Positions 1-64,000 of a stretch of DNA of 64,000 bases are shown here, piece after piece. The notes below the pieces were generated by a model that saw only the letters and a program-made list of their open reading frames with translations, searched no databases and was not told where the DNA came from. The stretch's first letter is position 1; every line of letters begins with the position of its first letter. Source of the stretch: Acidobacteriota bacterium (GTDB taxonomy: Bacteria > Acidobacteriota > Terriglobia > Acidiferrales > UBA7541); assembly GCA_003223245.1 (NCBI GenBank), contig QHYI01000129.1, positions 1 through 64,000 on the forward strand, given 5' to 3'. The position numbers and the translations under genes are program-made.

Positions 1-2552
1 CTCACTTTGTAAAGCAAATAGCCAAGCAGGCGCGTCAACGCGAGCGCCGCCGCCGCACCTGGTAAAATTCCGCCAATAGTCAGAGCGAGGCCTCGAGAAA
101 TTACGAGCCGGAACAGTTCGGGCGTGCGCGCGCCGAGCGCCATGCGCAGACCCAGCTCCCGCGTGCTCTGCGACACGGTGTACGACATGACGCCATAGAG
201 TCCGATGGCGGCGAGCACCAAAGCCAGTCCAGCCAAGATGCCCGTCAAGGTGACGGCGACTTTTTGGGGAGATGTGGAGCGATCCAACTGTTCTTGAAGC
301 GAAATCACTTCATACAGGGCTAGGTTCGCGTCCATGGCTTTCAGTTCGCGAGACAGTGCTGCAGCCATGATCTCAGGCCGCAGCTTGGTCCGAATATTCA
401 ACGCGGCGCCGACGGAAAAATTCTGCCGTAGTGGAACGTAGAAAAACGGCCGGGGCAGTTCGCGCATGCTGTAGTATTTCGAGGTTTTCGCTACGCCCAC
501 AATCCGCAGCCACTTGTCTTTGACTTGCAGGCGCTCGCCGAGGGGATTTTTGCCAGGCCAATAATGCGCGGCCATGGTTTCGTTGACGATGGCGACGGGA
601 GCCGCGGTTTCGTTGTCGGAGCGCGTGAATTCGCGGCCGGACACGAGTGGGATTCCCATGGTAGCGAAGTATCCGGGGCCAACCTGGTTGTAATCGGCGG
701 AGGGCTGCTCGCCCGGAGGGGATTGATATCCATCTACGGCAATGGGCGCCGACGAAAAAGTGCCGTAGCCCAAGGGTGTTTGGCGTGCCAGCGCAGCGGA
801 CTCCACACCTGGTAGCGCACGGACGCGGTCGATCAGTTCGTCGTGAAAACTCTTCGCGCGCGGCACGTCGTATCCCGACGACACTAAATTCACCGCCGTG
901 ACCAATACGCCGTTGGTCGAAAAGCCCGGGCTGTCCGTGCGAATTCTTTGCAGGCTTTGCAAGAGCAGGCCCGCTCCCACGAGCAAAATGAAGCACAAGG
1001 ATACTTGGACCACGACCAGTCCAGCGCGCACCCAGGATTTGCTGCGCCCATGAACTACGCCCGCCATTTCCGATCGTAGCGTGGCAGCCAGATCGATTTT
1101 GCTGGTCTGCATCGCAGGGAACAGAGCAAACAGCAACGTCGCGATCAGGCAAACCGCGGCGCTCAGCGCCATCACGCGCCAGTCCATATCGCCGGGCAGG
1201 TGCATGGCGTTTCCGTTCCTCACGGGCAGGAGCAGTACGAGCAAATGGCTGCACCAGCGAGCCATGAGGAGTCCGCCGGTTGCTGCCAGCGCGGAAAGGA
1301 CCAGCCCTTCGATGAGAAGCTGCTGCAGCAGGCGCCTCCGCCCGGCGCCCACCGCGACGCGGACGGTGATTTCATGCCTTCGCGCGAAAGAGCGGACGAG
1401 CAGCAGGTTGCCCACATTCGCGCAAGCGATCAAAAGTACAAACACCACAACCACAAGCATGATCCCCAACGTGGGGAGCAGCGTTCCCGCGTTATTGAAA
1501 GGTGTTTGCCATAAGCGCCAGAGCTTTATGCCATGACCGCGGTTGGTGGCCGGATAATCCGCCTCCAAGCGCTTCGCCACCGCGGAAACTTCCTGCTGCG
1601 CCTGCTCCAGACTGGCGCCGGGTTTCAAACGGCCGTACGCTTCAATCCAACGCTCACCGCGATCTTCGAGTTTGTAGCCGCCGGCCTCGAACGTGTCTTC
1701 CATGGAAGCCGGCACCCAAAACTTCATCGCCCAGCCGACGAATGTTCCGTAAAAACCCGCGGGGGCCACGCCAATAATCGTGTGAAGCACACCGTTCATG
1801 CGCTGCGTCTTGCCGATGATTTGCGGATCACCTCCGAAGCGTTCCTTCCAGAGCTGGTAACTGATAACCGTCACGGGATGGGCGCTGCGCCCCCCGTCCT
1901 CATGGGGCTCAAACGTCCGGCCGAGAATTGGATGAACTCCCAACGCATTGAAATAGTTCGCGGAAACAATGCTCCCGGTTACGACCTGCGCGCGGTCGCC
2001 GATGCTGAGCGTTGTCCCGGTGATCTTGCTCACGAAAAACGTGTCAAACAGTTTGCAGTTTCTTTGAAGGTCCAAGAAATCCGGCCAGGAAAGCGCGGTA
2101 CGGTCAGTCTGGCCTTGAGCGCGAGCGGTTCCCGTGAGAGCTACCAGCCGTTCTTGATTTGCAACGAGCGGGTAAGGACGAAAAAGAAGTCCCTCCATCC
2201 AACTGAAAACCGCAGCATTAGCGCCGATGCCAAGCGTCAGGCAAAAAATCGCCAGAAGCGCGAAGCCGGGACTGCGCCGAAGCATTCGCAGGGCAAAGCG
2301 AAAATCCTGCAGCAGAGTTTCAAGAAGCGGCAGACCACGCGCTTCACGGTGGTGTTCCTTGGCTTGCTGCGGGCCGCCGAAGCGGACGAGAGCCTGGCGG
2401 CGCGCTTCGTCGGGCGACAAACCGCGCTCGAGATTCTCCTCGATGGCGAGTTCCAGATGATGTGACATTTGCGCATCGAAGTCGCGATCTTGTTCGCCGC
2501 GGAAGAACAAGGAACGAACCCGGTGGAACAATTGACGAGCCTGGTTGGTCAT
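1..2552 (-). CDS. ADOP-type ABC transporter permease (MacB/FtsX), 3' end outside window
   Basis: About 850 residues are visible; the gene runs off the left edge. The frame is open where I checked it: at the start, at ANVGNLLLVR (about 1400-1440) and at the edge. A cytoplasmic N-terminal extension of about 75 residues containing SPDEARRQALVRFGG, typical of acidobacterial duplicated orphan permeases, precedes TM1 (SPGFALLAIFCLTLGIGANA). A MacB-like periplasmic domain, a first FtsX core, a second periplasmic domain and a second FtsX core follow; the last is cut close to its end. No ATPase gene is adjacent, as usual for this family, and the substrate is unknown. The ATG at 2552 overlaps the stop of the upstream padR gene (ATGA), so the two are translationally coupled and PadR control is likely. 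Confidence 0.9.
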   Translation of the reverse strand, partial: MTNQARQLFHRVRSLFFRGEQDRDFDAQMSHHLELAIEENLERGLSPDEARRQALVRFGGPQQAKEHHREARGLPLLETLLQDFRFALRMLRRSPGFALLAIFCLTLGIGANAAVFSWMEGLLFRPYPLVANQERLVALTGTARAQGQTDRTALSWPDFLDLQRNCKLFDTFFVSKITGTTLSIGDRAQVVTGSIVSANYFNALGVHPILGRTFEPHEDGGRSAHPVTVISYQLWKERFGGDPQIIGKTQRMNGVLHTIIGVAPAGFYGTFVGWAMKFWVPASMEDTFEAGGYKLEDRGERWIEAYGRLKPGASLEQAQQEVSAVAKRLEADYPATNRGHGIKLWRLWQTPFNNAGTLLPTLGIMLVVVVFVLLIACANVGNLLLVRSFARRHEITVRVAVGAGRRRLLQQLLIEGLVLSALAATGGLLMARWCSHLLVLLLPVRNGNAMHLPGDMDWRVMALSAAVCLIATLLFALFPAMQTSKIDLAATLRSEMAGVVHGRSKSWVRAGLVVVQVSLCFILLVGAGLLLQSLQRIRTDSPGFSTNGVLVTAVNLVSSGYDVPRAKSFHDELIDRVRALPGVESAALARQTPLGYGTFSSAPIAVDGYQSPPGEQPSADYNQVGPGYFATMGIPLVSGREFTRSDNETAAPVAIVNETMAAHYWPGKNPLGERLQVKDKWLRIVGVAKTSKYYSMRELPRPFFYVPLRQNFSVGAALNIRTKLRPEIMAAALSRELKAMDANLALYEVISLQEQLDRSTSPQKVAVTLTGILAGLALVLAAIGLYGVMSYTVSQSTRELGLRMALGARTPELFRLVISRGLALTIGGILPGAAAALALTRLLGYLLYKV

Positions 2553-2902
2553 TTGTTGTCGCTCCCTTCAGGAAGCGCGAGCACGCGGCCCATGACATCC
2601 GAGAGACGCTGCCAGTAAGCAGCGTCTTCAGAGAGCTGTTTGCGGCCTCGTTTGGTAATGGAATAGAACTTGGCTTTGCGGTTGTTGGTGGACGTGCCCC
2701 ACTCCGCGGAAATCCATCCCCGCTGGTGCAGCCGCACGAGAGCAGCATAAATCGTGCCTTGATTGAGCAGGACCGCGTCGCCGCTGACCTGCTCGATGCG
2801 GCGCGCGATGCCGTAGCCGTGAAGCGGGCCCATGGCCGCCAGGGTTTGCAGAACCATCAGGTCCAAGGTTCCCTGCAGCAAGTCAAGTTTCGATGGGGAC
2901 AT
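2549..2902 (-). CDS. PadR family transcriptional regulator
   Basis: 117-residue winged-helix repressor. The PadR N-terminal domain is clear: GTLDLMVLQTLAAMGPLHGYGIARRI is the first helix region, followed by LNQGTIYAALVRLHQRGWI (recognition helix region) and the wing NNRKAKFYSITKRGRKQL. The C-terminal dimerisation helix is short, as in acidobacterial PadR proteins paired with ADOP permeases. I chose the ATG at 2902 because AGGAGGG lies just upstream; an upstream in-frame start at 2938 would lack a ribosome site. Its stop overlaps the ATG of the ADOP permease. A perfect inverted repeat (2911-2940) sits over the leader and may be its own operator. The effector is unknown. Confidence 0.93.
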   Translation of the reverse strand: MSPSKLDLLQGTLDLMVLQTLAAMGPLHGYGIARRIEQVSGDAVLLNQGTIYAALVRLHQRGWISAEWGTSTNNRKAKFYSITKRGRKQLSEDAAYWQRLSDVMGRVLALPEGSDNK

Positions 2903-2910
2903 GCACCCTC

Positions 2911-2940
2911 CTGTGTTATGGCCACCGCAAGCTAACACAG
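2911..2940. promoter_or_regulatory. Perfect inverted repeat, candidate PadR operator
   Basis: CTGTGTTA (2911-2918) and TAACACAG (2933-2940) form a perfect 8-bp inverted repeat with a 14-bp spacer. It lies directly upstream of and partly over the ribosome binding site of the padR gene. PadR proteins bind dyad-symmetric sites and commonly autoregulate, so this is a candidate operator; binding is inferred from position only. Confidence 0.5.
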
Positions 2941-3013
2941 TTTATGTGCGGATGCCACAGGAGAGTTAGACGAAGCAGCCCTCCGGTCGTTAGCTTGTTC
3001 TGAAGGGCGAAGG

Positions 3014-5402
3014 TCACTCATAGCGCAGGGCGATTACCGGGTCGACGCGCGACGCACGCCAAGCGGGCAGGAGGCATGCGAATCCAGCTACGACGAGGAG
3101 GAGGACGGCAACGGCGGCAAACACCGTTGCGTCTAACGGCTCCACGCCATAAAGCAAGCTGCTGATCAATCTCGTCGCGCCCGCCGTTCCCACCAGCCCA
3201 ATCGCCAGCCCCGCACCTGCAGGCTTGAGGCCGTCGAGCAATGTAAGCCGCAGCAGTTCACCTCTCTGCGCGCCAAGAGCGACGCGGATGCCAATTTCCG
3301 GTGTGCGCTGCGCCACAATGTAGGAAAGAACTCCGAATAGCCCGACCGAAGCCAGCAGCAGCGACAATGCGGCAAAGGCAAGAAGTAGCGTCGCGTCGAA
3401 ACTCGCGCCTAGCGTGGATTTACCAATGAGTTGGTCCATGGTCAACACGGAAACCGCCAATTCCGGGTCCAACTGTTGGACGATCTTTTGGACGGGCAAA
3501 GCAAATGAGGTAACGTCGCGCGTGGAGCGGATTGCAAGCGTCGCGCCTTCCTGCTCGCCAGAATCAAATGGGAAGTACATCGTGGGCTGGGGAGGTAGCC
3601 AGATGTCATGGCGTGTATCTCCCACCACGCCGACAATCTTCCAAGGTCGGTTTCCAAGTGTGAGCAGGTGCTTGCCGATGGGGTCCTCACCGGGAAAGTA
3701 TTGCCGCGCAAAAGATTCGCTGATAATGACTTCGTTTGCTTTCTTCAGCTGCTGGTCCGCATCGAAGGTTTGACCCCGCAAGAAGGGAATCCCTAAAGCA
3801 GCGAAATATCCGGGACCGGCCCAGCGGTGGATCGCATAAGGGAGCTTAGCCAAGGGAATAGGAGGGTGTTCCACAATAGAAAAGCCGTTGTCCCCCATAG
3901 CCAGCACCGGGAACTGTTGTTACAAGTCCGGCGGCGCGCATACCCGGCAGAGCGCAAACGCGTTCTGCTAACGTCTCAAAAAAACTTATAACCTGCGCCG
4001 GCTGGCGATAAGTCGCTTCCGGAAGATCGACATGCATGGTAAGCACATTGCTGGTAATGCAGCCAAGATCGGAGGAACGCAATCGCTCGTAGCTTTTCAA
4101 GAACAAGCCCGCTCCGAGCAGCAAAAAGACAGTAAGACCTACTTCCAGGGAAAGCAGCCATTTGCGCAGGCGAACCGGTCTTTGCCCCGCGCTGAGCGAA
4201 CGCGATGATTCTTGAAGCGCCGGGAGAGTCTGCTCGTCCTTGATCGAAAACGCAGAAATGGTTCCAAAAGGCTGGCGACGTTAAGACATGCAATCAAGAG
4301 CAAGCAAGCGGTGGCCGCAAGAAGCACATACAACGGCCTCTTCACATCTCCGATCGTAGCCTCCAACAACGGCCGGCTGGTTGCGGCCTTACTGATGAAA
4401 GGAATGTCAAGGTGCGCATCGTGCTGTTGGCGCGTGATGATCGAAAGCTCCGCGGTAGCCTGGGCTTCCGTTACGCCGGATTTGAGGCGGCCGACGGGCC
4501 GAAATTCGTGATCGTCCAGCGACTGCATCAGTTCCGGCGATTCTTCGTGGTAGAGCGGCGTCCAAAGTTGCGCAGTTTGATCTGGATAAGCGAACCAGGC
4601 CGGCATGACGCCGATGACGGTATAAGGCTCGGCGTTGAGGTGAATTGTTTGATTGAGGATGGAAGGATCACCGCCAAAGCGCCGCTTCCACAATCCCCAG
4701 CTCAGGATGGCCGAGCCATTCGCCGCCGGTTGATCGTCTGCCGCAGTGAACGCGCGTCCCAACATTGGCTTGACGCCAAGCAGAGGAAACAAATTCCAAG
4801 AACACTCCCAGGCATGCACTTTTTCGGGAAGCTGTCCGCCCGTTCCCGACAAGCCGTATTCCGTGGCGTCGGGCCCCACGATTGCCAAATCCGAGAAGCC
4901 ATGGCTCCGCTTTTTCCATTCGGCGAACATGCCGCCAGCAACCACGTTATACGGGAATTTGTCATTCACGCTCCACTCATACAAGCGGATCAGCCTCTGG
5001 GGGTCGTTAAACGGCAGCGGTGTGAGGAGTATGGAACGGACGACAGTGAATAGCGCGGTGGTGGCTCCGATCCCGAGCGCAATGACCAGGATGGTGACCG
5101 CGGTGAAGCCCGGTGATTTGCGCAGCGTGCGGAGAGCGAATCGCAAATCGCGAAAAAGTGTCTCCAAGCACAGGCAAGCCCCGGCGGTCGCGGTAATTCT
5201 CCTTGGTTTGTTCGACGCCGCCGAGTTTGAGCAACGCCTCGCGCCGCGCGGCTTCGGGCGTCATGCCCGCTCGGACATTGTCTTCCATGTGGAGCTGCAG
5301 ATGGCTCTTCAACTCCGCAGCAAACTCCGCGTCACGCTGTCGCTTATAAAAAATGGCGCCGAACCGCCGAAACCCGGTACGCATCGATCTCAGGAGGCTC
5401 AT
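3014..5402 (-). pseudogene. Decayed ADOP-type permease (multiple frameshifts and an internal deletion)
   Basis: Homologous in layout to the permease at the left edge but broken into four segments in different frames. Segment 1 (5402 to about 5164) is the N-terminal extension ending GLPVL; an extra base there shifts the frame. Segment 2 (5167 to about 4280) carries TM1 and the first MacB-like domain up to LIACLNVASLL. About 90 residues of the first FtsX core are then missing. Segment 3 (about 4250-3900) resumes at PALQESSRSLSAG and reaches VTTVPGAGYGG. Segment 4 (3907-3014) has the rest, ending DPVIALRYE. The start at 5402 has an AAAGGAG site. Three frame changes plus a deletion argue for a true pseudogene rather than read error alone. 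Confidence 0.85.
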
Positions 5403-5463
5403 GAAACTTGCTCCTTTCTTCTCGCAATTCCGTGCCGAGCGCGCAAAGATTTCGAGGCCTGGC

Positions 5464-5805
5464 TCATGTGGAGGGCTCTGCGGAGAGGACTTTTGCAAGA
5501 ATGGCTTGGGCTTGCTGCCATTCGCGGGCCTCGCGTCCCAATTGTTTGCGGCCTGCGCGGGTCAGTTTGTAGTATTTGGCCTTGCGATTGTTGTCGGAGA
5601 CGCCCCACGCACATTCGATCGAGCCTTCCTGCTCGAGTTTCAGCAAAGCCGGGTACACCGTCCCGTAATTGAGAGAGAGCACTTCGCCGCTAATCTGTTC
5701 GATTCGCCTGGCGATGCCGTACCCATGGAGAGGCCCGAGCGTTTCCAGCGTTTTCAAAATCATGAGGGTGAGAGTGCCCTGCCAAACGTCTGCCTTGTCG
5801 CCCAT
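5464..5805 (-). CDS. PadR family transcriptional regulator (second copy)
   Basis: 113-residue winged-helix protein closely resembling the other PadR in the window: GTLTLMILKTLETLGPLHGYG, then LNYGTVYPALLKLEQEG and the wing NNRKAKYYKLTRAGRKQL. The ATG at 5805 is preceded by GGGGGAG at short spacing. It stands 61 bp upstream of the decayed ADOP permease, the usual padR-ADOP order. As the permease is broken, this repressor may have lost its local target, yet its own frame is intact. No dyad as clean as the one at 2911-2940 was found upstream. Confidence 0.92.
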   Translation of the reverse strand: MGDKADVWQGTLTLMILKTLETLGPLHGYGIARRIEQISGEVLSLNYGTVYPALLKLEQEGSIECAWGVSDNNRKAKYYKLTRAGRKQLGREAREWQQAQAILAKVLSAEPST

Positions 5806-5898
5806 ACTCCCCCTATGGGGAAACAATAGAAGTATGCGCCGTTCCTAAGGCGTGTCAATGGAAAATGAGTGGCAAGCTTTGCGTGCGTCAACGTACGG

Positions 5899-6372
5899 CT
5901 AGACTTGCAGTTCGACAAATTCCGTTTCGAACGGCGTGCGTCCCAGGTTCAACCGCGCCACACAAACCGGCAGCTGAAAGCGGCGAGGCCCAGCGCTGCC
6001 CGGATTGATATAGAGCACGCCGTCGCGCTCGAATTTCCCGGGCTGATGCGAATGGCCACTCACGACGACGTGGAATCCCGCCGCTGCAGGATTCAAATCG
6101 AGTGCCTGCACATCGTGTAGGACATAAAGCCGGACCTCGCCCGCTGCGGCAACGGCGGTTTCCGGCAGCGTGCGCGCCCATTCGAACCTGTCCACATTTC
6201 CGCGCACGGCAATCACCGGTGCAATCCCTCCTAGTGCGGTGAGAATTTCGGGCTGGCCCACATCGCCGGCATGGAGAATTAACTCGGAACCACGAAGAGC
6301 TTCCAGCGCCTGCGGACGCAGCAAGCCGTGAGTGTCCGAGATCAGGCCAATCCGTGTGGGCGACCCTTGCAC
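5899..6372 (-). CDS. YfcE/MJ0936-type metallophosphoesterase
   Basis: 157-residue calcineurin-like phosphoesterase of the short YfcE type, a cytoplasmic phosphodiesterase of uncertain natural substrate. The metal-binding motifs are complete: ISDTHG (residues ~10-15), HAGDVG (~34-39), RGNVD (~57-61, the GNHD position with the usual V variation), VLHD (~83), and SGHSH (~104-108), followed by NPGSAGPRR, a signature of this subfamily. The start is GTG at 6372 without a visible ribosome site, so a leaderless or weakly translated start is possible. It sits alone between the PadR module and a PilZ gene on the same strand. Confidence 0.9.
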   Translation of the reverse strand: MQGSPTRIGLISDTHGLLRPQALEALRGSELILHAGDVGQPEILTALGGIAPVIAVRGNVDRFEWARTLPETAVAAAGEVRLYVLHDVQALDLNPAAAGFHVVVSGHSHQPGKFERDGVLYINPGSAGPRRFQLPVCVARLNLGRTPFETEFVELQV

Positions 6373-6431
6373 GGAGAGATTCTAAGGCCTTGCTGTTTGG
6401 TGCAGTCTCGAATTAGGAGGGGACTGACTAA

Positions 6432-6809
6432 CTATGCTGAGGCCTTGTTGGGGAGGACGCGGCGCTGCGGTTTCGCTCCCGGGGCCGGAAACTGCATATG
6501 CCAGAAGTTCGTTTCCGGAGCGAGGAATTCCACGCCGACATATTGTTTGCCATCGCGCGCGCGGTGGATCGAAACCACGCGGCACTCCATGGACTGGGCC
6601 GTGTGCTCATTGACCAGGATTACTGCTTGCCCCGCCACTACGATCTCTTCGAGGTGAAACAGCGCTCCATGCCGATTGACCGATTGCGAGTTCGTGTGAG
6701 CCGAGAAGCGTTGGCCAGGGTCTGTCTTTCCAATGACCGTTAGCGGGACAGTCAAAGCCACCCTTATGGTGCGGCGGCGTTCTTTGACGCGAAAATGAAG
6801 CAGGGACAT
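6432..6809 (-). CDS. PilZ-like domain protein
   Basis: 125 residues. RRRTIRVALTVPLTV near the N-terminus and NSQSVNRHGALF about 30 residues later match the RxxxR and (D/N)xSxxG spacing of PilZ domains, the c-di-GMP-binding fold, though the second motif is degenerate (NRHG). A YVGVEFL strand follows, and then FWHMQFPAPG, which recurs nearly identically as FWRMNFPASS in the larger PilZ protein at 14320-15237, so the two belong to one acidobacterial family. Whether it still binds c-di-GMP is unclear because of the altered motif. A GAGGTC lies upstream of the ATG at 6809. Confidence 0.75.
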   Translation of the reverse strand: MSLLHFRVKERRRTIRVALTVPLTVIGKTDPGQRFSAHTNSQSVNRHGALFHLEEIVVAGQAVILVNEHTAQSMECRVVSIHRARDGKQYVGVEFLAPETNFWHMQFPAPGAKPQRRVLPNKASA

Positions 6810-7258
6810 TTCTAGCTTGACCTCAAATCCGATCCAGAGGCTCCAGCGAGGCTATCGGGTCAGTCTCGCTCCCAAGGAATTTGCCTGCAGTGACGTGTCA
6901 GCAGCGTGCTAAAGCGCACAAACAGCAGAACCGAGGTAACTAGCACGAACCTTGCCCACACACCCCCATACTGCCCGTGGAGTTCTCCAAGGACAATGGT
7001 GAAACGGTACCACAAAATGCCAGATGAGAACAGTACCCCCGTACTCCCTCGTTTTTGGAAGGCGTACGAGGGTAGAAACAGGCCGTCTCCCTAAGCAAGA
7101 CTCTGCGATGGTAACCGTTTGATTCTCCATTACTTTCTGCTGTAGGGGGAGACAGCAGCTTAACGTGTTGTGTTCTCCTGTCTTGCCTCCACTGGAATGG
7201 TGCCTGGCAGCGAGCATGCGTTTCAGGCGGCTTTCCCATTTGGCACGCTAGTTCGGCG
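6810..7258. other. Non-coding stretch, 449 bp
   Basis: No ORF with recognisable content on either strand. It contains a short inverted repeat CCCTCG / CGAGGG near 7046-7075 and several runs of pyrimidines. It would hold the promoter of the PilZ gene (minus strand) and the 3' end of the M23 peptidase transcript. I see no clear terminator or promoter. Confidence 0.4.
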
Positions 7259-8233
7259 TTACTGCCCTCGGTCGGAGTGGCTCTTGCTTCCCAGGAGTTT
7301 GACCAACTGAAGAGGGTTTACACGCGCGCGCTCGACGGTAAGGCCCCAGTGCAGGTGCGGCCCCGTTACGCGCCCTGTGGCACCGACTTTGCCAAGCACT
7401 TGGCCGGACTCCACCTCATCGCCGGCTTTCACATCGATCTCCGAGAGGTGGCCGTAGAAGGTGTAAATACCCAGCCCATGATCCACGATCACGGTATTGC
7501 CCGAAAAGAACAGCTCTTGCGCGAGCGCCACGCGGCCCCTCTGGGCTGCGTGAATAGGAGTCCCTGTCGGTGACGGAAAATCTACACCACTGTGAGGCGA
7601 GCCGGGCTGGCCGTTGAGAACGCGGCGTTTGCCGAAGTTGCCTCCTGTGGTTACGCCATCCAGCGGAATGCGAAAATCGCCGTCCCATAATTTCTGAGGC
7701 GTCACCTGGTCGAAGATGGCTCGCAACTTGTCACGCTCCTGGTTCGCGCGCTTGATTTGTTCGGAGCTGGGCTCGACGAATTCCTTCTCGACGTGCAGCC
7801 TCTCGGTGGCGAACCTGCCAGCACGAACCGGAATTTGAAGCGTGCAACTCTCAGGTTTGCCGCTGGCTGTCTGTATGTGAACAAGCAGCGGATAAGTGCC
7901 GGGCGGTTTTTCCAGGTCAACTCCCAGAATTGTCCGGCGCACGTCAACGCCAGCAACTCTCGAAGAAGCTGGGCGCGCAACTGCAGAGGCTTGCCAGAAC
8001 GGAACACTCTTCGAGTTCCACTCGGCAGTCACTTCGGCGAGCGGCTTGCGGCTTCGGACTTCCAGAAGGAGCAAGCCGCCTTGACTCGACCATGGCGCGC
8101 TTAATTTCAGAATTACGCCTGGGCCACAGGTTTGCGGGATTTTTGCCACGGCCAGAACCGGAAATAAGGACAATGCAAACGCGATCCGCGGAACGGTCCC
8201 TAGCAGCAGCTGAACAGGAGATTCGTAGCGCAA
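7259..8233 (-). CDS. M23 family metallopeptidase (LytM-type)
   Basis: 324 residues with an N-terminal signal segment (PRIAFALSLFPVLAVA), so secreted or periplasmic. A beta-rich N-terminal half is followed by the M23 endopeptidase domain: HSGVDF supplies the first zinc His and Asp, GNTVIVDHGLGIYTFYGHL the conserved strand and catalytic His, and GPHLHWGL the last zinc His. All ligands are present, so an active peptidoglycan endopeptidase is expected. The start is TTG at 8233, two bases after the stop of the upstream gene, with GGGAG overlapping that gene's end, which indicates translational coupling. Confidence 0.88.
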   Translation of the reverse strand: MRYESPVQLLLGTVPRIAFALSLFPVLAVAKIPQTCGPGVILKLSAPWSSQGGLLLLEVRSRKPLAEVTAEWNSKSVPFWQASAVARPASSRVAGVDVRRTILGVDLEKPPGTYPLLVHIQTASGKPESCTLQIPVRAGRFATERLHVEKEFVEPSSEQIKRANQERDKLRAIFDQVTPQKLWDGDFRIPLDGVTTGGNFGKRRVLNGQPGSPHSGVDFPSPTGTPIHAAQRGRVALAQELFFSGNTVIVDHGLGIYTFYGHLSEIDVKAGDEVESGQVLGKVGATGRVTGPHLHWGLTVERARVNPLQLVKLLGSKSHSDRGQ

Positions 8234-8235
8234 CT

Positions 8236-8685
8236 TCAGGCTCCCTGCTTCGGACGCAGCATATTCACGCGAGGCTCTATTTTTTCGAAATGTGCGCGGC
8301 CCAGCTTGGAACCGTAAATCGCCTTTTCCGAAAGCAAGAAGAGATCGGGATTTTTCGCTTTTTCGCGAATCTCTTTCAAAAACGGGCGGACCTTCGCGAA
8401 CATGAAATACAGCTCTCCGCAGAAGGCCGGTTCAAAGAACAACTTTTCGCTGATGAGGCCATTGAGCAAGAAAGTTGTGGCAATTCCCCAGTAACTCCCC
8501 ACCTGGCGGAGCCAATTGTTCTCTTGCGAGCCAAAGTCCATGGCCACTTTCATGAAATCCTCGGCGCACGTCGGCCAAAACGTGGTGAGCCACCACTGGC
8601 GTGCTTTGCGCATTTCGGGCTCGCGTCTGAGGTTGTAGAGTTCCAGGAGCAGTCGGGCCTCTTCGACCGTCGGCTTTTTTGTCAT
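8236..8685 (-). CDS. Conserved hypothetical protein
   Basis: 149-residue, mostly helical, soluble protein (no signal peptide or membrane segment) with PTVEEARLLLELYNLRREPEMRKAR at its start (split here only for description) and several aromatic-rich helices. I recognise the general look of a recurrent acidobacterial small protein but cannot name a function. GGAGGAAAAG lies just before the ATG at 8685. It is coupled to the M23 peptidase downstream, so a role with that enzyme is possible but not shown. Confidence 0.7.
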   Translation of the reverse strand: MTKKPTVEEARLLLELYNLRREPEMRKARQWWLTTFWPTCAEDFMKVAMDFGSQENNWLRQVGSYWGIATTFLLNGLISEKLFFEPAFCGELYFMFAKVRPFLKEIREKAKNPDLFLLSEKAIYGSKLGRAHFEKIEPRVNMLRPKQGA

Positions 8686-8763
8686 CTTTTCCTCCGGATT
8701 TTCGGTGAGGACATTCTACCTTTGGCTGGCGGGTTTTGCTGTGGTCCAACTCGCGGGCGTTGC

Positions 8764-10368
8764 TCAGCCGTGCGTGGTGCTCGCGCGCAGCTTGAAGCGC
8801 TGGATTTTGCCCGTGACCGTCTTGGGAAGCTCGCCGCAGAAACGGACTTCGCGGGGAACCTTGTGTGAAACCAGCCGCGCCTTAATGTGACCGCGGATTT
8901 CTTCGGCTAGTTCGTTCGAACCCTCACAGCCCGCACGCAACGTGACGTGAGCCACGGCATAGGTTAACCCGCGATCATCGGTCGCGCCCACTACCGCCGC
9001 TTCTGCCACATGGGGATGACCTAAAAGCGCATTCTCGACTTCCACGGGGGAGACCCACATGCCTGCGATCTTCAACATGTCGTCGGCCCGACCACAGTAG
9101 TGGTAATACCCATCGGCATCGCGCAGAAACTTGTCGCCGGTGACAACCCAGTCCCCGCGTTTGGTCCTCGCGGTCAACTCGGGAATGCGCCAGTACTCCG
9201 CGAACGCGCTGGCGCCGCGCACCCAGAAGTTACCGATTTCGCCGGCAGCCACCTCATTGTCCGCATCATCCACAATCTTTGCTTCATAGCCGGGCACAGG
9301 CGTGCCGCAACTCCCGGGCTTGCCTTTGCCCGGCCGGCTGGAAATGAAGATATGCAGCATTTCCGTTGAACCGATGCCATCGAGAATCTCCAAGCCGGTG
9401 GCTTGCTTCCAGCGGTCAAAGATTTCTGCGGGCAACGTCTCTCCGGCGGAAACGCAGAGCCGGACCGAAGAAAAATCGAGCGGTCGGCCGGTTGTTTCCG
9501 CCTCTCGGAGAAGAGCCGCATAGAAAGTCGGGACGGAGAAGAAAATCGTGGGCCGATAGTTGGAGACCAATTCAATGGCGTGGACGGTGCTGGTGCGCTT
9601 TGGGTTCAAAATCGTGCTCGCGCCAAATGCGAGCGGGAAATACATGCCATTGCCCAGCCCATAGGCAAAAAAGAGTTTTGAAGTGGAAAAAGTCACATCG
9701 TCCGCGCGCAGTCCCAGTACACCCTGCGCGTAATTGCGCGCAGTGACCAGCATGTCGCCATGCCGATGCACCGCCGCCTTCGGTGTTCCGCCGCTCCCAG
9801 AGGTGTAAAGCATAAAAGCGGAGTCGGCGGCAGAAGTCTTCGCAGACGCAAGAGCATCCGAGGCCGAGGCAATCCAATCGTGCCAGACCGCGCAGGAAAC
9901 TCCGTGGGTTTCCACTTGTCCTTCTGTCACCACGACAATCGGCATTTGCGGGCGTTCGCTGGAGGCGGGCAGGAAGGCTTCGAGCGCTTCGGAATGAACG
10001 ATAGCCGCGCGCGGTTCGCTATTTTCGATGTAATGGATGTAATCCGCCGAACGAGCAAATGGGTTGACCGGCACAGCCACGGCTCCGATTTTCGCAGCTC
10101 CGAAGAAACCTGCAATGAATTCCGCCGAATCTGGGAGCACGATCAGGACGCGGTCGCCGCGAACGACTCCTAATTCGAGCAGTGCGTTTCCGACACGATC
10201 TGTGAGCCCTGCGAGTTCAGAATAGGTGACCTGCAAAGGTTCGCCGGCGATAGCTGGCTTGTGTGGATGCCGGGAAGCAGGCGCATCCAGAAAATGCTCG
10301 GCAATATTGAACTGCGCTGGAAGGTCCGCAGGCAGAAATGGATCCGAGGAAGTCGCGGTCATATTCAC
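8764..10368 (-). CDS. Acyl-CoA synthetase, benzoate-CoA ligase type
   Basis: 534 residues of the ANL adenylating superfamily. The phosphate-binding loop is YTSGSGGTPKAAVH (residues ~187-200; the usual T is G and G is A, as in benzoate-CoA ligases). SAGETLPAEIFDRW and DGIGSTEMLHIF form the substrate and adenine motif, VVTGDKF the core Asp, YCGRADDMLKIAGMWVSP the hinge, and KTVTGKIQRF the catalytic Lys near the C-terminus. The DGIGSTEMLHIF block is characteristic of benzoate/aryl-CoA ligases rather than acetyl-CoA synthetase. It would activate an aromatic or related carboxylate with ATP and CoA in the cytoplasm. The start is GTG (10368) or ATG (10362); neither has a strong ribosome site. No aromatic pathway genes are adjacent. 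Confidence 0.88.
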   Translation of the reverse strand: MNMTATSSDPFLPADLPAQFNIAEHFLDAPASRHPHKPAIAGEPLQVTYSELAGLTDRVGNALLELGVVRGDRVLIVLPDSAEFIAGFFGAAKIGAVAVPVNPFARSADYIHYIENSEPRAAIVHSEALEAFLPASSERPQMPIVVVTEGQVETHGVSCAVWHDWIASASDALASAKTSAADSAFMLYTSGSGGTPKAAVHRHGDMLVTARNYAQGVLGLRADDVTFSTSKLFFAYGLGNGMYFPLAFGASTILNPKRTSTVHAIELVSNYRPTIFFSVPTFYAALLREAETTGRPLDFSSVRLCVSAGETLPAEIFDRWKQATGLEILDGIGSTEMLHIFISSRPGKGKPGSCGTPVPGYEAKIVDDADNEVAAGEIGNFWVRGASAFAEYWRIPELTARTKRGDWVVTGDKFLRDADGYYHYCGRADDMLKIAGMWVSPVEVENALLGHPHVAEAAVVGATDDRGLTYAVAHVTLRAGCEGSNELAEEIRGHIKARLVSHKVPREVRFCGELPKTVTGKIQRFKLRASTTHG

Positions 10369-10383
10369 TTCGCTGCTGCCGCT

Positions 10384-10866
10384 CTACTGGGCCGACGCCG
10401 TTGCTCCGGTAATGCGGATTTTGTACCAGGCCGTTCCGGCGGGGTAGAGTGCGTCGTTAATCTCCGAATTCTTCTGCCCGCCGGGTTCGATGGTTACAGG
10501 AATGGTGCCCTTATTCACGAGGATGGAATTATTGTTGGCATCGACGTAGGTGGTTTCGTAGTGGATATCGCTATAGCTCAAGGACGGAGATTTATTTTCA
10601 ATGCTTACGAGCCAAACGGCGGTTGTGCCCGTGCGATCCTTGTTCATGGTGGCGCGTTGCACCTTCAGGTCGCGCATGGGGTCTGCATCTTTAAGCTGTG
10701 CCTGTGCAGCCGCGCTCGGCCTAGTCGAAGCCGCTGCGCGTTCGCTGCGCGTGGAACGAAAGTAAAGGGCGGCTGCGGCAATAAGCACGACGGCCACAAC
10801 CGCGAGCCCTGCCCACATACCTTTTGGAGCGGTTGATTTTTCTACTTCCTCTGTGTCCTCAAACAT
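10384..10866 (-). CDS. Membrane-anchored protein with FxLYD-like domain
   Basis: 160 residues. A short cytoplasmic stretch (MFEDTEEVEKSTAPKG) is followed by one TM helix (MWAGLAVVAVVLIAAAALYF, residues ~17-36) and a basic and Ala-rich linker. The extracytoplasmic beta domain contains LVSIENKSPSLSYSDIHYE and ends IRITGATASAQ. The fold resembles the FxLYD/DUF2393-type domains; that is inference from pattern. I chose the ATG at 10866, which has GAGGGGG upstream; an open frame extends further 5' but is of non-coding character. The stop lies 16 bp before the acyl-CoA ligase start, so both may share a transcript. Confidence 0.72.
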   Translation of the reverse strand: MFEDTEEVEKSTAPKGMWAGLAVVAVVLIAAAALYFRSTRSERAAASTRPSAAAQAQLKDADPMRDLKVQRATMNKDRTGTTAVWLVSIENKSPSLSYSDIHYETTYVDANNNSILVNKGTIPVTIEPGGQKNSEINDALYPAGTAWYKIRITGATASAQ

Positions 10867-11116
10867 AGACGCCCCCTCTCTCTTTGCCCCGGCAGTCCTT
10901 GCAAGACGTACTCGTTCCAGGTGACGGGAACGCGGTAAGAGCCGTTGTGCAAGTGAAAGTGGCGGTCGCGTCGGACAGCGTCCCCCCCGGGGCGAGACCG
11001 CCTTACAAATACCACCGATGGCCGTCGAAGTCCATCGCAGGCATGCCACCTCAATGCCACCTCTGCCACCTAGGGAGTAGTCCCAGCTTCTTTGGGTTAT
11101 GCGCAGTTTGGCAGTT

Positions 11117-11614
11117 TCAGTCCTCTCCGATGTCTTCTTTCCAGACTTCGGGATGCGCCTTCATGAAATTCGCCAGGAGATCGATGCATTCGCGGGAATG
11201 CAGATCAATCACCTCGATGCCATTCTCGCGCAACCAATCGATCCCGCCCTGAAAGTTTACCGACTCTCCCACGACGACGGTTCCGATGCCGAATTGACGG
11301 ATCAATCCGCTGCAATACCAGCAGGGCGCCAGTGTCGTGACCATGATTTTGTCGCGGTAGCTCCGCTGGCGGCCGGCCCGACGGAACGCGTCCGTCTCTC
11401 CGTGCGCGGAAGGGTCGCCTTCCTGCACCCGCCGGTTATGGCCTTTGCCCAACAGCTTGCCTTCGCGTGTAAAAAGTGCCGCGCCAATGGGAATGCCGCC
11501 TTCGGCAAGACCTGTGCGAGCTTCTGCCAGCGCCGTCACCAGCATCGCTTCGTACTTTTTCCGGTCTTTTGTTGCGTCCGTATCCACTTGTGCTCTCCGC
11601 TCGAGCTTCTTCAC
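11117..11614 (-). CDS. Cytosine deaminase-like nucleoside deaminase (Fcy1 type)
   Basis: 165 residues of the CDA/dCMP-deaminase fold. HGETDAFRRAGR carries the zinc His and catalytic Glu, and TLAPCWYCSGLI the two zinc Cys. The C-terminal part, VVVGESVNFQGGIDWLRENG and then HPEVWKEDIGED, follows the yeast Fcy1 pattern (VGENVNF...DWFEDIGE), so cytosine deaminase (cytosine to uracil plus ammonia) is the best call; a guanine or other nucleobase deaminase is the alternative. The start is GTG at 11614, overlapping the stop of the upstream membrane gene (GTGA), so it is translationally coupled. Confidence 0.85.
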   Translation of the reverse strand: MKKLERRAQVDTDATKDRKKYEAMLVTALAEARTGLAEGGIPIGAALFTREGKLLGKGHNRRVQEGDPSAHGETDAFRRAGRQRSYRDKIMVTTLAPCWYCSGLIRQFGIGTVVVGESVNFQGGIDWLRENGIEVIDLHSRECIDLLANFMKAHPEVWKEDIGED

Positions 11615-12249
11615 TCCGCACGGCTAGCCAAAGGAAAAGCCCGCACGAGCAAAAGATGCGTTGGCCAGAAGAAAAACGCTACGGACCCTGCGAGGATCAC
11701 CAGCAGATGCTCGGGAGCCGGTCCCAACGGGCGATGCAGCAACGGATCGCGGAACGCATAATTTATGTTGAGTTGCGGCGACAAAAAGCGAGAAACGATC
11801 AGCAAAAGCCCCGTAATCGCCGTTTGCAGCGGCAGAGCGCGTGGATCATAGCCGAGAGCTTGCAGCGCCCAGAGCACCACAATCGGTAAAACGATGTGGA
11901 AGCAGGAAAGCAATCGCAGCCAAAGTGCGTAACGCGCGTCCCACATATATTCCGTGCCGCCCACTAGGTGGTGGCCGGTCACTATGCGCCAGAAGACGTC
12001 CAGGCTCCATATAACTCCGACAAGCGGCGCAAGCAGCGCCTGGCTGGAGACTAACAGGGATTGCCGGAACCATAGTCCCAGGCAAGCAAGCACCACGCTG
12101 ACGTCACACAGGTGCAGCATGTTGCGCCAGCCCCACGACCAGGTATAAAGAGGGAACCAGGTCAGCACCCAGATGAGCGCTGCCCAGCGGGCTACAGCAA
12201 AAGATTTTGTTTCTGTGGGCATGGGCTCATGGGACGCCAAATCCGCCAA
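11611..12249 (-). CDS. Integral membrane protein, uncharacterised
   Basis: 212 residues with about six hydrophobic helices (for example WAALIWVLTWFPLYTWSWGW, LLAPLVGVIWSLDVFW, LLSCFHIVLPIVVLWAL, TAITGLLLIVSRFL, LLVILAGSVAFFFWP). Conserved-looking polar features are NMLHLCDVSV and SPQLNINYAFRDP. I recognise the type (a family with paired HLCD and NINYAF motifs) but not its function. The true start may be the ATG ten codons in (MPTETKSF). It overlaps the cytosine deaminase start by GTGA, and the pairing with a nucleobase-salvage enzyme hints at transport or membrane association, which is speculation. Confidence 0.7.
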   Translation of the reverse strand: MADLASHEPMPTETKSFAVARWAALIWVLTWFPLYTWSWGWRNMLHLCDVSVVLACLGLWFRQSLLVSSQALLAPLVGVIWSLDVFWRIVTGHHLVGGTEYMWDARYALWLRLLSCFHIVLPIVVLWALQALGYDPRALPLQTAITGLLLIVSRFLSPQLNINYAFRDPLLHRPLGPAPEHLLVILAGSVAFFFWPTHLLLVRAFPLASRAE

Positions 12250-12314
12250 AGCGTATCACAGGCTCCAAAATGGGGCTTGGATATATCTACCAATGGTTTG
12301 AGCATGACGCGAAC

Positions 12315-13542
12315 ATGGGTGCAAAAATCCAGCGCGACAAGACTACGGGGCATTTGCTGGATTGGCTGCGACAGCGCGAAGACGAGATTGCTGCGCTGCT
12401 GGCCGATCTCATTGCGGTGCCCACGGAAAACCCTCCTGGGCGACATTATCGTGAGTTTGCGGAGGTTTTCGGAAGCAGGGCCGAGAAATTGCGCTTGCCG
12501 AGTCGAGCGGATTTCGCCGTCCCCCATCGGCGCCGCTGATGAAGTTCGAGCCTGCCTTTCCGCCAGCTACGGGCAAGGGAGGCGCACTTTCTATTTTCAT
12601 GGCCACTACGACGTAGTTCCCGCGCACTCTCAAGAGCAATTTCACCCGCACCGTAAAGAGCATTTTGTATTCGGACGCGGCGCTTGCGATATGAAGGGCG
12701 GAATCGTGTCCATGCTGTATGCGGTTCTGGCGCTGAAGGAATGCGGCGTGGACCTGGACGGCAAAGTCACACTGCTCTTGGTTCCGGATGAGGAAACCGG
12801 AGGCGCGCGCGGTTCCGCGCTTCTAGCCGAACAGGGGATTCTGGGTAGGAATGGGGTTGGCATGCTGCTGGCCGAACCGACTAGCGGGGTGGTCTGGAAT
12901 GCCAACCGCGGGGCCATCTCTTTACGTGTCCGCGTTTTCGGCAAATCGGCTCACGCCGGTCTGCAACACCAAGGTGAAAACGCGTTCGAACGCATGGTCT
13001 ATGTTGCTGAGCGCCTTCAAGAACTGAAGCGCGAAGTGGAGCAGCGCACAACCCGCCCGAACATCGGCGCGGGCCAAGCGCGCAATTCCATCCTGATGCT
13101 TGGCGGGCAAAGCGGTGGCGGAACGAACTTCAACGTCGTCCCTGAAACTTGCTGGTTCACCGTGGATCGCCGCGTTAACCCGGAGGAAAACCTGGCGGAC
13201 GAGAAGGCCCGGTTAATCGAGGTTCTGAACGCGTGCCAGCGCCAGGGGATAGCGCTCGAATGGGAAGTCCTGCAGGAAGGCGACTCGGCTGCGTATCCCG
13301 AAGAAGACACCGCGGGACAGGCGCTGGCACGCGCAATTCAAGAAGTAACGGGAGCGCAAGCCCGCTTCGAGCTGTGCCCCGGTCTTCTGGAAGCGCGCTT
13401 TTATGCGGCGCAGGGCGTCCCGAGTTACGCCTACGGTCCTGGGCTCCTCGCCGTCGCGCACGGCCCCCACGAGTACGTGGACCTGCGCCGCGTCATCGAA
13501 TGCGCCAGCATCTACGCCCTCACAGTCATGTCCGTGTTGTAA
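12315..13542 (+). pseudogene. M20 family metallopeptidase (ArgE/DapE type), frameshifted
   Basis: Zn-dependent amidohydrolase of the ArgE/DapE/CPG2 group. The N-terminal part LLDWLRQREDEIAALLADLI with PTENPPG is in one frame and stops at 12538. The rest (from CRVERISP, about 12497) is in the next frame and runs to 13542. A one-base change near 12485-12500 explains this. After it all key motifs are intact: FHGHYDVVP (zinc His and Asp), GRGACDMKGG (bridging Asp), PDEETGG (catalytic and zinc Glu), SAHAG in the dimer lid, and HGPHEYVDL (last His). Because everything else is conserved, a sequencing error or very recent mutation is likely; the start could also be the ATG at 12270. Confidence 0.8.
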
Positions 13543-13564
13543 CAGGAGATGCGTCGCACGCTTT

Positions 13565-13606
13565 GACCTGTCCTCGAAACCTAGAATCAGGACTAGCGGA
13601 CAGGTC
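13565..13606. repeat. Perfect 9-bp inverted repeat after the M20 gene
   Basis: GACCTGTCC (13565-13573) and GGACAGGTC (13598-13606) are perfect reverse complements with a 24-bp spacer, beginning 23 bp after the M20 stop codon and followed by TTTCC. It could act as a transcription terminator or 3' mRNA stem, although the loop is long and the T-run weak. Confidence 0.4.
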
Positions 13607-13751
13607 TTTCCGGAGTGAAACGAAATGCTAAATCATTGATCGAAAAGAGGTTCTCTTAAAGCGGCCCGGCCTTATCCGATTGGTACCATTTGGAGTTCCG
13701 TTGTTCAAAAGTACTATTTACGTTTTTTAAGGAATTTACGATCATCTTCGT

Positions 13752-14030
13752 ATGCCGAACCTCTACTTCTGCCAGCCACACACAAAAAATCAGGGGATGT
13801 TGAGGGCAGTTCTTTCCATAAACGAGTGCGAGGCCGTTGTTAAGCAGCACCCGGCTACCTACGTGGGCGAAGACTTTCCCCGCCTCGGCAAGGATTTCCC
13901 CACAGGCCAGGATTTCGCAGTGATTCGTTTTCATGCAGAAGAAAAAACGGCCGCCTGGCGCCCCGGCTATTACCGCGTTGACTCCGACCTCAGCAAGCTG
14001 AATGAATCCCTTCTCGCTCTTTCTCGCTAA
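13752..14030 (+). CDS. Possible small hypothetical protein
   Basis: 92 residues, hydrophilic, no motif recognised (MPNLYFCQPHTKNQ... NESLLALSR). AAGG lies 17 bp before the ATG, too far for a normal ribosome site. The opposite strand is also open over this stretch (13656-14135), so coding status is uncertain; the plus-strand residue composition looks slightly more protein-like. The surroundings (13607-13751 and 14031-14319) hold nothing I recognise. Confidence 0.25.
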   Translation: MPNLYFCQPHTKNQGMLRAVLSINECEAVVKQHPATYVGEDFPRLGKDFPTGQDFAVIRFHAEEKTAAWRPGYYRVDSDLSKLNESLLALSR

Positions 14031-14319
14031 TCGGAGCTTTCTACCTGCCAGACAAAGCAAGAAGGCCGCTAAAGCCTTAACCACGCGCGTGGGCAAACGC
14101 AATGGCTTTCGCAAGCGCATGACGGCTGCACGCAACCCGGAAAAAGCAATAATCCTGCCCGAGGAAAGGCCTGTGGGCCGGGATGCGTAGCGACTGCCCC
14201 GGCTAGCGTGCTTTCTCCCGCGCTAGTTGCCGCGCTTGCTGCTTGCGTGTCATGCTCTTACAAAATCCTATCGGGAATAAATTTCCCCAACTACCATAGC
14301 GTTAAGCTTTCCTCTTCGA

Positions 14320-15237
14320 GTGAGTGAACCAATGCCCCCAGAGGGTGTGCGCCGCCTCAGCCGAATTCCCAAGGAGATGCATATCCTTTTGGTGGGCAGC
14401 GACACCGAAGGCAAGATTTTCTCCGAGCAAACGAAAACGGTGCTTCTCAGCAGGCATGGAGCGGGCATTGTTTCCCGCTACAAGCTTTCCGCTGAACAGG
14501 AATTGATCCTCCGCCGCCTGGATACCAACAAAGAGACCGAAGTGCGCGTGGTCGGCCAAATCGGCGTTGAGGGCGAAGTCTATACCTATGGCGTGGCTTT
14601 TCTGGACGCCATGCAGAATTTCTGGAGAATGAATTTCCCTGCATCTTCGGAAGCCGAGAAGCGCATGCAAGTCGTGTCTTTGGAGTGCGGCAGTTGCCAG
14701 ACGCGCGAAACGGTGGAGCAAAGCGACTTGGAATCAGACGTGTATTTGGTGAACGACGGCATTGTCCGTTACTGCAAGAAGTGCGGCTCGTCTACATTTT
14801 GGAAACGCGCATCCGAGGACGCCGAAGAGGCGCCGGTCGTGGTGGAAATGGTTCAGAGTCGCGTGATGGGGTGGGTCGATGAGGAGGAAGCGGCGCCCGG
14901 CCCGGTTGCCGTCGCGGCGCCACCGGAGCCTGCCCCGGCAACGCGCCAAGACAACCGGCGCAAGCATGTTCGAACAAAAGTGAACTTCAAGGCCTGCATC
15001 CGAAGCTCTACCAACGGCGACGACATGGTGACTTGTTTGAACGTTTCTCGTGGCGGGCTGTGTTTCAAAAGCCAGAAACCGTACGCCGAAAAATTCAGGA
15101 TTGAAGTGGCCGCGCCGTACACGCCGGGGGGGCAGAATCTTTTTATCCCCGCCGAAATTGTTTATGTTCACGAGTTAAAAGACGAGAAGAGGTTCCGTTG
15201 CGGCGTTGCTTATCGGAAGGGTGAAAAGGGCCGGTAG
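14320..15237 (+). CDS. PilZ domain protein with central Cys4 zinc-ribbon-like segment
   Basis: 305 residues. The N-terminal part (~15-110, RRLSRIPKEMHILLVGSDTE to FWRMNFPASS) resembles a divergent PilZ domain and the smaller protein at 6432-6809. A central segment has CGSC (~126-129) and CKKCG (~153-157), a four-Cys zinc-ribbon pattern. An acidic and Ala/Pro-rich linker follows. The C-terminal canonical PilZ domain (~210-300) has RRKHVRTKVNFKACIR and NVSRGGLCF, that is RxxxR and (D/N)xSxxGG, so c-di-GMP binding is expected there. The start is GTG at 14320 or the in-frame ATG at 14332; no strong ribosome site. It is a cytoplasmic single gene. Confidence 0.85.
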   Translation: MSEPMPPEGVRRLSRIPKEMHILLVGSDTEGKIFSEQTKTVLLSRHGAGIVSRYKLSAEQELILRRLDTNKETEVRVVGQIGVEGEVYTYGVAFLDAMQNFWRMNFPASSEAEKRMQVVSLECGSCQTRETVEQSDLESDVYLVNDGIVRYCKKCGSSTFWKRASEDAEEAPVVVEMVQSRVMGWVDEEEAAPGPVAVAAPPEPAPATRQDNRRKHVRTKVNFKACIRSSTNGDDMVTCLNVSRGGLCFKSQKPYAEKFRIEVAAPYTPGGQNLFIPAEIVYVHELKDEKRFRCGVAYRKGEKGR

Positions 15238-15272
15238 GTAGAACAGTGTCGTATTCCAATTTTTCCTCGGTA

Positions 15273-15665
15273 TCAGAAATTTGAAGAATCGAACGGCTTG
15301 GGGAACAATTCCCGCATGGGAATCACTTCCATCTTTCCTTTGAGATTGGCAAGGATTACCGGCACGTCGCCGCAGAATTCCCAGATCAGCTGGCGGCAGG
15401 CGCCGCAGGGCGGCGTCAGCGGGTCCACGTCTGTCACGACGGAAATCGCATCGAACCCGCGCTCCCCCTCACTAATCGCCTTGAAAATGGCCACGCGTTC
15501 CGCGCAAACCGTCAGGCCATAAGTGGCATTCTCGACGTTGCATCCCCCGAAGATTCTTCCCGAGGTCGCACGCAGCGCGGCCCCCACGCGAAAATTCGAG
15601 TACGGCGCGTGGGCATTCTGCCTCGCTTGCTTCGCCGCGGCGATCAACTTATCGTATTCGCTCAC
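15273..15665 (-). CDS. cdd: Cytidine deaminase
   Basis: 130 residues, the usual length of homotetrameric Cdd. It deaminates cytidine and deoxycytidine to uridine forms in pyrimidine salvage. Motifs: APYSNFRVGAAL (substrate loop), CNVENATYGLTVCAERVAIF (first zinc Cys and catalytic Glu, CAE) and PPCGACRQLIWEF (PCxxC zinc pair). GTG start at 15665 with GAGGAAAAG upstream. It is the last gene of the operon pdp-nupC-punA-cdd, 26 bp after punA, and feeds uridine to the phosphorylase encoded first. Confidence 0.96.
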   Translation of the reverse strand: MSEYDKLIAAAKQARQNAHAPYSNFRVGAALRATSGRIFGGCNVENATYGLTVCAERVAIFKAISEGERGFDAISVVTDVDPLTPPCGACRQLIWEFCGDVPVILANLKGKMEVIPMRELFPKPFDSSNF

Positions 15666-15691
15666 GCTCTTTTCCTCGATTCCAAGCGCTT

Positions 15692-16612
15692 CTATGCCAT
15701 GGCTTCGACAATCCGCGGAATCACCGCCCTCAGCAAACTGATGAATTGTCCTTTGACGCGCTCCGCCGTTTCTAACACTTCGAGGTGGTTAAGCGGTTGA
15801 TCCAGAATCCCCGCCGCCGCGTTGGTCACGCAGGAAATCCCCAGCACGCGCATGCCGCTGTGCCGCGCCGCAATGACTTCGGGAATCGTGGACATCCCCA
15901 CCAGGTCAGCTCCAATCGTTCGCAGATAGCGGATCTCCGCGGGTGTTTCGTAGCTCGGTCCGGCGAGCGCCGCGTAAACTCCTTCATGCAATCGGACCCC
16001 CAAGCGATTTCCTTCGGCAACCGCGATCTCGCGAAATCGCTTGTCATAGGTGGTGGTCATGTCAGGGAAACGCAAGCCGAACCGCTCATCGTTCGTTCCG
16101 GTCAGTGGATTGACGCCCTGCAAATTGATGTGGTCGCCAATCACCACGAGTCTCCCCTGGGTGAACTCTCGTTTGATGCCGCCCGCCGCATTCGTAAGAA
16201 TGACGGCTTTTACTCCCATGCGCGCAAACACGCGCATGGGGAATACCACCTGCTTCGCTGAATAGCCCTCATAAAGATGCACGCGCCCCTGCATTGCGGC
16301 TAGGGGAACCGCTCCCACTTTCCCAATCACCAACCGCCCGGCGTGTCCGATGGCGGTCGAACGCGGGAAATAAGGGATTTCCGCGTAGGGAATTTTTGTT
16401 GCGTTGGCAAACTCGTCTGCGAAAGCTCCCAAGCCCGAACCCAAAACCAACGCAACATGCGGTCGCAGCTTGGTACGCGAACAAATGAAATCAGCCGCAA
16501 GGCTTGCCCGCTCGAATTCGCCGGAAATCCCAGCCGCTATTTTCGAAGTCCAAGCCTCAGAAAAGCTTTGCGACGCGAATTTCTTCTTCCGCTGGACCTT
16601 CTTCGCGCTCAT
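15692..16612 (-). CDS. punA: Purine nucleoside phosphorylase, PNP family 2
   Basis: 306 residues including a lysine-rich N-terminal extension of about 20 residues. It cleaves inosine/guanosine with phosphate to base plus ribose-1-phosphate. Signatures: LVLGSGLGAFADE (phosphate site), GHAGRLVIG, MQGRVHLYEGYS, ILTNAAGGI, GPSYETPAEIR (base recognition Glu) and GMSTIPEVIAAR. This is the trimeric high-molecular-weight-independent PNP type. Its ATG at 16612 overlaps the stop of nupC (ATGA), so translation is coupled to the transporter. Confidence 0.95.
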   Translation of the reverse strand: MSAKKVQRKKKFASQSFSEAWTSKIAAGISGEFERASLAADFICSRTKLRPHVALVLGSGLGAFADEFANATKIPYAEIPYFPRSTAIGHAGRLVIGKVGAVPLAAMQGRVHLYEGYSAKQVVFPMRVFARMGVKAVILTNAAGGIKREFTQGRLVVIGDHINLQGVNPLTGTNDERFGLRFPDMTTTYDKRFREIAVAEGNRLGVRLHEGVYAALAGPSYETPAEIRYLRTIGADLVGMSTIPEVIAARHSGMRVLGISCVTNAAAGILDQPLNHLEVLETAERVKGQFISLLRAVIPRIVEAMA

Positions 16613-17806
16613 GTAAACATTCCGACGATCGAGGCCGACATGAGGTTGGCCATGGTTCCCGCAAGCATGGCGCGAATCCCGAATTTGGCGAGTTGCCCGC
16701 GCTGTTCGGGAGCCAGCGCTCCGATTCCGCCGATCTGAATGCCAATCGAGCTAAAGTTCGCGAAGCCACACAGCGCAAAAGTGGCGATGGTGAACGACCG
16801 CGGATCGAGCGTGCTTTTCAAAGCTCCCAATTCTTGGAACGCCACCAATTCATTAATGACCATGCGCGTGCCGAGCAAATTGCCCATGATTTTGCAATCG
16901 TGCCAGGGAATTCCGATGATCCAGGCAATCGGTGAAAGAACCCACCCAAACACGCGTTGCAGGCTGGTGGTGGCCCCATCCCATCATGGCGTTCACCAGT
17001 GCCAGCAACGCGATGAAGGTCACCAGCATCGCCGCGACGTTCAGCGCCAGGTACAATCCGTCAATCGTGCCCCGCGAGACCGCGCCAAGAACATTCGCCT
17101 CTTTTTCCATTTCCGGCATTTCCACGCGGCCGGTCGTGAGCGGTTGCTCCGTCTCCGGAACCAGCATCTTGGCCATCAGCAATGTTCCCGGCGCGGTCAT
17201 GATGACCGCCGTCAGCAAGTGCTTGGCTTCTATCCCAAACGCGATATACGCCGCCATGATGCCGCCGGAAACGTGCGCCATTCCACTGGTCATTACGCAC
17301 ATCAACTCGGATTTCGTAAGCTTATTGAGGAATGGCCTTATGGTTAGCGGCGCTTCCGTCTGTCCCATGAAAATGCTTGCCGCAACGTTCAGCGATTCCG
17401 CGCCGCTCGCGCCCATCACCTGCGTCATCACCCACGCCGCTCCGCGAATGATCAATTGCATCACACCGAGGTGATAGAGCACAGCAAAAAACGCGGCAAT
17501 AAAAATGATCGTGGGCAGCACTTGAAACGCGAACGAAAACCCAAACGACGAAACTTTCTTGCCGATCTCCCCGAAGACGAACTCCGACCCGGCGTAAGAA
17601 AAGCTCAGCAGCCGGTTCACCGCATCACCTGCAGCCTGGAACATTTTTCGGCCGAGTTCGAATCGCAGGACAAAAAACGCAAAAGAAATCTGCAGCCCCA
17701 GCCCCCAAAGCACCGTTTTCAGCTGGATGGCCTTGCGTTCCGTGGAGAACAAGTACGCCAGGCCAATCATGCTCCCGAGGCCCAGTAATCCCACGAGTCG
17801 TCCCAT
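16609..17806 (-). pseudogene. NupC-type concentrative nucleoside transporter, frameshifted
   Basis: Proton or sodium nucleoside symporter of the CNT family. The first 275 or so residues (from MGRLVGLLGLGSMIG at 17806) carry the N-terminal helices, the nucleoside-recognition region (QVLPTIIFIAAFFAVLYHLG; FMGQTEAPLTIRPFL) and the gating region. After NAMMGWGHHQ, near 16968, the frame changes by one base; the remaining 114 residues (LQRVFGWVLSPIAWIIG... GFANFSSIGIQIGGIG) are intact in the next frame and end at the ATGA overlap with punA. Full CNT length is recovered (about 399 codons plus one base). It is either a read error or an inactivating mutation in an otherwise complete salvage operon. 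Confidence 0.85.
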
Positions 17807-17856
17807 GCATTCTCCTTTGAACCTCTGTTTCCGTTGGTCTGAAGCCCGACAATGGC

Positions 17857-19128
17857 CTATCCGCCAATGATCCGGCGCACCAATGGCCGTTTTTCACCTG
17901 GCGCGCGTTCGCCAATCACATAGCTGGTGGCAATCAGATTTTTCGCTTCGGCAAGTTTAGCGTCGCTGCTGTAATGAATGGTCACTAGTTTTTCGTTCTT
18001 TTCCACCCGGTCGCCAATGTTTTTGTGAAATTCCAGTGCTACGGCGTGATCGATCTTGTCTTCTTTCCTTTCCCGCCCCCCTCCGAGCATCGCCAGCGCC
18101 GTACCGAAATGTTCGCAATTGGTGGCGCGAATGTATCCCGCCGTCGCAGGGACAACTTCCGCGCGAAACCGCGCCTGCGGCAAACGTTCCGGCTCGTCCA
18201 CGACCCGCTCGTCACCTCCCTGCAGGCGAATCCCTTGCCTGAACTTCTCAATCGCCTGTCGGTTGGCAATCATCGTCTCCGCTAAACGCCGACCCTCTTC
18301 CACACTTTTCGTCCTTTCGCCAAGGAAAAACATCCACGCGGAGAGCTCCAAACTCAGCTCGCGGAGATCAGCCGGTCCGCGGCCTTTGAGCACTTCCAGC
18401 GATTCCCACACCTCCTTCGAATGACCTGCCATGCGCCCTAGCGGCTGATCCATATCCGTAATAAGTGCCACCACTTTCTTGCCCATGCGCTTCCCGGTTT
18501 CCACCATCACCTCGGCCAGCTGGACGGAATCTTCCTCCTTCTTCATGAACGCCCCGGAACCGGTTTTCACGTCCAGCACTAGCGCGTCGATTCCCTCCGC
18601 GAGTTTCTTGCTCATGATGGAGGCGCAGATGAGCCCAATCTTTTTATCTGCCGGGGCAATTTCCGCGGTTTGCCCGATCAGACCCATCCCGCATTCGCGA
18701 AGCACTTTGAGGAATTCCACAAGCGAGAGATTCACGTTGAATCCAGGGATGGCTTCCAGCTTGTCGAGCGTTCCGCCCGTATGCCCCAGTCCCCGCCCGC
18801 TGATCATCGGCACCGTCAGCCCGCCCGCCGCAACGATGGGCGCAAGAATCAGCGAAGTCTTATCCCCCACGCCGCCCGTCGAATGCTTGTCCACTTTTTT
18901 CCCTGGAATGTCGGAGTGTTCGAGCACTTGCCCGGAGTGCAGCATCACTTCAGTGAGCGCCGCAAGTTCCGCGCGGCTCATTCCGCGAATCCAGACGGCC
19001 ATCAGCCAAGCGGCCATCTGATAATCAGGCATTTCTCCGCGTGTGTAGCCCGCTACGAGGAACTCGATTTCCTCGCGGGAGAGTTCCCCGGAGTCGCGTT
19101 TCTTGCGGATCAAATCAACGGCGCGCAT
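17857..19128 (-). CDS. pdp: Pyrimidine-nucleoside (thymidine) phosphorylase
   Basis: 423 residues from the ATG at 19128. It splits thymidine/uridine with phosphate into base plus (deoxy)ribose-1-phosphate. The start is set by family alignment (MRAVDLIRKKRDSGELS); an earlier in-frame codon at 19170 adds 14 atypical residues. The family signature KHSTGGVGDKTSLIL (phosphate and pyrimidine site) is intact, as are ISGRGLGHTGGTLDKLE, the SIMSKKLAEG segment and DVKTGSGAFM. It is the first gene of the salvage operon. No strong Shine-Dalgarno sequence precedes the ATG. Confidence 0.93.
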   Translation of the reverse strand: MRAVDLIRKKRDSGELSREEIEFLVAGYTRGEMPDYQMAAWLMAVWIRGMSRAELAALTEVMLHSGQVLEHSDIPGKKVDKHSTGGVGDKTSLILAPIVAAGGLTVPMISGRGLGHTGGTLDKLEAIPGFNVNLSLVEFLKVLRECGMGLIGQTAEIAPADKKIGLICASIMSKKLAEGIDALVLDVKTGSGAFMKKEEDSVQLAEVMVETGKRMGKKVVALITDMDQPLGRMAGHSKEVWESLEVLKGRGPADLRELSLELSAWMFFLGERTKSVEEGRRLAETMIANRQAIEKFRQGIRLQGGDERVVDEPERLPQARFRAEVVPATAGYIRATNCEHFGTALAMLGGGRERKEDKIDHAVALEFHKNIGDRVEKNEKLVTIHYSSDAKLAEAKNLIATSYVIGERAPGEKRPLVRRIIGG

Positions 19129-19206
19129 GCGTGTGGAAAGCGCTGGCGAGCGTAGCATCCGCCCCAGCAAGCGTCAACGGAATGCGGCGTTTCTCTTGCG
19201 GAAACG

Positions 19207-19737
19207 TTACAGCGGCTGTCCCACATCGGGAGGCATGTTGGTGTTTTGCCCGGACACCACGTGCCACCCGCTTGCCCCGTTCAGGTACACGTGGATCGTG
19301 CGCATCTGGTGGCTCACGTATTGGCCTTTATTGACGCTCCTCGATGACCACAAGCATGTCGCGACCGCCATCTCCTGATAAAGGCGGACTTTGATGTCCG
19401 TTGCGACAAAGCTTTCGTATTTGACGACTGGAGATTCAATCGTCGCAATCCATTCCTTCTTATCCACCTGCTGGCCGTGGGAAAGCGTGCCGACAAAGTC
19501 TTCGCTGTACACACGTCGGAAAAAAGCCCCGTTGCTCAACTGAATGGCTCTAGCGCTTTCTCGTTCCAAACTGACAATCTCTTGCCGCTGCAGTTCTGGC
19601 TCCACAAATTGCGTGGTTGTGCAACGCTGGATGCACGCTTGGCGATCGAGGACGGTCTGTTGGTTTATCTGTCCGTCCAAGACAAGCGCGAGACCCAACC
19701 CGACCGTCAGTCCAGCTATCCCCCCAATTTTCTTCAT
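19207..19737 (-). CDS. Secreted DUF4440/SnoaL-like protein
   Basis: 176 residues. N-terminal signal peptide (MKKIGGIAGLTVGLGLALVLDG). The body matches the NTF2-like DUF4440 fold: an acidic helix region QRQEIVSLERESARAIQLSN, then FFRRVYSEDFVGTLSHGQ, DKKEWIATIES and a terminal RTIHVYLNGASGWHVVSGQ strand pair. Such domains act as small-molecule-binding or isomerase scaffolds; no catalytic residues can be assigned. GGGGAGAG lies about ten bases before the ATG. It sits upstream of pdp on the same strand but is probably a separate unit. Confidence 0.8.
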   Translation of the reverse strand: MKKIGGIAGLTVGLGLALVLDGQINQQTVLDRQACIQRCTTTQFVEPELQRQEIVSLERESARAIQLSNGAFFRRVYSEDFVGTLSHGQQVDKKEWIATIESPVVKYESFVATDIKVRLYQEMAVATCLWSSRSVNKGQYVSHQMRTIHVYLNGASGWHVVSGQNTNMPPDVGQPL

Positions 19738-19883
19738 GACCGGAAACTCTCCCCCCTTACTTCTGCTAATTATAGGAGAAAGCCAAGCCGCTAAATCTTG
19801 TCATTCCCCAAGTTGTCGAATCTGTTAGAATCCTCGTCCACCGTTAGGCCACCCAGTAGCAACCTTGGTTTAGGGAGAATCGC

Positions 19884-20999
19884 ATGAATCTCACCAAAGG
19901 ATTTTCACGCCGGGATTTTCTTGCCCATACTTCGTGCTTCGGAGCGTGCTACGCCCTCGCCAGGCACATTCCGCTGCCGCCTCTCGATCCGGCGCTCGAC
20001 GAGGGCTCCCGCGTCGCGCAAACTCCCCTCGTGGACAAGGGCTTTGCTTCGGTCCGGAAGATTGGCAACGGCTTATACGCGACCATCTCCGATTTTTCGA
20101 AGGGGCCGACGACAGTCTGCAACGGCGGATTCCTCATCGGCAAAGACGCCGCCCTTCTCATCGAGGGCTTCACCACGCCCGCCGGGGCCTCCTTTCAGAT
20201 GGACGCGCTGCGCATGGTCAGCCAGGTTCCCGTGAAAGCCGCTCTCGACACGCACTATCACTTCGACCATTCCATGGGCAACTCCTTTTACGGCGTGAAT
20301 AACATCCCGCTCATGGCCCACTCCACCGCCGCCAAGCGTATTGTCGACAACTGCTCCCCTATGCAAGGGGTCGGCAAGGAAGCCGTCCTTGCACCGCTCG
20401 AAAAGGCGGTCAAGGACGCGAAATCGGACGCCGAGCGCGCTCACGCCCAGTCCGACCTCAGCGCCTTCACGCTTGTCTTTCAAGTGGCCAGTTCCACGGT
20501 CCTCAGCCTTCCCAATCATCCGCTCGATCCGGGGAAGTTGCCTATGTCCATTGATTTGGGCGGTCTGACCGCCGTGCTTGAGTCGCATCCGGGGCATTCC
20601 GGCACCGACATCGTCGCCAGAGTCCCGGAGCAAAACGTCGTGTACACCGGCGACCTCCTCTTCAACGGCTGGTATCCGGTTTGCTTCGACGAGAAAGCCA
20701 CCGTCTCCGGATGGCGCGACACGCTCAAGAAATTTGCTGCCTTTGACAAAGACACTCTCTTCGTCCCCGGCCACGGCCAGCTTTGCGGCCAGGAGGGCAT
20801 TGTCTCCATCCGCGAAGTCTTCGACGATATCGCCGGCCAAGCTGAGAAAATGTACAAAGCCGGTGTTCCCGCCGAAGAAGCGCAGCAGCGCTACGTCGTT
20901 CCTGACAAATTCAGGAATTTCCCCATTTTCGCCTGGGGTTTCACCATCGGTCCGGCCATCACCAAGTTGTATTCCGAATGGCAATCGGCCACCTCTTAG
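19884..20999 (+). CDS. Secreted MBL-fold metallohydrolase (Tat signal)
   Basis: 371 residues. The N-terminus has a twin-arginine motif (FSRRDFLAHTSC, residues ~8-19), so export in folded form is expected. The metallo-beta-lactamase fold is clear: LDTHYHFDHSMGN (HxHxDH zinc site, ~126-138), ESHPGHSGTDIV (third His), YTGDLLFNGWYP (bridging Asp) and FVPGHGQLCG (last His). This is the broad MBL hydrolase family, not a proven beta-lactamase. GGGAGAATCGC precedes the ATG. The neighbouring NmrA-like gene follows 44 bp downstream on the same strand, suggesting one transcript. Confidence 0.9.
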   Translation: MNLTKGFSRRDFLAHTSCFGACYALARHIPLPPLDPALDEGSRVAQTPLVDKGFASVRKIGNGLYATISDFSKGPTTVCNGGFLIGKDAALLIEGFTTPAGASFQMDALRMVSQVPVKAALDTHYHFDHSMGNSFYGVNNIPLMAHSTAAKRIVDNCSPMQGVGKEAVLAPLEKAVKDAKSDAERAHAQSDLSAFTLVFQVASSTVLSLPNHPLDPGKLPMSIDLGGLTAVLESHPGHSGTDIVARVPEQNVVYTGDLLFNGWYPVCFDEKATVSGWRDTLKKFAAFDKDTLFVPGHGQLCGQEGIVSIREVFDDIAGQAEKMYKAGVPAEEAQQRYVVPDKFRNFPIFAWGFTIGPAITKLYSEWQSATS

Positions 21000-21043
21000 C
21001 AAGTCCCTGCCGATGCTCGGCTCGCAAAGCAAAGGAGGTATCT

Positions 21044-21931
21044 ATGGATCTCATCGTTGGCGCCACGGGTCTTGTCGGTCAACAAGTGGCTCTCGGTCTC
21101 CGTCGTTAGGGGCGTTCAGTACGAGCCATAGTGCGCGGTGGAATTCACCATGAGAAAGCTGCTCCTCTGACTTCTGCGAACGCCGAAGTTTTCGACGCTG
21201 ATCTCACCAAACCGGAAACCTTGCCTTCTGCTTGCGCAGGCGTGGACACCGTCCTGTGCACTGCTACTTCCATGCCTCACGGCAAAGACGACGGTCTGCG
21301 CCGCGTCGACCACGATGGGGTTCTCGCCTTGATCGACAGCGCGGAGCGTGCCGGCGCGCGCCACTTTGTCTACACATCCTATTCTGGCAATCTCCGTGTG
21401 GACTCTCCCCTCGAAACGGCGAAACGTTCTTGCGAGCATCGACTGCTCGCTTCAAAAATGCGCGCCACAATCCTCCGGCCTTCTTACTTCATGGAAATGT
21501 GGCTCAGCCCTGCGCTCGGCTTCGATCCCGCTAACAGCCGCGCTCGCATTTACGGCCCCGGCGACGCGAAAGTCAGCTACATTTCTTTCCAAGATGTGGT
21601 TTCGTTTGCTGTGGCCGCCGCCGCAAAACCGCAGGGCAAATCGGCCATCCTTGAGATGGGTGGGCCGGAGCCACTTTCCCAACTCGATGCCGTTGCCATC
21701 TTTGAGCGCGCGCTGGGCAAGAAGATCGCATTGGAAGAAGTGCTCGCTGCCCTCGACGAGCAACACCGCTCGACCGACCCTCTCCAGAAAACGTTTGCCG
21801 CCCTCATGCCGAGCTACGCCAAGGGAGACATCATTCCCGGCAGCCAGGAGACCCCGCGCCGCTACGGCGTCACTTTGCACTCGGTCTCTGAATACGCCGC
21901 CACCTTCCGCAAAGCCGCGATCGCACATTAA
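21044..21931 (+). pseudogene. NmrA/NAD(P)-binding oxidoreductase interrupted by an in-frame TAG
   Basis: ATG at 21044 with AAAGGAGG nine bases before it. The Rossmann start MDLIVGATGLVGQQVALGLRR is followed by TAG (21107-21109) and then, in the same frame, GRSVRAIVRGG and the rest of a full NmrA-type protein (VFDADLTKPETLPSACAGVD; YTSYSGNLR; ILRPSYFMEMW; ISFQDVVSFAV) ending at 21931. The stop falls where a Gln or Lys codon is expected; CAG to TAG is one substitution. A GTG at 21131 could restart translation but would lack the dinucleotide-binding loop. No other damage is visible, so the mutation is recent or an error. Confidence 0.85.
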
Positions 21932-22084
21932 TTGCCATTTCTGAAGCCTCCTCCGCCGGATCGCCGTCGGTGCGGAACACGGTTGAATTCGCGGCGCCTT
22001 CGCAGATAGGGAAGGTTGACTTCGTCCTGGTAACGCCAGTCCGGTTGCTTCATCCTGAGACCTGCGGCATCCTGTACTGGGAGT

Positions 22085-22660
22085 ATGGATTTCTCTTCGT
22101 CACGCCAATGGATTAGTTCGCTGTGGTTTTTGTTCGGTGCCTACTGGCTCGTATCCGCGTTCAAGCGCAAGAAAACCAAGCAGCGCGAATCCATGCTTCA
22201 GCGTTTTGGATACACGCTTCTGCTGGCCGCGGGTTTTTATCTGCTCTATCAATCACAACCCCTTTATGGCTGGCTGAGAGACCGCTTCCTTCCCGCAGGT
22301 CCAGCCAGTGAATGGTTTGGCGTTCTGTTGACGGCTGCGGGAATCGGCGTAGCTTTTTGGGCGCGGTGGCACCTGGGCACAAATTGGAGCGGAGTCGTCA
22401 CCCTCAAAGAAGGTCACGAACTGATTCGCACCGGTCCCTACCGCATGATTCGCCATCCCATCTACACCGGCATTTTGCTCGCGCTTCTGGGAACCGCCAT
22501 TACTTTCGGCGAAGTCCGCGCCTTGCTTGCCGTGGTCATTGTCTGGCTCTCCTTCTACATAAAAGCTCTTCGCGAAGAAACCTTTCTCACTCAGGAATTC
22601 GGTCCTAGCTTCACGGAACATAAACGCCAGACCGGAATGTTTCTGCCGAGATTTTCCTGA
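22085..22660 (+). CDS. Isoprenylcysteine methyltransferase-like (ICMT/PEMT) membrane protein
   Basis: 191 residues with four to five TM helices (WISSLWFLFGAYWLVSAF, YTLLLAAGFYLLY, WFGVLLTAAGIGVAFWAR, TGILLALLGTAITFG, ALLAVVIVWLSFYI). The ICMT/NnrU-type SAM-binding C-terminal motif is present: ELIRTGPYRMIRHPIYTG followed by EETFLTQEFG. Members methylate isoprenylated or lipid substrates at the inner membrane; the substrate here is unknown. GGGAGT precedes the ATG. Stand-alone gene. Confidence 0.85.
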   Translation: MDFSSSRQWISSLWFLFGAYWLVSAFKRKKTKQRESMLQRFGYTLLLAAGFYLLYQSQPLYGWLRDRFLPAGPASEWFGVLLTAAGIGVAFWARWHLGTNWSGVVTLKEGHELIRTGPYRMIRHPIYTGILLALLGTAITFGEVRALLAVVIVWLSFYIKALREETFLTQEFGPSFTEHKRQTGMFLPRFS

Positions 22661-22791
22661 GTGCTCGTGCGTCATCCCGTGCGCGGCGCGTCCCGATTAC
22701 CCCCATTTTCCCTTTTCTATTTTCCGTTTTCTTTGTGTACAATCCCGCTGCTTTTGATGCGTGCGGTTTTGATTTAGCCAGGGCAGGTGCC

Positions 22792-24117
22792 ATGAGACTT
22801 AACTCCACGCTTTTGAAGAGCACCATCGTTGCGGCGTTGGGAGGGCTGCTGTTTGGATTCGACACCGTCGTGATCTCCGGTGCGATCCAGCCGCTGAAGG
22901 TTCTTTATCACCTCTCGCCGTTTTCGGAAGGCTTCACCGTCGCCGCCGCGCTGATTGGCACGGTGATCGGCTCGATGCTCGCGGGCATTCCCGGCGATAA
23001 CCTGGGCCGCCGCGCCAGCTTGCGCTGGATGGCCATTCTCTATGTAGCTTCTGCCCTCGGCTGCGCTTTTGCGTGGAACTGGACCGCGGTGTTGCTGTTT
23101 CGCTTTGTCGGAGGCCTCGGCATTGGCGGTTCCTCGGTTCTCGGCCCCATGTATATCGCGGAAATTTCTCCCGCGAAATGGCGTGGCCGCCTCGTGGGCG
23201 TTTTTCAATTTAACGTGGTCTTCGGAATTCTGCTCGCTTATTTCTCGAACTACCTGATCGGGACCATGGGCTTCGGCGATGCGGAGTGGCGATGGAAGCT
23301 CGGTGTTTCCGGCCTGCCTGCGCTCCTTTTCCTCGTGACGCTTTTTGGAATTCCCGAAAGCCCGCGCTGGCTCGTCAAGAAGGGTAGGACGAACGAAGCG
23401 GGAGACGTGCTTCGCTTGACCGGTGAAGAAAACGCCGACCAGGAATTGCGGGAAATCGTGGAGTCCATTGACGCGGAGCACGTCACCAGCGATGCGCTCT
23501 TCACCACAAAATACCGCGTCCCGATTTTCCTGGCCGTCACCATTGGCATGTTCAACCAGCTCACCGGGATCAACGCCATCCTTTACTACCTGAACAGCAT
23601 CTTCGCGCACGCGGGCTTCAGCAAAGTTTCCGGCGACTTGCAATCCGTGGCCGTCGGCGCCACCAATCTCATTTTCACCGTCATTGCCATGGCCGTGATC
23701 GACAAACTCGGCCGCAAGACGCTGCTGCTCGTGGGGTCGGTGGGTATGTGCTTCTCTCTTGCCGGTGTCGCTGCCATTTTCCTCACCAACCGCCACGAAG
23801 ATTTGCTCGTTTGGATGCTGATTGGCTTCATCGCCTTCTTCGCGTTCTCGCAGGGCGCGGTGATTTGGGTTTATCTGAGCGAAGTGTTTCCCAACCGCGT
23901 GCGCGCCAAAGGCCAGAGTCTCGGCAGCTTTTCTCACTGGTTCATGAACGCGCTGATTTCCTGGACCTTCCCGCTGATGGCCGCGTCTTCCGGTGGCTAC
24001 CCGTTCGCGTTTTTCTCTGCCATGATGGTCGTGCAATTCTTCGTCGTGCTGTTCTTCTATCCCGAAACCAAAGGCATCTCTCTCGAAGAGATGCAGAAAC
24101 AACTCAAAATCTCCTAG
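22792..24117 (+). CDS. MFS sugar porter (XylE/GalP type)
   Basis: 441 residues from the ATG at 22792 (GGCAGGTG upstream; an earlier start at 22735 adds unlikely residues). Twelve TM helices. Sugar-porter signatures are all present: GGLLFGFDTVVISGA in TM1, DNLGRRASLRW (RXGRR loop after TM2), GGLGIGGSSVLGPMYIAEISP with RGR, PESPRWL at the end of TM6, QLTGINAILYY in TM7, DKLGRKTLLL, and PETKG near the C-terminus. Substrate is likely a hexose or pentose, taken up with protons; no adjacent catabolic genes narrow this. Its stop codon overlaps that of the convergent BrnA-like gene. Confidence 0.92.
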   Translation: MRLNSTLLKSTIVAALGGLLFGFDTVVISGAIQPLKVLYHLSPFSEGFTVAAALIGTVIGSMLAGIPGDNLGRRASLRWMAILYVASALGCAFAWNWTAVLLFRFVGGLGIGGSSVLGPMYIAEISPAKWRGRLVGVFQFNVVFGILLAYFSNYLIGTMGFGDAEWRWKLGVSGLPALLFLVTLFGIPESPRWLVKKGRTNEAGDVLRLTGEENADQELREIVESIDAEHVTSDALFTTKYRVPIFLAVTIGMFNQLTGINAILYYLNSIFAHAGFSKVSGDLQSVAVGATNLIFTVIAMAVIDKLGRKTLLLVGSVGMCFSLAGVAAIFLTNRHEDLLVWMLIGFIAFFAFSQGAVIWVYLSEVFPNRVRAKGQSLGSFSHWFMNALISWTFPLMAASSGGYPFAFFSAMMVVQFFVVLFFYPETKGISLEEMQKQLKIS

Positions 24118-24287
24118 CGCCGTTTTGTAATCTTTGAGCGAGTTCGTCTTTTTACGGGCCTATAGAACCTGCCTCCCTCCGCTCGGCTCCAATCAACAAC
24201 GAGTGGGGCATCTGAAAAGTCAATATCTTTGTCTTTCTTGGCCGCAATGGCTCTGATATCTCGCTTCTGCTCTTTCGTCAGTCTCAT
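24114..24287 (-). CDS. BrnA-like short protein lacking the ribbon-helix-helix part
   Basis: 57 residues: MRLTKEQKRDIRAIAA, then DKDIDFSDAPLVVDWS and GGRFYRPVKRRTRSKITKRR. The D-x-DIDxSD-xP and FYRP.K blocks match the N-terminal half of BrnA-type antitoxins, in which a DNA-binding ribbon-helix-helix normally follows. Here the protein ends with a basic tail instead. No BrnT toxin gene is adjacent. The start lies 5 bp after the stop of the MerR-TPR gene, with GGTGA and AGGAG just upstream, so it is probably cotranscribed. It may be a truncated antitoxin or a free-standing variant. Confidence 0.55.
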   Translation of the reverse strand: MRLTKEQKRDIRAIAAKKDKDIDFSDAPLVVDWSRAEGGRFYRPVKRRTRSKITKRR

Positions 24288-24292
24288 CTCCT

Positions 24293-25180
24293 TCACCGGC
24301 GGCTGCCGGAGCGCGCTGACTCCGAGGAGGCCAGGCGCTGGCGCGCGTAATCGCTCCAGGGGCTTGAAGGATCGAGTTGCACGTAACTCTGCCAATGCTC
24401 GCGCGCTTCGTCGAAAGCTCCTAGCTTCTCGCAAATTAGCGCGAGGTTGTAGCGCGCGTCAGGATGATGCGGTTCGAGGCGCACGGCCAGCCGAAGGTGC
24501 CGCCGCGCTTCTTCGAGCTGGCCCATTTCTTCCAGCACGCTCCCCAAATTCGAGTGCGCCAGGCCGCACTCCGTGTCGCGTTCAATGGCGCGGCGGTAGC
24601 ACTCCGAAGCCTTCTCGAAATTTCCTTGTTCGTAGTACAGCGTGCCGCAATTAATCAGCGCGTCAGTGCGCCCCGGATCGAGCTGCAAGGCATTTTCGTA
24701 CGCATTGATGGCTTCGGCCCACGTCTTGCGGTTCGCCCGCTCCGCTTCATAGTCGAGCGCCAGCGCGAACCACTCGTCAGCGCTGCGCTCGGAAATCACC
24801 TGGACCTCTTCATCTAGCTTGCGCGTGTCGAAGTTCATTACGAACTGGCCGGTCAGTGGTTCCAGCCGCGCGCCTTCGCGCTCAACGATCACGTCTTTGC
24901 CATCGGAGAGAACGCGCAACTCCGTCAGCGGTGCCTGCACCTGGGAAAGCTTTTCGCGCAGCGCGGCCAGCGCGCGGCGCAAGCGATTCGCGGGAATTCC
25001 TTGCTCGATCAACTGCTTGACGGTGCGCAGCGCGATGAGGTCGCGGAAATCGTAGAAGCGATTGCCTTCATCCTTTCGCGCGGAGACCAGTTCGAGGCGG
25101 TCCCAGTAATCCAGTTGCTTGGGAGACAGACCCAGAATGCGTTGAACTTCGTCGCGGCTGAATCGGTCCGTGGTCCCCAT
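24293..25180 (-). CDS. MerR-type DNA-binding protein fused to TPR repeats
   Basis: 295 residues. The N-terminal winged helix (~5-75) has the MerR pattern FSRDEVQRILGLSPKQLDYW, then NRFYDFRDLIALRTVKQL and IPANRLRRALAALRE. After a linker, four or five TPR units (~130-285) such as WAEAINAYENALQLDPGRTD, EQGNFEKASECYRRAIERD and EMGQLEEARRHLRLAVRLEP are followed by FDEAREHWQSYVQLDPSSPW. A DNA-binding plus protein-interaction regulator is inferred; no metal-binding Cys are seen, so it is not a metal-sensing MerR. No clear Shine-Dalgarno precedes the ATG at 25180. It is followed at once by the BrnA-like gene and lies downstream of ku on the same strand. Confidence 0.85.
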   Translation of the reverse strand: MGTTDRFSRDEVQRILGLSPKQLDYWDRLELVSARKDEGNRFYDFRDLIALRTVKQLIEQGIPANRLRRALAALREKLSQVQAPLTELRVLSDGKDVIVEREGARLEPLTGQFVMNFDTRKLDEEVQVISERSADEWFALALDYEAERANRKTWAEAINAYENALQLDPGRTDALINCGTLYYEQGNFEKASECYRRAIERDTECGLAHSNLGSVLEEMGQLEEARRHLRLAVRLEPHHPDARYNLALICEKLGAFDEAREHWQSYVQLDPSSPWSDYARQRLASSESARSGSRR

Positions 25181-25306
25181 GAAGCAATACTAACTATGGC
25201 GTCGCACAAAATAGAAGCACGCAACCATTTGGAGTGCGGCAGCCTTGCGCCGCTTTTCTTTCGTCTCGGCCCTCTCCATGCCGCGTGAGTCTAACACGCT
25301 GCGTTC

Positions 25307-26164
25307 TTACCCCGCGGCTTTCTTCCCCTTTTTCGGCACGGCCACCGGCCCGGCCGCTGCGGCTGGCTCGACGGCGCGCACCGGCGGCTTTTTGGCCGGC
25401 GCTTGCCGCTCGGCTAGGCTCTTCTTCAAAGCTTCCATCAAGTCAATCACCGGAGCCATGTGCGGCTGCGCGACTTCAGTCACTTCCTGGCCCTTGAGCT
25501 TCGCCGCAATCAGCGCGCGCACATTGTCTTGATACGTGTCGTGATATTTCTGTGGCGCGAACGGGACGGCAAGGTTCTCGATCAGCTGCTGCGCCAGCTT
25601 CTTTTCCTGGTCCTTGATCTCGACTTTGTCCGCCGAAGACGATTCGGCCGCGCGAATCTCGTTCGAGTAAAACATCGTGTGCAGCATCATGCCTTTGTTG
25701 CTCGGCCGCACCACGACAATATGTTCGCGCTGATGCATGGTGAGCTTCGCAATCGCCGCATAGCCCGATTCCTGCATGGCGCTCATCAGCAGTTGGTAGG
25801 CCTTCGCGCCGCCTTCATCTGGGGAGAGAAAGTACGAGGCGTCGAAATAAATCGGATCCACTTCGCCCAGCTTCACAAACTCGAGAATCTCCGCGACCTT
25901 CGCCGAGGGCGGCTCGATCTTGTCCAGCTCCTCTTCCGTGAAGAGCACATACTGATCCTTTTCGTACTCGTAGCCCTTCACGACTTCCGAGCGCTCGATG
26001 ATGCGATTGTGTGTCGGGCAAAACAAAGGCTGCTTGACGCGCGTGTGGCATTCCTTGTGGAGCTGGTTGAAGCTGATGCGCTCGCTGCGCGCCGCTGTGG
26101 TCAGCCGCACCGGAATCGAAATTAAACCGAAGGTGAGGTGTCCCTTCCAGACCGTTGAGGCCAT
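25307..26164 (-). CDS. ku: Non-homologous end-joining protein Ku
   Basis: 285 residues, normal for bacterial Ku, a homodimer that encircles DNA ends and recruits LigD. MASTVWKGHLTFGLISIPVRL is the diagnostic N-terminus; RISFNQLHKECHTRVKQ and HREHIVVVRPSNKGMMLHTM fit the Ku core beta barrel. The C-terminal tail is rich in Ala, Lys and Pro (AKKPPVRAVEPAAAAGP... KKGKKAAG), a basic DNA-contact extension. ATG at 26164 with GAAGGAG seven bases upstream. ligD lies 3.6 kb away on the opposite strand, so the pair is not an operon. Confidence 0.96.
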   Translation of the reverse strand: MASTVWKGHLTFGLISIPVRLTTAARSERISFNQLHKECHTRVKQPLFCPTHNRIIERSEVVKGYEYEKDQYVLFTEEELDKIEPPSAKVAEILEFVKLGEVDPIYFDASYFLSPDEGGAKAYQLLMSAMQESGYAAIAKLTMHQREHIVVVRPSNKGMMLHTMFYSNEIRAAESSSADKVEIKDQEKKLAQQLIENLAVPFAPQKYHDTYQDNVRALIAAKLKGQEVTEVAQPHMAPVIDLMEALKKSLAERQAPAKKPPVRAVEPAAAAGPVAVPKKGKKAAG

Positions 26165-26738
26165 GCAGAAACTCCTTCGCGCCGGTCACGCCAGCGCGCC
26201 GCTCGAGGACGCACTTCAGCGCGTCCCCTCTTCAAAGTCCCCCCAGGGTCGCTTTATGGGCTGAGCGGAAAGAGTAGTTTGCCACCGCCGGGGATGCAAG
26301 TCGAATCTGTCGGCGTAAATGCCCATGTTGTCATAACGGTAGTGGCGAGCGGCGAGCGAGTGGAAGATTGCGCGCTTATTCGAAGGTTCTGAGCCGCGCG
26401 CCTCTACCACCCATGGCACGGTCGCATTATGCTAGAAACAAAGGACTTGTCGCCACCCATGCTCCTTGGGAGCGATCGGTAGTAGCCCCCGAAATCCGCG
26501 ACGAGGCCGACTTCCTTAGTGGGCTGGTAGTCGAGGCTGGCTTCTCACCGGTTCAGGCTCGGACGGGCGGATACCGTCTCGGCAGCAAGGCAAGTTACCT
26601 TCATGGATCAACTGGTTCGTCCACGGGGGTGCCTTGGGCATTAGGATGCGCAGTTTGCTGAAGGAAGTTGTGAATCTAGCCCAGCAGAGAGGTTACCCTT
26701 AAATCGGAAGAGGAAGCCAGGCGAAACGGAGAACCAAA
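26165..26738. other. Intergenic region between ku and the DUF1906 gene
   Basis: 574 bp with divergent genes on both sides, so it should carry both promoters. A plus-strand open frame at 26368-26661 encodes no recognised domain and has no ribosome site, so I do not call it a gene. No repeats or RNA structures were recognised. Confidence 0.4.
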
Positions 26739-27428
26739 GTGCCACTGCCAGGTGAAATTGAAGAAGCCGCTTCGTCGGTTCCAGGATTCGATTGCGAGGC
26801 GGTGCTGTCCGCGGAGCTGGCGCGTCAGTTCTTCGCGCAAGGATACAAATTTTGCCTTCGTTATCTGCCGAGAGCGCAGGCGGCGTTGAACCTATCCGCG
26901 CCCGAAGCCACAGACATTCTCTATTCGGGAGTCGCGCTCATGCCGGTGCAACACGTGCGCGCGCCGGGATGGTTCCCGGATCAAGCGCTTGGCCAACAGG
27001 ACGGACAAGAAGCGGCCGCGATGGCGAAGGCTATTGGTTTTCCCGCGGGCGTGAATGTGTGGTGCGACGTGGAAGAAGTCAACACCGCCGCGCAAGCGCA
27101 GGACGTGATCGTTTATTGCCGGGCCTGGCATCAAGCCGTCCGCGTTGGCGGATATGCACCGGGTTTATACGTCGGCGCGGGCGCGCTCCTAACTGGCCAA
27201 CAACTTTTTGATCTGCCGTTTCAGCACTATTGGCGGTCTTCGAGCCGTGTGCCGGACATTCTGAACCGTGGATATCAAGTCGTTCAATTCAACCCGTCGA
27301 TTCAAATGAACGGCATCTCGGTCGATTTGGACATCACGTTGCCGGACAAGCAGGGAGGTGCGGCGCGGTGGCTACGGGTATCGAGTGTGCCTCCAGCGCT
27401 AGAGCAGCAGGAAAGGAGAAATGGCTAG
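26739..27428 (+). CDS. DUF1906 (Rv2525c-like glycoside-hydrolase-like) protein
   Basis: 229 residues starting with GTG (ACGGAG upstream). The sequence follows the DUF1906 TIM-barrel type: GFDCEAVLSAELARQFFAQG (start of the barrel, G-F-D), FCLRYLPRAQ, then VWCDVEEVNTAAQAQDVI (the acidic pair after the strand), GGYAPGLYVGAGALLTGQQL and QFNPSIQMNGISVDLDIT near the end. Members resemble lysozyme-like GH25 enzymes and are often secreted or linked to cell walls. No signal peptide is visible here. Activity is unproven. Confidence 0.82.
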   Translation: MPLPGEIEEAASSVPGFDCEAVLSAELARQFFAQGYKFCLRYLPRAQAALNLSAPEATDILYSGVALMPVQHVRAPGWFPDQALGQQDGQEAAAMAKAIGFPAGVNVWCDVEEVNTAAQAQDVIVYCRAWHQAVRVGGYAPGLYVGAGALLTGQQLFDLPFQHYWRSSSRVPDILNRGYQVVQFNPSIQMNGISVDLDITLPDKQGGAARWLRVSSVPPALEQQERRNG

Positions 27429-27464
27429 CGAAAGGCAGCGTCGCGATTTCTGCACAGACAGCGG

Positions 27465-27575
27465 TTCGCTGTGGTGTGCCTTGGAGCGCTGCTCATGGCC
27501 GGGGTAGCGGCCAGCTACTTGCCCGCGCGACGAGCCGCGTTGCTCGAACCGGTGTCTGCCCTGCGAACGGAATAG
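27465..27575 (+). pseudogene. C-terminal relic of an ADOP/FtsX permease
   Basis: A 36-residue frame ending at TAG (27573-27575) reads FAVVCLGALLMAGVAASYLP, then ARRAALLEPVSALRTE. This is the typical last TM helix plus terminal motif (AxxxPARRAxxxxPxxALRxE) of MacB/FtsX-type ADOP permeases. Nothing upstream belongs to such a gene; it begins about 36 bp after the DUF1906 stop. It is therefore the 3' remnant of a deleted permease. Confidence 0.65.
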
Positions 27576-27817
27576 CAGAACAGAGAATACCCCTCGCCCT
27601 CGACCGGTCATCAGTTAGACCGAGTCCCGTGGAGTCTCTCTGAATGACGGCATGAGGTGAAGAACTCTCTCCTGTGAGGGTTTTAGCCCCGTAACGAAGC
27701 GCGGTTGGCCACATTAAGTTAGAGCGCGCGGGAGGATCGCAGAGGTCCCTCGGCCGCGAACTAACCCCCAAAAGGGAAACCAAGATGAGTTTTATTCATA
27801 GATTCGTCCGCAGGGGA

Positions 27818-27837
27818 CTGTCGCCTTTAGGTGACAG
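27818..27837 (+). repeat. Left-end hairpin of the IS200/IS605-type element
   Basis: Stem CTGTCGCC / GGTGACAG with a TTTA loop and one G-T type mismatch, followed by GGGG. It closely resembles the right-end hairpin in sequence and orientation. Confidence 0.6.
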
Positions 27838-28402
27838 GGGAATGCGGCCTTCTTTTGCATATGCGTTCGTCTTCGCTTTTTGTTTGTCTTAGACCTATGC
27901 TCTTGGCATACTCGTGTTTGTGCGCTTGGCCTACAAATACCGTCTCTACCCCAACGAAGCCCAGGTTCCGTTCCTCGAGAACCAGCTCCACGAGGCTTGC
28001 GACCTCTACAACGCCGCGCTTCAGGAACGGCGCGACGCTTGGAAAGTTTGCCGCAAGAGCATGCACTACTACGAGCAGGCCAAGCAGTTGAAGCCGATGC
28101 GGAAAGAAGGGTTGCTCGGACTGGCCAACTTCTCCTGCTGCCAGGATGTGCTCCGCCGGCTGGATAAAACCTTCCAGGCGTTTTTCGCTCGCGTAAGGCG
28201 CGGCGAGAAGCCTGGCTTCCCGCGCTTCCGTTCGTTCCGGCGGTACGACAGTAGCACCTTTCCATCCTACGGCGATGGCTGCCGATTGCTCGATGACGGG
28301 AAGTTGCGTATCCAGGGCGCTGGTCGCATCAAAGTGAAGTTGCACCGGCCGGTGGAGGGTGCGATCAAGACCGTTACGATCAAGCGGGACGTGGACCACT
28401 GG

Positions 28403-28726
28403 CTCGAAAATTAGGTCGTCACAAACAAAGAGTTTGTGGAGGAACACTGTGCCCAGCGCGCACACTTCCATTGCGGCTATCGCAGATAGCGCCTTCTTCT
28501 TCCTGGCAGGAGCGGAGAGCGTGCTCGAAGTTGCGTTAAACAGGCTCGCGGGCTATCGCGCTCCCTCAGGGAAGACAACGACGCCCAACAGGCACGCTCC
28601 GGATCAGACAGGTACACGGCCTCAACTTGTCCACTGTGATCGCGACCTCGCCGCTCCGGACTGTTGCGATTGTACCTCGAATTGATTTTCATAAGGTTTC
28701 GCGGGCCGCAGGCCCTAAAGCACAGG
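28403..28726 (+). other. 324-bp sequence inserted into tnpB
   Basis: It separates codons for DHW and YVCF of TnpB and introduces a stop (CTCGAAAATTAG). The flanks CACTGG and CACAGG differ at one position, a possible worn target duplication. The insert has a GGGCC-GCA-GGCCC hairpin near its right end and no ORF that I recognise. Its origin is unknown. Confidence 0.6.
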
Positions 28727-29378
28727 TACGTGTGTTTTTCCGTCGAGCGGGACAGTGTCAGGTTGCCGGAGTCGTCCGAAGAGATCGGCATGGATGTCGG
28801 ACTGGATAGCTTTGTCGCACTTTCGAATGGCCAGGAGATCGACAATCCGCGACACCGCAAGCGCGGGTTGGCACACCTGTGCCGCGCCCAGCGCCGGCTT
28901 TCCCGTCGCAAGCGCGGCAGCCAGCGCCGCCGCAAGGCCGCCGTATTGGTGGCCCAGGCGCACCGTAAGATCAGAAACCAGCGTGCCGCCTTTCATCATG
29001 ATCTCAATCTCAGCCGCAGGCTGGTGAAACGCTACGGGTTGATCGGGGTGGAAGACTTGAACATCAAAAGACTTTCGCGCGGAAGATTGGCTGGCCCGGT
29101 CCACGACGCCGGATGGAACGCTTTCTTTGCCAAACTCTGGTACAAGGCTGCGAGCGCCGGGCGAGAGCTGGTGAAGGTGGATGCGCGTGGAACCAGCCAA
29201 GTGTGCGTATGCGGAGCGGCCGTGCCCAAGACCCTTGCGGAGCGTTGGCATGCATGTCCGGTATGCGGGTTGTCGGCGCCTCGCGACGTGGTCAGCGCGC
29301 AAGTCATACTGCAACGCGCCCGGATCGGGCGTTCGCGGCATAACGTAGAGGATGTCGTCTCATGTGTGCCGCGAGAAG

Positions 29379-29399
29379 CCGTCGCCTTTCAGGCGACGG
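29379..29399 (+). repeat. Right-end hairpin of the element, candidate 3' end of the TnpB guide RNA
   Basis: Perfect 9-bp stem CCGTCGCCT / AGGCGACGG with TTC loop overlapping the last codons of tnpB. In TnpB systems the guide RNA overlaps the tnpB 3' end and extends into the right end, so this stem could belong to it; this is inferred from family knowledge. Confidence 0.55.
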
Positions 29400-29407
29400 G
29401 GTGATCA

Positions 29408-29600
29408 CCTCAGCGGTACGAATTACAACATCCCCGCGGCCGAGCCAGCCGAGGTTATCTACCACATCGAAGGCAAAGCCTTTCTCCCTGGAACGAATAC
29501 GCCCGACTGCAATCCCTCTACAGCAACCTCCGGACAAGTAGTGCCGCGAGGCACGCTCGTGTCCAAGATCCCGAACCTCAACTTTACGGGTTGCGAATAG
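29408..29600 (+). pseudogene. 3' part of a gene apparently interrupted by the IS element
   Basis: Immediately after the element an open frame without a start codon encodes NYNIPAAEPAEVIYHIEG, then KAFLPGTNTPDCNPSTA and ends NLNFTGCE-stop at 29600. On the other side of the element an ATG at 27785 with AAAAGGG upstream begins MSFIHRFVRR before the left end. Together they look like a small gene split by the insertion. The family is not recognised. Confidence 0.35.
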
Positions 29601-29724
29601 AGCCACCGTCGAAGACAGCAGAGCTAAAGAGCAGGCAAAGCTGAGGGCATGGTGCACGCTCACCGTAAGCAGGATCTGAGGCTTATGCGTCGCGGCTATA
29701 GCGAGGGCACGATAGAATGCCCGC

Positions 29725-32610
29725 ATGGGGAAGTTGGACGAGTACAGGCGGAAGAGGAAGTTTGACCGGACGCCGGAGCCTCCCGGGCCAGAGCCAGGGA
29801 AGGCAGAAGCGGCCAGTCGAGCGGTCAGCCGGGAACGGCGGGGTAAACCCACCACCAGACGGGCGAAACAAAGAGATCTGCCATTGCGCGAAGAGCGCGC
29901 AATGGCGCAGAGATCTCGCTCGGGCCGGAATGACAAAACTTCTGTCGCGGAGAAGGACTTGCCTGCCACGGCAGGCGCGACTGCTCGAGGCAAGCCCACG
30001 CGGTTGCCGAAGCCGATGCCGAAGCTGCGGCTGGAAGTGCGTCCGACCGACGAATACGGAAATACGTTTGTGGTGCAGAAGCATTCGGCCACGCGGCTGC
30101 ACTACGATTTTCGCCTCGCGATTGACGGCACGCTGAAGTCGTGGGCGGTGCCGAAGGGGCCGTCGCAAAGTCACGCGGACAAGCGGCTGGCGGTCGAGAC
30201 CGAGGATCATCCGTTGGAATACGGGGGCTTTGAAGGAAAAATTCCTGAGGGCAATTACGGCGCTGGAACGGTGATGGTGTGGGACCGCGGAACGTTTGTT
30301 GTGGAGGCCGACCCGGACAAGCCACAAGCGGCGGTGCTCGATGCGCTGCAGCAATTGCAACGCGGCGAGATTAAGTTCAGCTTGAACGGGGAGAAGCTGC
30401 GCGGCAGCTTCGTGCTGGTCAAGCTGAAGCGCAGCGAAAAGGGCAACGAATGGCTGCTGATCAAACACAAAGATGCGGCCGAAGATCCCAAGTGGAACAT
30501 CGACGAGCACGACGGCTCGGTTCTGACCGGCCGCACAATCGACGAAATCAAGCAGCAGGCGCCGCCGAAGCGCGGCCCGGCTCCGATCCGCGCTGCGGAG
30601 CTGCCAGGCGCGCGAAAAGGCGCGATGCCGTCGCGCCTTGAGCCGATGCTGGCGACGGTCGCCGAGCATCCGTTCTCCGATCCGAACTGGCTTTTTGAAA
30701 TTAAGTGGGACGGCGTGCGCGCGTTCGCGTGGATTAAGGATGGCGCGGTGACGCTGCGCTCGCGCAACAACGTGGACATTACGTCGCGGTATCCCGAATT
30801 GGCGGCACTTCCGAAAGTGTTTGCCGCGCGGGAAGCGGTTTTCGATGGCGAGATCGTCGCGCTCGATGCGCGCGGGCACAGCGATTTCCAGCGCTTGCAG
30901 GAGCGCATGCACGTGCGCGCGCCGGGTGAAAAGCAGTTGCGCGAGACGCCGGTGGTTTACTTTGTGTTTGATCTTCTGTATTGCGATGGATACGACCTTC
31001 GCGGAGCTCCGCTGCTCGAACGCAAGCAATTGCTGGAACGCATGCTGCACGCGAACGCGAGGTTTCGGTACTCGGATCATCAGTTGGAACATGGAAAAGA
31101 ACTGTTCGAGCTGGCGAAAGAGAGCGGCCTCGAAGGAATTGTGGCCAAGCGCATCGACAGCGTTTACGTGGGCGACCGCAGCGCAAATTGGGCGAAGCTG
31201 AAAGTGAGCCAGACGCTCGACGCAGTGGTTGGCGGCTGGACCGAAGCGCGCACGGAAGCGATTCCGTTCGGGTCGCTGCTCTTGGGCTTGTATGCAGGGA
31301 AGAAGCTACGCTTCATCGGGCATGTAGGAAGCGGATTTGACGAGAAGAAGCACGCCGAATTGAACAGCAAGTGGAAAGAGCTGGCGACGTCTACCTGCCC
31401 GTTTGAAAGCGTGCCTCAGGCGAACGAAAAGCCGTCGTGGGTCAAGCCCGCGACGGTGGCGCGCGTGAAGTACGGCGGATGGACGCAAGAAAAGTATTTG
31501 CGGCATCCGGTTTTCCTTGGGCTGCGCGAGGACCTGAAACCAGAAGAATGCAAGTGGGAGAGCGAAGCGGCGGTTGCGGAACCGCCGGCCGTGGTGCGCG
31601 CGTCAGAAGTGGTGGGCAGCGTAATCAGTAAGAAAGCCGAGATTGAAGCGGAATTGTTCAAGGGCCGGGCGGAAAATGTGAGGATCGAACTGGAAGGGAA
31701 AAGGCTGCGGTTCAGCAACCTGAACAAAATTTATTTTCCGGAATCCGGCTACACGAAGCGCCACCTGCTCGCTTACTACTACCGAATGGCGGATTATATT
31801 TTGCCCTTTCTCAAGGGCCGCGCACTGGTGCTACGACGTTATCCGGATGGAATTAACGGGCAAGCGTTTTTCCAAAAGGATTTGCATGAAGGCGTACCGG
31901 AATGGTTTAAGACCGCGCCGCTCGACTCCGAGGAACGCGGGACGCAGATTCACTACGCAACGGCAGACGACCGCGCTGCGCTATTGTTTTTGACGGGGCT
32001 GGGCTGCATTGACCAAAATCCATGGTCCAGCCGGTTGGATGACCTCGAGCATCCGGATTATTTCTTTTTTGACTTGGACCCCTCCGACGGCACGGATTTT
32101 TCCGTGGTCATCACGATCGCGCGAGCGTTGCATGAAAAACTGGAGGAATTGGGGATCGGGAGTTACCTGAAAACTTCCGGCGCGACGGGATTCCACATTT
32201 TCATTCCGGTGGAACCGGTGTATACCTATGAGCAGTTGCGGACGTTTGGAGAAATCATTGCGCGGACGGTGACGGCGGAGCACCCCAATCTGGTGACGAA
32301 CGAGCGGTCTGTGGCGAAAAGGCCGGCCGGTCGGGTGCTCATTGACGTGCAGCAGAATGCGCTGGGCCGCCCATTAGCGGCTGCGTATTCGGTGCGAGCG
32401 TTTCCTAAAGCGCCGGTTTCCGCGCCGCTGTTGCCGCGTGAGTTGCGGCCGAGCTTGCGTCCGGAAAACCTGAACATCAAGACGATTTTTGCGCGGCTGA
32501 AAGAGAAGGGCGACCTGTGGAAAGATTTTTGGAAGAAACGCCAGCGATTAGAAGCTGCCATCGAGCTGCTTAGCGAGAGCATGTCGTCGAGTACGAAGGA
32601 AGCGCCTTGA
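29725..32610 (+). CDS. ligD: DNA ligase D (phosphoesterase, ATP ligase, polymerase)
   Basis: 961 residues, the multifunctional NHEJ end-processing ligase that works with Ku. The 3'-phosphoesterase domain comes first (EYRRKRKFDRTPEPPG, then FVVQKHSATRLHYDFRLAID and GGFEGKIPEGNYGAGTV), interrupted by an unusual basic linker of about 80 residues at ~17-97. The ATP-dependent ligase domain follows (~residues 310-640) with adenylation motif IKWDGVRAF (Lys ~328) and the OB-fold region ending HPVFLGLREDLKPEEC. The primase-type polymerase domain is C-terminal (~655-945): LNKIYFPESGYTKRHL and DLDPSDGTDF with the metal-binding DxD. The order PE-Lig-Pol is as in pseudomonads. The stop overlaps the next gene's ATG (TGATG). 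Confidence 0.95.
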   Translation: MGKLDEYRRKRKFDRTPEPPGPEPGKAEAASRAVSRERRGKPTTRRAKQRDLPLREERAMAQRSRSGRNDKTSVAEKDLPATAGATARGKPTRLPKPMPKLRLEVRPTDEYGNTFVVQKHSATRLHYDFRLAIDGTLKSWAVPKGPSQSHADKRLAVETEDHPLEYGGFEGKIPEGNYGAGTVMVWDRGTFVVEADPDKPQAAVLDALQQLQRGEIKFSLNGEKLRGSFVLVKLKRSEKGNEWLLIKHKDAAEDPKWNIDEHDGSVLTGRTIDEIKQQAPPKRGPAPIRAAELPGARKGAMPSRLEPMLATVAEHPFSDPNWLFEIKWDGVRAFAWIKDGAVTLRSRNNVDITSRYPELAALPKVFAAREAVFDGEIVALDARGHSDFQRLQERMHVRAPGEKQLRETPVVYFVFDLLYCDGYDLRGAPLLERKQLLERMLHANARFRYSDHQLEHGKELFELAKESGLEGIVAKRIDSVYVGDRSANWAKLKVSQTLDAVVGGWTEARTEAIPFGSLLLGLYAGKKLRFIGHVGSGFDEKKHAELNSKWKELATSTCPFESVPQANEKPSWVKPATVARVKYGGWTQEKYLRHPVFLGLREDLKPEECKWESEAAVAEPPAVVRASEVVGSVISKKAEIEAELFKGRAENVRIELEGKRLRFSNLNKIYFPESGYTKRHLLAYYYRMADYILPFLKGRALVLRRYPDGINGQAFFQKDLHEGVPEWFKTAPLDSEERGTQIHYATADDRAALLFLTGLGCIDQNPWSSRLDDLEHPDYFFFDLDPSDGTDFSVVITIARALHEKLEELGIGSYLKTSGATGFHIFIPVEPVYTYEQLRTFGEIIARTVTAEHPNLVTNERSVAKRPAGRVLIDVQQNALGRPLAAAYSVRAFPKAPVSAPLLPRELRPSLRPENLNIKTIFARLKEKGDLWKDFWKKRQRLEAAIELLSESMSSSTKEAP
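29873..29976 (+). repeat. REP-like palindromic element inside ligD
   Basis: GAGATCTG plus CCATTGCGCG (29873-29890) is mirrored by CGCGCAATGG (29896-29905), CGCAG and AGATCTC (to 29917). A second stem GCCTGCC-AC-GGCAGGC lies at 29961-29976. In the reverse direction the intervening part reads GTCATTCCGGCCCGAGCGAG, resembling GTCATTCC..GAGCGA interspersed repeats common in intergenic DNA. The element encodes, in frame, part of the linker not expected in a LigD phosphoesterase domain. Confidence 0.65.
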
Positions 32611-33161
32611 TGGCCAAGTTGGAGCTTGCGACTGCTGCCATAACTGCCTATGAGGTAATGGATCTGTACGGAACTCTGGAAAGCCTGGGCGTCGAAATCT
32701 GGATTGATGGCGGCTGGGGCGTCGATGCACTCCTTGGTGAACAGAGCCGGCTCCATAAGGACTTGGACATTACGATTCAACAAAAGGACCTGCCTAAACT
32801 GCGAGAGTTGCTCCGCAAACGCGGATACAAGGACATCCAGGTGGAGCACGCCAGGGATTGGAATTTCGTTTTGGGGGATGAACACGGCAGAGAAATCGAT
32901 GTCCACGTCATTGTGTTGGACAGTCAGGGAGATGGAATCTACGGACCTCCAGAACGGGGAGAGAAATATCCAGCAGCCTCTCTGATGGGAAGCGGGCTGA
33001 TAGACGGCAAGACGGTGAAGTGCATTTCACCGGAATGGATGGTGAAATTTCATTCAGGTTACGAGCTTAAGGAACAGGACTTTCAAGACGTGTCCGCTTT
33101 GTGCAGGAAGTTCGGCATGGACTTGCCTTCGGAATACGAACGGTTTAGGGAATCAAGCTAA
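32610..33161 (+). CDS. Nucleotidyltransferase of the lincosamide/aminoglycoside-adenylyltransferase type
   Basis: 183 residues. The N-terminal nucleotidyltransferase motif is IWIDGGWGVDALLG followed by HKDLDITI, giving GG(x)11-type spacing with a DxD pair as in ANT(2'')-I and LnuA-type enzymes, which transfer AMP to antibiotic hydroxyls. EIDVHVIVLD supplies the third acidic strand, and the C-terminal helical part has PEWMVKFHSGYELKEQDFQDV, typical of the family. ATG at 32610 overlaps the ligD stop (TGATG), so it is translated with ligD. Resistance is not proven; a repair-related or other nucleotidyl transfer role is open. Confidence 0.82.
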   Translation: MAKLELATAAITAYEVMDLYGTLESLGVEIWIDGGWGVDALLGEQSRLHKDLDITIQQKDLPKLRELLRKRGYKDIQVEHARDWNFVLGDEHGREIDVHVIVLDSQGDGIYGPPERGEKYPAASLMGSGLIDGKTVKCISPEWMVKFHSGYELKEQDFQDVSALCRKFGMDLPSEYERFRESS

Positions 33162-33233
33162 CGGCATCCCGTCGCGGCGGCCTTTTTCCAACCGTCGCAC
33201 CTGTGATTAAATCCCAGAACCCGGAGGTGCACC

Positions 33234-33968
33234 ATTCCTAGTCCTGGCAAGCTTCGCGTGGGAACATCGGGATATTCCTACAAGCAGTGGAAAGGGAATT
33301 TCTATCCCGAAAAGCTGCCGGACAAGGAGATGCTGAGCTTTTACGCGACGCAGTTCGCAACCGTGGAGATCAATCACAGTTTTTATCGCATGCCCACGGA
33401 GAATTTGCTCCTGAACTGGGCGAGAAGCGTGCCGGAGGGTTTTCGTTTTGCGTTGAAGGCCAACCAGCAAATTACGCACATTCAAAGGTTGCGCGGGTGC
33501 GAGAGCACGCTGAAGCGCTTTTTGGAAGTGGCCAGCGCGCTCCAGGAAGGCAACCATCTTGGGCCGATCCTGGTGCAGCTGCCGCCCTCCTGCAAATTTG
33601 ACAAGCCTCTGCTCGAAGATTTTCTGGCGCTGCGTCCGCCGGCATTTGCATTCGCGTTTGAAGTACGCCACCCGTCGTGGTACACCGAGGAGACCTACGC
33701 GGTGCTTCGCAAGCACGACACCGCACTGTGCATCGCGGAAACGGAAAAGCAAGAACCGCCGGAAGTGCTCACCGCGAATTTCACTTACGTGCGACTGCGC
33801 CTCGAAAATTACACGCCAAAACAGCTGGCTGCTTGGAGAAAGCGCTTCGATGCGTGGACCAGTCAAGGTGTCGACGTGTATGCCTATTGCAAACACGAAG
33901 ACGAGGGCAAAGCTCCCGCTTATGCACGCAAGATTTTGGGAACTGAGCTGGCCCAAAAATTAAGTTAG
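33234..33968 (+). CDS. DUF72 family protein, probable ATT start
   Basis: DUF72 proteins have a TIM-barrel fold and unknown function. The family begins with K-L-R-V-GTSGYSY; here GKLRVGTSGYSYKQWKGNFY is only complete if translation begins at ATT (33234), which has a perfectly spaced GGAGG (33223-33227). The first conventional start, GTG at 33258, lies inside that conserved strand and has no ribosome site. Other hallmarks: VEINHSFYRMPTE, FRFALKANQQITH, LVQLPPS, FEVRHPSWY and DVYAYCKHEDEGKAP. Either a rare ATT start or an ATG mutated at its third base. Single gene after the ligD pair. Confidence 0.85.
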   Translation: MPSPGKLRVGTSGYSYKQWKGNFYPEKLPDKEMLSFYATQFATVEINHSFYRMPTENLLLNWARSVPEGFRFALKANQQITHIQRLRGCESTLKRFLEVASALQEGNHLGPILVQLPPSCKFDKPLLEDFLALRPPAFAFAFEVRHPSWYTEETYAVLRKHDTALCIAETEKQEPPEVLTANFTYVRLRLENYTPKQLAAWRKRFDAWTSQGVDVYAYCKHEDEGKAPAYARKILGTELAQKLS

Positions 33969-34015
33969 GCGCAATCATTTAGAATTCTTCCGGCATCCAA
34001 TATTTGGAGGTTCCA

Positions 34016-35830
34016 ATGCGATTATCCCGCGCATTTTGGCGTGTCTTATTCCTCGGCGGCTTACTGGCCGTGTTGTGCGGAATGGCTTTAAAAGCCTGGT
34101 CGCTCAGTGGCCCTGCCTCCGGCGCGGAAAGCAAGACCGAGGGGTGCCCGAACGATGACAGCGGGCTGACATTACCTGCGGGTTTTTGCGCGACGATTTT
34201 CGCAGACGAAATAGGTCACGCCCGCCACATGGTGGCTGCGCCCAGCGGAGTCCTTTATGTGAACACCTGGTCAGGGAGGTATTACGGCAACGACACGCCG
34301 CATGCAGGGGGATTTCTGGTGGGTCTTCAGGACAAAATGGGTGCGGGAAAAGCGCATGTCATTGAACGCTTTGGCGAGACCGTCCAAAGTGGCGGGCATG
34401 GCGGCACGGGCATTGGCATCTACGAGAAGTGGCTCTATGCAGAGAGCAATGACCGAATCGTTCGTTATCTCCTGCCGAGTGATTCTATAGTGCCCAGCGG
34501 TTCACCCGAGACGATCGTCTCGGGATTGCCTCTTGCCGGCGACCACCCCATGCATCCGTTCATGATCGATGAAAAGGGGGCAATGTTTGTTGATGTGGCC
34601 AGCGCCACGAATGCGTGCCAGCTGAAAAATCGGGCGCTACGGTCCCCAGGCGCGGAGCCGTGCACGGAACTGGAAACGCGCGGCGGCGTGTGGCGGTACG
34701 ACGCGAACAAAACCGACCAGACCTTTTCACCGGCGGAACGCTATGCCACGGGAATCCGTAACGCTGAAGGCTTGGCGATCGACGCCGAAGGCCATTTGTT
34801 CGCCACGCAACACGGGCGTGACCAGTTGCATTCGAACTGGCCCGAACTCTATAAGCCGGAGCAAGAAGCCACGCTACCCGCGGAAGAATTGTTGCCGCTC
34901 AAGCAAGGCGGAGACTATGGGTGGCCGGAATGCTACTACGACCAGTTCGTTCAAAAGCTGGTTCTGTCGCCGGAGTATGGAGGCGATGGCGGAAAAAAGA
35001 TCGGCGTGTGCGCGGAGAAGACCGGTCCCGTTGCGGCATTTCCCGCACACTGGGGGCCGAACGCAATGGTCTATTACAACGAGAAGCAGTTTCCCGAGCG
35101 CTATCGCAGCGGTGTCTTCATCGCCTTCCACGGTTCATGGAATCGCGCGCCTTATCCGCAAGGCGGCTACAACGTTGTTTTCCAGCCTCTGGAGGGCGAA
35201 CACGCCGCGGGTGCTTGCGAGATATTTGCGGACGGTTTTGCAGGACCAGTGAAGTCGCCTGCCAAAGCCGAACATCGTCCGAGCGGGCTTGCTGTTGGCC
35301 CGGACGGTTCGCTTTACGTTTCCGATGACATCCGTGGACGAATCTATAAAATTGTCTACCAGGGCGGACCTTTTGACGCCTCACGCATCGCAGCATGTCC
35401 GAGCCTAACGGCCCCGCCGGGCGAAGTCACAGAAGAGAGGGCGAAACCTCCCGAAGGAACGCATGCGAACGCTGGCCGAGCGGCGGCAGGCCGTCTTCCG
35501 GTCCCAAAAGGCGCGACGCAAGCAATGGTCCTGCTGGGTGAACGCCTCTACCGCGGCCAAGTAGGAGGCGCAGCCTGCACGGGCTGCCACGGTGAGAGCG
35601 GCCAAGGCACTCCGCTAGGTCCACCTCTAAGCGGGGGAAAGAAATGGTTGTGGAGCGATGGCAGCTACGCCGGAATCGAAAAAACGATAAGACAAGGCGT
35701 GCCACAACCAAAACAATATCGTAGCCCAATGCCAGCCATGGGCGGAGCGCAACTCGCGCCCGACCAAGTAAAGGCGCTCGCCGCTTATGTATGGAGCATC
35801 AGCCACCGCGGTTCTTCGAAAGCCCGCTGA
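34016..35830 (+). CDS. PQQ-type sugar dehydrogenase fused to cytochrome c
   Basis: 604 residues from the ATG at 34016 (TTGGAGG upstream). A signal/TM segment (VLFLGGLLAVLCGMALKAW) sends it to the periplasm. The main part (~45-470) is a beta-propeller of the glucose/sorbosone dehydrogenase type: LTLPAGFCATIFADEIGHAR, GGHGGTGIGIY, RNAEGLAIDAEGHLFATQHG, GGDYGWPECYYD, FIAFHGSWNRAPYPQGGYNV and RPSGLAVGPDGSLYVSDDI. The C-terminal cytochrome c domain (~500-595) has CTGCH for covalent heme and a later SPMPAMGG Met ligand. It would oxidise a sugar or alcohol and pass electrons to the respiratory chain. Substrate unknown. Confidence 0.9.
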   Translation: MRLSRAFWRVLFLGGLLAVLCGMALKAWSLSGPASGAESKTEGCPNDDSGLTLPAGFCATIFADEIGHARHMVAAPSGVLYVNTWSGRYYGNDTPHAGGFLVGLQDKMGAGKAHVIERFGETVQSGGHGGTGIGIYEKWLYAESNDRIVRYLLPSDSIVPSGSPETIVSGLPLAGDHPMHPFMIDEKGAMFVDVASATNACQLKNRALRSPGAEPCTELETRGGVWRYDANKTDQTFSPAERYATGIRNAEGLAIDAEGHLFATQHGRDQLHSNWPELYKPEQEATLPAEELLPLKQGGDYGWPECYYDQFVQKLVLSPEYGGDGGKKIGVCAEKTGPVAAFPAHWGPNAMVYYNEKQFPERYRSGVFIAFHGSWNRAPYPQGGYNVVFQPLEGEHAAGACEIFADGFAGPVKSPAKAEHRPSGLAVGPDGSLYVSDDIRGRIYKIVYQGGPFDASRIAACPSLTAPPGEVTEERAKPPEGTHANAGRAAAGRLPVPKGATQAMVLLGERLYRGQVGGAACTGCHGESGQGTPLGPPLSGGKKWLWSDGSYAGIEKTIRQGVPQPKQYRSPMPAMGGAQLAPDQVKALAAYVWSISHRGSSKAR

Positions 35831-36008
35831 CTCAAATGCCGACAGGGCCGATGGAGTCCGCTGCGTGCATATGCATGTTTGCACGGCGCGGAGCTAGCAT
35901 CGCGCTAAGCCGCGAAGCAATCGAGCCGGATCCAGCCAGCAATTACAGATTCCGGAACGGCGCCAGCGCAATGGTTTCAAAGCGCGCTTGGAAGTTCAGG
36001 GATTTTGC

Positions 36009-37094
36009 ATGCATGCAGCCATCACAATTCTCGTGATTTTTCTTTGTTTCCTGCTTGTTCTGGCGCTGGCCGGCGCAGTGTATCAGATCGTGGGAACATG
36101 GCGCGACCGCCGGCGTTTGTTACCGCCCGGACGCCTCGTGCGAGTGAACCAGCGATGGATGCATATCTATGTGACGGGAGAAGGCGCGCCGACCGTGGTC
36201 TTCGAATCGGGCATGGGCGCGTCCTGCATGAGCTGGACGAGGGTGCAGCCGACAGTGGCGCAGTTTACTCGCGCGGTAAGCTACGACCGGGCAGGGCACG
36301 GCTGGAGCGAGGCGGGGCGCGACCCGCGTACCGCAAAGCAGATTGCGCGGGAGTTGCGCGTGCTGCTGCATGCAGCAGGCGTGCCTGGACCCTTCGTCCT
36401 CGTAGGGCATTCTTTCGGCGGCTATGTCATCAGGGCCTTCGCCGGCCTGTATCGCCAAGATGTGGCTGGAATGGTACTCGTGGACTCGATTCACCCCGCG
36501 GAATGGGAAACTCCTACTCCGGGACAGCGGAGAATGGTCAAAGTGGGCTTGCGATACGCTTGGGCTGCGGCGTGGCTTGCGCGGCTGGGCTTCGTGAGAC
36601 TCTGCCTCACGCGCGTAGCGCAAGGTTCAACCGGGTTGACATCGGCGGTGGCCAGAGCGTTCGGTGCCGACGTGACCTCTGCCGTCCAAAGCATCGTCGG
36701 AGAGATTCGCAAGTTACCTGCACCGAATGTGCCTGTTGTACGAGCCTTCTGGTCGCAGCCAAAGAATTTCCTAAGCTTAGGACAGCACGTGGCCGCGCTG
36801 CCGGTCAGCGCGGCACAAGCCGCTGCGGTGAACTCGCTCGGGGACTTGCCGTTGATCGTGCTCTCGGGAGATCATCACGAGGCGCCGGAGGCCGACTGGC
36901 AAAGCGATCTAACGCGTCTCTCCTGTCGGGGTGTACAACTTGTGGCCAGCAACAGCGGACACTGGGTCCATTTCGATCGTCCTGATCTGGTCGCGCAAGC
37001 CATCCGCGACGTCGTGGCAGCAGTGCGATCGACGCTACAGGTGGAATCGTCAGAGGAAACCACCCAACCAGCAAACACCAGCCTGCCAGGGTGA
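36009..37094 (+). CDS. Alpha/beta hydrolase, membrane-anchored
   Basis: 361 residues from ATG 36009. The N-terminal TM helix (ITILVIFLCFLLVLALAGAVY) anchors the protein. The hydrolase core follows: VVFESGMGASCMSW (oxyanion loop), VSYDRAGHGWSEAG, nucleophile elbow LVGHSFGGYV (Ser), GMVLVDSIHP, catalytic Asp region VLSGDHHEAPEADW and His NSGHWVHFDRPD. All three triad members are recognisable. The substrate class cannot be assigned. The 178 bp before it hold nothing recognisable. Confidence 0.85.
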   Translation: MHAAITILVIFLCFLLVLALAGAVYQIVGTWRDRRRLLPPGRLVRVNQRWMHIYVTGEGAPTVVFESGMGASCMSWTRVQPTVAQFTRAVSYDRAGHGWSEAGRDPRTAKQIARELRVLLHAAGVPGPFVLVGHSFGGYVIRAFAGLYRQDVAGMVLVDSIHPAEWETPTPGQRRMVKVGLRYAWAAAWLARLGFVRLCLTRVAQGSTGLTSAVARAFGADVTSAVQSIVGEIRKLPAPNVPVVRAFWSQPKNFLSLGQHVAALPVSAAQAAAVNSLGDLPLIVLSGDHHEAPEADWQSDLTRLSCRGVQLVASNSGHWVHFDRPDLVAQAIRDVVAAVRSTLQVESSEETTQPANTSLPG

Positions 37095-37136
37095 GAAGGA
37101 AGCTGCCCCGATGAACTCTGCTGAGAGGTAGACGAA

Positions 37137-39101
37137 CTATTTCTTTCTAATTCTTCCTCCTATAATAATGGACAGCGCTTTTAGAATACAAATACCGGCC
37201 CCACTTCGGAAGAGCTTCACGGTGGCCGCCCGCGTGTCCCAATAGCTCAGTTCGTCCACAAAGGTCACGTATTTGTTCAGCTTGAAGTGGAGCGTCGTGA
37301 TGCCGAGGTCGGTCTTCCGCAAGCCATTGCCGCCGAAGCGGACCGTGTCTCTCGCGTAAGCCGTGTCAACTCCGTAGCCAAGATAAATGCTCCAACCCGC
37401 GGTTGCCCGGTTGCTGGGGTTCGCCCCGAAAATGCGCGAGAGCGGAAGGCCAAGCTGCAGGAAACCACCCTGCCCGCGAATGGGCCGCATCGCCGCCGGC
37501 ACCGGCTGGCCGCCCACGTCCAGAATCGGAATATTACGGTTAGCCAAGCTTGTGACCGTGGCGATTGGCGTCAGCCCCTGGGTGTCAAAGAAGGCTTCGT
37601 TAAGCTGGCCCGCGAAGAAGAACCGCAGGTCGGACCCCCGATAGTATTTGGCGACCAGTGTTGCCCAGGAAGTAGGCACCTGCGTCTCCACCGTCCAGGC
37701 GTCGCGGTGGCTACTCTCGCGAAATCCTTGCGGGAAGAAGCTCTGAATGGAGCGCCCACCGAGTGCGGCCAGGGGTTGCGTCGGCAAATCGCTGCGCGCC
37801 ACAACCTCTGCCTCGAGTGCGTGTCCACCACTGAAAATGATTTGCGCAGGCGCCACGCCGCTGGCGTGTACCAGCGGAAACTGGAACACAAGCCGTGCCT
37901 GGAAGTCAGGGTGATTGGACTCTGGACCAGCCAGGGTGCCCTCTCGGACGCGTTGCTGATCCGTCAAACTGGCCTCGCCAAAAACCGGCAGCACCACGGC
38001 GAATTCGGGCTGGACTTTGAAGTTCTCGCTGCCAAACTGGAATCCCGTACGCACCATTGGGGCACGCTCGTAGAAGCTACCCATGCCAACGCCCAGGCCG
38101 GTAGTCTCAAAGTAGTCGGGCAGCGTGCTCGAGCCCAGAATCGTCCAGTCCTGGCCGAATTGCAGGAACCAGGGAACCCGGCCAAGTTTGCTGTCCAAGC
38201 GTACCCAGGCAAGGCGCAGGGAGGGTTGCGAGGACCGCGCTGCGCTGATATTGCGGTTGTTGACGCTCGTGTAGTCGCCTTCGAAGTCAAACTCCAGCCT
38301 CCCAGTCAGGGTCACATTGCGAGCGATGGTCGGCCATCCGAAATTGGCGCCCAGACGGGAAGAACGAGCCTTGACATAGAATTGTGGATTGCCAGTGGGG
38401 CCGGTGTCACCTAAAAGCAAAGGCAAGGGAAAGTCGCCAGCGCCAAATAGCGGGCCACCGCTGCTGGCAGTGTCTTCCACAGCGCTGGCTTTGAGGAAGC
38501 CATAGAGGCTAATGTTTGCGCCACTGCCGAGCTTGAGGCCAGGTAGTGTCCCTTCGCGCTTGGGAACCCCGATAGGCAGCACGCGGATCGGCGCAATAGG
38601 GGGGATGATGTTCGTTTCCGTCTCTGTGGCAGGTGGCGGAGCAGCCGGGCTAGGACCCTTGTCCGGAGAAGAGCCGTCTGCGACCGCCGACTTGTCCATG
38701 GGGTCCCTTGCTGCGTGCAGTGCTTTAGAGGGGTCAGCCTTCATTTCCTCAGTAGGATGTTGAGCCGTCCCCAGAGCTGCCAGAGATTGCTTTGGAGTGG
38801 GTCCAGTCGCAGCATTCCTCTTAGGGCTCACTGCTGCAGACCCTGTTGCCTCCTCAAATTCTCTTTGGGTTATCAGCCCCTTCGAAAGAAGCAATTGCGC
38901 GATTCGACGGCTAAGTTCCTGGGGAGAAGAATTCTGCGTGAGCGCTCTCGCCTCCTGCTTCGTCAGGATTCCTTTTGCTTTCAGCAGCTCAATCAGTGGC
39001 TTGGTTGGCAGTTTGTTTTCGGGTTCCTGCGGCGTGGCGGGGATCGCGAACATGAGCGCCACAGTACCGGAAAAAAGCAGGCTTACTACTAATCTCTTCA
39101 T
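37137..39101 (-). CDS. Outer-membrane porin-like protein with out-of-frame C-terminus
   Basis: 654 residues. Signal peptide MKRLVVSLLFSGTVALMFA. Two short helical repeats (KPLIELLKAKGILTKQEARA and AQLLLSKGLITQREFEEATG) resemble SHOCT-like modules, then a Pro/Ala-rich periplasmic linker and a beta-barrel (~195-640) with GANISLYGFLKASAV, ARSSRLGANFGWP and YFETTGLGVGMGSFYERAP, like DcaP-type porins. The current frame ends FRSGAGICILKALSIIIGG and RIRKK, without a terminal Phe. One frame over, the DNA reads SSEVGPVFVF followed by TAA (37181-37183), an ideal porin C-terminus, so an indel near 37215-37230 has removed the barrel signal or reflects an error. Confidence 0.82.
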   Translation of the reverse strand: MKRLVVSLLFSGTVALMFAIPATPQEPENKLPTKPLIELLKAKGILTKQEARALTQNSSPQELSRRIAQLLLSKGLITQREFEEATGSAAVSPKRNAATGPTPKQSLAALGTAQHPTEEMKADPSKALHAARDPMDKSAVADGSSPDKGPSPAAPPPATETETNIIPPIAPIRVLPIGVPKREGTLPGLKLGSGANISLYGFLKASAVEDTASSGGPLFGAGDFPLPLLLGDTGPTGNPQFYVKARSSRLGANFGWPTIARNVTLTGRLEFDFEGDYTSVNNRNISAARSSQPSLRLAWVRLDSKLGRVPWFLQFGQDWTILGSSTLPDYFETTGLGVGMGSFYERAPMVRTGFQFGSENFKVQPEFAVVLPVFGEASLTDQQRVREGTLAGPESNHPDFQARLVFQFPLVHASGVAPAQIIFSGGHALEAEVVARSDLPTQPLAALGGRSIQSFFPQGFRESSHRDAWTVETQVPTSWATLVAKYYRGSDLRFFFAGQLNEAFFDTQGLTPIATVTSLANRNIPILDVGGQPVPAAMRPIRGQGGFLQLGLPLSRIFGANPSNRATAGWSIYLGYGVDTAYARDTVRFGGNGLRKTDLGITTLHFKLNKYVTFVDELSYWDTRAATVKLFRSGAGICILKALSIIIGGRIRKK

Positions 39102-39239
39102 TTCCGCACCTCCCCTTCGTGCCCTTTGAGAGATGCGAGTGACCGGAGCTCTTGCAAATCTCCGCCTGACCAGTGCCCAGCCTAGTCCTTGCTTGCCGCC
39201 AGCAATCCTGGTAATGATGTCACGCGCAGTGGGCTTTTT

Positions 39240-39256
39240 GTAGGGGTCCGCCCTAC
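39240..39256. repeat. Short perfect hairpin in the divergent porin-cstA promoter region
   Basis: GTAGGG-GTCCG-CCCTAC, a 6-bp stem with 5-nt loop, about 140 bp from the porin start and 157 bp from the cstA start. It may be an operator or RNA stem. The rest of the 310-bp region (39102-39412) shows no other clear structure. Confidence 0.35.
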
Positions 39257-39412
39257 GTTAAATTCGGTAAATTTTGCCAATAAATTCCTTAGGAGAGTCC
39301 AGAACCCTTCACAAGAAATTAGCATCACAATCATAGCTGGCGGGTACCTGCGCAAAGTCCGGCCGCTTGCGGGGTGCGAAGCCGCTGGCTGGCAACTTCC
39401 AGTAGTGAACCT

Positions 39413-41488
39413 ATGCAGCTCCAGTTCCCATGGCGTTTGCTCAAGAAGCTCTTTTGGGTTTTGTTGGTCCTTCTGGCGACCGTGGCGCTCGCAGTGATTG
39501 CTACCCGCCGTGGCGAGCCTATCAACGCGGTGTGGTTGGTAGTGGGCGCGGGCTGCATCTACATGCTGGGTTACCGCTTCTACGGCCGCTTCATTGCTTT
39601 CCGTGTCCTCGAACTGGATGCTCAGCGTGCAACTCCCGCTGAGCGACTAGAAGATGGCCGCGACTTCGTTCCCACGCCTAAATGGATGGTCTTCGGGCAC
39701 CACTTTGCCGCGATCGCTGGAGCAGGTCCGCTAGTCGGCCCTGTCCTGGCCGCACAATTTGGCTATCTGCCGGGAACACTTTGGATCGTCATTGGCGGTG
39801 TGCTGGGCGGAGCCGTGCATGATTTCGTCACGCTATTCGGCTCAGTTCGGCGCGACGGGAAATCGCTGGGCCAGATGACCAAGGATGCCATCAGCCCGTT
39901 GGCAGGGTACGCGGCGCTCTTCGGCGTCTTCGGCATCGTGATACTGATCCTGGCAGCCTCCGCCTTGGTTGTGGTCAATGCGCTAAAGGGCAGCCCATGG
40001 GGACTCTGCACCGTCGCCCTGACCATTCCCATCGCTTTCTTGATGGGGGTCTACCTGCGGTATCTGCGGCCCGGCCGCTTTCTGGAAGTCTCAATCCTCG
40101 GCTTTGCCCTGGTGCTGGTGGCCGTCGTTGCAGGGCGTTACATAGCCGAATCGTCTTGGCTGGCTCATTACTTCACGTTCAGCGCATCGAACCTCGCCCT
40201 TTTAATCATAGCCTACGGATTTGCGGCTTCCGTGTTGCCGGTGTGGCTGCTGCTGGCGCCCCGGGACTACTTAAGCACTTTTATAAAGATCGGAACGATT
40301 CTGGCATTGGCCGCCGGCATTCTGGCGGTGCGACCTGTGATGCTCCTGCCATCGTTAACGCGCTTCACCGATGGTACCGGGCCCATCTTCGCGGGGAAGA
40401 TTTTCCCGTTCTGCTTCATCACCATCGCCTGCGGCGCTATTTCCGGCTATCACGGGCTAGTCTCCTCCGGTACCACACCGAAATTGCTCGCCAAGGAAAC
40501 ACAAGCTTACTTGGTGGGCTACGGGGGCATGCTCATGGAATCGCTCGTGGCAATGATGGCCATGGTGGCCGCTGGCGTCCTCCGGCCCGGCGTTTATTTT
40601 GCTATCAACAGTCCGGCTGGGATCGTGGGCAAGCTGCCCGAGCAAGCCGTGCAAACCATCACGAACTGGGGCTTCCCGGTCACCATGCAGCATATGTCCG
40701 AGCTCGCCGCCCGCATCGGGGAACAAACGCTGTTTAACCGCACCGGAGGAGCACCCTCCTTGGCGGTGGGGATGGCGCACATTTTCTCCAGCGTCCTTGG
40801 GAAGGGAAGCCTCCTGGCCCTCTGGTACCACTTCGCCATCATGTTTGAAGCCATTTTTATTCTCGCCTTGCTTGATGCGGGAACTCGCGTGGGCCGCTTC
40901 ATGCTGCAGGACCTTCTGGGACACTTCTGGCAACCGCTTGGCAGAACCAGTTGGTACCCGAGTGTCATATTTACCAGTGCGGTGGTGGTAGGCGCGTGGG
41001 GATATTTTCTTTACCAGGGCGTTATCGACCCGTATGGCGGCATCAACAGTCTCTGGCCGCTTTTCGGTATCTCCAATCAGCTTCTGGCCACCATCTCTCT
41101 TTGCGTGGCTACCACGATTTTGATCAAGATGCAGAAGACGCGGTATATCTGGGTGACCATCATTCCCCTGGGTTGGCTGGCCGCTGTGACCCTGACCGCC
41201 AGCGCCGAGAAGATTGGGAGCTTGTACCCGCGTGTGGGATTTCTAGCGCACGCTCGACTCCTTAGCGAGCAACTGGCAGCCGGCAAAATCTCCGCGAATA
41301 TGGTGTCTGCGACCCAACGCCTCATCTTTAACGACCGATTGGATGCTTTACTCACCGGCCTGTTTGCTGCCATGGTCGTGGTCGTCCTGTTGGAATCGTT
41401 ACGATGCTGGTGGCTTTATTTGAGTGGCCGTCGACAACCGATCCTATTGGAAGCGGCTAAACAAATATCTCACCTGCCCGTTACCTAG
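39413..41488 (+). CDS. cstA: Carbon starvation protein CstA family transporter
   Basis: 691 residues from the ATG at 39413; an earlier start at 39374 adds 13 unlikely residues. A polytopic inner-membrane protein with about 16-18 TM helices. CstA signatures: NAVWLVVGAGCIYMLGYRFY, VFGHHFAAIAGAGPLVGPVL, GGVLGGAVHDFVTLFGSVRR, GAISGYHGLVSSGTTPKLLA, FEAIFILALLDAGTRVGRFM and SLWPLFGISNQLLATISLC. The family imports peptides or pyruvate during nutrient limitation; E. coli CstA/BtsT is a pyruvate transporter. It diverges from the porin gene, which suggests joint nutrient acquisition, not proven. Confidence 0.93.
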   Translation: MQLQFPWRLLKKLFWVLLVLLATVALAVIATRRGEPINAVWLVVGAGCIYMLGYRFYGRFIAFRVLELDAQRATPAERLEDGRDFVPTPKWMVFGHHFAAIAGAGPLVGPVLAAQFGYLPGTLWIVIGGVLGGAVHDFVTLFGSVRRDGKSLGQMTKDAISPLAGYAALFGVFGIVILILAASALVVVNALKGSPWGLCTVALTIPIAFLMGVYLRYLRPGRFLEVSILGFALVLVAVVAGRYIAESSWLAHYFTFSASNLALLIIAYGFAASVLPVWLLLAPRDYLSTFIKIGTILALAAGILAVRPVMLLPSLTRFTDGTGPIFAGKIFPFCFITIACGAISGYHGLVSSGTTPKLLAKETQAYLVGYGGMLMESLVAMMAMVAAGVLRPGVYFAINSPAGIVGKLPEQAVQTITNWGFPVTMQHMSELAARIGEQTLFNRTGGAPSLAVGMAHIFSSVLGKGSLLALWYHFAIMFEAIFILALLDAGTRVGRFMLQDLLGHFWQPLGRTSWYPSVIFTSAVVVGAWGYFLYQGVIDPYGGINSLWPLFGISNQLLATISLCVATTILIKMQKTRYIWVTIIPLGWLAAVTLTASAEKIGSLYPRVGFLAHARLLSEQLAAGKISANMVSATQRLIFNDRLDALLTGLFAAMVVVVLLESLRCWWLYLSGRRQPILLEAAKQISHLPVT

Positions 41489-41596
41489 ACATTAGAGAGC
41501 CCGGGCGGGCGTCCAAACGCGGTGAAGGCAGGCTGGCCGTTACCGGCTACCACGAGGGAGAACCACGTCAAAAACCTGAATTTTCACTCGAGAAAG

Positions 41597-41673
41597 TGGC
41601 GCGCCCGCAGGGACTCGAACCCCGAACCCTCAGATTAGAAATCTGATGCTCTATCCGATTGAGCTACGGGCGC
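41597..41673 (-). tRNA. tRNA-Arg (anticodon UCU)
   Basis: Cloverleaf on the minus strand: acceptor GCGCCCG pairs with CGGGCGC, D arm AGCTCAATCGGATAGAGC, anticodon stem TCAGA / TCTGA with loop TTTCTAA giving anticodon TCT, T arm GGGTTCGAGTCCC type. Discriminator G and a genomically encoded CCA (rc of TGG at 41597-41599) are present. Reads AGA/AGG arginine codons. No integrase or duplicated 3' end was found beside it. Confidence 0.96.
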
Positions 41674-41792
41674 CTGAATTCATTCTAAGAGATTATTAAC
41701 CTGCGAAACCACTCTTTGTTGCGCGGCAGGAAGCAAGAGACGGAGAGGGTCTCGGTCCTAGCGGTCTTGAATCCGCGGCGCCAGTGGTGCTT

Positions 41793-41981
41793 TCAGGGCC
41801 TTACGCCGGCTTTGCGAAGGATGGTCATCATCGGACACCAGTTCGTGAATGCTGACTGGAACAAGTTCAGGCCCACGAAGGCGGTGAACAAATACCAATA
41901 CGGACTCATCCAGTAGCCCAAAGCCAGAGAGGCCATTACAAAAGCGCCGGCGATCAATCGAAGGTAGCGGTCGATATTCAT
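41793..41981 (-). CDS. DUF2892-type inner-membrane protein
   Basis: 62 residues: MNIDRYLRLIAGAFVMASLA, a second helix YWYLFTAFVGLNLFQSAFTN, and CPMMTILRKAGVRP. The N-x-D-R-x-x-R-x-x-A-G start and G-x-N-x-x-Q-x-x-x-T-x-x-CP ending are the hallmarks of DUF2892/YgaP C-terminal-type membrane proteins, often next to sulfur or efflux genes. GGAGGAAAAAT precedes the ATG at 41981. It follows the RND fragment by 21 bp on the same strand. Confidence 0.85.
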   Translation of the reverse strand: MNIDRYLRLIAGAFVMASLALGYWMSPYWYLFTAFVGLNLFQSAFTNWCPMMTILRKAGVRP

Positions 41982-42002
41982 TATTTTTCCTCCGTTGGAA
42001 AA

Positions 42003-43404
42003 TCAAACTTCGGCATGCACGATCTCGTTCTCCATTTGCAGCGGCGTCGAATCGTCGCGGCCACGCTCGCTGAGGTAATAGAGAACCGGAACGGTCATGC
42101 GAGAAAGAACGGTTGAGGCGACTTCGCCGGCCATCAGCGAAATGGCCAAGCCCTGAAAAATTGGATCGAACAGAATGACGCTTGCGCCGACGACCACCGC
42201 GGCAGCGGTCAGCAACATGGGGCGGAAGCGCACAGCACCTGCGTCCACAACGGCTTCTTCGAGCGACATGCCGTGCGAGCGGCGTAGCTCGATGAAGTCC
42301 ACAAGAATGATCGAGTTTCGGACGATGATGCCGGCGCCGGCGATGAAGCCGATCATGGAAGTAGCGGTGAAGAACACGCCCATCAAAGCGTGCGCGGGTA
42401 AGATGCCGACCAGTGTAAGCGGAATCGGGGCCATGATGACCAGCGGCGTTTTGAAAGACTTGAACCAGCCGACGACGAGCACGTAAATCAATACGAGGAC
42501 CGCAGCAAAGGCGAGCCCGAGATCACGAAACACTTCAACAGTGACGTGCCACTCGCCATCCCATTTCATTGAGTAGTGATTCGGGTCATCGGGCATGGCC
42601 GTGCCCATGTACTGCTTCACGTGGTAGCCGCCAGGCAGTTGGATTTTGTTGATGGCGTCGCTCATTTTGAAAATAGCGTACACCGGGCTCTCCACCACGC
42701 CAGCTACGTCTCCCGTGACATAGACCACAGGCCGCAAATTTTTGCGATAAACGCTCGTGTCGATCGTGGTCTTCTCCACGTTGGTGACTTCGCGCAAGGA
42801 AACCTGCCGGCCGGAGGGCCCGGGCAACTTCAGGTTTTCGAGGTCCTCGATGCTCGAGCGGTCAGGGCGCGACAGACGCACCTCAATGGGAATGTCCTCG
42901 CGCGAGCTAGGATCGTGCAGCAGCCCTGCGGAAGCGCCACTCAAGCCGATTTGTACGGTGCGCGTGACTTCTGCGGCAGAGACACCCTCGAGGGCAGCCT
43001 TGTCCAGGTCCACCTTCATGTCGTACTTGGTTTGCGGATCTTCGACGAACCAGTCCAGGTCCACGACGCCGGGAGTTTCCTTAAAGATTTTTTTAATTGT
43101 TGCGGCCAACTCCTGCTGCCCTTTGTAGTCCGGTCCGTAGACTTCCGCGACCAAGGTTTCCAGAACAGGTGGGCCGGGCGGAACTTCCGCAACCTTGATG
43201 CGCGCGCCAAAAGGAGCGGCGATTTTATCCAGTTCCGGGCGCAGCCTGCGAGCGATGTCGTGGCTTTGCGCCTTGCGTTCGTGGCGCGAGAGAAGGTTGA
43301 CCTGGATGTCGGCTTGGTTCGGTTGGCGGCGCAAGAAATAATGACGGACGAGGCCGTTAAAATTGTACGGCCCCGAAGCGCCCGCATAGATCAGTGACGC
43401 CGCT
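42003..43404 (-). pseudogene. RND efflux pump, C-terminal half only
   Basis: An open frame that begins just after a TGA near 43407 and has no convincing start; it reads [20 protein letters not shown], then [13 protein letters not shown] and on to the end at 42003. It covers the second periplasmic porter domain and TM8-12 of an AcrB/CusA-like inner-membrane pump ([60 protein letters not shown]). The first ~550 residues, with TM1-7 and porter domain 1, are missing. A pump of this size cannot work alone, so this is a 5'-deleted relic. No membrane-fusion or outer-membrane partner is adjacent. Confidence 0.82.
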
Positions 43405-43441
43405 CACGCTTTCTGCGTCGACTTGGTCGCTCGAGCCGCCC

Positions 43442-43795
43442 TCAGGTCGTGACGGTGGCCGGCGTTTGCGCCATCCACGAGGTCTTCTCTTTAATAATTT
43501 CGTATGTCGTTTTGAAAGGCGCGGTCTGTTTCAGCATGGCGCCCACGGAGCAATATTTTTCTTCGGACAAACGGATGGCTTCCTCGATCGCCGCGGGATC
43601 GATTTCCAATCCGGTGACCACGTGATGAATGCGGACTGCGGTGAAGACTTGAGGCGGACGCTCGGCCTGGTCGGCTTCGACGCGCACTTCGTAGGCGGTC
43701 ACTTTTTGATGGAATTTTTGCCGCAGGACGGTGATGACATCGAAGGCGGTGCAACTGGCCAAGCCCCAAAGCATGGTCGCAAGTTTTTGCGGGAC
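43442..43795 (-). pseudogene. OsmC/Ohr-like peroxide-reducing protein, N-terminus missing
   Basis: The frame from 43795 reads VPQKLATMLWGLASCTAFDV, then VITVLRQKF, VTGLEIDPAAIEEAIRLSEE and KYCSVGAMLKQTAPFKTTYE, to 43442. Both reactive Cys (ASCTAFDV and EKYCSV) of the OsmC family are present. The first ~45 residues (the N-terminal strands and the ...SP..LLL entry) are absent, replaced by a TGA (43796-43798) directly upstream. The ATG at 43774 could make a 110-residue truncated form. Upstream of the stop the same frame carries the tail of the sigma-factor gene. Confidence 0.75.
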
Positions 43796-43798
43796 TCA

Positions 43799-44654
43799 GT
43801 AGATGTGACCGGGGCTTACGTCTTTCTTGAGCCTCACGCGCATCCGGGGGTTCATTGGGGACCGCCCGGCAGGTTCGTATCGTATCTTCCAGGCTTGCCA
43901 GGAAAGCTTTGCAGGGCCCGCAGCCCTCCATGTGTTTCTCCATCTCGAAGCAGAGAGAGTCGTCCAACTCTTCGTCGAGGTAATTGGAAAGTTCCGCGAA
44001 CATTTGCTTGCAGCTTCGTTCGCGCGGGTGAACCGGGGAATCGGCGGTAGTTTTCGCAGCTCTCCGAGCACTGCGCTGATTTTGTCGCTTGGCCAGTTCC
44101 TTTCGAACGAAGAGCCGCGCCCGATGCAGGCGCACCCGGATCGTGCCTGGCCGCAGGCCCGTGATTTCGGCGATGTCCTCGTCGGAAAGTTCTTCCATAT
44201 CGTGTAGCACAAGAATGAGGCGATATTCGGGCGGCAGCTGTTGCACAGCGTCACGCAAACGCTTGGCGTTCTCGCGACGCATCAACGCTGCTTCCGGTGT
44301 GGGCGGTTCTCCATTGCCCGACAGGCTTGCGAGTTCCCGGCTGTCGGGCATCAGTTCTTCGAGGGAGAGCGCCTCTTTAGGAGCAAATTTGCTTTTCCGG
44401 CGGCTCATCAGGCAGCGCGTTTTGGCTACTTTGTACAGCCAAACCATCAAAGCTCTCGGGCTGTCGAATTTTGGCAAGTTCGGGACCGAGCGCAACAACA
44501 CTTCCTGCATGGTGTCTTCGGCGTCTTCCCGCTGGCCGCACACTTTCATGCTGAACGAGAAGACGGTGTTTTGCAGTAACGCGAGGGCCTCTTCCAAGGA
44601 TTTGGGGTCCCCTTGTTGGACGAGTTGCACGACTTGTTCAATTTCCGGGCGCAC
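43799..44654 (-). CDS. ECF-like sigma factor with C-terminal anti-sigma zinc (ZAS) domain, probable frameshift at 3' end
   Basis: Region 2: SFSMKVCGQREDAEDTMQEV with the -10-binding helix FDSPRALMVWLYKVAKTRCL. Region 4: LPPEYRLILVLHDMEELSDE then DIAEITGLRPGTIRVRLHRA, the -35-binding helix-turn-helix. A C-terminal zinc-type domain follows: CKQMFAELSNYLDEELDDSL and MEKHMEGCGPCKAFLASLED, that is the zf-HC2/ZAS H-x3-C-x2-C pattern. After AVPNEPPDAR (about 43840) the frame would run through the OsmC gene with non-protein-like sequence, whereas a one-base shift gives a short natural end (LKKDVSPGHIY). Start at 44654 is GTG. Confidence 0.8.
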
Positions 44655-44819
44655 GCTTGCACTTTAGCATGTAAGGCTCGGCATCCTAAACCTCCAGCTG
44701 TCGCTGGCTGGCCACGACGGAGCGAAACCGCAACGCCCCCTCAAAAATGCGTGAACGAAACGCCAAGCGGCGCGGTTGTGAGGGGAAAAAGCTTGAAAAC
44801 CTGAATTACATTGAGGAAT

Positions 44820-45149
44820 TCAACTGGCGTGGTGACTGCTCTTCAAATCTTTGTTGAAACCGCCCGAACCGCCGCGATTGTGAATACCGGGTTGCGCTCG
44901 ATGGATGGGGCTCTCGCCTTCTTTCCAGGAGGCATTTGCGGAATTCGAGGCGCCGCCTCCGGTGGTTGGCGCTTCCGCAACAACGAACACGCCAAGAACG
45001 AGAAAAAGAAGGAGTGCGATAAGTACGAGATTCCACCGCCGGAATCTCTTAATGGTGCTCGGCGGCGGGGCAGCTAAACTCCATTCCAAGGGGCCGTAAT
45101 GACTTCTGCGTATTCTGAGCTCCGCTTTGTCGGGCCCGGTCTTCAACAA
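44820..45149 (-). CDS. Small single-TM membrane protein, TTG start
   Basis: About 109 residues. A short basic N-terminal segment, then TM helix WNLVLIALLLFLVLGVFVVA (~38-58) and a Gly/Ser-rich extracytoplasmic tail (APTTGGGASNSANAS). Start is one of two consecutive TTG codons at 45149 with AAGGAGG just upstream. Function unknown. A palindrome at 45206-45220 lies in its promoter region. The stretch 44655-44819 holds nothing recognised. Confidence 0.45.
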   Translation of the reverse strand: MLKTGPDKAELRIRRSHYGPLEWSLAAPPPSTIKRFRRWNLVLIALLLFLVLGVFVVAEAPTTGGGASNSANASWKEGESPIHRAQPGIHNRGGSGGFNKDLKSSHHAS

Positions 45150-45205
45150 ACCTCCTTGCTCGCAAATAGCTGCACGCTTGCTCCAACTCCCTATCTAATA
45201 AGATG

Positions 45206-45220
45206 TATCGTATTACGATA
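45206..45220. promoter_or_regulatory. Perfect palindrome, candidate operator
   Basis: TATCGT-ATT-ACGATA, a 6-bp perfect inverted repeat, lies 57 bp upstream of the small TM gene and downstream of the secreted hydrolase. AT-rich dyads of this kind are common targets of small winged-helix repressors; no regulator gene is adjacent. Confidence 0.4.
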
Positions 45221-45285
45221 TGGTTGTAAACGCGAGAATAGACGAAGCAATTGTGCTACAGCATTTTGCCCCTCTTTTGCGCTTG

Positions 45286-46314
45286 CTAGCGCACGTGCTT
45301 GAGGCGCTTGTCAAAGTAGTCCATGAAAATTTCGAACGTCTTTTGCTGAATCTCGTCGGGTTTATACGTCCCATCCGGCTGGTTCATGATGAACACGTAG
45401 CCGTGCGTAGGGTGGTCGAAGCTGGCCCATTGCGCGTCTTTGCCTGCTTCTTTCATCCATTCGTAAGTGAGCTTAAAGATGCCCTGAAGATGATCCTTAT
45501 CGCGTCCGAAAATCAGAATCGGCGTATTGATGCGCCGGATACGCTCCATTCCCTCCGCTTTGTTGGCGTTTTTCCGCACCACTTCAATATCGTCGTACTG
45601 AATCTCCGTGCCTTTGCGCGGCGCGTTCGGTCCGGTGTCTACCGTCAGGAATTCGTGATTGGCGGGCTCGATGCACACGCCCGCCCCGAAGGTGTACTCA
45701 CTGGATGCCTTCATGATCATCTCGCCGCTGTGGCTCACGCCGATGGCTCCGACGCCATTCTTATCCACGTACGGCAACGATTGCAGATAGCGAATGATTG
45801 CGATCAAATCCTCATGATCCAGCGTCGGCCCGGATTTCAACATGCGTCTTTCCCCGCTAATGCTGTCCGGAAGATTCTGGGGAGGTTTCGACTGCTCGTA
45901 AGCGTAGGGAATTTCGTTGCGGTAATTCACCGTGGCAACAACATAACCGCGCGCGATCATGCGGTCCTGCATCTGCGAAAGGCTTTCCGCCAGGCGCTCT
46001 ACTTTTTTCATTCCTTCGCGGCCTTCGCCCCAGCCCATGGTGATAGCGGGGAAGGGGCCGTCGCCTTTGGGCTTTCGGACAATGATGGGCACATAAATTT
46101 CGTCGCGCGTCAAAACGAAAGTGTAATCGGCGGGAGTATCCGTGCCTTTGAGGGGTTTGCTCGCGATCACATAGCCGTGAGGAGGAATGGATTCCGCGGG
46201 AGGCTTCCCGGTGCTAAGCTGCGCACGGACCGTCTTCACAACTCCAGGTATCGCCAATATCGCCGCAACGGAAGCGCTTGTGATCAACGGGACAGACATG
46301 CGATGGCGTTTCAT
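45286..46314 (-). CDS. Secreted alpha/beta hydrolase (dienelactone hydrolase / prolyl oligopeptidase-like)
   Basis: 342 residues. Signal peptide ([21 protein letters not shown]). The hydrolase core has FPAITMGWGEGREGM (oxyanion), IARGYVVATVNYRNE, nucleophile elbow GAIGVSHSGEMIM (Ser in GxSxxG), Asp region ILIFGRDKDHLQG and His FDHPTHGYVF. The cap and GPTLDHEDLIAIIRYLQSLP region resemble the S9/DLH families. Extracytoplasmic esterase or peptidase role inferred. ATG at 46314 with GGAGG before it. Confidence 0.85.
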   Translation of the reverse strand: MKRHRMSVPLITSASVAAILAIPGVVKTVRAQLSTGKPPAESIPPHGYVIASKPLKGTDTPADYTFVLTRDEIYVPIIVRKPKGDGPFPAITMGWGEGREGMKKVERLAESLSQMQDRMIARGYVVATVNYRNEIPYAYEQSKPPQNLPDSISGERRMLKSGPTLDHEDLIAIIRYLQSLPYVDKNGVGAIGVSHSGEMIMKASSEYTFGAGVCIEPANHEFLTVDTGPNAPRKGTEIQYDDIEVVRKNANKAEGMERIRRINTPILIFGRDKDHLQGIFKLTYEWMKEAGKDAQWASFDHPTHGYVFIMNQPDGTYKPDEIQQKTFEIFMDYFDKRLKHVR

Positions 46315-46441
46315 GGCAACCTCCGTGCCGCATAAAAAATGAGAACAAGCCGTGTGCGACCGAAGCCCGCAGGCATGGCGCTTCTATCATCGCGCCTTGG
46401 AGCCGTCAAGCAGATTGCTGTATAGTGGCCGCGCTACGACC

Positions 46442-47524
46442 ATGATTTTTAGTTTGCCGCCGGTAACTGTACCGTTTTCTCGCGGGAGGAGAGTCCTGAA
46501 ACGCGGATTTCAAGTCTGTCTCGGTTGGACGCTCTTTGCCTTAGTTGGGCTTGGATCGTACGCGCAAGAACCCTCTGCTCCTGAACCTCCCCGCCCTTTG
46601 GTCTTGACCGAGGCGATTCCTATGCCGGGTATTCAGGGTCGCTTCGACCATTTCGGCTTCGACGGGAAAAATCAATTAACCGTCGCGGCATTGGGGAATA
46701 ACAGCGTAGAGATTATCGACATCAGCGCCCGCGTGCGCAGCCATAGCATCACCGGAATCCCGAATCCTCAGGGAGTGGTCTATGCGCCGGAACCTAAGAA
46801 GCTCCTTGCTGCAAGCAGCAAAGGCAAACTTTACATCTACGACGGCACAACGTTTGCTCTCATCAAAAGCATAGATTTTCACGGCGACGTCGATAACCTG
46901 CGCTACGACGCAGCAAATCACCGCGTGTATGTCGGTTACGGCGAAGATGAAACGGGCGCCATTGGAGCCGTGGACGCCATAACGAACCAGAGGCTCGCCG
47001 AGGAATACAAACTGGGCGCGCATCCGGAATCTTTCCAATTGGAAACTTCTGGCCCCAACATTTATGTGAATCTCCCGGACCTGAAACAGATTGCCGTGAT
47101 CAACCGCAAGACGCGAGCGATCACGCGCTGGCCTATGACCCTAGAGCACAATTTTCCGATGGCGTTGGACGAAGCGGACCACCGGCTCTTTGTCGTGACG
47201 CACGAACCGCCGCGCCTGGCAGTGTTCGATACCAACACCGGGCAAACAATCGCGGCGCTTCCTTGCGTGCAAGACGCTGACGATGCGTATTACGACGCGA
47301 GTCGCAAGCGTATCTATGTTCCAGGAGGAGAAGGGTACATCAGCGTCTTTGAACAGACAGATGCAGATCATTACCGGTTGCTGGCCAAAGTACCCTCGAC
47401 GCTCGGCGCGCGCACGGCCGGCTATTTCGGGAAGGGCCGGAAGGGCTTCGAGCGATTTTTTTTGGCGATTCCAGCGCGGGCCGATCACGGCGCGGAAATT
47501 TGGATTTACACGGTGCAGGATTAG
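46442..47524 (+). CDS. Secreted YncE-like beta-propeller protein
   Basis: 360 residues from ATG 46442. N-terminal export segment (FQVCLGWTLFALVGLGSYAQ). The remainder is a seven-bladed propeller with repeating blades such as NSVEIIDISARVRSHSITGI, KGKLYIYDGTTFALIKSIDF and RLAVFDTNTGQTIAALPCVQ, and YPDD-like acidic turns. Propellers of this YncE type bind ligands or nucleic acids; the role is unknown. No strong ribosome site. It lies divergent from the secreted hydrolase with 127 bp between them. Confidence 0.8.
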   Translation: MIFSLPPVTVPFSRGRRVLKRGFQVCLGWTLFALVGLGSYAQEPSAPEPPRPLVLTEAIPMPGIQGRFDHFGFDGKNQLTVAALGNNSVEIIDISARVRSHSITGIPNPQGVVYAPEPKKLLAASSKGKLYIYDGTTFALIKSIDFHGDVDNLRYDAANHRVYVGYGEDETGAIGAVDAITNQRLAEEYKLGAHPESFQLETSGPNIYVNLPDLKQIAVINRKTRAITRWPMTLEHNFPMALDEADHRLFVVTHEPPRLAVFDTNTGQTIAALPCVQDADDAYYDASRKRIYVPGGEGYISVFEQTDADHYRLLAKVPSTLGARTAGYFGKGRKGFERFFLAIPARADHGAEIWIYTVQD

Positions 47525-47832
47525 GCTTAACCCTTGGAATGCGAACGCGCAGCGGCCGCCTGGCGCGTGGTCTTGTTTTGACGCATACGCGCCGCGTGGG
47601 AGGTGCCCCGCTTTGCAGCACAAAGCGGTTTGCTTGGTTGATTCGCGTGGGGCGCAAGCTAGCTTGCTGGACTGAGTGGGGTGAAGAGGTATGGTCATAC
47701 CAATAGACCAATTTTTCGTAGACAGACCCCCGATTCTACTTTTTTCTGCAGAAATTCAATGATTCACTTGACAAGCTTTCTCGTATGGTGGTACAGCGTC
47801 TATACCTATTTTGCTTCGTGGGGGAGGTCCTC
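47525..47832 (+). promoter_or_regulatory. Leader region of the TonB receptor gene with possible promoter
   Basis: 308-bp region without a gene. TTGACA at 47768-47773 is a perfect sigma-70-type -35 element; the best -10 (TACAGC, 18-bp spacing) is poor, so the assignment is weak. GGGGGAGG lies just before the receptor's ATG at 47833. No operator or riboswitch is recognised. Confidence 0.35.
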
Positions 47833-50800
47833 ATGCTGTCCAAGAGTCTCGGGAACACTATGCCTACCTCCACGCGCCTTTCCCGGCTTGCAATGGTCGC
47901 AACCATGTTGTTTGTTCTTGCCTTCGTCGGCGCCCCTCTGTATCCGCAGGGCAGCACCGGCCGCATCTTAGGAGTGGTCACGGACCAATCCGGCGGATTC
48001 GTGGCCAACGCCAAGATGACCATTACCGACGTGGCTCGGGGTGTTTCACAGACGCTAACGACCGATTCCGACGGCGCTTATGTGGCCATTGACCTTCTCC
48101 CGGGAACTTACACGGTGCGCGCCGAGTACAAAGGATTTAAGACCTTTGAGCGCAGGAATGTTCTGCTGGAGGTTGGCAAAGACGTCCGCGTGGACGCTGT
48201 GCTTCAGCCCGGTTCGACAACGGAGACGATTACCATCACCGAGGAAGTTCCCATGGTGGACACAACCTCCACAACCCTTGGCGGCACGATCAGCAACGAA
48301 ATCATCAACGACCTCCCGCTGAATGGCCGCAACTACCAGAACCTGATCTCTTTGCGCCCCGGAACTTCCATTTATCCTGGCGGCGGTCCTTGGACGCAGA
48401 CCACGAATGGCATTCGTCCGGAAGATACGAGCTACATCGTTGATGGCGTCACCAACGACGAATCCTTCATGGGGCTCAGCGTCACGAATGCTGCGGCGGT
48501 CCTTGGAGATGCAGCGACTCTCATTCCCATCGACGCGATTCAGGAATTCAATACTCAAGTCAATCCTAAAGCGGAATTCGGCTGGAAACCGGGCGCCATC
48601 ACGAGCGTTGGGCTTAAATCGGGCACAAACCAGCTTCACGGTACCGCCTACGGATTCGGTCGCGGGGATTCGTTCGACGCCCGCAACTACTTTGATCCAG
48701 TTGGCACACCAAAGACTCCCGTAGAACTGGAGCAGTACGGGGGAAGCCTGGGTGGGCGGATCATTCCTGACAGGCTGTTTTATTTCGGTTCCTTTGAAGG
48801 CCAAATGTATACCGTCGGCAATGCGCTTCCGGGACATGTCCCGACAACCGCATCGATTGCTGGCGGCGGAGGCAATGGATGCGTCGTGTTGACTACCGGA
48901 GACTGTACCATGAGCATTGCGGATGCCACCGCTGACCTGCAAGCGAAGAATCCAGGCTTCGTTGTAAACTCACTCTCCAACTATTTGTTGGGTTTCTATA
49001 CTCCGAACGCCTCGCAGGGGTCGTTTGTCTCGCTGAACTATCCCAATGTGAACAGCTCAAAAAACGCCCTTGGTAAAGTGGATTATCACGTCAGCGATCA
49101 CAATGCTCTGAGCGGCTCGTATTTCTTCGGCAACGACACCATCATTGGTATGGACTTCAATGAGCTTCTTCCGCAGTTCCGGACAAGAGTCCACTCCCGC
49201 GCGCAGGCGCTAGCCGCACACTGGGCCTGGACACCGAGCTCCACTTGGGCCAATGAGCTGCGCGGCGGCTTCACCCATTACACTTTGCAGATTTTGCCCA
49301 ATGACATCTCTACGAAGTACACGATCAACACCGGGATTACCAATCCTTTGCTCAACGGCATTCCGAATATTCGAATCCCCGGCTTTACGGAACTGGGAGC
49401 CTTTCACAACTTTCCGAAAATTGTGGGTCCAGATAAGGTCTATGACTTTATCGATCAAGTTTCCAATCTGCACGGCACTCATGCCTTCAAATTCGGAGGA
49501 GAGCTGCGGCGAGACCTGGTTCATCAGGCGACCTTCCGCGCGGGGAGGGGAAGAGTCCGATTCAATTCTCTGGAGGATTTTCTCAGCGGGAGCGTACACA
49601 ATGTCAATTTTCTGGCCGGTGATCCTACCCGCAACATGTCACAGTGGCTCTACGCTGGTTACGCACAGGACGACTGGCGCATTACGAAAAAAATTACGCT
49701 AAACCTAGGATTGCGCTATGAGTTCCAGGGCGTTCCCACGGATTCCAGGAATCTTCTTGGCAATCTTGACCTAGCAACGGGAGGATTCGAACAAGTGAGC
49801 AAGAACATTAGTTCGATTTACAACCCCGATCATAAGAACTTTTCTCCCCGAGTTGGTATCGCGTGGGACGTCACAGGCAAGGGAACGACTGTCGTTCGCG
49901 CGGGTGGTAGCGTCGTTTACAGCCTGCTTACCTTGAGTACCTTCATGTCCCAGCAGAACACCCAGAACACCGTAACCCTTGGTGTGGGAACTGTCCCGAC
50001 AGGTGCCACGATTGTCTTGAATGGTGTTGCAACGCCGGGGATTGGAAACATTTTTGCGACCGGCGTCACGCTCCCAGGCTCGAACCTTGCCTGGAAGGAT
50101 CAGTCAACTGCCATCTACCCCTCGAGCGTTACTGGTGCAGTGCAATGCGGAGATGGCGCGGGAAACGACCCAGGGCCGTGCGACACTTTTGCCCTGGAGC
50201 GGAATTTCCGCACTCCTTACGTCGAAAATTGGACCCTGGGTATCCAGCATGCTTTTTCGGGCAAGCTCTCTCTGGATGCCACATACGTTGGTAATCATGC
50301 AGTGAAATTGCCGGGCGTTGTCGATCTCAATCAGCCCCCCGTGGGTTCGGGTTGGAGTCCCGCGGAGATTACCGCTTGCTTTAATTCGGGTTTTGACCCG
50401 AGTAATCCTAACTGCGCTCCCGATGGCGGGGCAGAGGGGGCAGCTCTCCCTTATACCGTTAGCGGTAAGGCAACCTACCTCGGATTCGTCAATTATTTGT
50501 CAAATCTGTATGGTTCTACCTACCATGGCCTGCAAACCACTCTGACTGCCCGCAACTATCATGGCCTCGATTTCGTGACGGGCTATACTTACTCCCATGC
50601 CCTGGATGATTTGTCCTCCAACTGGGTCGCTTTCCTTCCCATGGACAGCACGCATCCTTTGTTGGACCATGGCAGCAGCGACGAAGATATTCGTCACCGC
50701 TTCACCTTTTCTATTACGTACACTCTTCCCGAGATGAAGACGAAGAGCCAGCTTTTGGAAGGCTGGCAGGTCAATACCATCATCTCGATGCAAAGCGGCC

Positions 50801-51399
50801 AGCCGTGGAATATCAATGACCAGTCTTTTGATTTCAGCGGAACCGGCGACCTTGCCGACCGCTGGAATTTTTACGGAATGAACGGAGGAAATGGGAATCC
50901 TCCTGACTTCAAGTCGCAGGGTCCTAATGGGCTTCCCTATTTTCCAGGCACCAGCAATTCAGCCTGCGCTGCGAAGGCTGCGGCTCTCGATGGAAGCGGA
51001 GTTCCACGGTTCACGACAGCCCTCGGACTCGCGGGTTGCTACGCGAACGGCAATTCCATCCTGATTCCGAACGGGTTGGGCACGTTTGGCACCTTGGGTA
51101 GAAATGTGTTCCGTGACACGGGTTTCCACAACGTCGACCTTTCCGTCAGCAAGAATTTCAAATTCGGCGAACGCCTCCGAGCACAATTCCGCATCGAGAC
51201 CTTCAATATTTTTAATCACCCGAACTACGCTAACCCCAATGGCGCCACCAGCGGCTATGGTCAAGGCGCAAATGCCGATCCGTCTCAGCCCGGTGCCTTC
51301 GGCTGCGGCTGCTCCACTCCGGACAACGCTGCCTTCAACCCCGTGTTGGGCTCCGGCAGTAACCGGGCCATCCAGTTGGGCTTGAAATTTATCTTTTAG
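47833..51399 (+). CDS. TonB-dependent receptor, Oar-like with carboxypeptidase-regulatory domain
   Basis: 1188 residues. Signal peptide (~15-38, MVATMLFVLAFVGAPLYPQG). A CarboxypepD_reg-like domain follows (~40-120: GRILGVVTDQSGGFVANAKM, PGTYTVRAEYKGFKTFERRN), then the plug domain (IINDLPLNGRNYQNLISLRP; SYIVDGVTNDESFMG) and a large 22-strand barrel (~250-1188), including RIETFNIFNHPNYANPNGAT and a C-terminus LGLKFIF with final Phe. This acidobacterial Oar-like family imports glycans, peptides or chelates across the outer membrane with TonB. ATG at 47833 is preceded by GGGGGAGG; an upstream in-frame start at 47785 is unlikely. The DUF4440 gene follows on the same strand. Confidence 0.93.
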   Translation: MLSKSLGNTMPTSTRLSRLAMVATMLFVLAFVGAPLYPQGSTGRILGVVTDQSGGFVANAKMTITDVARGVSQTLTTDSDGAYVAIDLLPGTYTVRAEYKGFKTFERRNVLLEVGKDVRVDAVLQPGSTTETITITEEVPMVDTTSTTLGGTISNEIINDLPLNGRNYQNLISLRPGTSIYPGGGPWTQTTNGIRPEDTSYIVDGVTNDESFMGLSVTNAAAVLGDAATLIPIDAIQEFNTQVNPKAEFGWKPGAITSVGLKSGTNQLHGTAYGFGRGDSFDARNYFDPVGTPKTPVELEQYGGSLGGRIIPDRLFYFGSFEGQMYTVGNALPGHVPTTASIAGGGGNGCVVLTTGDCTMSIADATADLQAKNPGFVVNSLSNYLLGFYTPNASQGSFVSLNYPNVNSSKNALGKVDYHVSDHNALSGSYFFGNDTIIGMDFNELLPQFRTRVHSRAQALAAHWAWTPSSTWANELRGGFTHYTLQILPNDISTKYTINTGITNPLLNGIPNIRIPGFTELGAFHNFPKIVGPDKVYDFIDQVSNLHGTHAFKFGGELRRDLVHQATFRAGRGRVRFNSLEDFLSGSVHNVNFLAGDPTRNMSQWLYAGYAQDDWRITKKITLNLGLRYEFQGVPTDSRNLLGNLDLATGGFEQVSKNISSIYNPDHKNFSPRVGIAWDVTGKGTTVVRAGGSVVYSLLTLSTFMSQQNTQNTVTLGVGTVPTGATIVLNGVATPGIGNIFATGVTLPGSNLAWKDQSTAIYPSSVTGAVQCGDGAGNDPGPCDTFALERNFRTPYVENWTLGIQHAFSGKLSLDATYVGNHAVKLPGVVDLNQPPVGSGWSPAEITACFNSGFDPSNPNCAPDGGAEGAALPYTVSGKATYLGFVNYLSNLYGSTYHGLQTTLTARNYHGLDFVTGYTYSHALDDLSSNWVAFLPMDSTHPLLDHGSSDEDIRHRFTFSITYTLPEMKTKSQLLEGWQVNTIISMQSGQPWNINDQSFDFSGTGDLADRWNFYGMNGGNGNPPDFKSQGPNGLPYFPGTSNSACAAKAAALDGSGVPRFTTALGLAGCYANGNSILIPNGLGTFGTLGRNVFRDTGFHNVDLSVSKNFKFGERLRAQFRIETFNIFNHPNYANPNGATSGYGQGANADPSQPGAFGCGCSTPDNAAFNPVLGSGSNRAIQLGLKFIF

Positions 51400-51513
51400 G
51401 CTTATACTGCCGGCTGAGAGGCAAGACAATAAGCAAAGCGATGGAAGGGCCGACCTCCTCGGGCCCTCTCGCGTAAGGAAATGAGAGAGACAGTCCAGGG
51501 AGGGCCGCAAATC

Positions 51514-52395
51514 ATGAGACGTTCCGGTACGAGGAGTGTGCTCACCATACAAGCCATAGGCATCCTGTGCGTCGGTTTGCTACTTACCACGCTCAGCAAG
51601 CCGGGAGCTGCCTTGGCCGACGAACCTTCGGTTTTGCAGGATGACCGCGAATTCGTCCAAGCTGCCGCCAAAGGCAACACCGCTGCCGTTGCCAAGCTGC
51701 TGGACACCGGTTTTACCTGGACCGACGCCGAAGGCAAGACATTTTCTCGCGGCGACGTTCTTAGCTCCCTTCCTAAGCCTGCCCTCGGTGATGAAACGGG
51801 CGCGCATCAGGTTCGCCAAACGCGCAGCCAAGTGGAAGCCATCATGGCCGAGCGTGGCAACGTGCATGTACTTCGTCTTTGGGTGAAGCGCGGCTCTGCT
51901 TGGCGTTTGCTTGTCTATCAAGAAGTGGCTCTCGGCCGTCAGGAAGCAAGCGCGCACGCCTCCGGTGTGACCGACTGCGAGAATCCCTGCAAAACGATTC
52001 CTTACAAGCCCGAGAACGAATCGGAGCAAGCCATCATCGCTTCCTGGCAGGCGCTGGAGACCGCTGTCACAAACCATGACGCTGCCGCCTGGGCGCCGCA
52101 CATTGCTGACGAGTTTGCCATGCTCAGCTCCGCGAACGATCATCCGCTCACCAAAGCGGACCGCATCGCCACGCTGAATCTGCAGAAGCAAACCGGACGC
52201 GGGACTGCTCCCGCGCCACTCGTTTCCGCACAAATGTTTGATTTTGGCGACTCGGTGATCATGACCTGCCTACACCAGCCATATACCGGGAAGCCGGTTC
52301 ATGTCACTCGACTGTGGATCAAGCGCGACGGCAAATGGATTATGTCTATCAGCTTCCAGACGACCATCCAGGCCGCGCCAGCGAAGACCTCCTAG
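51514..52395 (+). CDS. Secreted protein with two DUF4440/SnoaL-like domains
   Basis: 293 residues from ATG 51514 (GGGAGGG upstream). Signal peptide (SVLTIQAIGILCVGLLLTTL...ALA). Two NTF2-like domains: the first from DDREFVQAAAKGNTAAVAKL with TDAEGKTFSRGDVLSSL; the second from SEQAIIASWQALETAVTNHD with ADEFAMLSSANDHPLTKADR and HVTRLWIKRDGKWIMSISFQ. Both keep the paired aromatic end strand (RLWVKRGSAWRL; RLWIKRDGKWIM). A ligand-binding or protective periplasmic role is inferred. It follows the TonB receptor by 114 bp and may be co-transcribed. Confidence 0.82.
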   Translation: MRRSGTRSVLTIQAIGILCVGLLLTTLSKPGAALADEPSVLQDDREFVQAAAKGNTAAVAKLLDTGFTWTDAEGKTFSRGDVLSSLPKPALGDETGAHQVRQTRSQVEAIMAERGNVHVLRLWVKRGSAWRLLVYQEVALGRQEASAHASGVTDCENPCKTIPYKPENESEQAIIASWQALETAVTNHDAAAWAPHIADEFAMLSSANDHPLTKADRIATLNLQKQTGRGTAPAPLVSAQMFDFGDSVIMTCLHQPYTGKPVHVTRLWIKRDGKWIMSISFQTTIQAAPAKTS

Positions 52396-52496
52396 GAATC
52401 TTTTTTTGCCGAATGTGCGAACTCATCAGAACCCAAACACGAAGGAATCCCTTCCCCTGCGCGGATTGAGTAGAATGGACCGTGTTGGACCTTAAG

Positions 52497-53588
52497 ATGA
52501 CCGCAAACCCCGTCAAAGTCGGCATTGTGGGCCTTGGCCGCTGGGCCAAAGTCTTGACACGCGCCGCCACAAAGTCCGACAAAATCAAGATCGTTGCCGC
52601 ATTCAGCCGCTCCGAAGAGAAACGCACGGCCTTCGAACAGGACACCGGTGTCCCCACGGTTTCTGACCTGCAAACCATGCTTGCGAATCGCGAGATCGAA
52701 GGAGCCATCCTTACCGTTCCCAACGAGCAGCATTTGCCCGTCGCCGCGGAAGTCGCCAAAGCGCGCAAGCACGTCTACACGGAAAAACCCATTGCCAGCA
52801 CGCTCGAGGAAGGTTTGGAAATCGCCGCGCTCGAAAAAAAATACGCTATCACTGTTACGGTTGGCCACAGCGCCCGCCTGATGGGCGGCATTCGCAAAAT
52901 TCGCGAAGCCATCGACCGCGGCGAACTTGGCCGCATCGCCTTTATGGAAGCGAATTTTTCCAATGAGCGCGCGCTCGAGCTCACGCCCAGAACCTGGCGC
53001 TGGTACAAGCAGCTCGCCCCCGGTGGTCCGCTGTCACAGCTCGCGATTCACCAGTTCGACGTGCTGCATTATCTCGGCGGCGAAATCGTCGAAGCTAGTT
53101 CCGTAGCGTCGAAACTTTCTCCCGTCGGCGCGGAAGTCGACGACCAGTCCATGACGCTACTCCAATTCGCTGACGGCAAAGTCGGCTACGTCGGTTCGTG
53201 CTGGACTTCTCCCGGCGTCTTCGCCGTACGCGTTTTCGGTTCGAAAGGTTTGATGCACTACGAAATCGACTTCGAGACCTGGGACACGCCCGACGAGCTT
53301 CACAAAAAATCCACGCTTTACATCCAGCGCGGCAAGGATGGCTACGCCAAACGTGAAGAGCTAAAAATTCCCGAAAGCGACATGTTCCGCGCCGAACTCG
53401 AAATGTTTGCCGAAAGCTGCCGCACGGGAAAGCCCAGTGAACTTAGCGCCGATAACGGAAACTTTGCGGTTGCTGTTGTTTATGCCGCGCTCCGCTCCAT
53501 CGAGGATAACGGACGAAGAGCGCGCATTGCCGATGTTCTGAAAGAGGCGCAGGAACATGTCGCCGAAAGGATTCACAATGTTGCCTAG
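52497..53588 (+). CDS. Gfo/Idh/MocA family oxidoreductase
   Basis: 363 residues from ATG 52497. NAD(P)-binding domain at the N-terminus with KVGIVGLGRWAKV (GxGxxG), then KHVYTEKPIA (the EKP motif with catalytic Lys) and ATVGHSARLMGG-type GH-x-x-R motif (VGHSARLMGGIRK). The C-terminal sheet domain has GGPLSQLAIHQFDVLHYLGG (H-x-x-D-x-x motif with catalytic His). Oxidises or reduces a sugar or inositol-type substrate. It opens a five-gene operon: its last 11 bp overlap the creatininase-like gene start. No strong Shine-Dalgarno. Confidence 0.9.
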   Translation: MTANPVKVGIVGLGRWAKVLTRAATKSDKIKIVAAFSRSEEKRTAFEQDTGVPTVSDLQTMLANREIEGAILTVPNEQHLPVAAEVAKARKHVYTEKPIASTLEEGLEIAALEKKYAITVTVGHSARLMGGIRKIREAIDRGELGRIAFMEANFSNERALELTPRTWRWYKQLAPGGPLSQLAIHQFDVLHYLGGEIVEASSVASKLSPVGAEVDDQSMTLLQFADGKVGYVGSCWTSPGVFAVRVFGSKGLMHYEIDFETWDTPDELHKKSTLYIQRGKDGYAKREELKIPESDMFRAELEMFAESCRTGKPSELSADNGNFAVAVVYAALRSIEDNGRRARIADVLKEAQEHVAERIHNVA

Positions 53589-54381
53589 CCGCTATATCGT
53601 CGACCTGACGCAGCCGGAAATTGCGGCGCAGCTGAAAAAGCATGCGCTCGTGATTCTTCCGCAGGGCAGTGTCGAGCAGCACGGCCCGCATCTTCCCGCC
53701 GGCACGGACATTTTTGCCGCCAATATCATTGCCCATGCCGTGGCCGAGCGCATGGACGGCCTTGTTCTTCCCGGCGGGCCGCTTGGTGTCACGCCCTTAC
53801 ACATGCCGTTCGAAAGCACGATTACGCTCACTGCCGAAACGTACATGCGCGTGGTCATCGAAACTTGTGCTTCCGTTGCGCAACACGGTGCAAAATATCT
53901 CCTCATTTTGAATTGGCACGAACTGAACATCCCGCCGCTCGGCGTCGCGGCGGAAACGCTTCATCGCAAGCACGGCATGACCGTGCTCACCGTGCAAGCC
54001 TGCTTCGTCGCCGAAGAACTCTTCGGCAAAGAATCGAACGGCCTAACCCACGGCGGCGAAATCGAGGCGCTCGCCGTTCTCGCCTACCGCCCCGAGCTTG
54101 TCCACCTCGACCGCATCGAGAACTCCTCTGACCATGCCCACGGCCACAAAATGGACGCGCTTCGCCGCACGCGCAGCTATCAGCCGGTTTTGACCGACGT
54201 TCGTTCCATCGCTCCCACCGGTTGGTACGGCAGCCCGCAACACGCCACCGTCGAGAAGGCACAACGCATGCTCAACGCCGTCGCGGACTCTATCGCTACA
54301 AAGTCGGCTGAGATTTTCAAACAGCTCGATAAACTGCAGAGCGGCGTCGCCGAAATCAAAACGTTGAGCAAGGCACGCTGA
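53578..54381 (+). CDS. Creatininase-family amidohydrolase
   Basis: 267 residues from ATG 53578. The metal centre is recognisable: LPQGSVEQHGPHLPAGTDIF (Glu, His, Asp) and LILNWHELNIPP, where creatininases normally have N-G-H-x-x-N; here the segment is N-W-H-E-L-N, keeping His and acidic Glu at altered spacing. GGEIEALAVLAYRPELVHLD corresponds to the later Glu-containing stretch. Members hydrolyse cyclic amides or lactams, for example creatinine, or act on formamides. It overlaps the oxidoreductase by 11 bp, and its stop overlaps the cupin ATG (TGATG). Confidence 0.85.
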   Translation: MLPSRYIVDLTQPEIAAQLKKHALVILPQGSVEQHGPHLPAGTDIFAANIIAHAVAERMDGLVLPGGPLGVTPLHMPFESTITLTAETYMRVVIETCASVAQHGAKYLLILNWHELNIPPLGVAAETLHRKHGMTVLTVQACFVAEELFGKESNGLTHGGEIEALAVLAYRPELVHLDRIENSSDHAHGHKMDALRRTRSYQPVLTDVRSIAPTGWYGSPQHATVEKAQRMLNAVADSIATKSAEIFKQLDKLQSGVAEIKTLSKAR

Positions 54382-54779
54382 TGGCGCGCGTCTTTACGCA
54401 AGCCCAAGCGAAGCGCCTCGGTCTTCCTGGCCGCACGGCGCTAGAAATCATCTCCGGCGAAAAAGGCTCGCGTGCCGTGACGCTGCGTCTGGCTGAAATC
54501 CCCGTTCCTCAGCCGGGCGAAATTCCTCGCGGCCCGCACCAGCATTACGATTTCGAGGAATGCATTTACGTTTTGTCCGGCACCGGCACAACATACGCCG
54601 ACAGCGGCGAATTTCCTCTCAAGCCTGGTGACACGCTCCTGATACCGGCAGGCGAAAAGCACGTCACGCGCAACACCGGGACCGAGCCGCTCTTGCTGCT
54701 CTGCTTCTTTCCCGTCGCCGACATGACCAAGGGAACGCAAGAGCACGCCTCTTCTTCCAGCACGTCCCGCAGATCATGA
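54381..54779 (+). CDS. Cupin-domain protein
   Basis: 132 residues, a single cupin barrel. The metal motif is complete: GPHQHYDFEECIYVLSGTG (H-x-H-x(5-6)-E) and PAGEKHVTRNTG (second His motif with G). The N-terminal stretch before the barrel (residues 1-40) is short. Cupins may be isomerases, dioxygenases or ligand sensors, and this one cannot be assigned further. ATG overlaps the creatininase stop; its own stop overlaps the next ATG (ATGA), so the whole operon is coupled. Confidence 0.85.
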   Translation: MARVFTQAQAKRLGLPGRTALEIISGEKGSRAVTLRLAEIPVPQPGEIPRGPHQHYDFEECIYVLSGTGTTYADSGEFPLKPGDTLLIPAGEKHVTRNTGTEPLLLLCFFPVADMTKGTQEHASSSSTSRRS

Positions 54780-55756
54780 CCATCGACGTGCTCTGCCTGC
54801 GCCCCGAGGCGGATTTTCTGCGCGCGGGCGTGACGCCCCCGGGCGCACTAAGAGTTGCCTACCGCGCTCCTGACGATCCCGATGTTCCAGCGCTGATGCG
54901 GCAAGCTCGCGCTCTGGTCATTCCGGCCGTCGGGCGTAAGCTTGCCCCAGCGACGTTTGAAAAAACATCCGTAAAATTTGTCCAAGTCACCGGCGCGGGC
55001 CTCGACCGTCTGGACTTGAAGTTGATGAAAGGCCTTGGCATCGCCGTGTCCAATGTTCCGGGTGGCAGCAACCAAGCCGTCGCAGCATACGTCGTCGCTG
55101 CTGCGACCGTTCTTCTTCGCCGCTTCGCCTGGGCTGATGCGGAAATTCGCATTGGCCGTTACCGCGAATTTCGCGCCAAAATGCTCGCAGACAATCTTTC
55201 CGGGCTTGACGGCCTCACCGCCGGTGTTGTGGGTCTAGGCGTGATCGGTTTGGCCGTTGCCGAAGCTCTTCACAAAAATGGTTGCAATATTATTTATTTC
55301 GATCCCACTCTGCGCGACCTGAAAGCGGCCGCATCGTTCGGCGCAAAAGCCGTCTCGCTCGATGAGTTGCTGAAGATCGCCGATGTCGTCACCTTGCACG
55401 TTCCGCTGCTTCCATCCACGCTAGGTCTCATTGGTGCGCGGGAACTCGCGCTGATGAAACGCGGCACGATTCTTATCCAGGCTTCGCGCGGCGGCATCGT
55501 CGATGAGACCGCCCTCGCCGCTGCCCTCAACTCCGGCCATGTCGGCGGCGCTGGAGTCGATGTTTTCTCCTCCGAGCCTCCCGCCGCTGACAATCCGCTC
55601 CTCGCCCTCTCAGGCGATGCTGCCCGGCGCGTCCTTCTCACGCCACACATCGCTGGCGTTACGCGGCAGGCCTCCGCTTTCCTTTTTCGTTCCGCTTGGA
55701 GCAATATCGAGCGCGTGCTAATCGCCAATGAGCCGCCGCTCCATCGCGCTTGCTGA
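54776..55756 (+). CDS. D-2-hydroxyacid dehydrogenase (NAD-dependent)
   Basis: 326 residues. Substrate domain, then the NAD domain with GVVGLGVIGLAVAEALHKNG (GxGxxG) and downstream Asp for NAD. Catalytic residues: Arg in ILIQASRGGIVDE, Glu in VDVFSSEPPAADN and His in VLLTPHIAGVTRQ. It interconverts 2-keto and D-2-hydroxy acids; the closest types are glyoxylate/hydroxypyruvate reductases and phosphoglycerate dehydrogenases. Fourth gene of the operon. It overlaps the cupin by ATGA and the symporter by 29 bp. Confidence 0.9.
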   Translation: MTIDVLCLRPEADFLRAGVTPPGALRVAYRAPDDPDVPALMRQARALVIPAVGRKLAPATFEKTSVKFVQVTGAGLDRLDLKLMKGLGIAVSNVPGGSNQAVAAYVVAAATVLLRRFAWADAEIRIGRYREFRAKMLADNLSGLDGLTAGVVGLGVIGLAVAEALHKNGCNIIYFDPTLRDLKAAASFGAKAVSLDELLKIADVVTLHVPLLPSTLGLIGARELALMKRGTILIQASRGGIVDETALAAALNSGHVGGAGVDVFSSEPPAADNPLLALSGDAARRVLLTPHIAGVTRQASAFLFRSAWSNIERVLIANEPPLHRAC

Positions 55757-57122
55757 GGTGCAAAGTGAACCAGCCCCCAACGCACCCGCTGCTCTTCTTA
55801 CCCAGCCAGGAGCAGCCCGCGTGACGGCCGCCAAACCGACCGCCCGCAAGCCTTGGTACGCCATCCTTTATGTTCAAGTCCTCATCGCCATCGCTGTCGG
55901 TATTCTCGTCGGCTACTTCGCTCCAAAAACAGGGATCGCTCTCAAACCGCTTGGCGATGCGTTTGTCGGCCTCATTCGTATGATGATCGCGCCGGTGATT
56001 TTTTGCGTGATCGTGCAAGGCATCGCGGGAATGGCCGACATCAAGAAAGTCGGCAAGGTCGGCATCAAAACGTTGATTTATTTCGAAGCGGTCTCGACGC
56101 TCGCGCTGCTCATCGGCATCGTCGTCGCAGTTGCGATTCATCCGGGCGTGGGACTCAACATCAATCCCGCAACGCTCGATCCCAAAGCCGCCGCGGTTTA
56201 CGTGGGCCGTGCCAAAGAAACCGGTTTCATTCCGTTTCTTCTCAACTTTATTCCGCGCACGTTTGTGGAAGCCTTCTCCGGTGGCGAAGTTCCTCAGGTT
56301 CTTCTTGTTTCCATCCTGACCGGTTTCGCCATCGCTCCTCTCGGCGAATTGGGCGCTCGCGCTCTCCGCGCTGTCGAAGTCGCCAACAAGGTAGTCTTCG
56401 CGATCATTCGGATCATCATCCGAACCGCACCGCTTGGCGCGCTTGGTGGCATGGCTTTCACCGTCGGCAGTTACGGCATGGCCTCGCTTTCGAATCTCGT
56501 CAAGCTGATCGGCACGTTCTATCTCACCAGCGTGATCTTCGTTGTCTTCGTTCTCGGCTCGATCGCTTGGTGGGCGGGCTTTTCCATCTTTCGCTTCATC
56601 GCCTATCTCAAAGATGAACTGCTCATCGTGCTCGGCACCAGCTCTTCGGAAACCGTCTTGCCTGACATGATGCGCAAGCTCGAAGGCCTCGGTGCGTCGC
56701 GTTCCGTGGTCGGTCTGGTCTTTCCCACTGGCTACGTCTTCAACACCGACGGCACCAACATTTACCTCACGCTCTCCGCGTTGTTCCTCGCGCAAGCCAC
56801 CGGCACGCACCTCACCTTCAATCAAATGACCGGCATCTTGCTTTTTGCGCTGATCGCTTCAAAAGGGGGTTCCGGCGTCACCGGCACCGGCTTCGTCACT
56901 CTCGCCGCGATTCTTGCCGCGGTTCCCGCAATCCCTGTGCAAGGACTTGCGTTACTGGTGGGGATCGAAAAATTCATGAGCGAATGCCGCGCCCTCACCA
57001 ATGTCGTCGGCAACGGCGTCGCTACGCTGGTCGTCAGCCGTTGGCAAGGCGAACTCGACTCGGCCAAACTCCGCGAAGTCATGTCGCACCCCTCCGAGCT
57101 CGCCGCCCCGCCCGCCGCTTAA
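55728..57122 (+). CDS. dctA: Dicarboxylate/amino-acid:cation symporter (DctA/GltP type)
   Basis: 464 residues. An N-terminal cytoplasmic segment rich in Ala/Pro (~1-42) precedes the DAACS core of eight TM helices: WYAILYVQVLIAIAVGILVG, MIAPVIFCVIVQGIAGM, the serine-rich reentrant loop GTSSSETVLPDMM, FPTGYVFNTDGTNIYLTLSA (the TxxxNxDGT substrate and cation site) and GIEKFMSECRALTNVVGNGV. Imports C4-dicarboxylates or acidic amino acids with protons or sodium. The start overlaps the preceding dehydrogenase by 29 bp, completing the operon. The long N-terminal extension is unusual for DctA. Confidence 0.92.
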   Translation: MSRRSIALAEVQSEPAPNAPAALLTQPGAARVTAAKPTARKPWYAILYVQVLIAIAVGILVGYFAPKTGIALKPLGDAFVGLIRMMIAPVIFCVIVQGIAGMADIKKVGKVGIKTLIYFEAVSTLALLIGIVVAVAIHPGVGLNINPATLDPKAAAVYVGRAKETGFIPFLLNFIPRTFVEAFSGGEVPQVLLVSILTGFAIAPLGELGARALRAVEVANKVVFAIIRIIIRTAPLGALGGMAFTVGSYGMASLSNLVKLIGTFYLTSVIFVVFVLGSIAWWAGFSIFRFIAYLKDELLIVLGTSSSETVLPDMMRKLEGLGASRSVVGLVFPTGYVFNTDGTNIYLTLSALFLAQATGTHLTFNQMTGILLFALIASKGGSGVTGTGFVTLAAILAAVPAIPVQGLALLVGIEKFMSECRALTNVVGNGVATLVVSRWQGELDSAKLREVMSHPSELAAPPAA

Positions 57123-57216
57123 TGACTTGGTTCCCGTAGAGCTCGATATCGAGATTCCGGGAAGCGGTCGGAACATCACGCTCTTTGGCCTTGAAACGCT
57201 CTGAAATGGAAATCGG

Positions 57217-57816
57217 TTACTTCCGTGAATTCAGGCAGGACATCGCGCTGACCTTTTCTTCGGGCGTTTCGTAGCTTTTGCCGTTCGCATCTTTCATCGA
57301 CAGAAACACCCAGTCGCTGTTTTCTTCCGCAGTCCGGCTGAAGTCAAAAATGTAGGTTTCACTGCGGCTGATCTGGTAAGTCATCGTGCGCATCAGGATC
57401 GGATACACATTCTTCGTCGTGTCTTCCAGGGGTTGCCCGCACCGTGCCAGCAGGTGCTCTGGAGTCACGCTGGCTATCGCTTGCTCCTGTCTTCTCTCTC
57501 GTTTTTCGCTGAACCAGGCAAACGCGCGCTGCGCCACGGTGACCACCACGACCAAACCGGCAATCGTTCCCACAACCATCAGCCACACGTGTTTGGTTTG
57601 TTTCAGAAATCCCACAAAATCGGATGCCGGCGAAAATTCGCCTCTCGGGGATTCCGGCGAAACCGTCACCGGAGAGTATGGCAATGCCTTCGGAGTTCCA
57701 GCAGATGCTTTACCCGCCAGAGACTGCGCAATCTCTTTCGCTTCGGCCTGCCGCTCTGCTACGGCGGCTGGCGTCTCCCTGGAAGAGGAGCGTTCTCCTT
57801 GCTTTGTCTCGTCCAT
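57217..57816 (-). CDS. Single-TM membrane protein, uncharacterised
   Basis: 199 residues from ATG 57816 (GGCAGGAG upstream; a longer frame to 58044 lacks protein-like features). An acidic and Ser/Pro-rich cytoplasmic half (ETPAAVAERQAEAKEIAQSL), one TM helix (HVWLMVVGTIAGLVVVVTVA, ~70-90), a basic stop (FSEKRERRQE) and an extracytoplasmic domain (TPEHLLARCGQPLEDTTKNV; YQISRSETYIFDFSRTAEEN) ending in a Cys-containing tail. No family recognised. Convergent with dctA, 94 bp apart. Confidence 0.65.
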   Translation of the reverse strand: MDETKQGERSSSRETPAAVAERQAEAKEIAQSLAGKASAGTPKALPYSPVTVSPESPRGEFSPASDFVGFLKQTKHVWLMVVGTIAGLVVVVTVAQRAFAWFSEKRERRQEQAIASVTPEHLLARCGQPLEDTTKNVYPILMRTMTYQISRSETYIFDFSRTAEENSDWVFLSMKDANGKSYETPEEKVSAMSCLNSRK

Positions 57817-58179
57817 GATCTCCTGCCTTTCGGGCTGTGCTTTCATCTTGGCGCGGGAATTCTCAAGCCGGCGCACATTTTTATGGAATATTCCCAGACA
57901 GTTAACTAGCTGCACTTTCGCACAGGTCTCCCGAGCAACCCCCTGCGCTTGGTGATGGCGGTCACCTACCCCGGTATCTTTCACCGCTGCATCTGTCCAC
58001 CAATGCTCGCATACGGTCTTTGGAACTGACGGAGGTTTGGCCATGCCTCTCCACCGGTTGGTGCATCTTATCGAATCACATTCTAGGGAGCTGGCAAGCG
58101 AACTTCTGCATCGTACTCACCAGTCTCCGCATCTCACTTCTTTCAGCAAAGCTCCAGATCATGAGTTTCGGCAGCGCGT

Positions 58180-58344
58180 ATGACGCGCACCGAAGCAGAT
58201 ATTGCGCGGCAATATTCCGAGATTGGCGCGCGCCGTTACCGCCAGGGAGTGCTTCTGAAGCGAACCGCTCTGGGCCATCTGCCTGACGAAAGACAACCTT
58301 TGGGATTGTCTGGGCCGCGAGTCGTGGCCTGGTTTCGAACTTGA
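58180..58344 (+). CDS. Possible 54-residue protein
   Basis: MTRTEADIARQYSEIGARRY and then RQGVLLKRTALGHLPDERQP to WFRT. Basic and helical, codon use looks coding-like, but there is no ribosome site and no recognised family. It may be a remnant together with the next short frame; the region 57817-58619 otherwise holds no clear gene, and the opposite strand is open too. Confidence 0.25.
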   Translation: MTRTEADIARQYSEIGARRYRQGVLLKRTALGHLPDERQPLGLSGPRVVAWFRT

Positions 58345-58363
58345 GGTGCTTGCGGAGCATGAC

Positions 58364-58471
58364 ATGTTCCGCAGAATCGATCATTTCTTCAACCGCGCCG
58401 CCTATTATGCCGCGCGCGGCTTCGGACAAGCCGAACGCGCCGAAGAAGCTATCGCCGTGGCGGTAAGTTAA
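58364..58471 (+). CDS. Possible 35-residue protein or gene 3' end
   Basis: Frame reads MFRRIDHFFNRAAYYAARGF and GQAERAEEAIAVAVS; the same frame is open back to about 58258 without a start. The helical, Ala-rich C-terminus looks protein-like and could be the end of a degraded gene. Confidence is low because no homologue is recognised. Confidence 0.25.
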   Translation: MFRRIDHFFNRAAYYAARGFGQAERAEEAIAVAVS

Positions 58472-58619
58472 CTCGCGATTCTCTCGCATTGGCGCCTCTG
58501 CTTCGAAGCTCGCCTGCTTAACGAGCTCCCACAGTCTGTTCCCTCATGCCTCCAGTCCAGTAGTAGAATCTCGTCCTGCTTTTCGTTTCGAGCGGAGCCG
58601 AAGCGTCGCGGAGGCAACC

Positions 58620-61391
58620 ATGAAGGAAAATCTTAGAGCCATCCCTTGGTTCGCAGTAATTGCGTTGATGTTGGCTGCTACCGCACTCGGCGATCCGCCG
58701 CTGGCGGTGAAAAACTTGCGCTGCGAATACAAAACGGATCCGCTGGGGATCGACGTGCTTAAACCGCGCCTGAGTTGGGAGTTGGTCAGCGGTGAAAGGG
58801 AAGTGTTGCAGACCAGCTACGAAATCCGCGTGGCCGCCTCCGAGGCGGATCTCGCAAAAGGGAGATTGGTTTGGCATAGCGGCAAGCAATCTTCGGACGC
58901 CTCGAACCAGGTGGAGTACGGCGGGCCCACGCTCGAGAGCCGCAAGATTTATTCCTGGCAGGTGCGAGTCGCCGACAACCACGGACATTTATCCGATTGG
59001 AGCGCGATCGCGCATTGGGAAATGGGACTGCTCGAACCTGCGGATTGGAAAGCGAAATGGATTACACCCGATCTCATCGAGGATGAGACGAAATCGAATC
59101 CCGTGCCGCTTTTGCGCCGGGAATTCTCTGTGAACAAGAAAGTGGAGCATGCCCGCTTGTACGCAACCGCCATGGGGCTCTACGAAATGTCGCTCAACGG
59201 CAAACGCGTCGGGCATGAATATTTCACGCCCGGATGGACTTCCTACGACTTTCGCTATCAATACCAGACCTACGACGTGACCGGCTTGTTGAAAAACCGC
59301 GCGAATTGCCTCGCGGCCATGCTGGGCGACGGCTGGTTCCGCGGCAGGTTGGCGTGGAACCCCAAGAACAACCGGAACCACTATGGCAAGAAGCTGGCTC
59401 TCCTCGCGCAAGTCGTTATCACTTACACAGACGGCACACAACAAATCCTCGCTACCGATGACCAATGGAAATCCAAGACCGGTCCGGTGCTCCTGTCGGA
59501 CATTTATGACGGCGAAACTTACGACGCGCGGCTCGAACAAGCGGGCTGGAATGAAGCGGCTTTCAACGACCGAGACTGGAAGTCGGTGACCATAATGGAA
59601 CCTCCAAAGGCAAAACTGGTAGCTTCGGCAGGACCTCCAGTTGAAGCCATCGAGGAAATCACGCCGGTAAAAGTCTTGAAGACGCCTGAGGGCGACACGG
59701 TTCTCGACATGGGGCAGAACATGGTGGGCTGGATCCGATTTAAAGTGAGCGCGCCGGCCGGAACCACTATCATACTCCGCCACGCCGAAGTGCTCGACAA
59801 AGCAGGGAATTTCTATACGGCAAATTTGCGCTCGGCCAAGCAAACGATTCGGTACACCGCGAAAGGCCAAGGAACCGAAACCTTCCAACCGTATTTCACT
59901 TTTCAGGGATTTCGTTATGTTGCCGTCAGCGGCTGGCCCGGTGAAGTAAACCCGCAGGATTTTACGGGCGTTGTCGTGCATTCGGCCATCGCGAGGACAG
60001 GGTCGTTCGAGACTTCCAATCCTCTGCTGGACCAGTTGCAGCACAACATTATTTGGGGACAGAAAGGGAATTTTCTCGATGTGCCCACGGACTGCCCGCA
60101 GCGCGATGAGCGCCTGGGCTGGACCGGCGACGCGCAGGTTTTTGCGCGCACTGCTTCGTTCAATCACGATACCGCCGCGTTTTACACCAAGTGGCTGAAA
60201 GACGTGGCGCTCGATCAAGAAGGCGATGGCGCCGTGCCCTACGTGGTTCCCAACGTTTTGTCGCATACAACGCGCAAGGGAGAAGCGGCGTCGGCGGGAT
60301 GGGCGGATGTAGCGGTGATAGTTCCTTGGGTCGTGTATCAGTCGTTTGGCGACAAGCGAATTTTGGAGGAGCAATACCCGAGCATGAAGGCTTGGGTGGA
60401 GTACATGCGCCGGCAGGCAGGAGAGAAATACATTTGGAGCAACGGGTTCAGCTTTGGAGATTGGCTCGCCTTCGCCACGACCCGCTCGGATTATCCGGGC
60501 GCAACCACGGACAAGGATTTGATTCAGACGGCGTATTTCGCTCGCTCGACGGCGCTGCTCGCAAAAACCGCTGAAGTCCTCGGCAAAAAGGAAGATCCGG
60601 CCGAATACTTGTCGTTGGAAGAGAAGATCAAGAGCGCGTTTCAAAAAGAATTTGTGACTCCCAACGGCAGGCTCGCGTCGAATACGCAGACGGCTTACGC
60701 TCTTGCGCTCGAATTCGACTTGCTTCCGCAAGAGCAACGTGCACAGGCGGCGGCAAGGCTTGCTGCCGACGTTAAGAAATTTGGCCATCTCACCACCGGA
60801 TTTTTGGGCACGCCTTTGTTGTGCCAAGTTTTGAGCGATTACGGTTATCTCGATCTCGCGTACATGCTGCTCAACCGCACCGAATATCCTTCCTGGCTGT
60901 ACCCCGTGACCAGAGGTGCGACCACCATTTGGGAACGCTGGGACGGCATCAAGGCCGACGGTACTTTTCAAGATTCTGGGATGAATTCCTTCAACCATTA
61001 CGCCTACGGTGCCATCGGCGATTGGATGTACCGCGTCGTTGCGGGCATTGAGCTCGACGAAGCGCAGCCCGGTTACAAACACATTCTGATCCAACCGCAA
61101 GCCGGTGGCGGGCTGACCTTCGCGAACGCTTCGGTCGATAGCATGTACGGCCGCGTGGCGTCCGGCTGGAAAATCGCCGACGGCAAATTCACGCTGAACG
61201 TCGAAGTCCCGCCGAATACCACAGCCACAGTCCGTCTGCCAAAAGCCAAGCTCGAGCAAGTCACCGAAGGGCAAAAGCCGCTCGCCGGCCGCACGGACCT
61301 TATTGGCGCGCGGCAAGCCGGCGACGCCGTGCTTGTCGACGTCGGCTCGGGCCACTATATCTTCGAGATGATCCCGGCCAACTCGAACTAA
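58620..61391 (+). CDS. Alpha-L-rhamnosidase, GH78
   Basis: 923 residues. Signal peptide (IPWFAVIALMLAATALG), so secreted. N-terminal beta domains (VKNLRCEYKTDPLGIDVLKP; WQVRVADNHGHLSDWS; jelly-roll region DWKAKWITPDL...YATAMGLYEMSLNGKRVG) precede the (alpha/alpha)6 catalytic barrel. The GH78 catalytic block is DCPQRDERLGWTGDAQVF (residues ~485-502, with the acidic Asp/Glu pair) and the later GATTIWERWDGI Glu. The C-terminal beta domain has YGRVASGWKIADGKFTLNVE. It releases rhamnose from polysaccharides or glycosides such as pectin rhamnogalacturonan. No other GH genes adjoin, so it is a single secreted enzyme. Confidence 0.94.
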   Translation: MKENLRAIPWFAVIALMLAATALGDPPLAVKNLRCEYKTDPLGIDVLKPRLSWELVSGEREVLQTSYEIRVAASEADLAKGRLVWHSGKQSSDASNQVEYGGPTLESRKIYSWQVRVADNHGHLSDWSAIAHWEMGLLEPADWKAKWITPDLIEDETKSNPVPLLRREFSVNKKVEHARLYATAMGLYEMSLNGKRVGHEYFTPGWTSYDFRYQYQTYDVTGLLKNRANCLAAMLGDGWFRGRLAWNPKNNRNHYGKKLALLAQVVITYTDGTQQILATDDQWKSKTGPVLLSDIYDGETYDARLEQAGWNEAAFNDRDWKSVTIMEPPKAKLVASAGPPVEAIEEITPVKVLKTPEGDTVLDMGQNMVGWIRFKVSAPAGTTIILRHAEVLDKAGNFYTANLRSAKQTIRYTAKGQGTETFQPYFTFQGFRYVAVSGWPGEVNPQDFTGVVVHSAIARTGSFETSNPLLDQLQHNIIWGQKGNFLDVPTDCPQRDERLGWTGDAQVFARTASFNHDTAAFYTKWLKDVALDQEGDGAVPYVVPNVLSHTTRKGEAASAGWADVAVIVPWVVYQSFGDKRILEEQYPSMKAWVEYMRRQAGEKYIWSNGFSFGDWLAFATTRSDYPGATTDKDLIQTAYFARSTALLAKTAEVLGKKEDPAEYLSLEEKIKSAFQKEFVTPNGRLASNTQTAYALALEFDLLPQEQRAQAAARLAADVKKFGHLTTGFLGTPLLCQVLSDYGYLDLAYMLLNRTEYPSWLYPVTRGATTIWERWDGIKADGTFQDSGMNSFNHYAYGAIGDWMYRVVAGIELDEAQPGYKHILIQPQAGGGLTFANASVDSMYGRVASGWKIADGKFTLNVEVPPNTTATVRLPKAKLEQVTEGQKPLAGRTDLIGARQAGDAVLVDVGSGHYIFEMIPANSN

Positions 61392-61597
61392 ATCGGCGCC
61401 CGGAGACAATTTCGAAATTGCACGCTCCGACAATACGGTCGTGGCAGGCCCTTCGCTGGTTTTGCGTCCCGGCGCTAACCGAGCAAAACCCGTGTTTTCC
61501 CGGCACTCTTCTGTCTCAACGCTCTGACCATTGTTGAATATCGCAACTACTGGCACTCGGAATTCTTCGCTGCTCGCCTGAGCGGTACAATAAAGAC

Positions 61598-61741
61598 ATG
61601 CGGCGCAAGATCTTTTGGACCGTGTTCATCGCGCTCGGTATGCTCGCGGATGTGACCCTGCCCCTTCTGTGGAGCCTAATCGCTACCATTCCCATTGGCA
61701 TCCTGAGCTGGTGGGTGGCCTACCGCAGTGATTGGTTTTGA
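61598..61741 (+). CDS. Small membrane protein, 47 residues
   Basis: MRRKIFWTVFIALGMLADVT followed by LPLLWSLIATIPIGILSWWV and AYRSDWF. Two hydrophobic segments with a basic N-terminus (positive-inside) and Trp-rich end. The residue composition is coding-like and it sits in an otherwise empty 545-bp gap. A small inner-membrane protein of unknown role, seen in similar form in acidobacteria as far as I recall. No strong ribosome site. Confidence 0.55.
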   Translation: MRRKIFWTVFIALGMLADVTLPLLWSLIATIPIGILSWWVAYRSDWF

Positions 61742-61936
61742 CCTTTGGCATCTCGGCCTGTGTTTCGGCCGAAGCTGGAGCGGTGGCACGGCCCCATGTG
61801 TTCCGACCGCCGAGATAGCACCCCGGTTGCCTCATCCCGGTACACCCAAGCCCGCTAGAACCAACACTTACGAAAAACCTAGGGGGCGGTCCCCTTGTCT
61901 GAAAAAAAACTCCGAGGCCCCTAATTTCGGTGTGCG
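61742..61936. other. Intergenic tail with short GC-rich stems
   Basis: Between the small membrane gene and folP. AGGGGGCGGTCCCCT (about 61881-61896) can form a short stem, and an eight-A run (about 61906-61913) lies nearer folP; on the minus strand the T-run then precedes the stem, so a classical terminator is doubtful. Nothing else seen. Confidence 0.3.
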
Positions 61937-62821
61937 TCAAATTGATCGGCGCAGTGCGGGATGAACGAGAAAATCGGCTGCGCGAGCGACTTGGACCATT
62001 TCGGCGACGTCGTGCACGCGAACGATGTGCGCGCCATTCAGGATGGAAGCGGTCACCGTCGCAGCGGTGCCCCAGATGCGCTCCTGCGGCGGAGCGGGCT
62101 TCCCATCACGAGCAAGCGCCGCGCCAAGAAACCCTTTGCGCGAAGTGCCGACGAGCAGAGGGTAGCCGAGCTTCGCGAGTTGCGGGAGCTTTTCGAGCAA
62201 TTCGTAATTTTGCGCGAAGCTTTTGCCAAAGCCAATCCCAGGATCGAGGATGATCTGCGATTTGGCGACGCCCGCCTTACGCGCAATCGAAACGGATTTG
62301 CGTAAACCTTCGGTTACGTCCTTCAAAACGTCGCGCGCAAATTCGCCCTTTTGCATCGTGCGCGGTTCGCCGCGCATGTGCATCAGAACAAGCGGGACAC
62401 GGTGCCGCGCAGCGAGTTCGGCGAGATGCGGATCGGACTTCAGCCCGGAAATGTCGTTGATGATTTCGGCGCCAGCATCGAGTGCGGCTTCGGCGACTTC
62501 GAGCTTTTGCGTGTCGATAGAGATCGGGATTTTGAGCCGCCCGCGAAGGCCGTGCAAAACTGGGAGCACGTGCGCGAGTTCTTCTTCCGCGGGCGTGCCG
62601 CAACTGCCCGGACGTGTAGATTCTCCGCCCATATCGAGCAAATCCGCCCCAGCGGCGCCCATGACCAGTGCATGCTCGATGGCGCGATTGGTATCCAGAA
62701 ATTTCCCGCCGTTGGAAAAGCTGTCCGGTGTGACGTTCAAAACGCCCATCACGAGGGTGCGCTCGCCGAGAACCAGTGTGCGCGAAGGAAGATTTAGACG
62801 AAAGATTTGTCGGCGATTCAT
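61937..62821 (-). CDS. folP: Dihydropteroate synthase
   Basis: 294 residues, the normal length. Condenses pterin pyrophosphate with p-aminobenzoate in folate synthesis; the sulfonamide target. Motifs in order: MGVLNVTPDSFSNGG, DMGGESTRPG, ISIDTQKLEVAEAALDAGAE, IINDISGLKSD, LMHMRGEPRTMQ, DPGIGFGKS, LVGTSRKGFLG and HIVRVHDVAEM. All substrate loops are conserved. No other folate genes adjoin. Start ATG at 62821, with no clear ribosome site. Confidence 0.96.
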   Translation of the reverse strand: MNRRQIFRLNLPSRTLVLGERTLVMGVLNVTPDSFSNGGKFLDTNRAIEHALVMGAAGADLLDMGGESTRPGSCGTPAEEELAHVLPVLHGLRGRLKIPISIDTQKLEVAEAALDAGAEIINDISGLKSDPHLAELAARHRVPLVLMHMRGEPRTMQKGEFARDVLKDVTEGLRKSVSIARKAGVAKSQIILDPGIGFGKSFAQNYELLEKLPQLAKLGYPLLVGTSRKGFLGAALARDGKPAPPQERIWGTAATVTASILNGAHIVRVHDVAEMVQVARAADFLVHPALRRSI

Positions 62822-62952
62822 GCGGGAAGCAGTTTAGCGCGTGTCGGAAAGAAACAGATAACCCTGAGGCGCAGAGAATACGGAGGTTGTGCCGAGGAAG
62901 TTTCCTGGGCAACACGAAGTCGATTCGGCAATGCGCATCGAACTTGCTTCGG

Positions 62953-63912
62953 TCAGAACGAAAGTCGCTCGGAAAAGATCCAGCGATGATTGTAGGTATG
63001 GAATGTGGTAGCTGCGATCTGCACGCCCACCGCGAAGGAAAAACGAAATCTCCCGGCGACGCGCACTCGTCCAAATCCGAGCCCGGGCGTCAGGAAAACC
63101 TGTTTGTCGCCGGCGTGCGGCCCTGTTTTGTAGAACGTGGAGTTTACTTCGAGTTCAGGCCACACCTTCCATGCTGTGCGGTATTGGAAGGCCGTATTCC
63201 ATTGGAGTTGCCGGCCGAGCTTCTCGGTATCGCCGGCCGGCAAATTGCCTCCAAACGTGGATTGCGCGTCGAATCTCCTGTAGCCTTTTCCGAAGGCCAG
63301 CGTTGGCATGAGCACAGCATCGCCGGCTCCGTAACGATGCGAACCCGTAGGCGCCGTGACGGCAAGGATAAAAGTAAGCAGATAGTTGCCTTCGCTGCGT
63401 TCCCCAGCGGAAATCCGGAATTTCAGTTGCAACGGAAGATCGCCAAATCCGTTCGGCGGACCGTTGGGTGATACTACGGTATAGGTGGGCACACCCACCA
63501 AAAGCTGTGTTCTCGGACTCGTAATGAACTCGAGGCCTTTGCTGCCGCCGAGTTGGTAAGTTCTATTTCCGCCGGCTGACGGCTGGTCAAAAGTGTCAAA
63601 GCGAAATTCCTGCTTGAGGCGTCCGGAGGTGGTGGCCAAAGGCGAAAGCCAATCCGGCTGGGTTGCCTGTGCTTGCTCCGCCATGCAAATCCAGGAATGA
63701 AAGAGCCCGCGTTTTTTCTTTTCCGCGGGCTGCGGCGAGTCCTGGTCAGTCTCTTTTTGAGGAGAGGTAACAGTCTTGTCAGAGGGTTCTGTTTCAGTGC
63801 GCCGTTCCGCAGCTTCTGACCTCTCGGGCGGGTGATCGTTTGCCCACGCGATGCTAGCCATCGGCGCGGCAGCAACGCCGAGTACAACGAGAATTCCTGC
63901 TTTGCATCTCAT
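62953..63912 (-). CDS. Outer-membrane transporter-like protein (MetA-pathway phenol-degradation type)
   Basis: 319 residues from ATG 63912. Signal peptide (MRCKAGILVVLGVAAAPMAS), then a low-complexity acidic stretch (RSEAAERRTETEPSDKTVTS) and a beta-barrel of alternating polar/aromatic strands: TQLLVGVPTYTVVSPNG, GDLPLQLKFRISAGERS, AVTAPTGSHRYGAGDAVLMP, GRQLQWNTAFQYRTAWKVWP. It ends with RWIFSERLSF, a C-terminal Phe as required for barrel insertion. This fits the pfam-type outer-membrane transporters near phenol metabolism. Ligand unknown. Confidence 0.8.
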   Translation of the reverse strand: MRCKAGILVVLGVAAAPMASIAWANDHPPERSEAAERRTETEPSDKTVTSPQKETDQDSPQPAEKKKRGLFHSWICMAEQAQATQPDWLSPLATTSGRLKQEFRFDTFDQPSAGGNRTYQLGGSKGLEFITSPRTQLLVGVPTYTVVSPNGPPNGFGDLPLQLKFRISAGERSEGNYLLTFILAVTAPTGSHRYGAGDAVLMPTLAFGKGYRRFDAQSTFGGNLPAGDTEKLGRQLQWNTAFQYRTAWKVWPELEVNSTFYKTGPHAGDKQVFLTPGLGFGRVRVAGRFRFSFAVGVQIAATTFHTYNHRWIFSERLSF

Positions 63913-63935
63913 GTTCGTTTTCTCCACTGAGAGGA

Positions 63936-63974
63936 AAGAAAAACGCCACCGCCAGATGCAAATCCGACGGTGGC
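63936..63974 (-). terminator. Intrinsic terminator of a minus-strand gene beyond the right edge
   Basis: On the minus strand GCCACCG (63974-63968) and CGGTGGC (63951-63945) form a 7-bp GC-rich stem with a 16-nt loop, followed at once by GTTTTTC. It precedes the outer-membrane protein gene and so should end the transcript of an upstream gene outside the window. Confidence 0.65.
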
Positions 63975-64000
63975 CGCCTAGGAAAAGCTTAGAAACTTTG

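Follow-up and report, generated by a model that had tools for sequence, protein, structure and literature searches.

A conserved five-gene cassette of Acidobacteriota predicted to take up and break down a small acidic compound

INTRODUCTION

Which compound is handled by a compact run of five genes for two oxidoreductases, a hydrolase, a cupin, and a carrier in an acidobacterial genome? Soils are rich in Acidobacteria, most of which have not been cultured, and to our knowledge little is known of how they contribute to the turnover of sulfonates from plants. The run lies in a 64,000-nucleotide stretch of contig QHYI01000129.1 (assembly GCA_003223245.1), here called the window. An initial annotation read it as coupled genes for uptake and breakdown of a carboxylate, with ring or amide opening and two redox steps.

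RESULTS

Layout and conservation of the cassette

Positions 52497-57122 hold five intact open reading frames in one direction (+), and Pfam matches bear out all five families first named for them:

52497..53588, + strand: gene 1, Gfo/Idh/MocA oxidoreductase (PF01408/PF22725)
53557..54381, + strand: gene 2, creatininase-family metallohydrolase (PF02633, NWHExN motif)
54381..54779, + strand: gene 3, single-domain cupin (PF07883)
54776..55756, + strand: gene 4, D-2-hydroxyacid dehydrogenase, SerA-type (PF02826/PF00389)
55821..57122, + strand: gene 5, predicted DctA-type symporter (SDF symporter PF00375, NF002461; GTG start preferred)

The genes had been described as overlapping without gaps. This holds for three junctions: genes 1 and 2 overlap at 53557-53588, genes 2 and 3 have the single base 54381 in common, and genes 3 and 4 overlap at 54776-54779. 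It probably does not hold for the last. The longest frame of gene 5 begins at ATG 55728, which has no visible ribosome site and would overlap gene 4 at 55728-55756. An AGGAG precedes GTG 55821, and the N termini of relatives favor this later start. GTG 55821, 64 bp past the end of gene 4, is thus the more likely start, and the last junction probably has no overlap. A scan for promoters and terminators yielded two promoter-like sites, where 1.3 would be expected, and no usable signal.

The whole-genome searches by group covered Acidobacteriota. The gene order, whose presence in other genomes the initial annotation had proposed as a check, is retained in all 20 relatives over whatever part of the locus their contigs cover. 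All five genes are on one contig in 18, and the other 2 loci are cut by contig ends. Duplicate rows were counted once: L001-L010 repeat the contigs of L062-L070 and L079, and L014 and L080 come from one genome. The cupin of L074 contains masked bases. Genes 2, 3, and 4 are present in the identical 19 of the 95 genomes of the source's order. Pairwise dN/dS against relative G407 is 0.045 to 0.151, and the cassette genes are under purifying selection. By gene order and co-occurrence, the five genes are a predicted conserved operon whose members are retained or lost together. The cassette was absent from 10 plasmid neighborhoods of creatininase, Gfo, dehydrogenase, and cupin homologues at 27 to 41% identity. 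A nesting of genome G229 inside the window's family was dropped, since the trees are unrooted and G229 is the sole outsider.

The two dehydrogenases and the cupin

The closest solved protein to gene 1 is 3db2 (Dhaf_2064; E 2.5e-71, 35% identical). The best NCBIfam model for gene 1 is IolG (TIGR04380), at 126.4 bits against a cut-off of 355, and the structural neighbors of gene 1 include TM_0414 (3ezy). The AlphaFold model is good (pLDDT 80) and confirms the fold only; families absent from the neighbor list are still possible. K97 and H185, which we take to be catalytic, are invariant in the alignment of relatives. Four residues before the conserved His, gene 1 has Q181, where 1zh8 and 3ezy have Asp at the aligned site. 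Gln occupies this 3ezy Asp position in 19 of 19 aligned gene 1 sequences.

Gene 4 matches phosphoglycerate dehydrogenase (SerA) best among NCBIfam models, under the cut-off. R238, E267, and H291, presumably its catalytic residues, are invariant among relatives. It is 39 to 40% identical to two SlcC-position proteins, 32% and 30% to two others, and 41% to an annotated phosphoglycerate dehydrogenase, the SlcC comparators being placed by gene position. The two redox steps first proposed fit these invariant residues of genes 1 and 4, whose roles are assigned from family knowledge. In the cupin, H53, H55, E59, and H94 are invariant; we take them to be the cupin metal motif.

A creatininase subfamily with an NWHE motif

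Gene 2 belongs to the creatininase superfamily (PF02633, 190.5 bits; cut-off, 31.3), as do 19 of 19 members of gene 2 alignment A1. E40, H42, D51, H121, H165, and E170 are invariant among orthologues; we assume metal roles for them and creatininase numbering for Glu122. The site aligned with Glu122 is non-acidic. The altered motif that the initial annotation had picked out proved consistent: NWHE is in the window and in 19 of 19 orthologues tested but in none of 34 other, distant family rows, which mostly have NGHGG or similar there. Gene 2 thus represents a separate subfamily.

The ring or amide opening first suggested for the gene set may take place but is unproven. The protein falls under the cut-offs for creatininase (TIGR04448, 93.8 against 235 bits), MftE, and the third-ranked IolN (NF041098, 63 against 245 bits), and the superfamily, according to the accessible part of one source, includes the formamide hydrolase of riboflavin synthesis (PMC9478397). 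The AlphaFold model was uninformative (mean pLDDT 39). A phloroglucinol-type cyclohydrolase was also considered and dropped, because that enzyme belongs to another ("cyclase") family in the accessible part of its description (PMC10470551).

The symporter and the flanking genes

Gene 5 scored above the cut-off of DctA model NF002461 (584.7 against 513 bits) and below that of a second, NF009587 (527 against 570 bits). GTSSSE, NTDGTNIY, and MSECRALTN are retained, single changes aside, in the window and 18 relatives. DctA proteins carry C4 dicarboxylates rather than sugars. The symporter, together with the operon and the joint presence or absence of genes 2, 3, and 4, supports the coupled uptake and breakdown of a carboxylate first proposed; the probable role of the cassette is import and degradation of a small acidic compound.

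Three neighbors in the window were considered with the cassette:

47785..51399, + strand: TonB-dependent receptor (OMP_b-brl_4 and carboxypeptidase-regulatory domain matches)
51481..52395, + strand: protein with two DUF4440 stretches (domain matches)
58620-61391: GH78 rhamnosidase

The upstream TonB receptor and DUF4440 genes are common to the window and its nearer relatives. A close receptor homologue (59 to 92% identical) is upstream in 8 of 19 fetched regions and not in the more distant ones; the receptor is a possible outer-membrane entry route. Nine relatives have two tandem DUF4440 matches where the window has one gene. The rhamnosidase was dropped as a cassette member, since besides the window it is in 1 of 19 fetched regions, some ending early. 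A MoCoBD gene lies 20 to 25 bp past dct in four relatives (L065, L067, L068, and L069). It was dropped as a sixth member, because the family is matched in 49 of 95 genomes, many of which have no cassette; it was not found in the window's genome at E 1e-150. Farther downstream, relatives encode an SsuA-family binding protein, far under cut-off; it and an esterase are absent from some loci. No sulfite/sulfate exporter was recognized among the scanned cassette neighbors.

Linkage to suyAB in relatives

In 9 of the 20 relatives, gntR-suyA-suyB is divergent from gene 1 (on a single contig in 8; in the ninth, a contig break splits gene 1). suyB is present in 10 of 19 cassette genomes versus 5 of 76 without the cassette (Fisher p 1.6e-5, uncorrected for relatedness). 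The relatives' large subunit is 69% identical to the protein beside hpsN/hpsO in Cupriavidus pinatubonensis and 65 to 73% identical to three other SuyB proteins. We considered a galactarate- or altronate-type dehydratase for this two-subunit enzyme and rejected it, given the galactarate dehydratase model (150 versus 731 bits) and the identity to SuyB-position proteins. Among plasmids, 13 records match the large subunit at 65 to 76%; the next row is at 39.8%, and the rows under 40% are mostly named just "UxaA family hydrolase." Six such plasmid neighborhoods include five with a sulfate/sulfite exporter or hpsN/hpsO and a sixth with Ldh and hydroxyacid dehydrogenases. In Methylobacterium, the genes immediately behind suyAB encode a DctA-like symporter (508 versus 513 bits) and a SerA-type dehydrogenase. 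Other suyAB clusters examined have MFS or tripartite transporters, not DctA.

The accessible text of a 2018 study places suyAB in two MAGs of peatland Acidobacteria, SbA4 and SbA5, and gives the putative importer SlcHFG as absent (PMC6018796).

The window's genome has no close SuyB: the best match is 31%, in a 565-residue frame, with none at E 1e-120. SuyB was also not found in 8 further cassette genomes of the order, of which G404 and G417 are just 63% and 74% complete, or within 17 kb around the cassette of G229. None of these 10 suyB-free genomes has Xsc above cut-off. They keep the cassette under selection; SuyAB is therefore dispensable, and the substrate may be something other than a sulfonate. 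No Ldh_2/ComC match was found in 8 of the 10 genomes having both cassette and suyB. Seven of the 10 suyB-free genomes, the window's included, have an Ldh_2 match under the ComC cut-off, so the argument from a missing ComC is weaker there.

DISCUSSION

We suggest that the cassette is an operon for breaking down a small dianionic hydroxy acid, with a sulfolactate-type organosulfonate as the likeliest substrate, a reading that is tentative and that we put somewhat short of an even chance. The substrate would cross the outer membrane by way of the linked TonB receptor and then pass the inner membrane on DctA; we propose that DctA accepts sulfolactate for its likeness to malate. Ahead of the dehydrogenase pair, the metallohydrolase of the creatininase family and the cupin would hydrolyze and rearrange the substrate. 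The SerA-type and Gfo/Idh enzymes would then interconvert hydroxy and oxo acids, the task of SlcC and ComC in established sulfolactate degraders; the Gfo/Idh enzyme may substitute for a missing ComC. In the 9 relatives, SuyAB would split (R)-sulfolactate into pyruvate and sulfite. Gene content, order, co-occurrence, purifying selection, and the linkage to SuyAB in relatives are observed, whereas we infer the substrate, each reaction and its place in the sequence of steps, and what becomes of the product in the lineage of the window. The lack of a close SuyB in the window's genome and its nearest relatives is strong evidence against this reading, and we see no chemistry by which a creatininase and a cupin would act on a C3 sulfonate. 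The fuller proposal is speculative and rather unlikely to be right as a whole: uncultured soil Acidobacteria would degrade organosulfonates by an undescribed pathway, with a Gfo/Idh enzyme in place of ComC, preparation of the substrate by the new creatininase subfamily and the cupin, DctA as the sulfolactate-type importer so far missing, and, in the lineage of the window, operation without the known sulfo-lyase.

The cassette could instead oxidize a sugar acid or cyclic polyol, with the Gfo/Idh enzyme acting on a ring alcohol, gene 2 opening a lactone or 1,3-diketone, the cupin isomerizing, the dehydrogenase reducing a 2-oxo acid, and SuyAB an accessory island. This accounts for both ring-acting families and agrees with IolG and IolN as best and third-ranked models, with TM_0414 as a structural neighbor, and with the TonB receptor and rhamnosidase nearby. 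However, both models are far under their cut-offs, the TM_0414 Asp is replaced by Gln throughout, the rhamnosidase is rarely linked, DctA does not carry sugars, and nine conserved SuyAB adjacencies are left over; we consider it rather unlikely. Catabolism of a C4 acid (tartrate-, hydroxyaspartate-, or malate-like, amides and imides included) is a little more doubtful. DctA would import it, the hydrolase open a cyclic imide or amide, the two dehydrogenases work on the hydroxy/oxo acid, and the cupin decarboxylate. The symporter's score and motifs suit such acids, as do the SuyB-free genomes, and D-2-hydroxyacid dehydrogenases act on small hydroxy acids. However, the SuyAB linkage goes unexplained, and no dehydratase, lyase, or kinase for C4 acids was recognized among the scanned flanking window genes. 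A role in detoxifying or salvaging a heterocycle or conjugate, with DctA just exporting or exchanging a dicarboxylate product, is improbable. It would draw in the molybdenum hydroxylase close behind dct, the SsuA-like protein, and the esterase of relatives, but the first is widespread without the cassette and not found in the window's genome, and the other two are missing at some loci.

On the sulfolactate-type reading, a DctA-bearing cassette beside suyAB is a concrete candidate for sulfonate import and processing, and the adjacency in nearly half of the known relatives hints at undescribed sulfonate use. If the substrate is not a sulfonate, the cassette is still a well-delimited pathway without an assignment. 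Either way, a creatininase subfamily with a distinctive motif is marked out for expression and screening.

The initial annotation knew no standard pathway with exactly this set, and our searches of the open-licence literature on the gene set, IolN, and Dhaf_2064 likewise found no prior assignment and no described pathway with such a set. Parts of the cassette resemble known systems. Degradation of sulfolactate by SuyAB with SlcC/ComC (Chromohalobacter, Paracoccus) has a SerA-type dehydrogenase in common with it, and suyAB with GntR adjoins the cassette in the 9 relatives; however, SuyAB is absent from the window, and the accessible descriptions of that pathway have no counterpart of the Gfo/Idh enzyme, the creatininase-family hydrolase, or the cupin. 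Gene 1 has SNERxLEL and APGGPLxQLxxHQ in common with Dhaf_2064 of Desulfitobacterium (PDB 3db2). Creatininase, MftE, and the formamide hydrolase of riboflavin synthesis have the Pfam family and the EQHG...D, N-x-H, and HGGE segments in common with gene 2, but NGHGGN or NGHYEN where gene 2 has NWHExN. In the Thermotoga inositol pathway, IolN is next to IolG and, we assume, opens a ring of lactone or 1,3-diketone type. There, as in the cassette, a Gfo/Idh dehydrogenase adjoins a creatininase-family hydrolase, whereas in the cassette a cupin, a D-2-hydroxyacid dehydrogenase, and DctA replace the other enzymes of that pathway.

Organization of the locus

The cassette consists of five genes, which encode a Gfo/Idh oxidoreductase (gene 1), a creatininase-family hydrolase (gene 2), a cupin (gene 3), a D-2-hydroxyacid dehydrogenase (gene 4), and a DctA symporter (gene 5). 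The initial annotation had given these five family names, and they are correct. The cassette (52497-57122) is part of a codirectional run:

47785-57122, all on the + strand: TonB-dependent receptor, DUF4440 protein, genes 1 to 5

The overlaps between genes 1 and 2, 2 and 3, and 3 and 4 measure 32, 1, and 4 bases. The longest frame of gene 5 overlaps gene 4 by 29 bases. A GTG at 55821 has AGGAG shortly upstream and agrees with the N termini of relatives; with this start, a 64-base gap follows gene 4. In the window, some 100 bases (57118-57218) take the place of roughly 2.6 kb that follow dct in G407 (L063), a close relative, and include a molybdopterin-binding (MoCoBD) gene; the stretch was cleanly lost or gained. 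A GH78-type alpha-L-rhamnosidase gene (58620-61391) adjoins the cluster; G407 has it too, and no other fetched region showed it. The window belongs to an Acidobacteriota genome, whose nearest named relatives are soil MAGs called gp2, with a creatininase 91% identical.

Conservation of the cassette

The five genes form one unit. Among the 20 relatives compared (19 fetched regions plus contig L011), 18 have all five genes in order on a single contig; for the other two, L075 and L079, the contig runs out before the cassette is complete. G408, which is among the 18, has a broken gene 4, with two matching pieces in different frames and one stop (L062:4563-5344), either an assembly error or decay. 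The creatininase was found at E 1e-60 in 19 of 95 genomes of the order, the window's own included, and the cupin (E 1e-15) and dehydrogenase (E 1e-70) occur in the identical 19. The dN/dS values between the window and G407 are 0.045, 0.056, 0.121, 0.151, and 0.085 for genes 1 to 5, and selection on the cassette in the window's lineage is strong. A close TonB receptor upstream is common to 8 of 19 regions, those of the nearer relatives. Downstream of dct in L064, L065, L069, and L071 is a convergent trio encoding an LVIVD-repeat-type protein, an NMT1/SsuA-family-like binding protein (far under the SsuA model cut-off), and an FrsA-like esterase.

Across the phylum, a match to the creatininase family at E 1e-20 turned up in 29 of 396 sampled genomes. 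Of these, only two had the gene 2 subfamily: the window's own and G229, which belongs to another class (74% identity; next best match, 37%). Gene 1 matched at E 1e-40 in 5 of 392 genomes, closely in the window's and G229 and at 32 to 33% in three. Gfo/Idh homologues at this level lie in L098 and L099, from two genomes of another acidobacterial family; beside both is a short gene that we take to be GlcG/HbpS-like, and near the one in L098 is presumably a TctA-like permease gene.

The G229 region (L080) carries the cassette with a GntR regulator, at 66 to 76% identity to the window. Upstream of it are genes that we take to resemble 2-oxoacid:ferredoxin oxidoreductase. In a joined tree, the G229 branch is 0.41 versus 0.50 for the longest branch inside the window's family. 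This is short for another class and suggests transfer of the cassette as a block, a candidate lateral transfer; the trees are unrooted, and the position of G229 varies from gene to gene.

A divergent, probable gntR-suyAB operon beside the cassette of relatives

Clustering of genes around the cassette of relatives identified a second operon:

divergent from the cassette and adjoining gene 1: GntR-family regulator, small subunit, GD_AH_C large subunit

The small subunit has 94 to 98 residues (L104, L106, and L107), and the GD_AH_C subunit has 388 to 391. The operon lies next to the cassette in 9 of 20 relatives: on a single contig in L067, L071, L072, L073, L075, L076, L077, and L011, and in G452 on two contigs (L107 and L079) whose break falls within gene 1. 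In G432, both are at contig ends, which is compatible with the same layout. The operon continues with an FAH-family gene in L073, L075, and L076, and in L073 and L076 also with a succinate-semialdehyde-type dehydrogenase gene.

Of 315 plasmid records matching the large subunit, 13 were at 60 to 80% identity and 302 were below 60%, with a drop from 65% straight to 39.8% among the rows shown. We read the neighborhoods of 6 of the 13. The match lies beside hpsN/hpsO in Cupriavidus pinatubonensis; by a histidinol-dehydrogenase-like gene, an SDR gene, and a sulfate exporter gene in Rhodobacteraceae SC52; and near sulfate exporters in two Paracoccus and Methylobacterium. Ldh and D-2-hydroxyacid dehydrogenases are nearby in Methylobacterium, Rhodococcus, and P. 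aestuarii. The transporters differ, being DctA-like in Methylobacterium and others elsewhere. SuyAB, the sulfolactate sulfo-lyase, cleaves the C-S bond in C. pinatubonensis and Paracoccus pantotrophus, according to the part of PMC9594981 available. Judged by these sulfonate-gene neighbors and this role, the two subunits are very probably SuyAB. The suyB gene occurs in 10 of 19 cassette genomes versus 5 of 76 others (Fisher p 1.6e-5, kinship ignored).

In the same family, sulfonate genes also occur in a second layout that lacks the cassette: suyAB precedes a gene for a Cons_hypoth698 (YeiH-like) exporter and one that is DUF4440-like (L104:9089-12623 and L106:9185-12706). A few kilobases beyond are an SDF symporter gene in both and an Ldh_2 gene in L104. 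Ldh_2 dehydrogenase and Cons_hypoth698 genes are near suyB in the cassette-free G418 (Cons_hypoth698 fragment, under cut-off) and G484, and also in G485, where the cassette is on another contig. Neither was recognized near suyB, without a Pfam scan, in the cassette-free G459, G460, and G461.

The five enzymes and a possible pathway

The nearest structure to gene 1 is 3db2, a functionally uncharacterized Gfo/Idh protein (35% identity, Z 34.6). They share the motif SNERxLEL...APGGPLxQLxxHQ. K97 and H185 are invariant, and four residues before the His, all 19 aligned sequences and 3db2 have Gln where 1zh8 and 3ezy carry Asp. Gene 2 retains EQHGPHLPxGTD and HGGEIE and carries NWHExN; NWHE is in 19 of 19 orthologues and in none of the 34 rows from more distant members of the family. 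Its residue aligned with creatininase Glu122, which we take to have a metal role, is not acidic, and gene 2 scores under the creatininase, MftE, and IolN model cut-offs. In gene 3, the cupin motif is intact, and the matches are to general cupin models only. The best model match of gene 4 is phosphoglycerate dehydrogenase, under cut-off, and gene 4 is not measurably nearer to SlcC-position proteins than to an annotated phosphoglycerate dehydrogenase. Of two DctA models, gene 5 passed one.

Because sulfolactate is malate's sulfonate counterpart, a carrier of the DctA type would be a natural importer for it. The DctA-like symporter that comes after suyAB in Methylobacterium is 44% identical to gene 5. 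Gene 5 may import a sulfolactate-type acid. Known users convert (S)- to (R)-sulfolactate by SlcC and ComC, as described in the available part of PMC9594981; in that of PMC6303947, SlcC is classified in or beside the SerA group, that of phosphoglycerate dehydrogenase. An Ldh_2/ComC match at E 0.001 was absent from 8 of the 10 genomes with cassette and suyB. Genes 4 and 1 may take over this SlcC/ComC job, and genes 2 and 3 may release or prepare the sulfonate. A sugar-acid or polyol pathway would account for genes 1 and 2 better than this sulfonate scheme, but it leaves the SuyAB neighbor unexplained.

Nine cassette genomes of the order, the window's among them, have no close SuyB, and the two Suy subunits were not found in the G229 stretch examined around the cassette. 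These nine genomes and G229 had no Xsc above cut-off; sub-cut-off Xsc matches occur in 9 of the 10 and likewise in 14 of 14 controls. Seven of the 10 have an Ldh_2 match under the ComC cut-off. Given the strong selection on the cassette in this lineage without a close SuyB, the product would either exit the cell or be handled by another enzyme, unless the substrate only resembles sulfolactate.

The cassette is a real, conserved catabolic operon without an assigned pathway. For its substrate, the field is narrowed to small dianionic acids, among which an organosulfonate is the leading, still tentative, guess.

Comparison with known systems

Searches of open-licence papers for the gene set or for sulfolactate genes brought up no recognizable description of the cassette. 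Among peatland Acidobacteria, suyAB is reported in SbA4 and SbA5 and slcC/comC in SbA5, and the putative importer SlcHFG is absent, in the part of PMC6018796 available. A 2025 sulfofucose pathway joins SlcC/ComC/SuyAB to an oxidation-lactonase-dehydratase-aldolase route; its protein families, as given in the accessible portion of PMC12421959, differ from those of the cassette.
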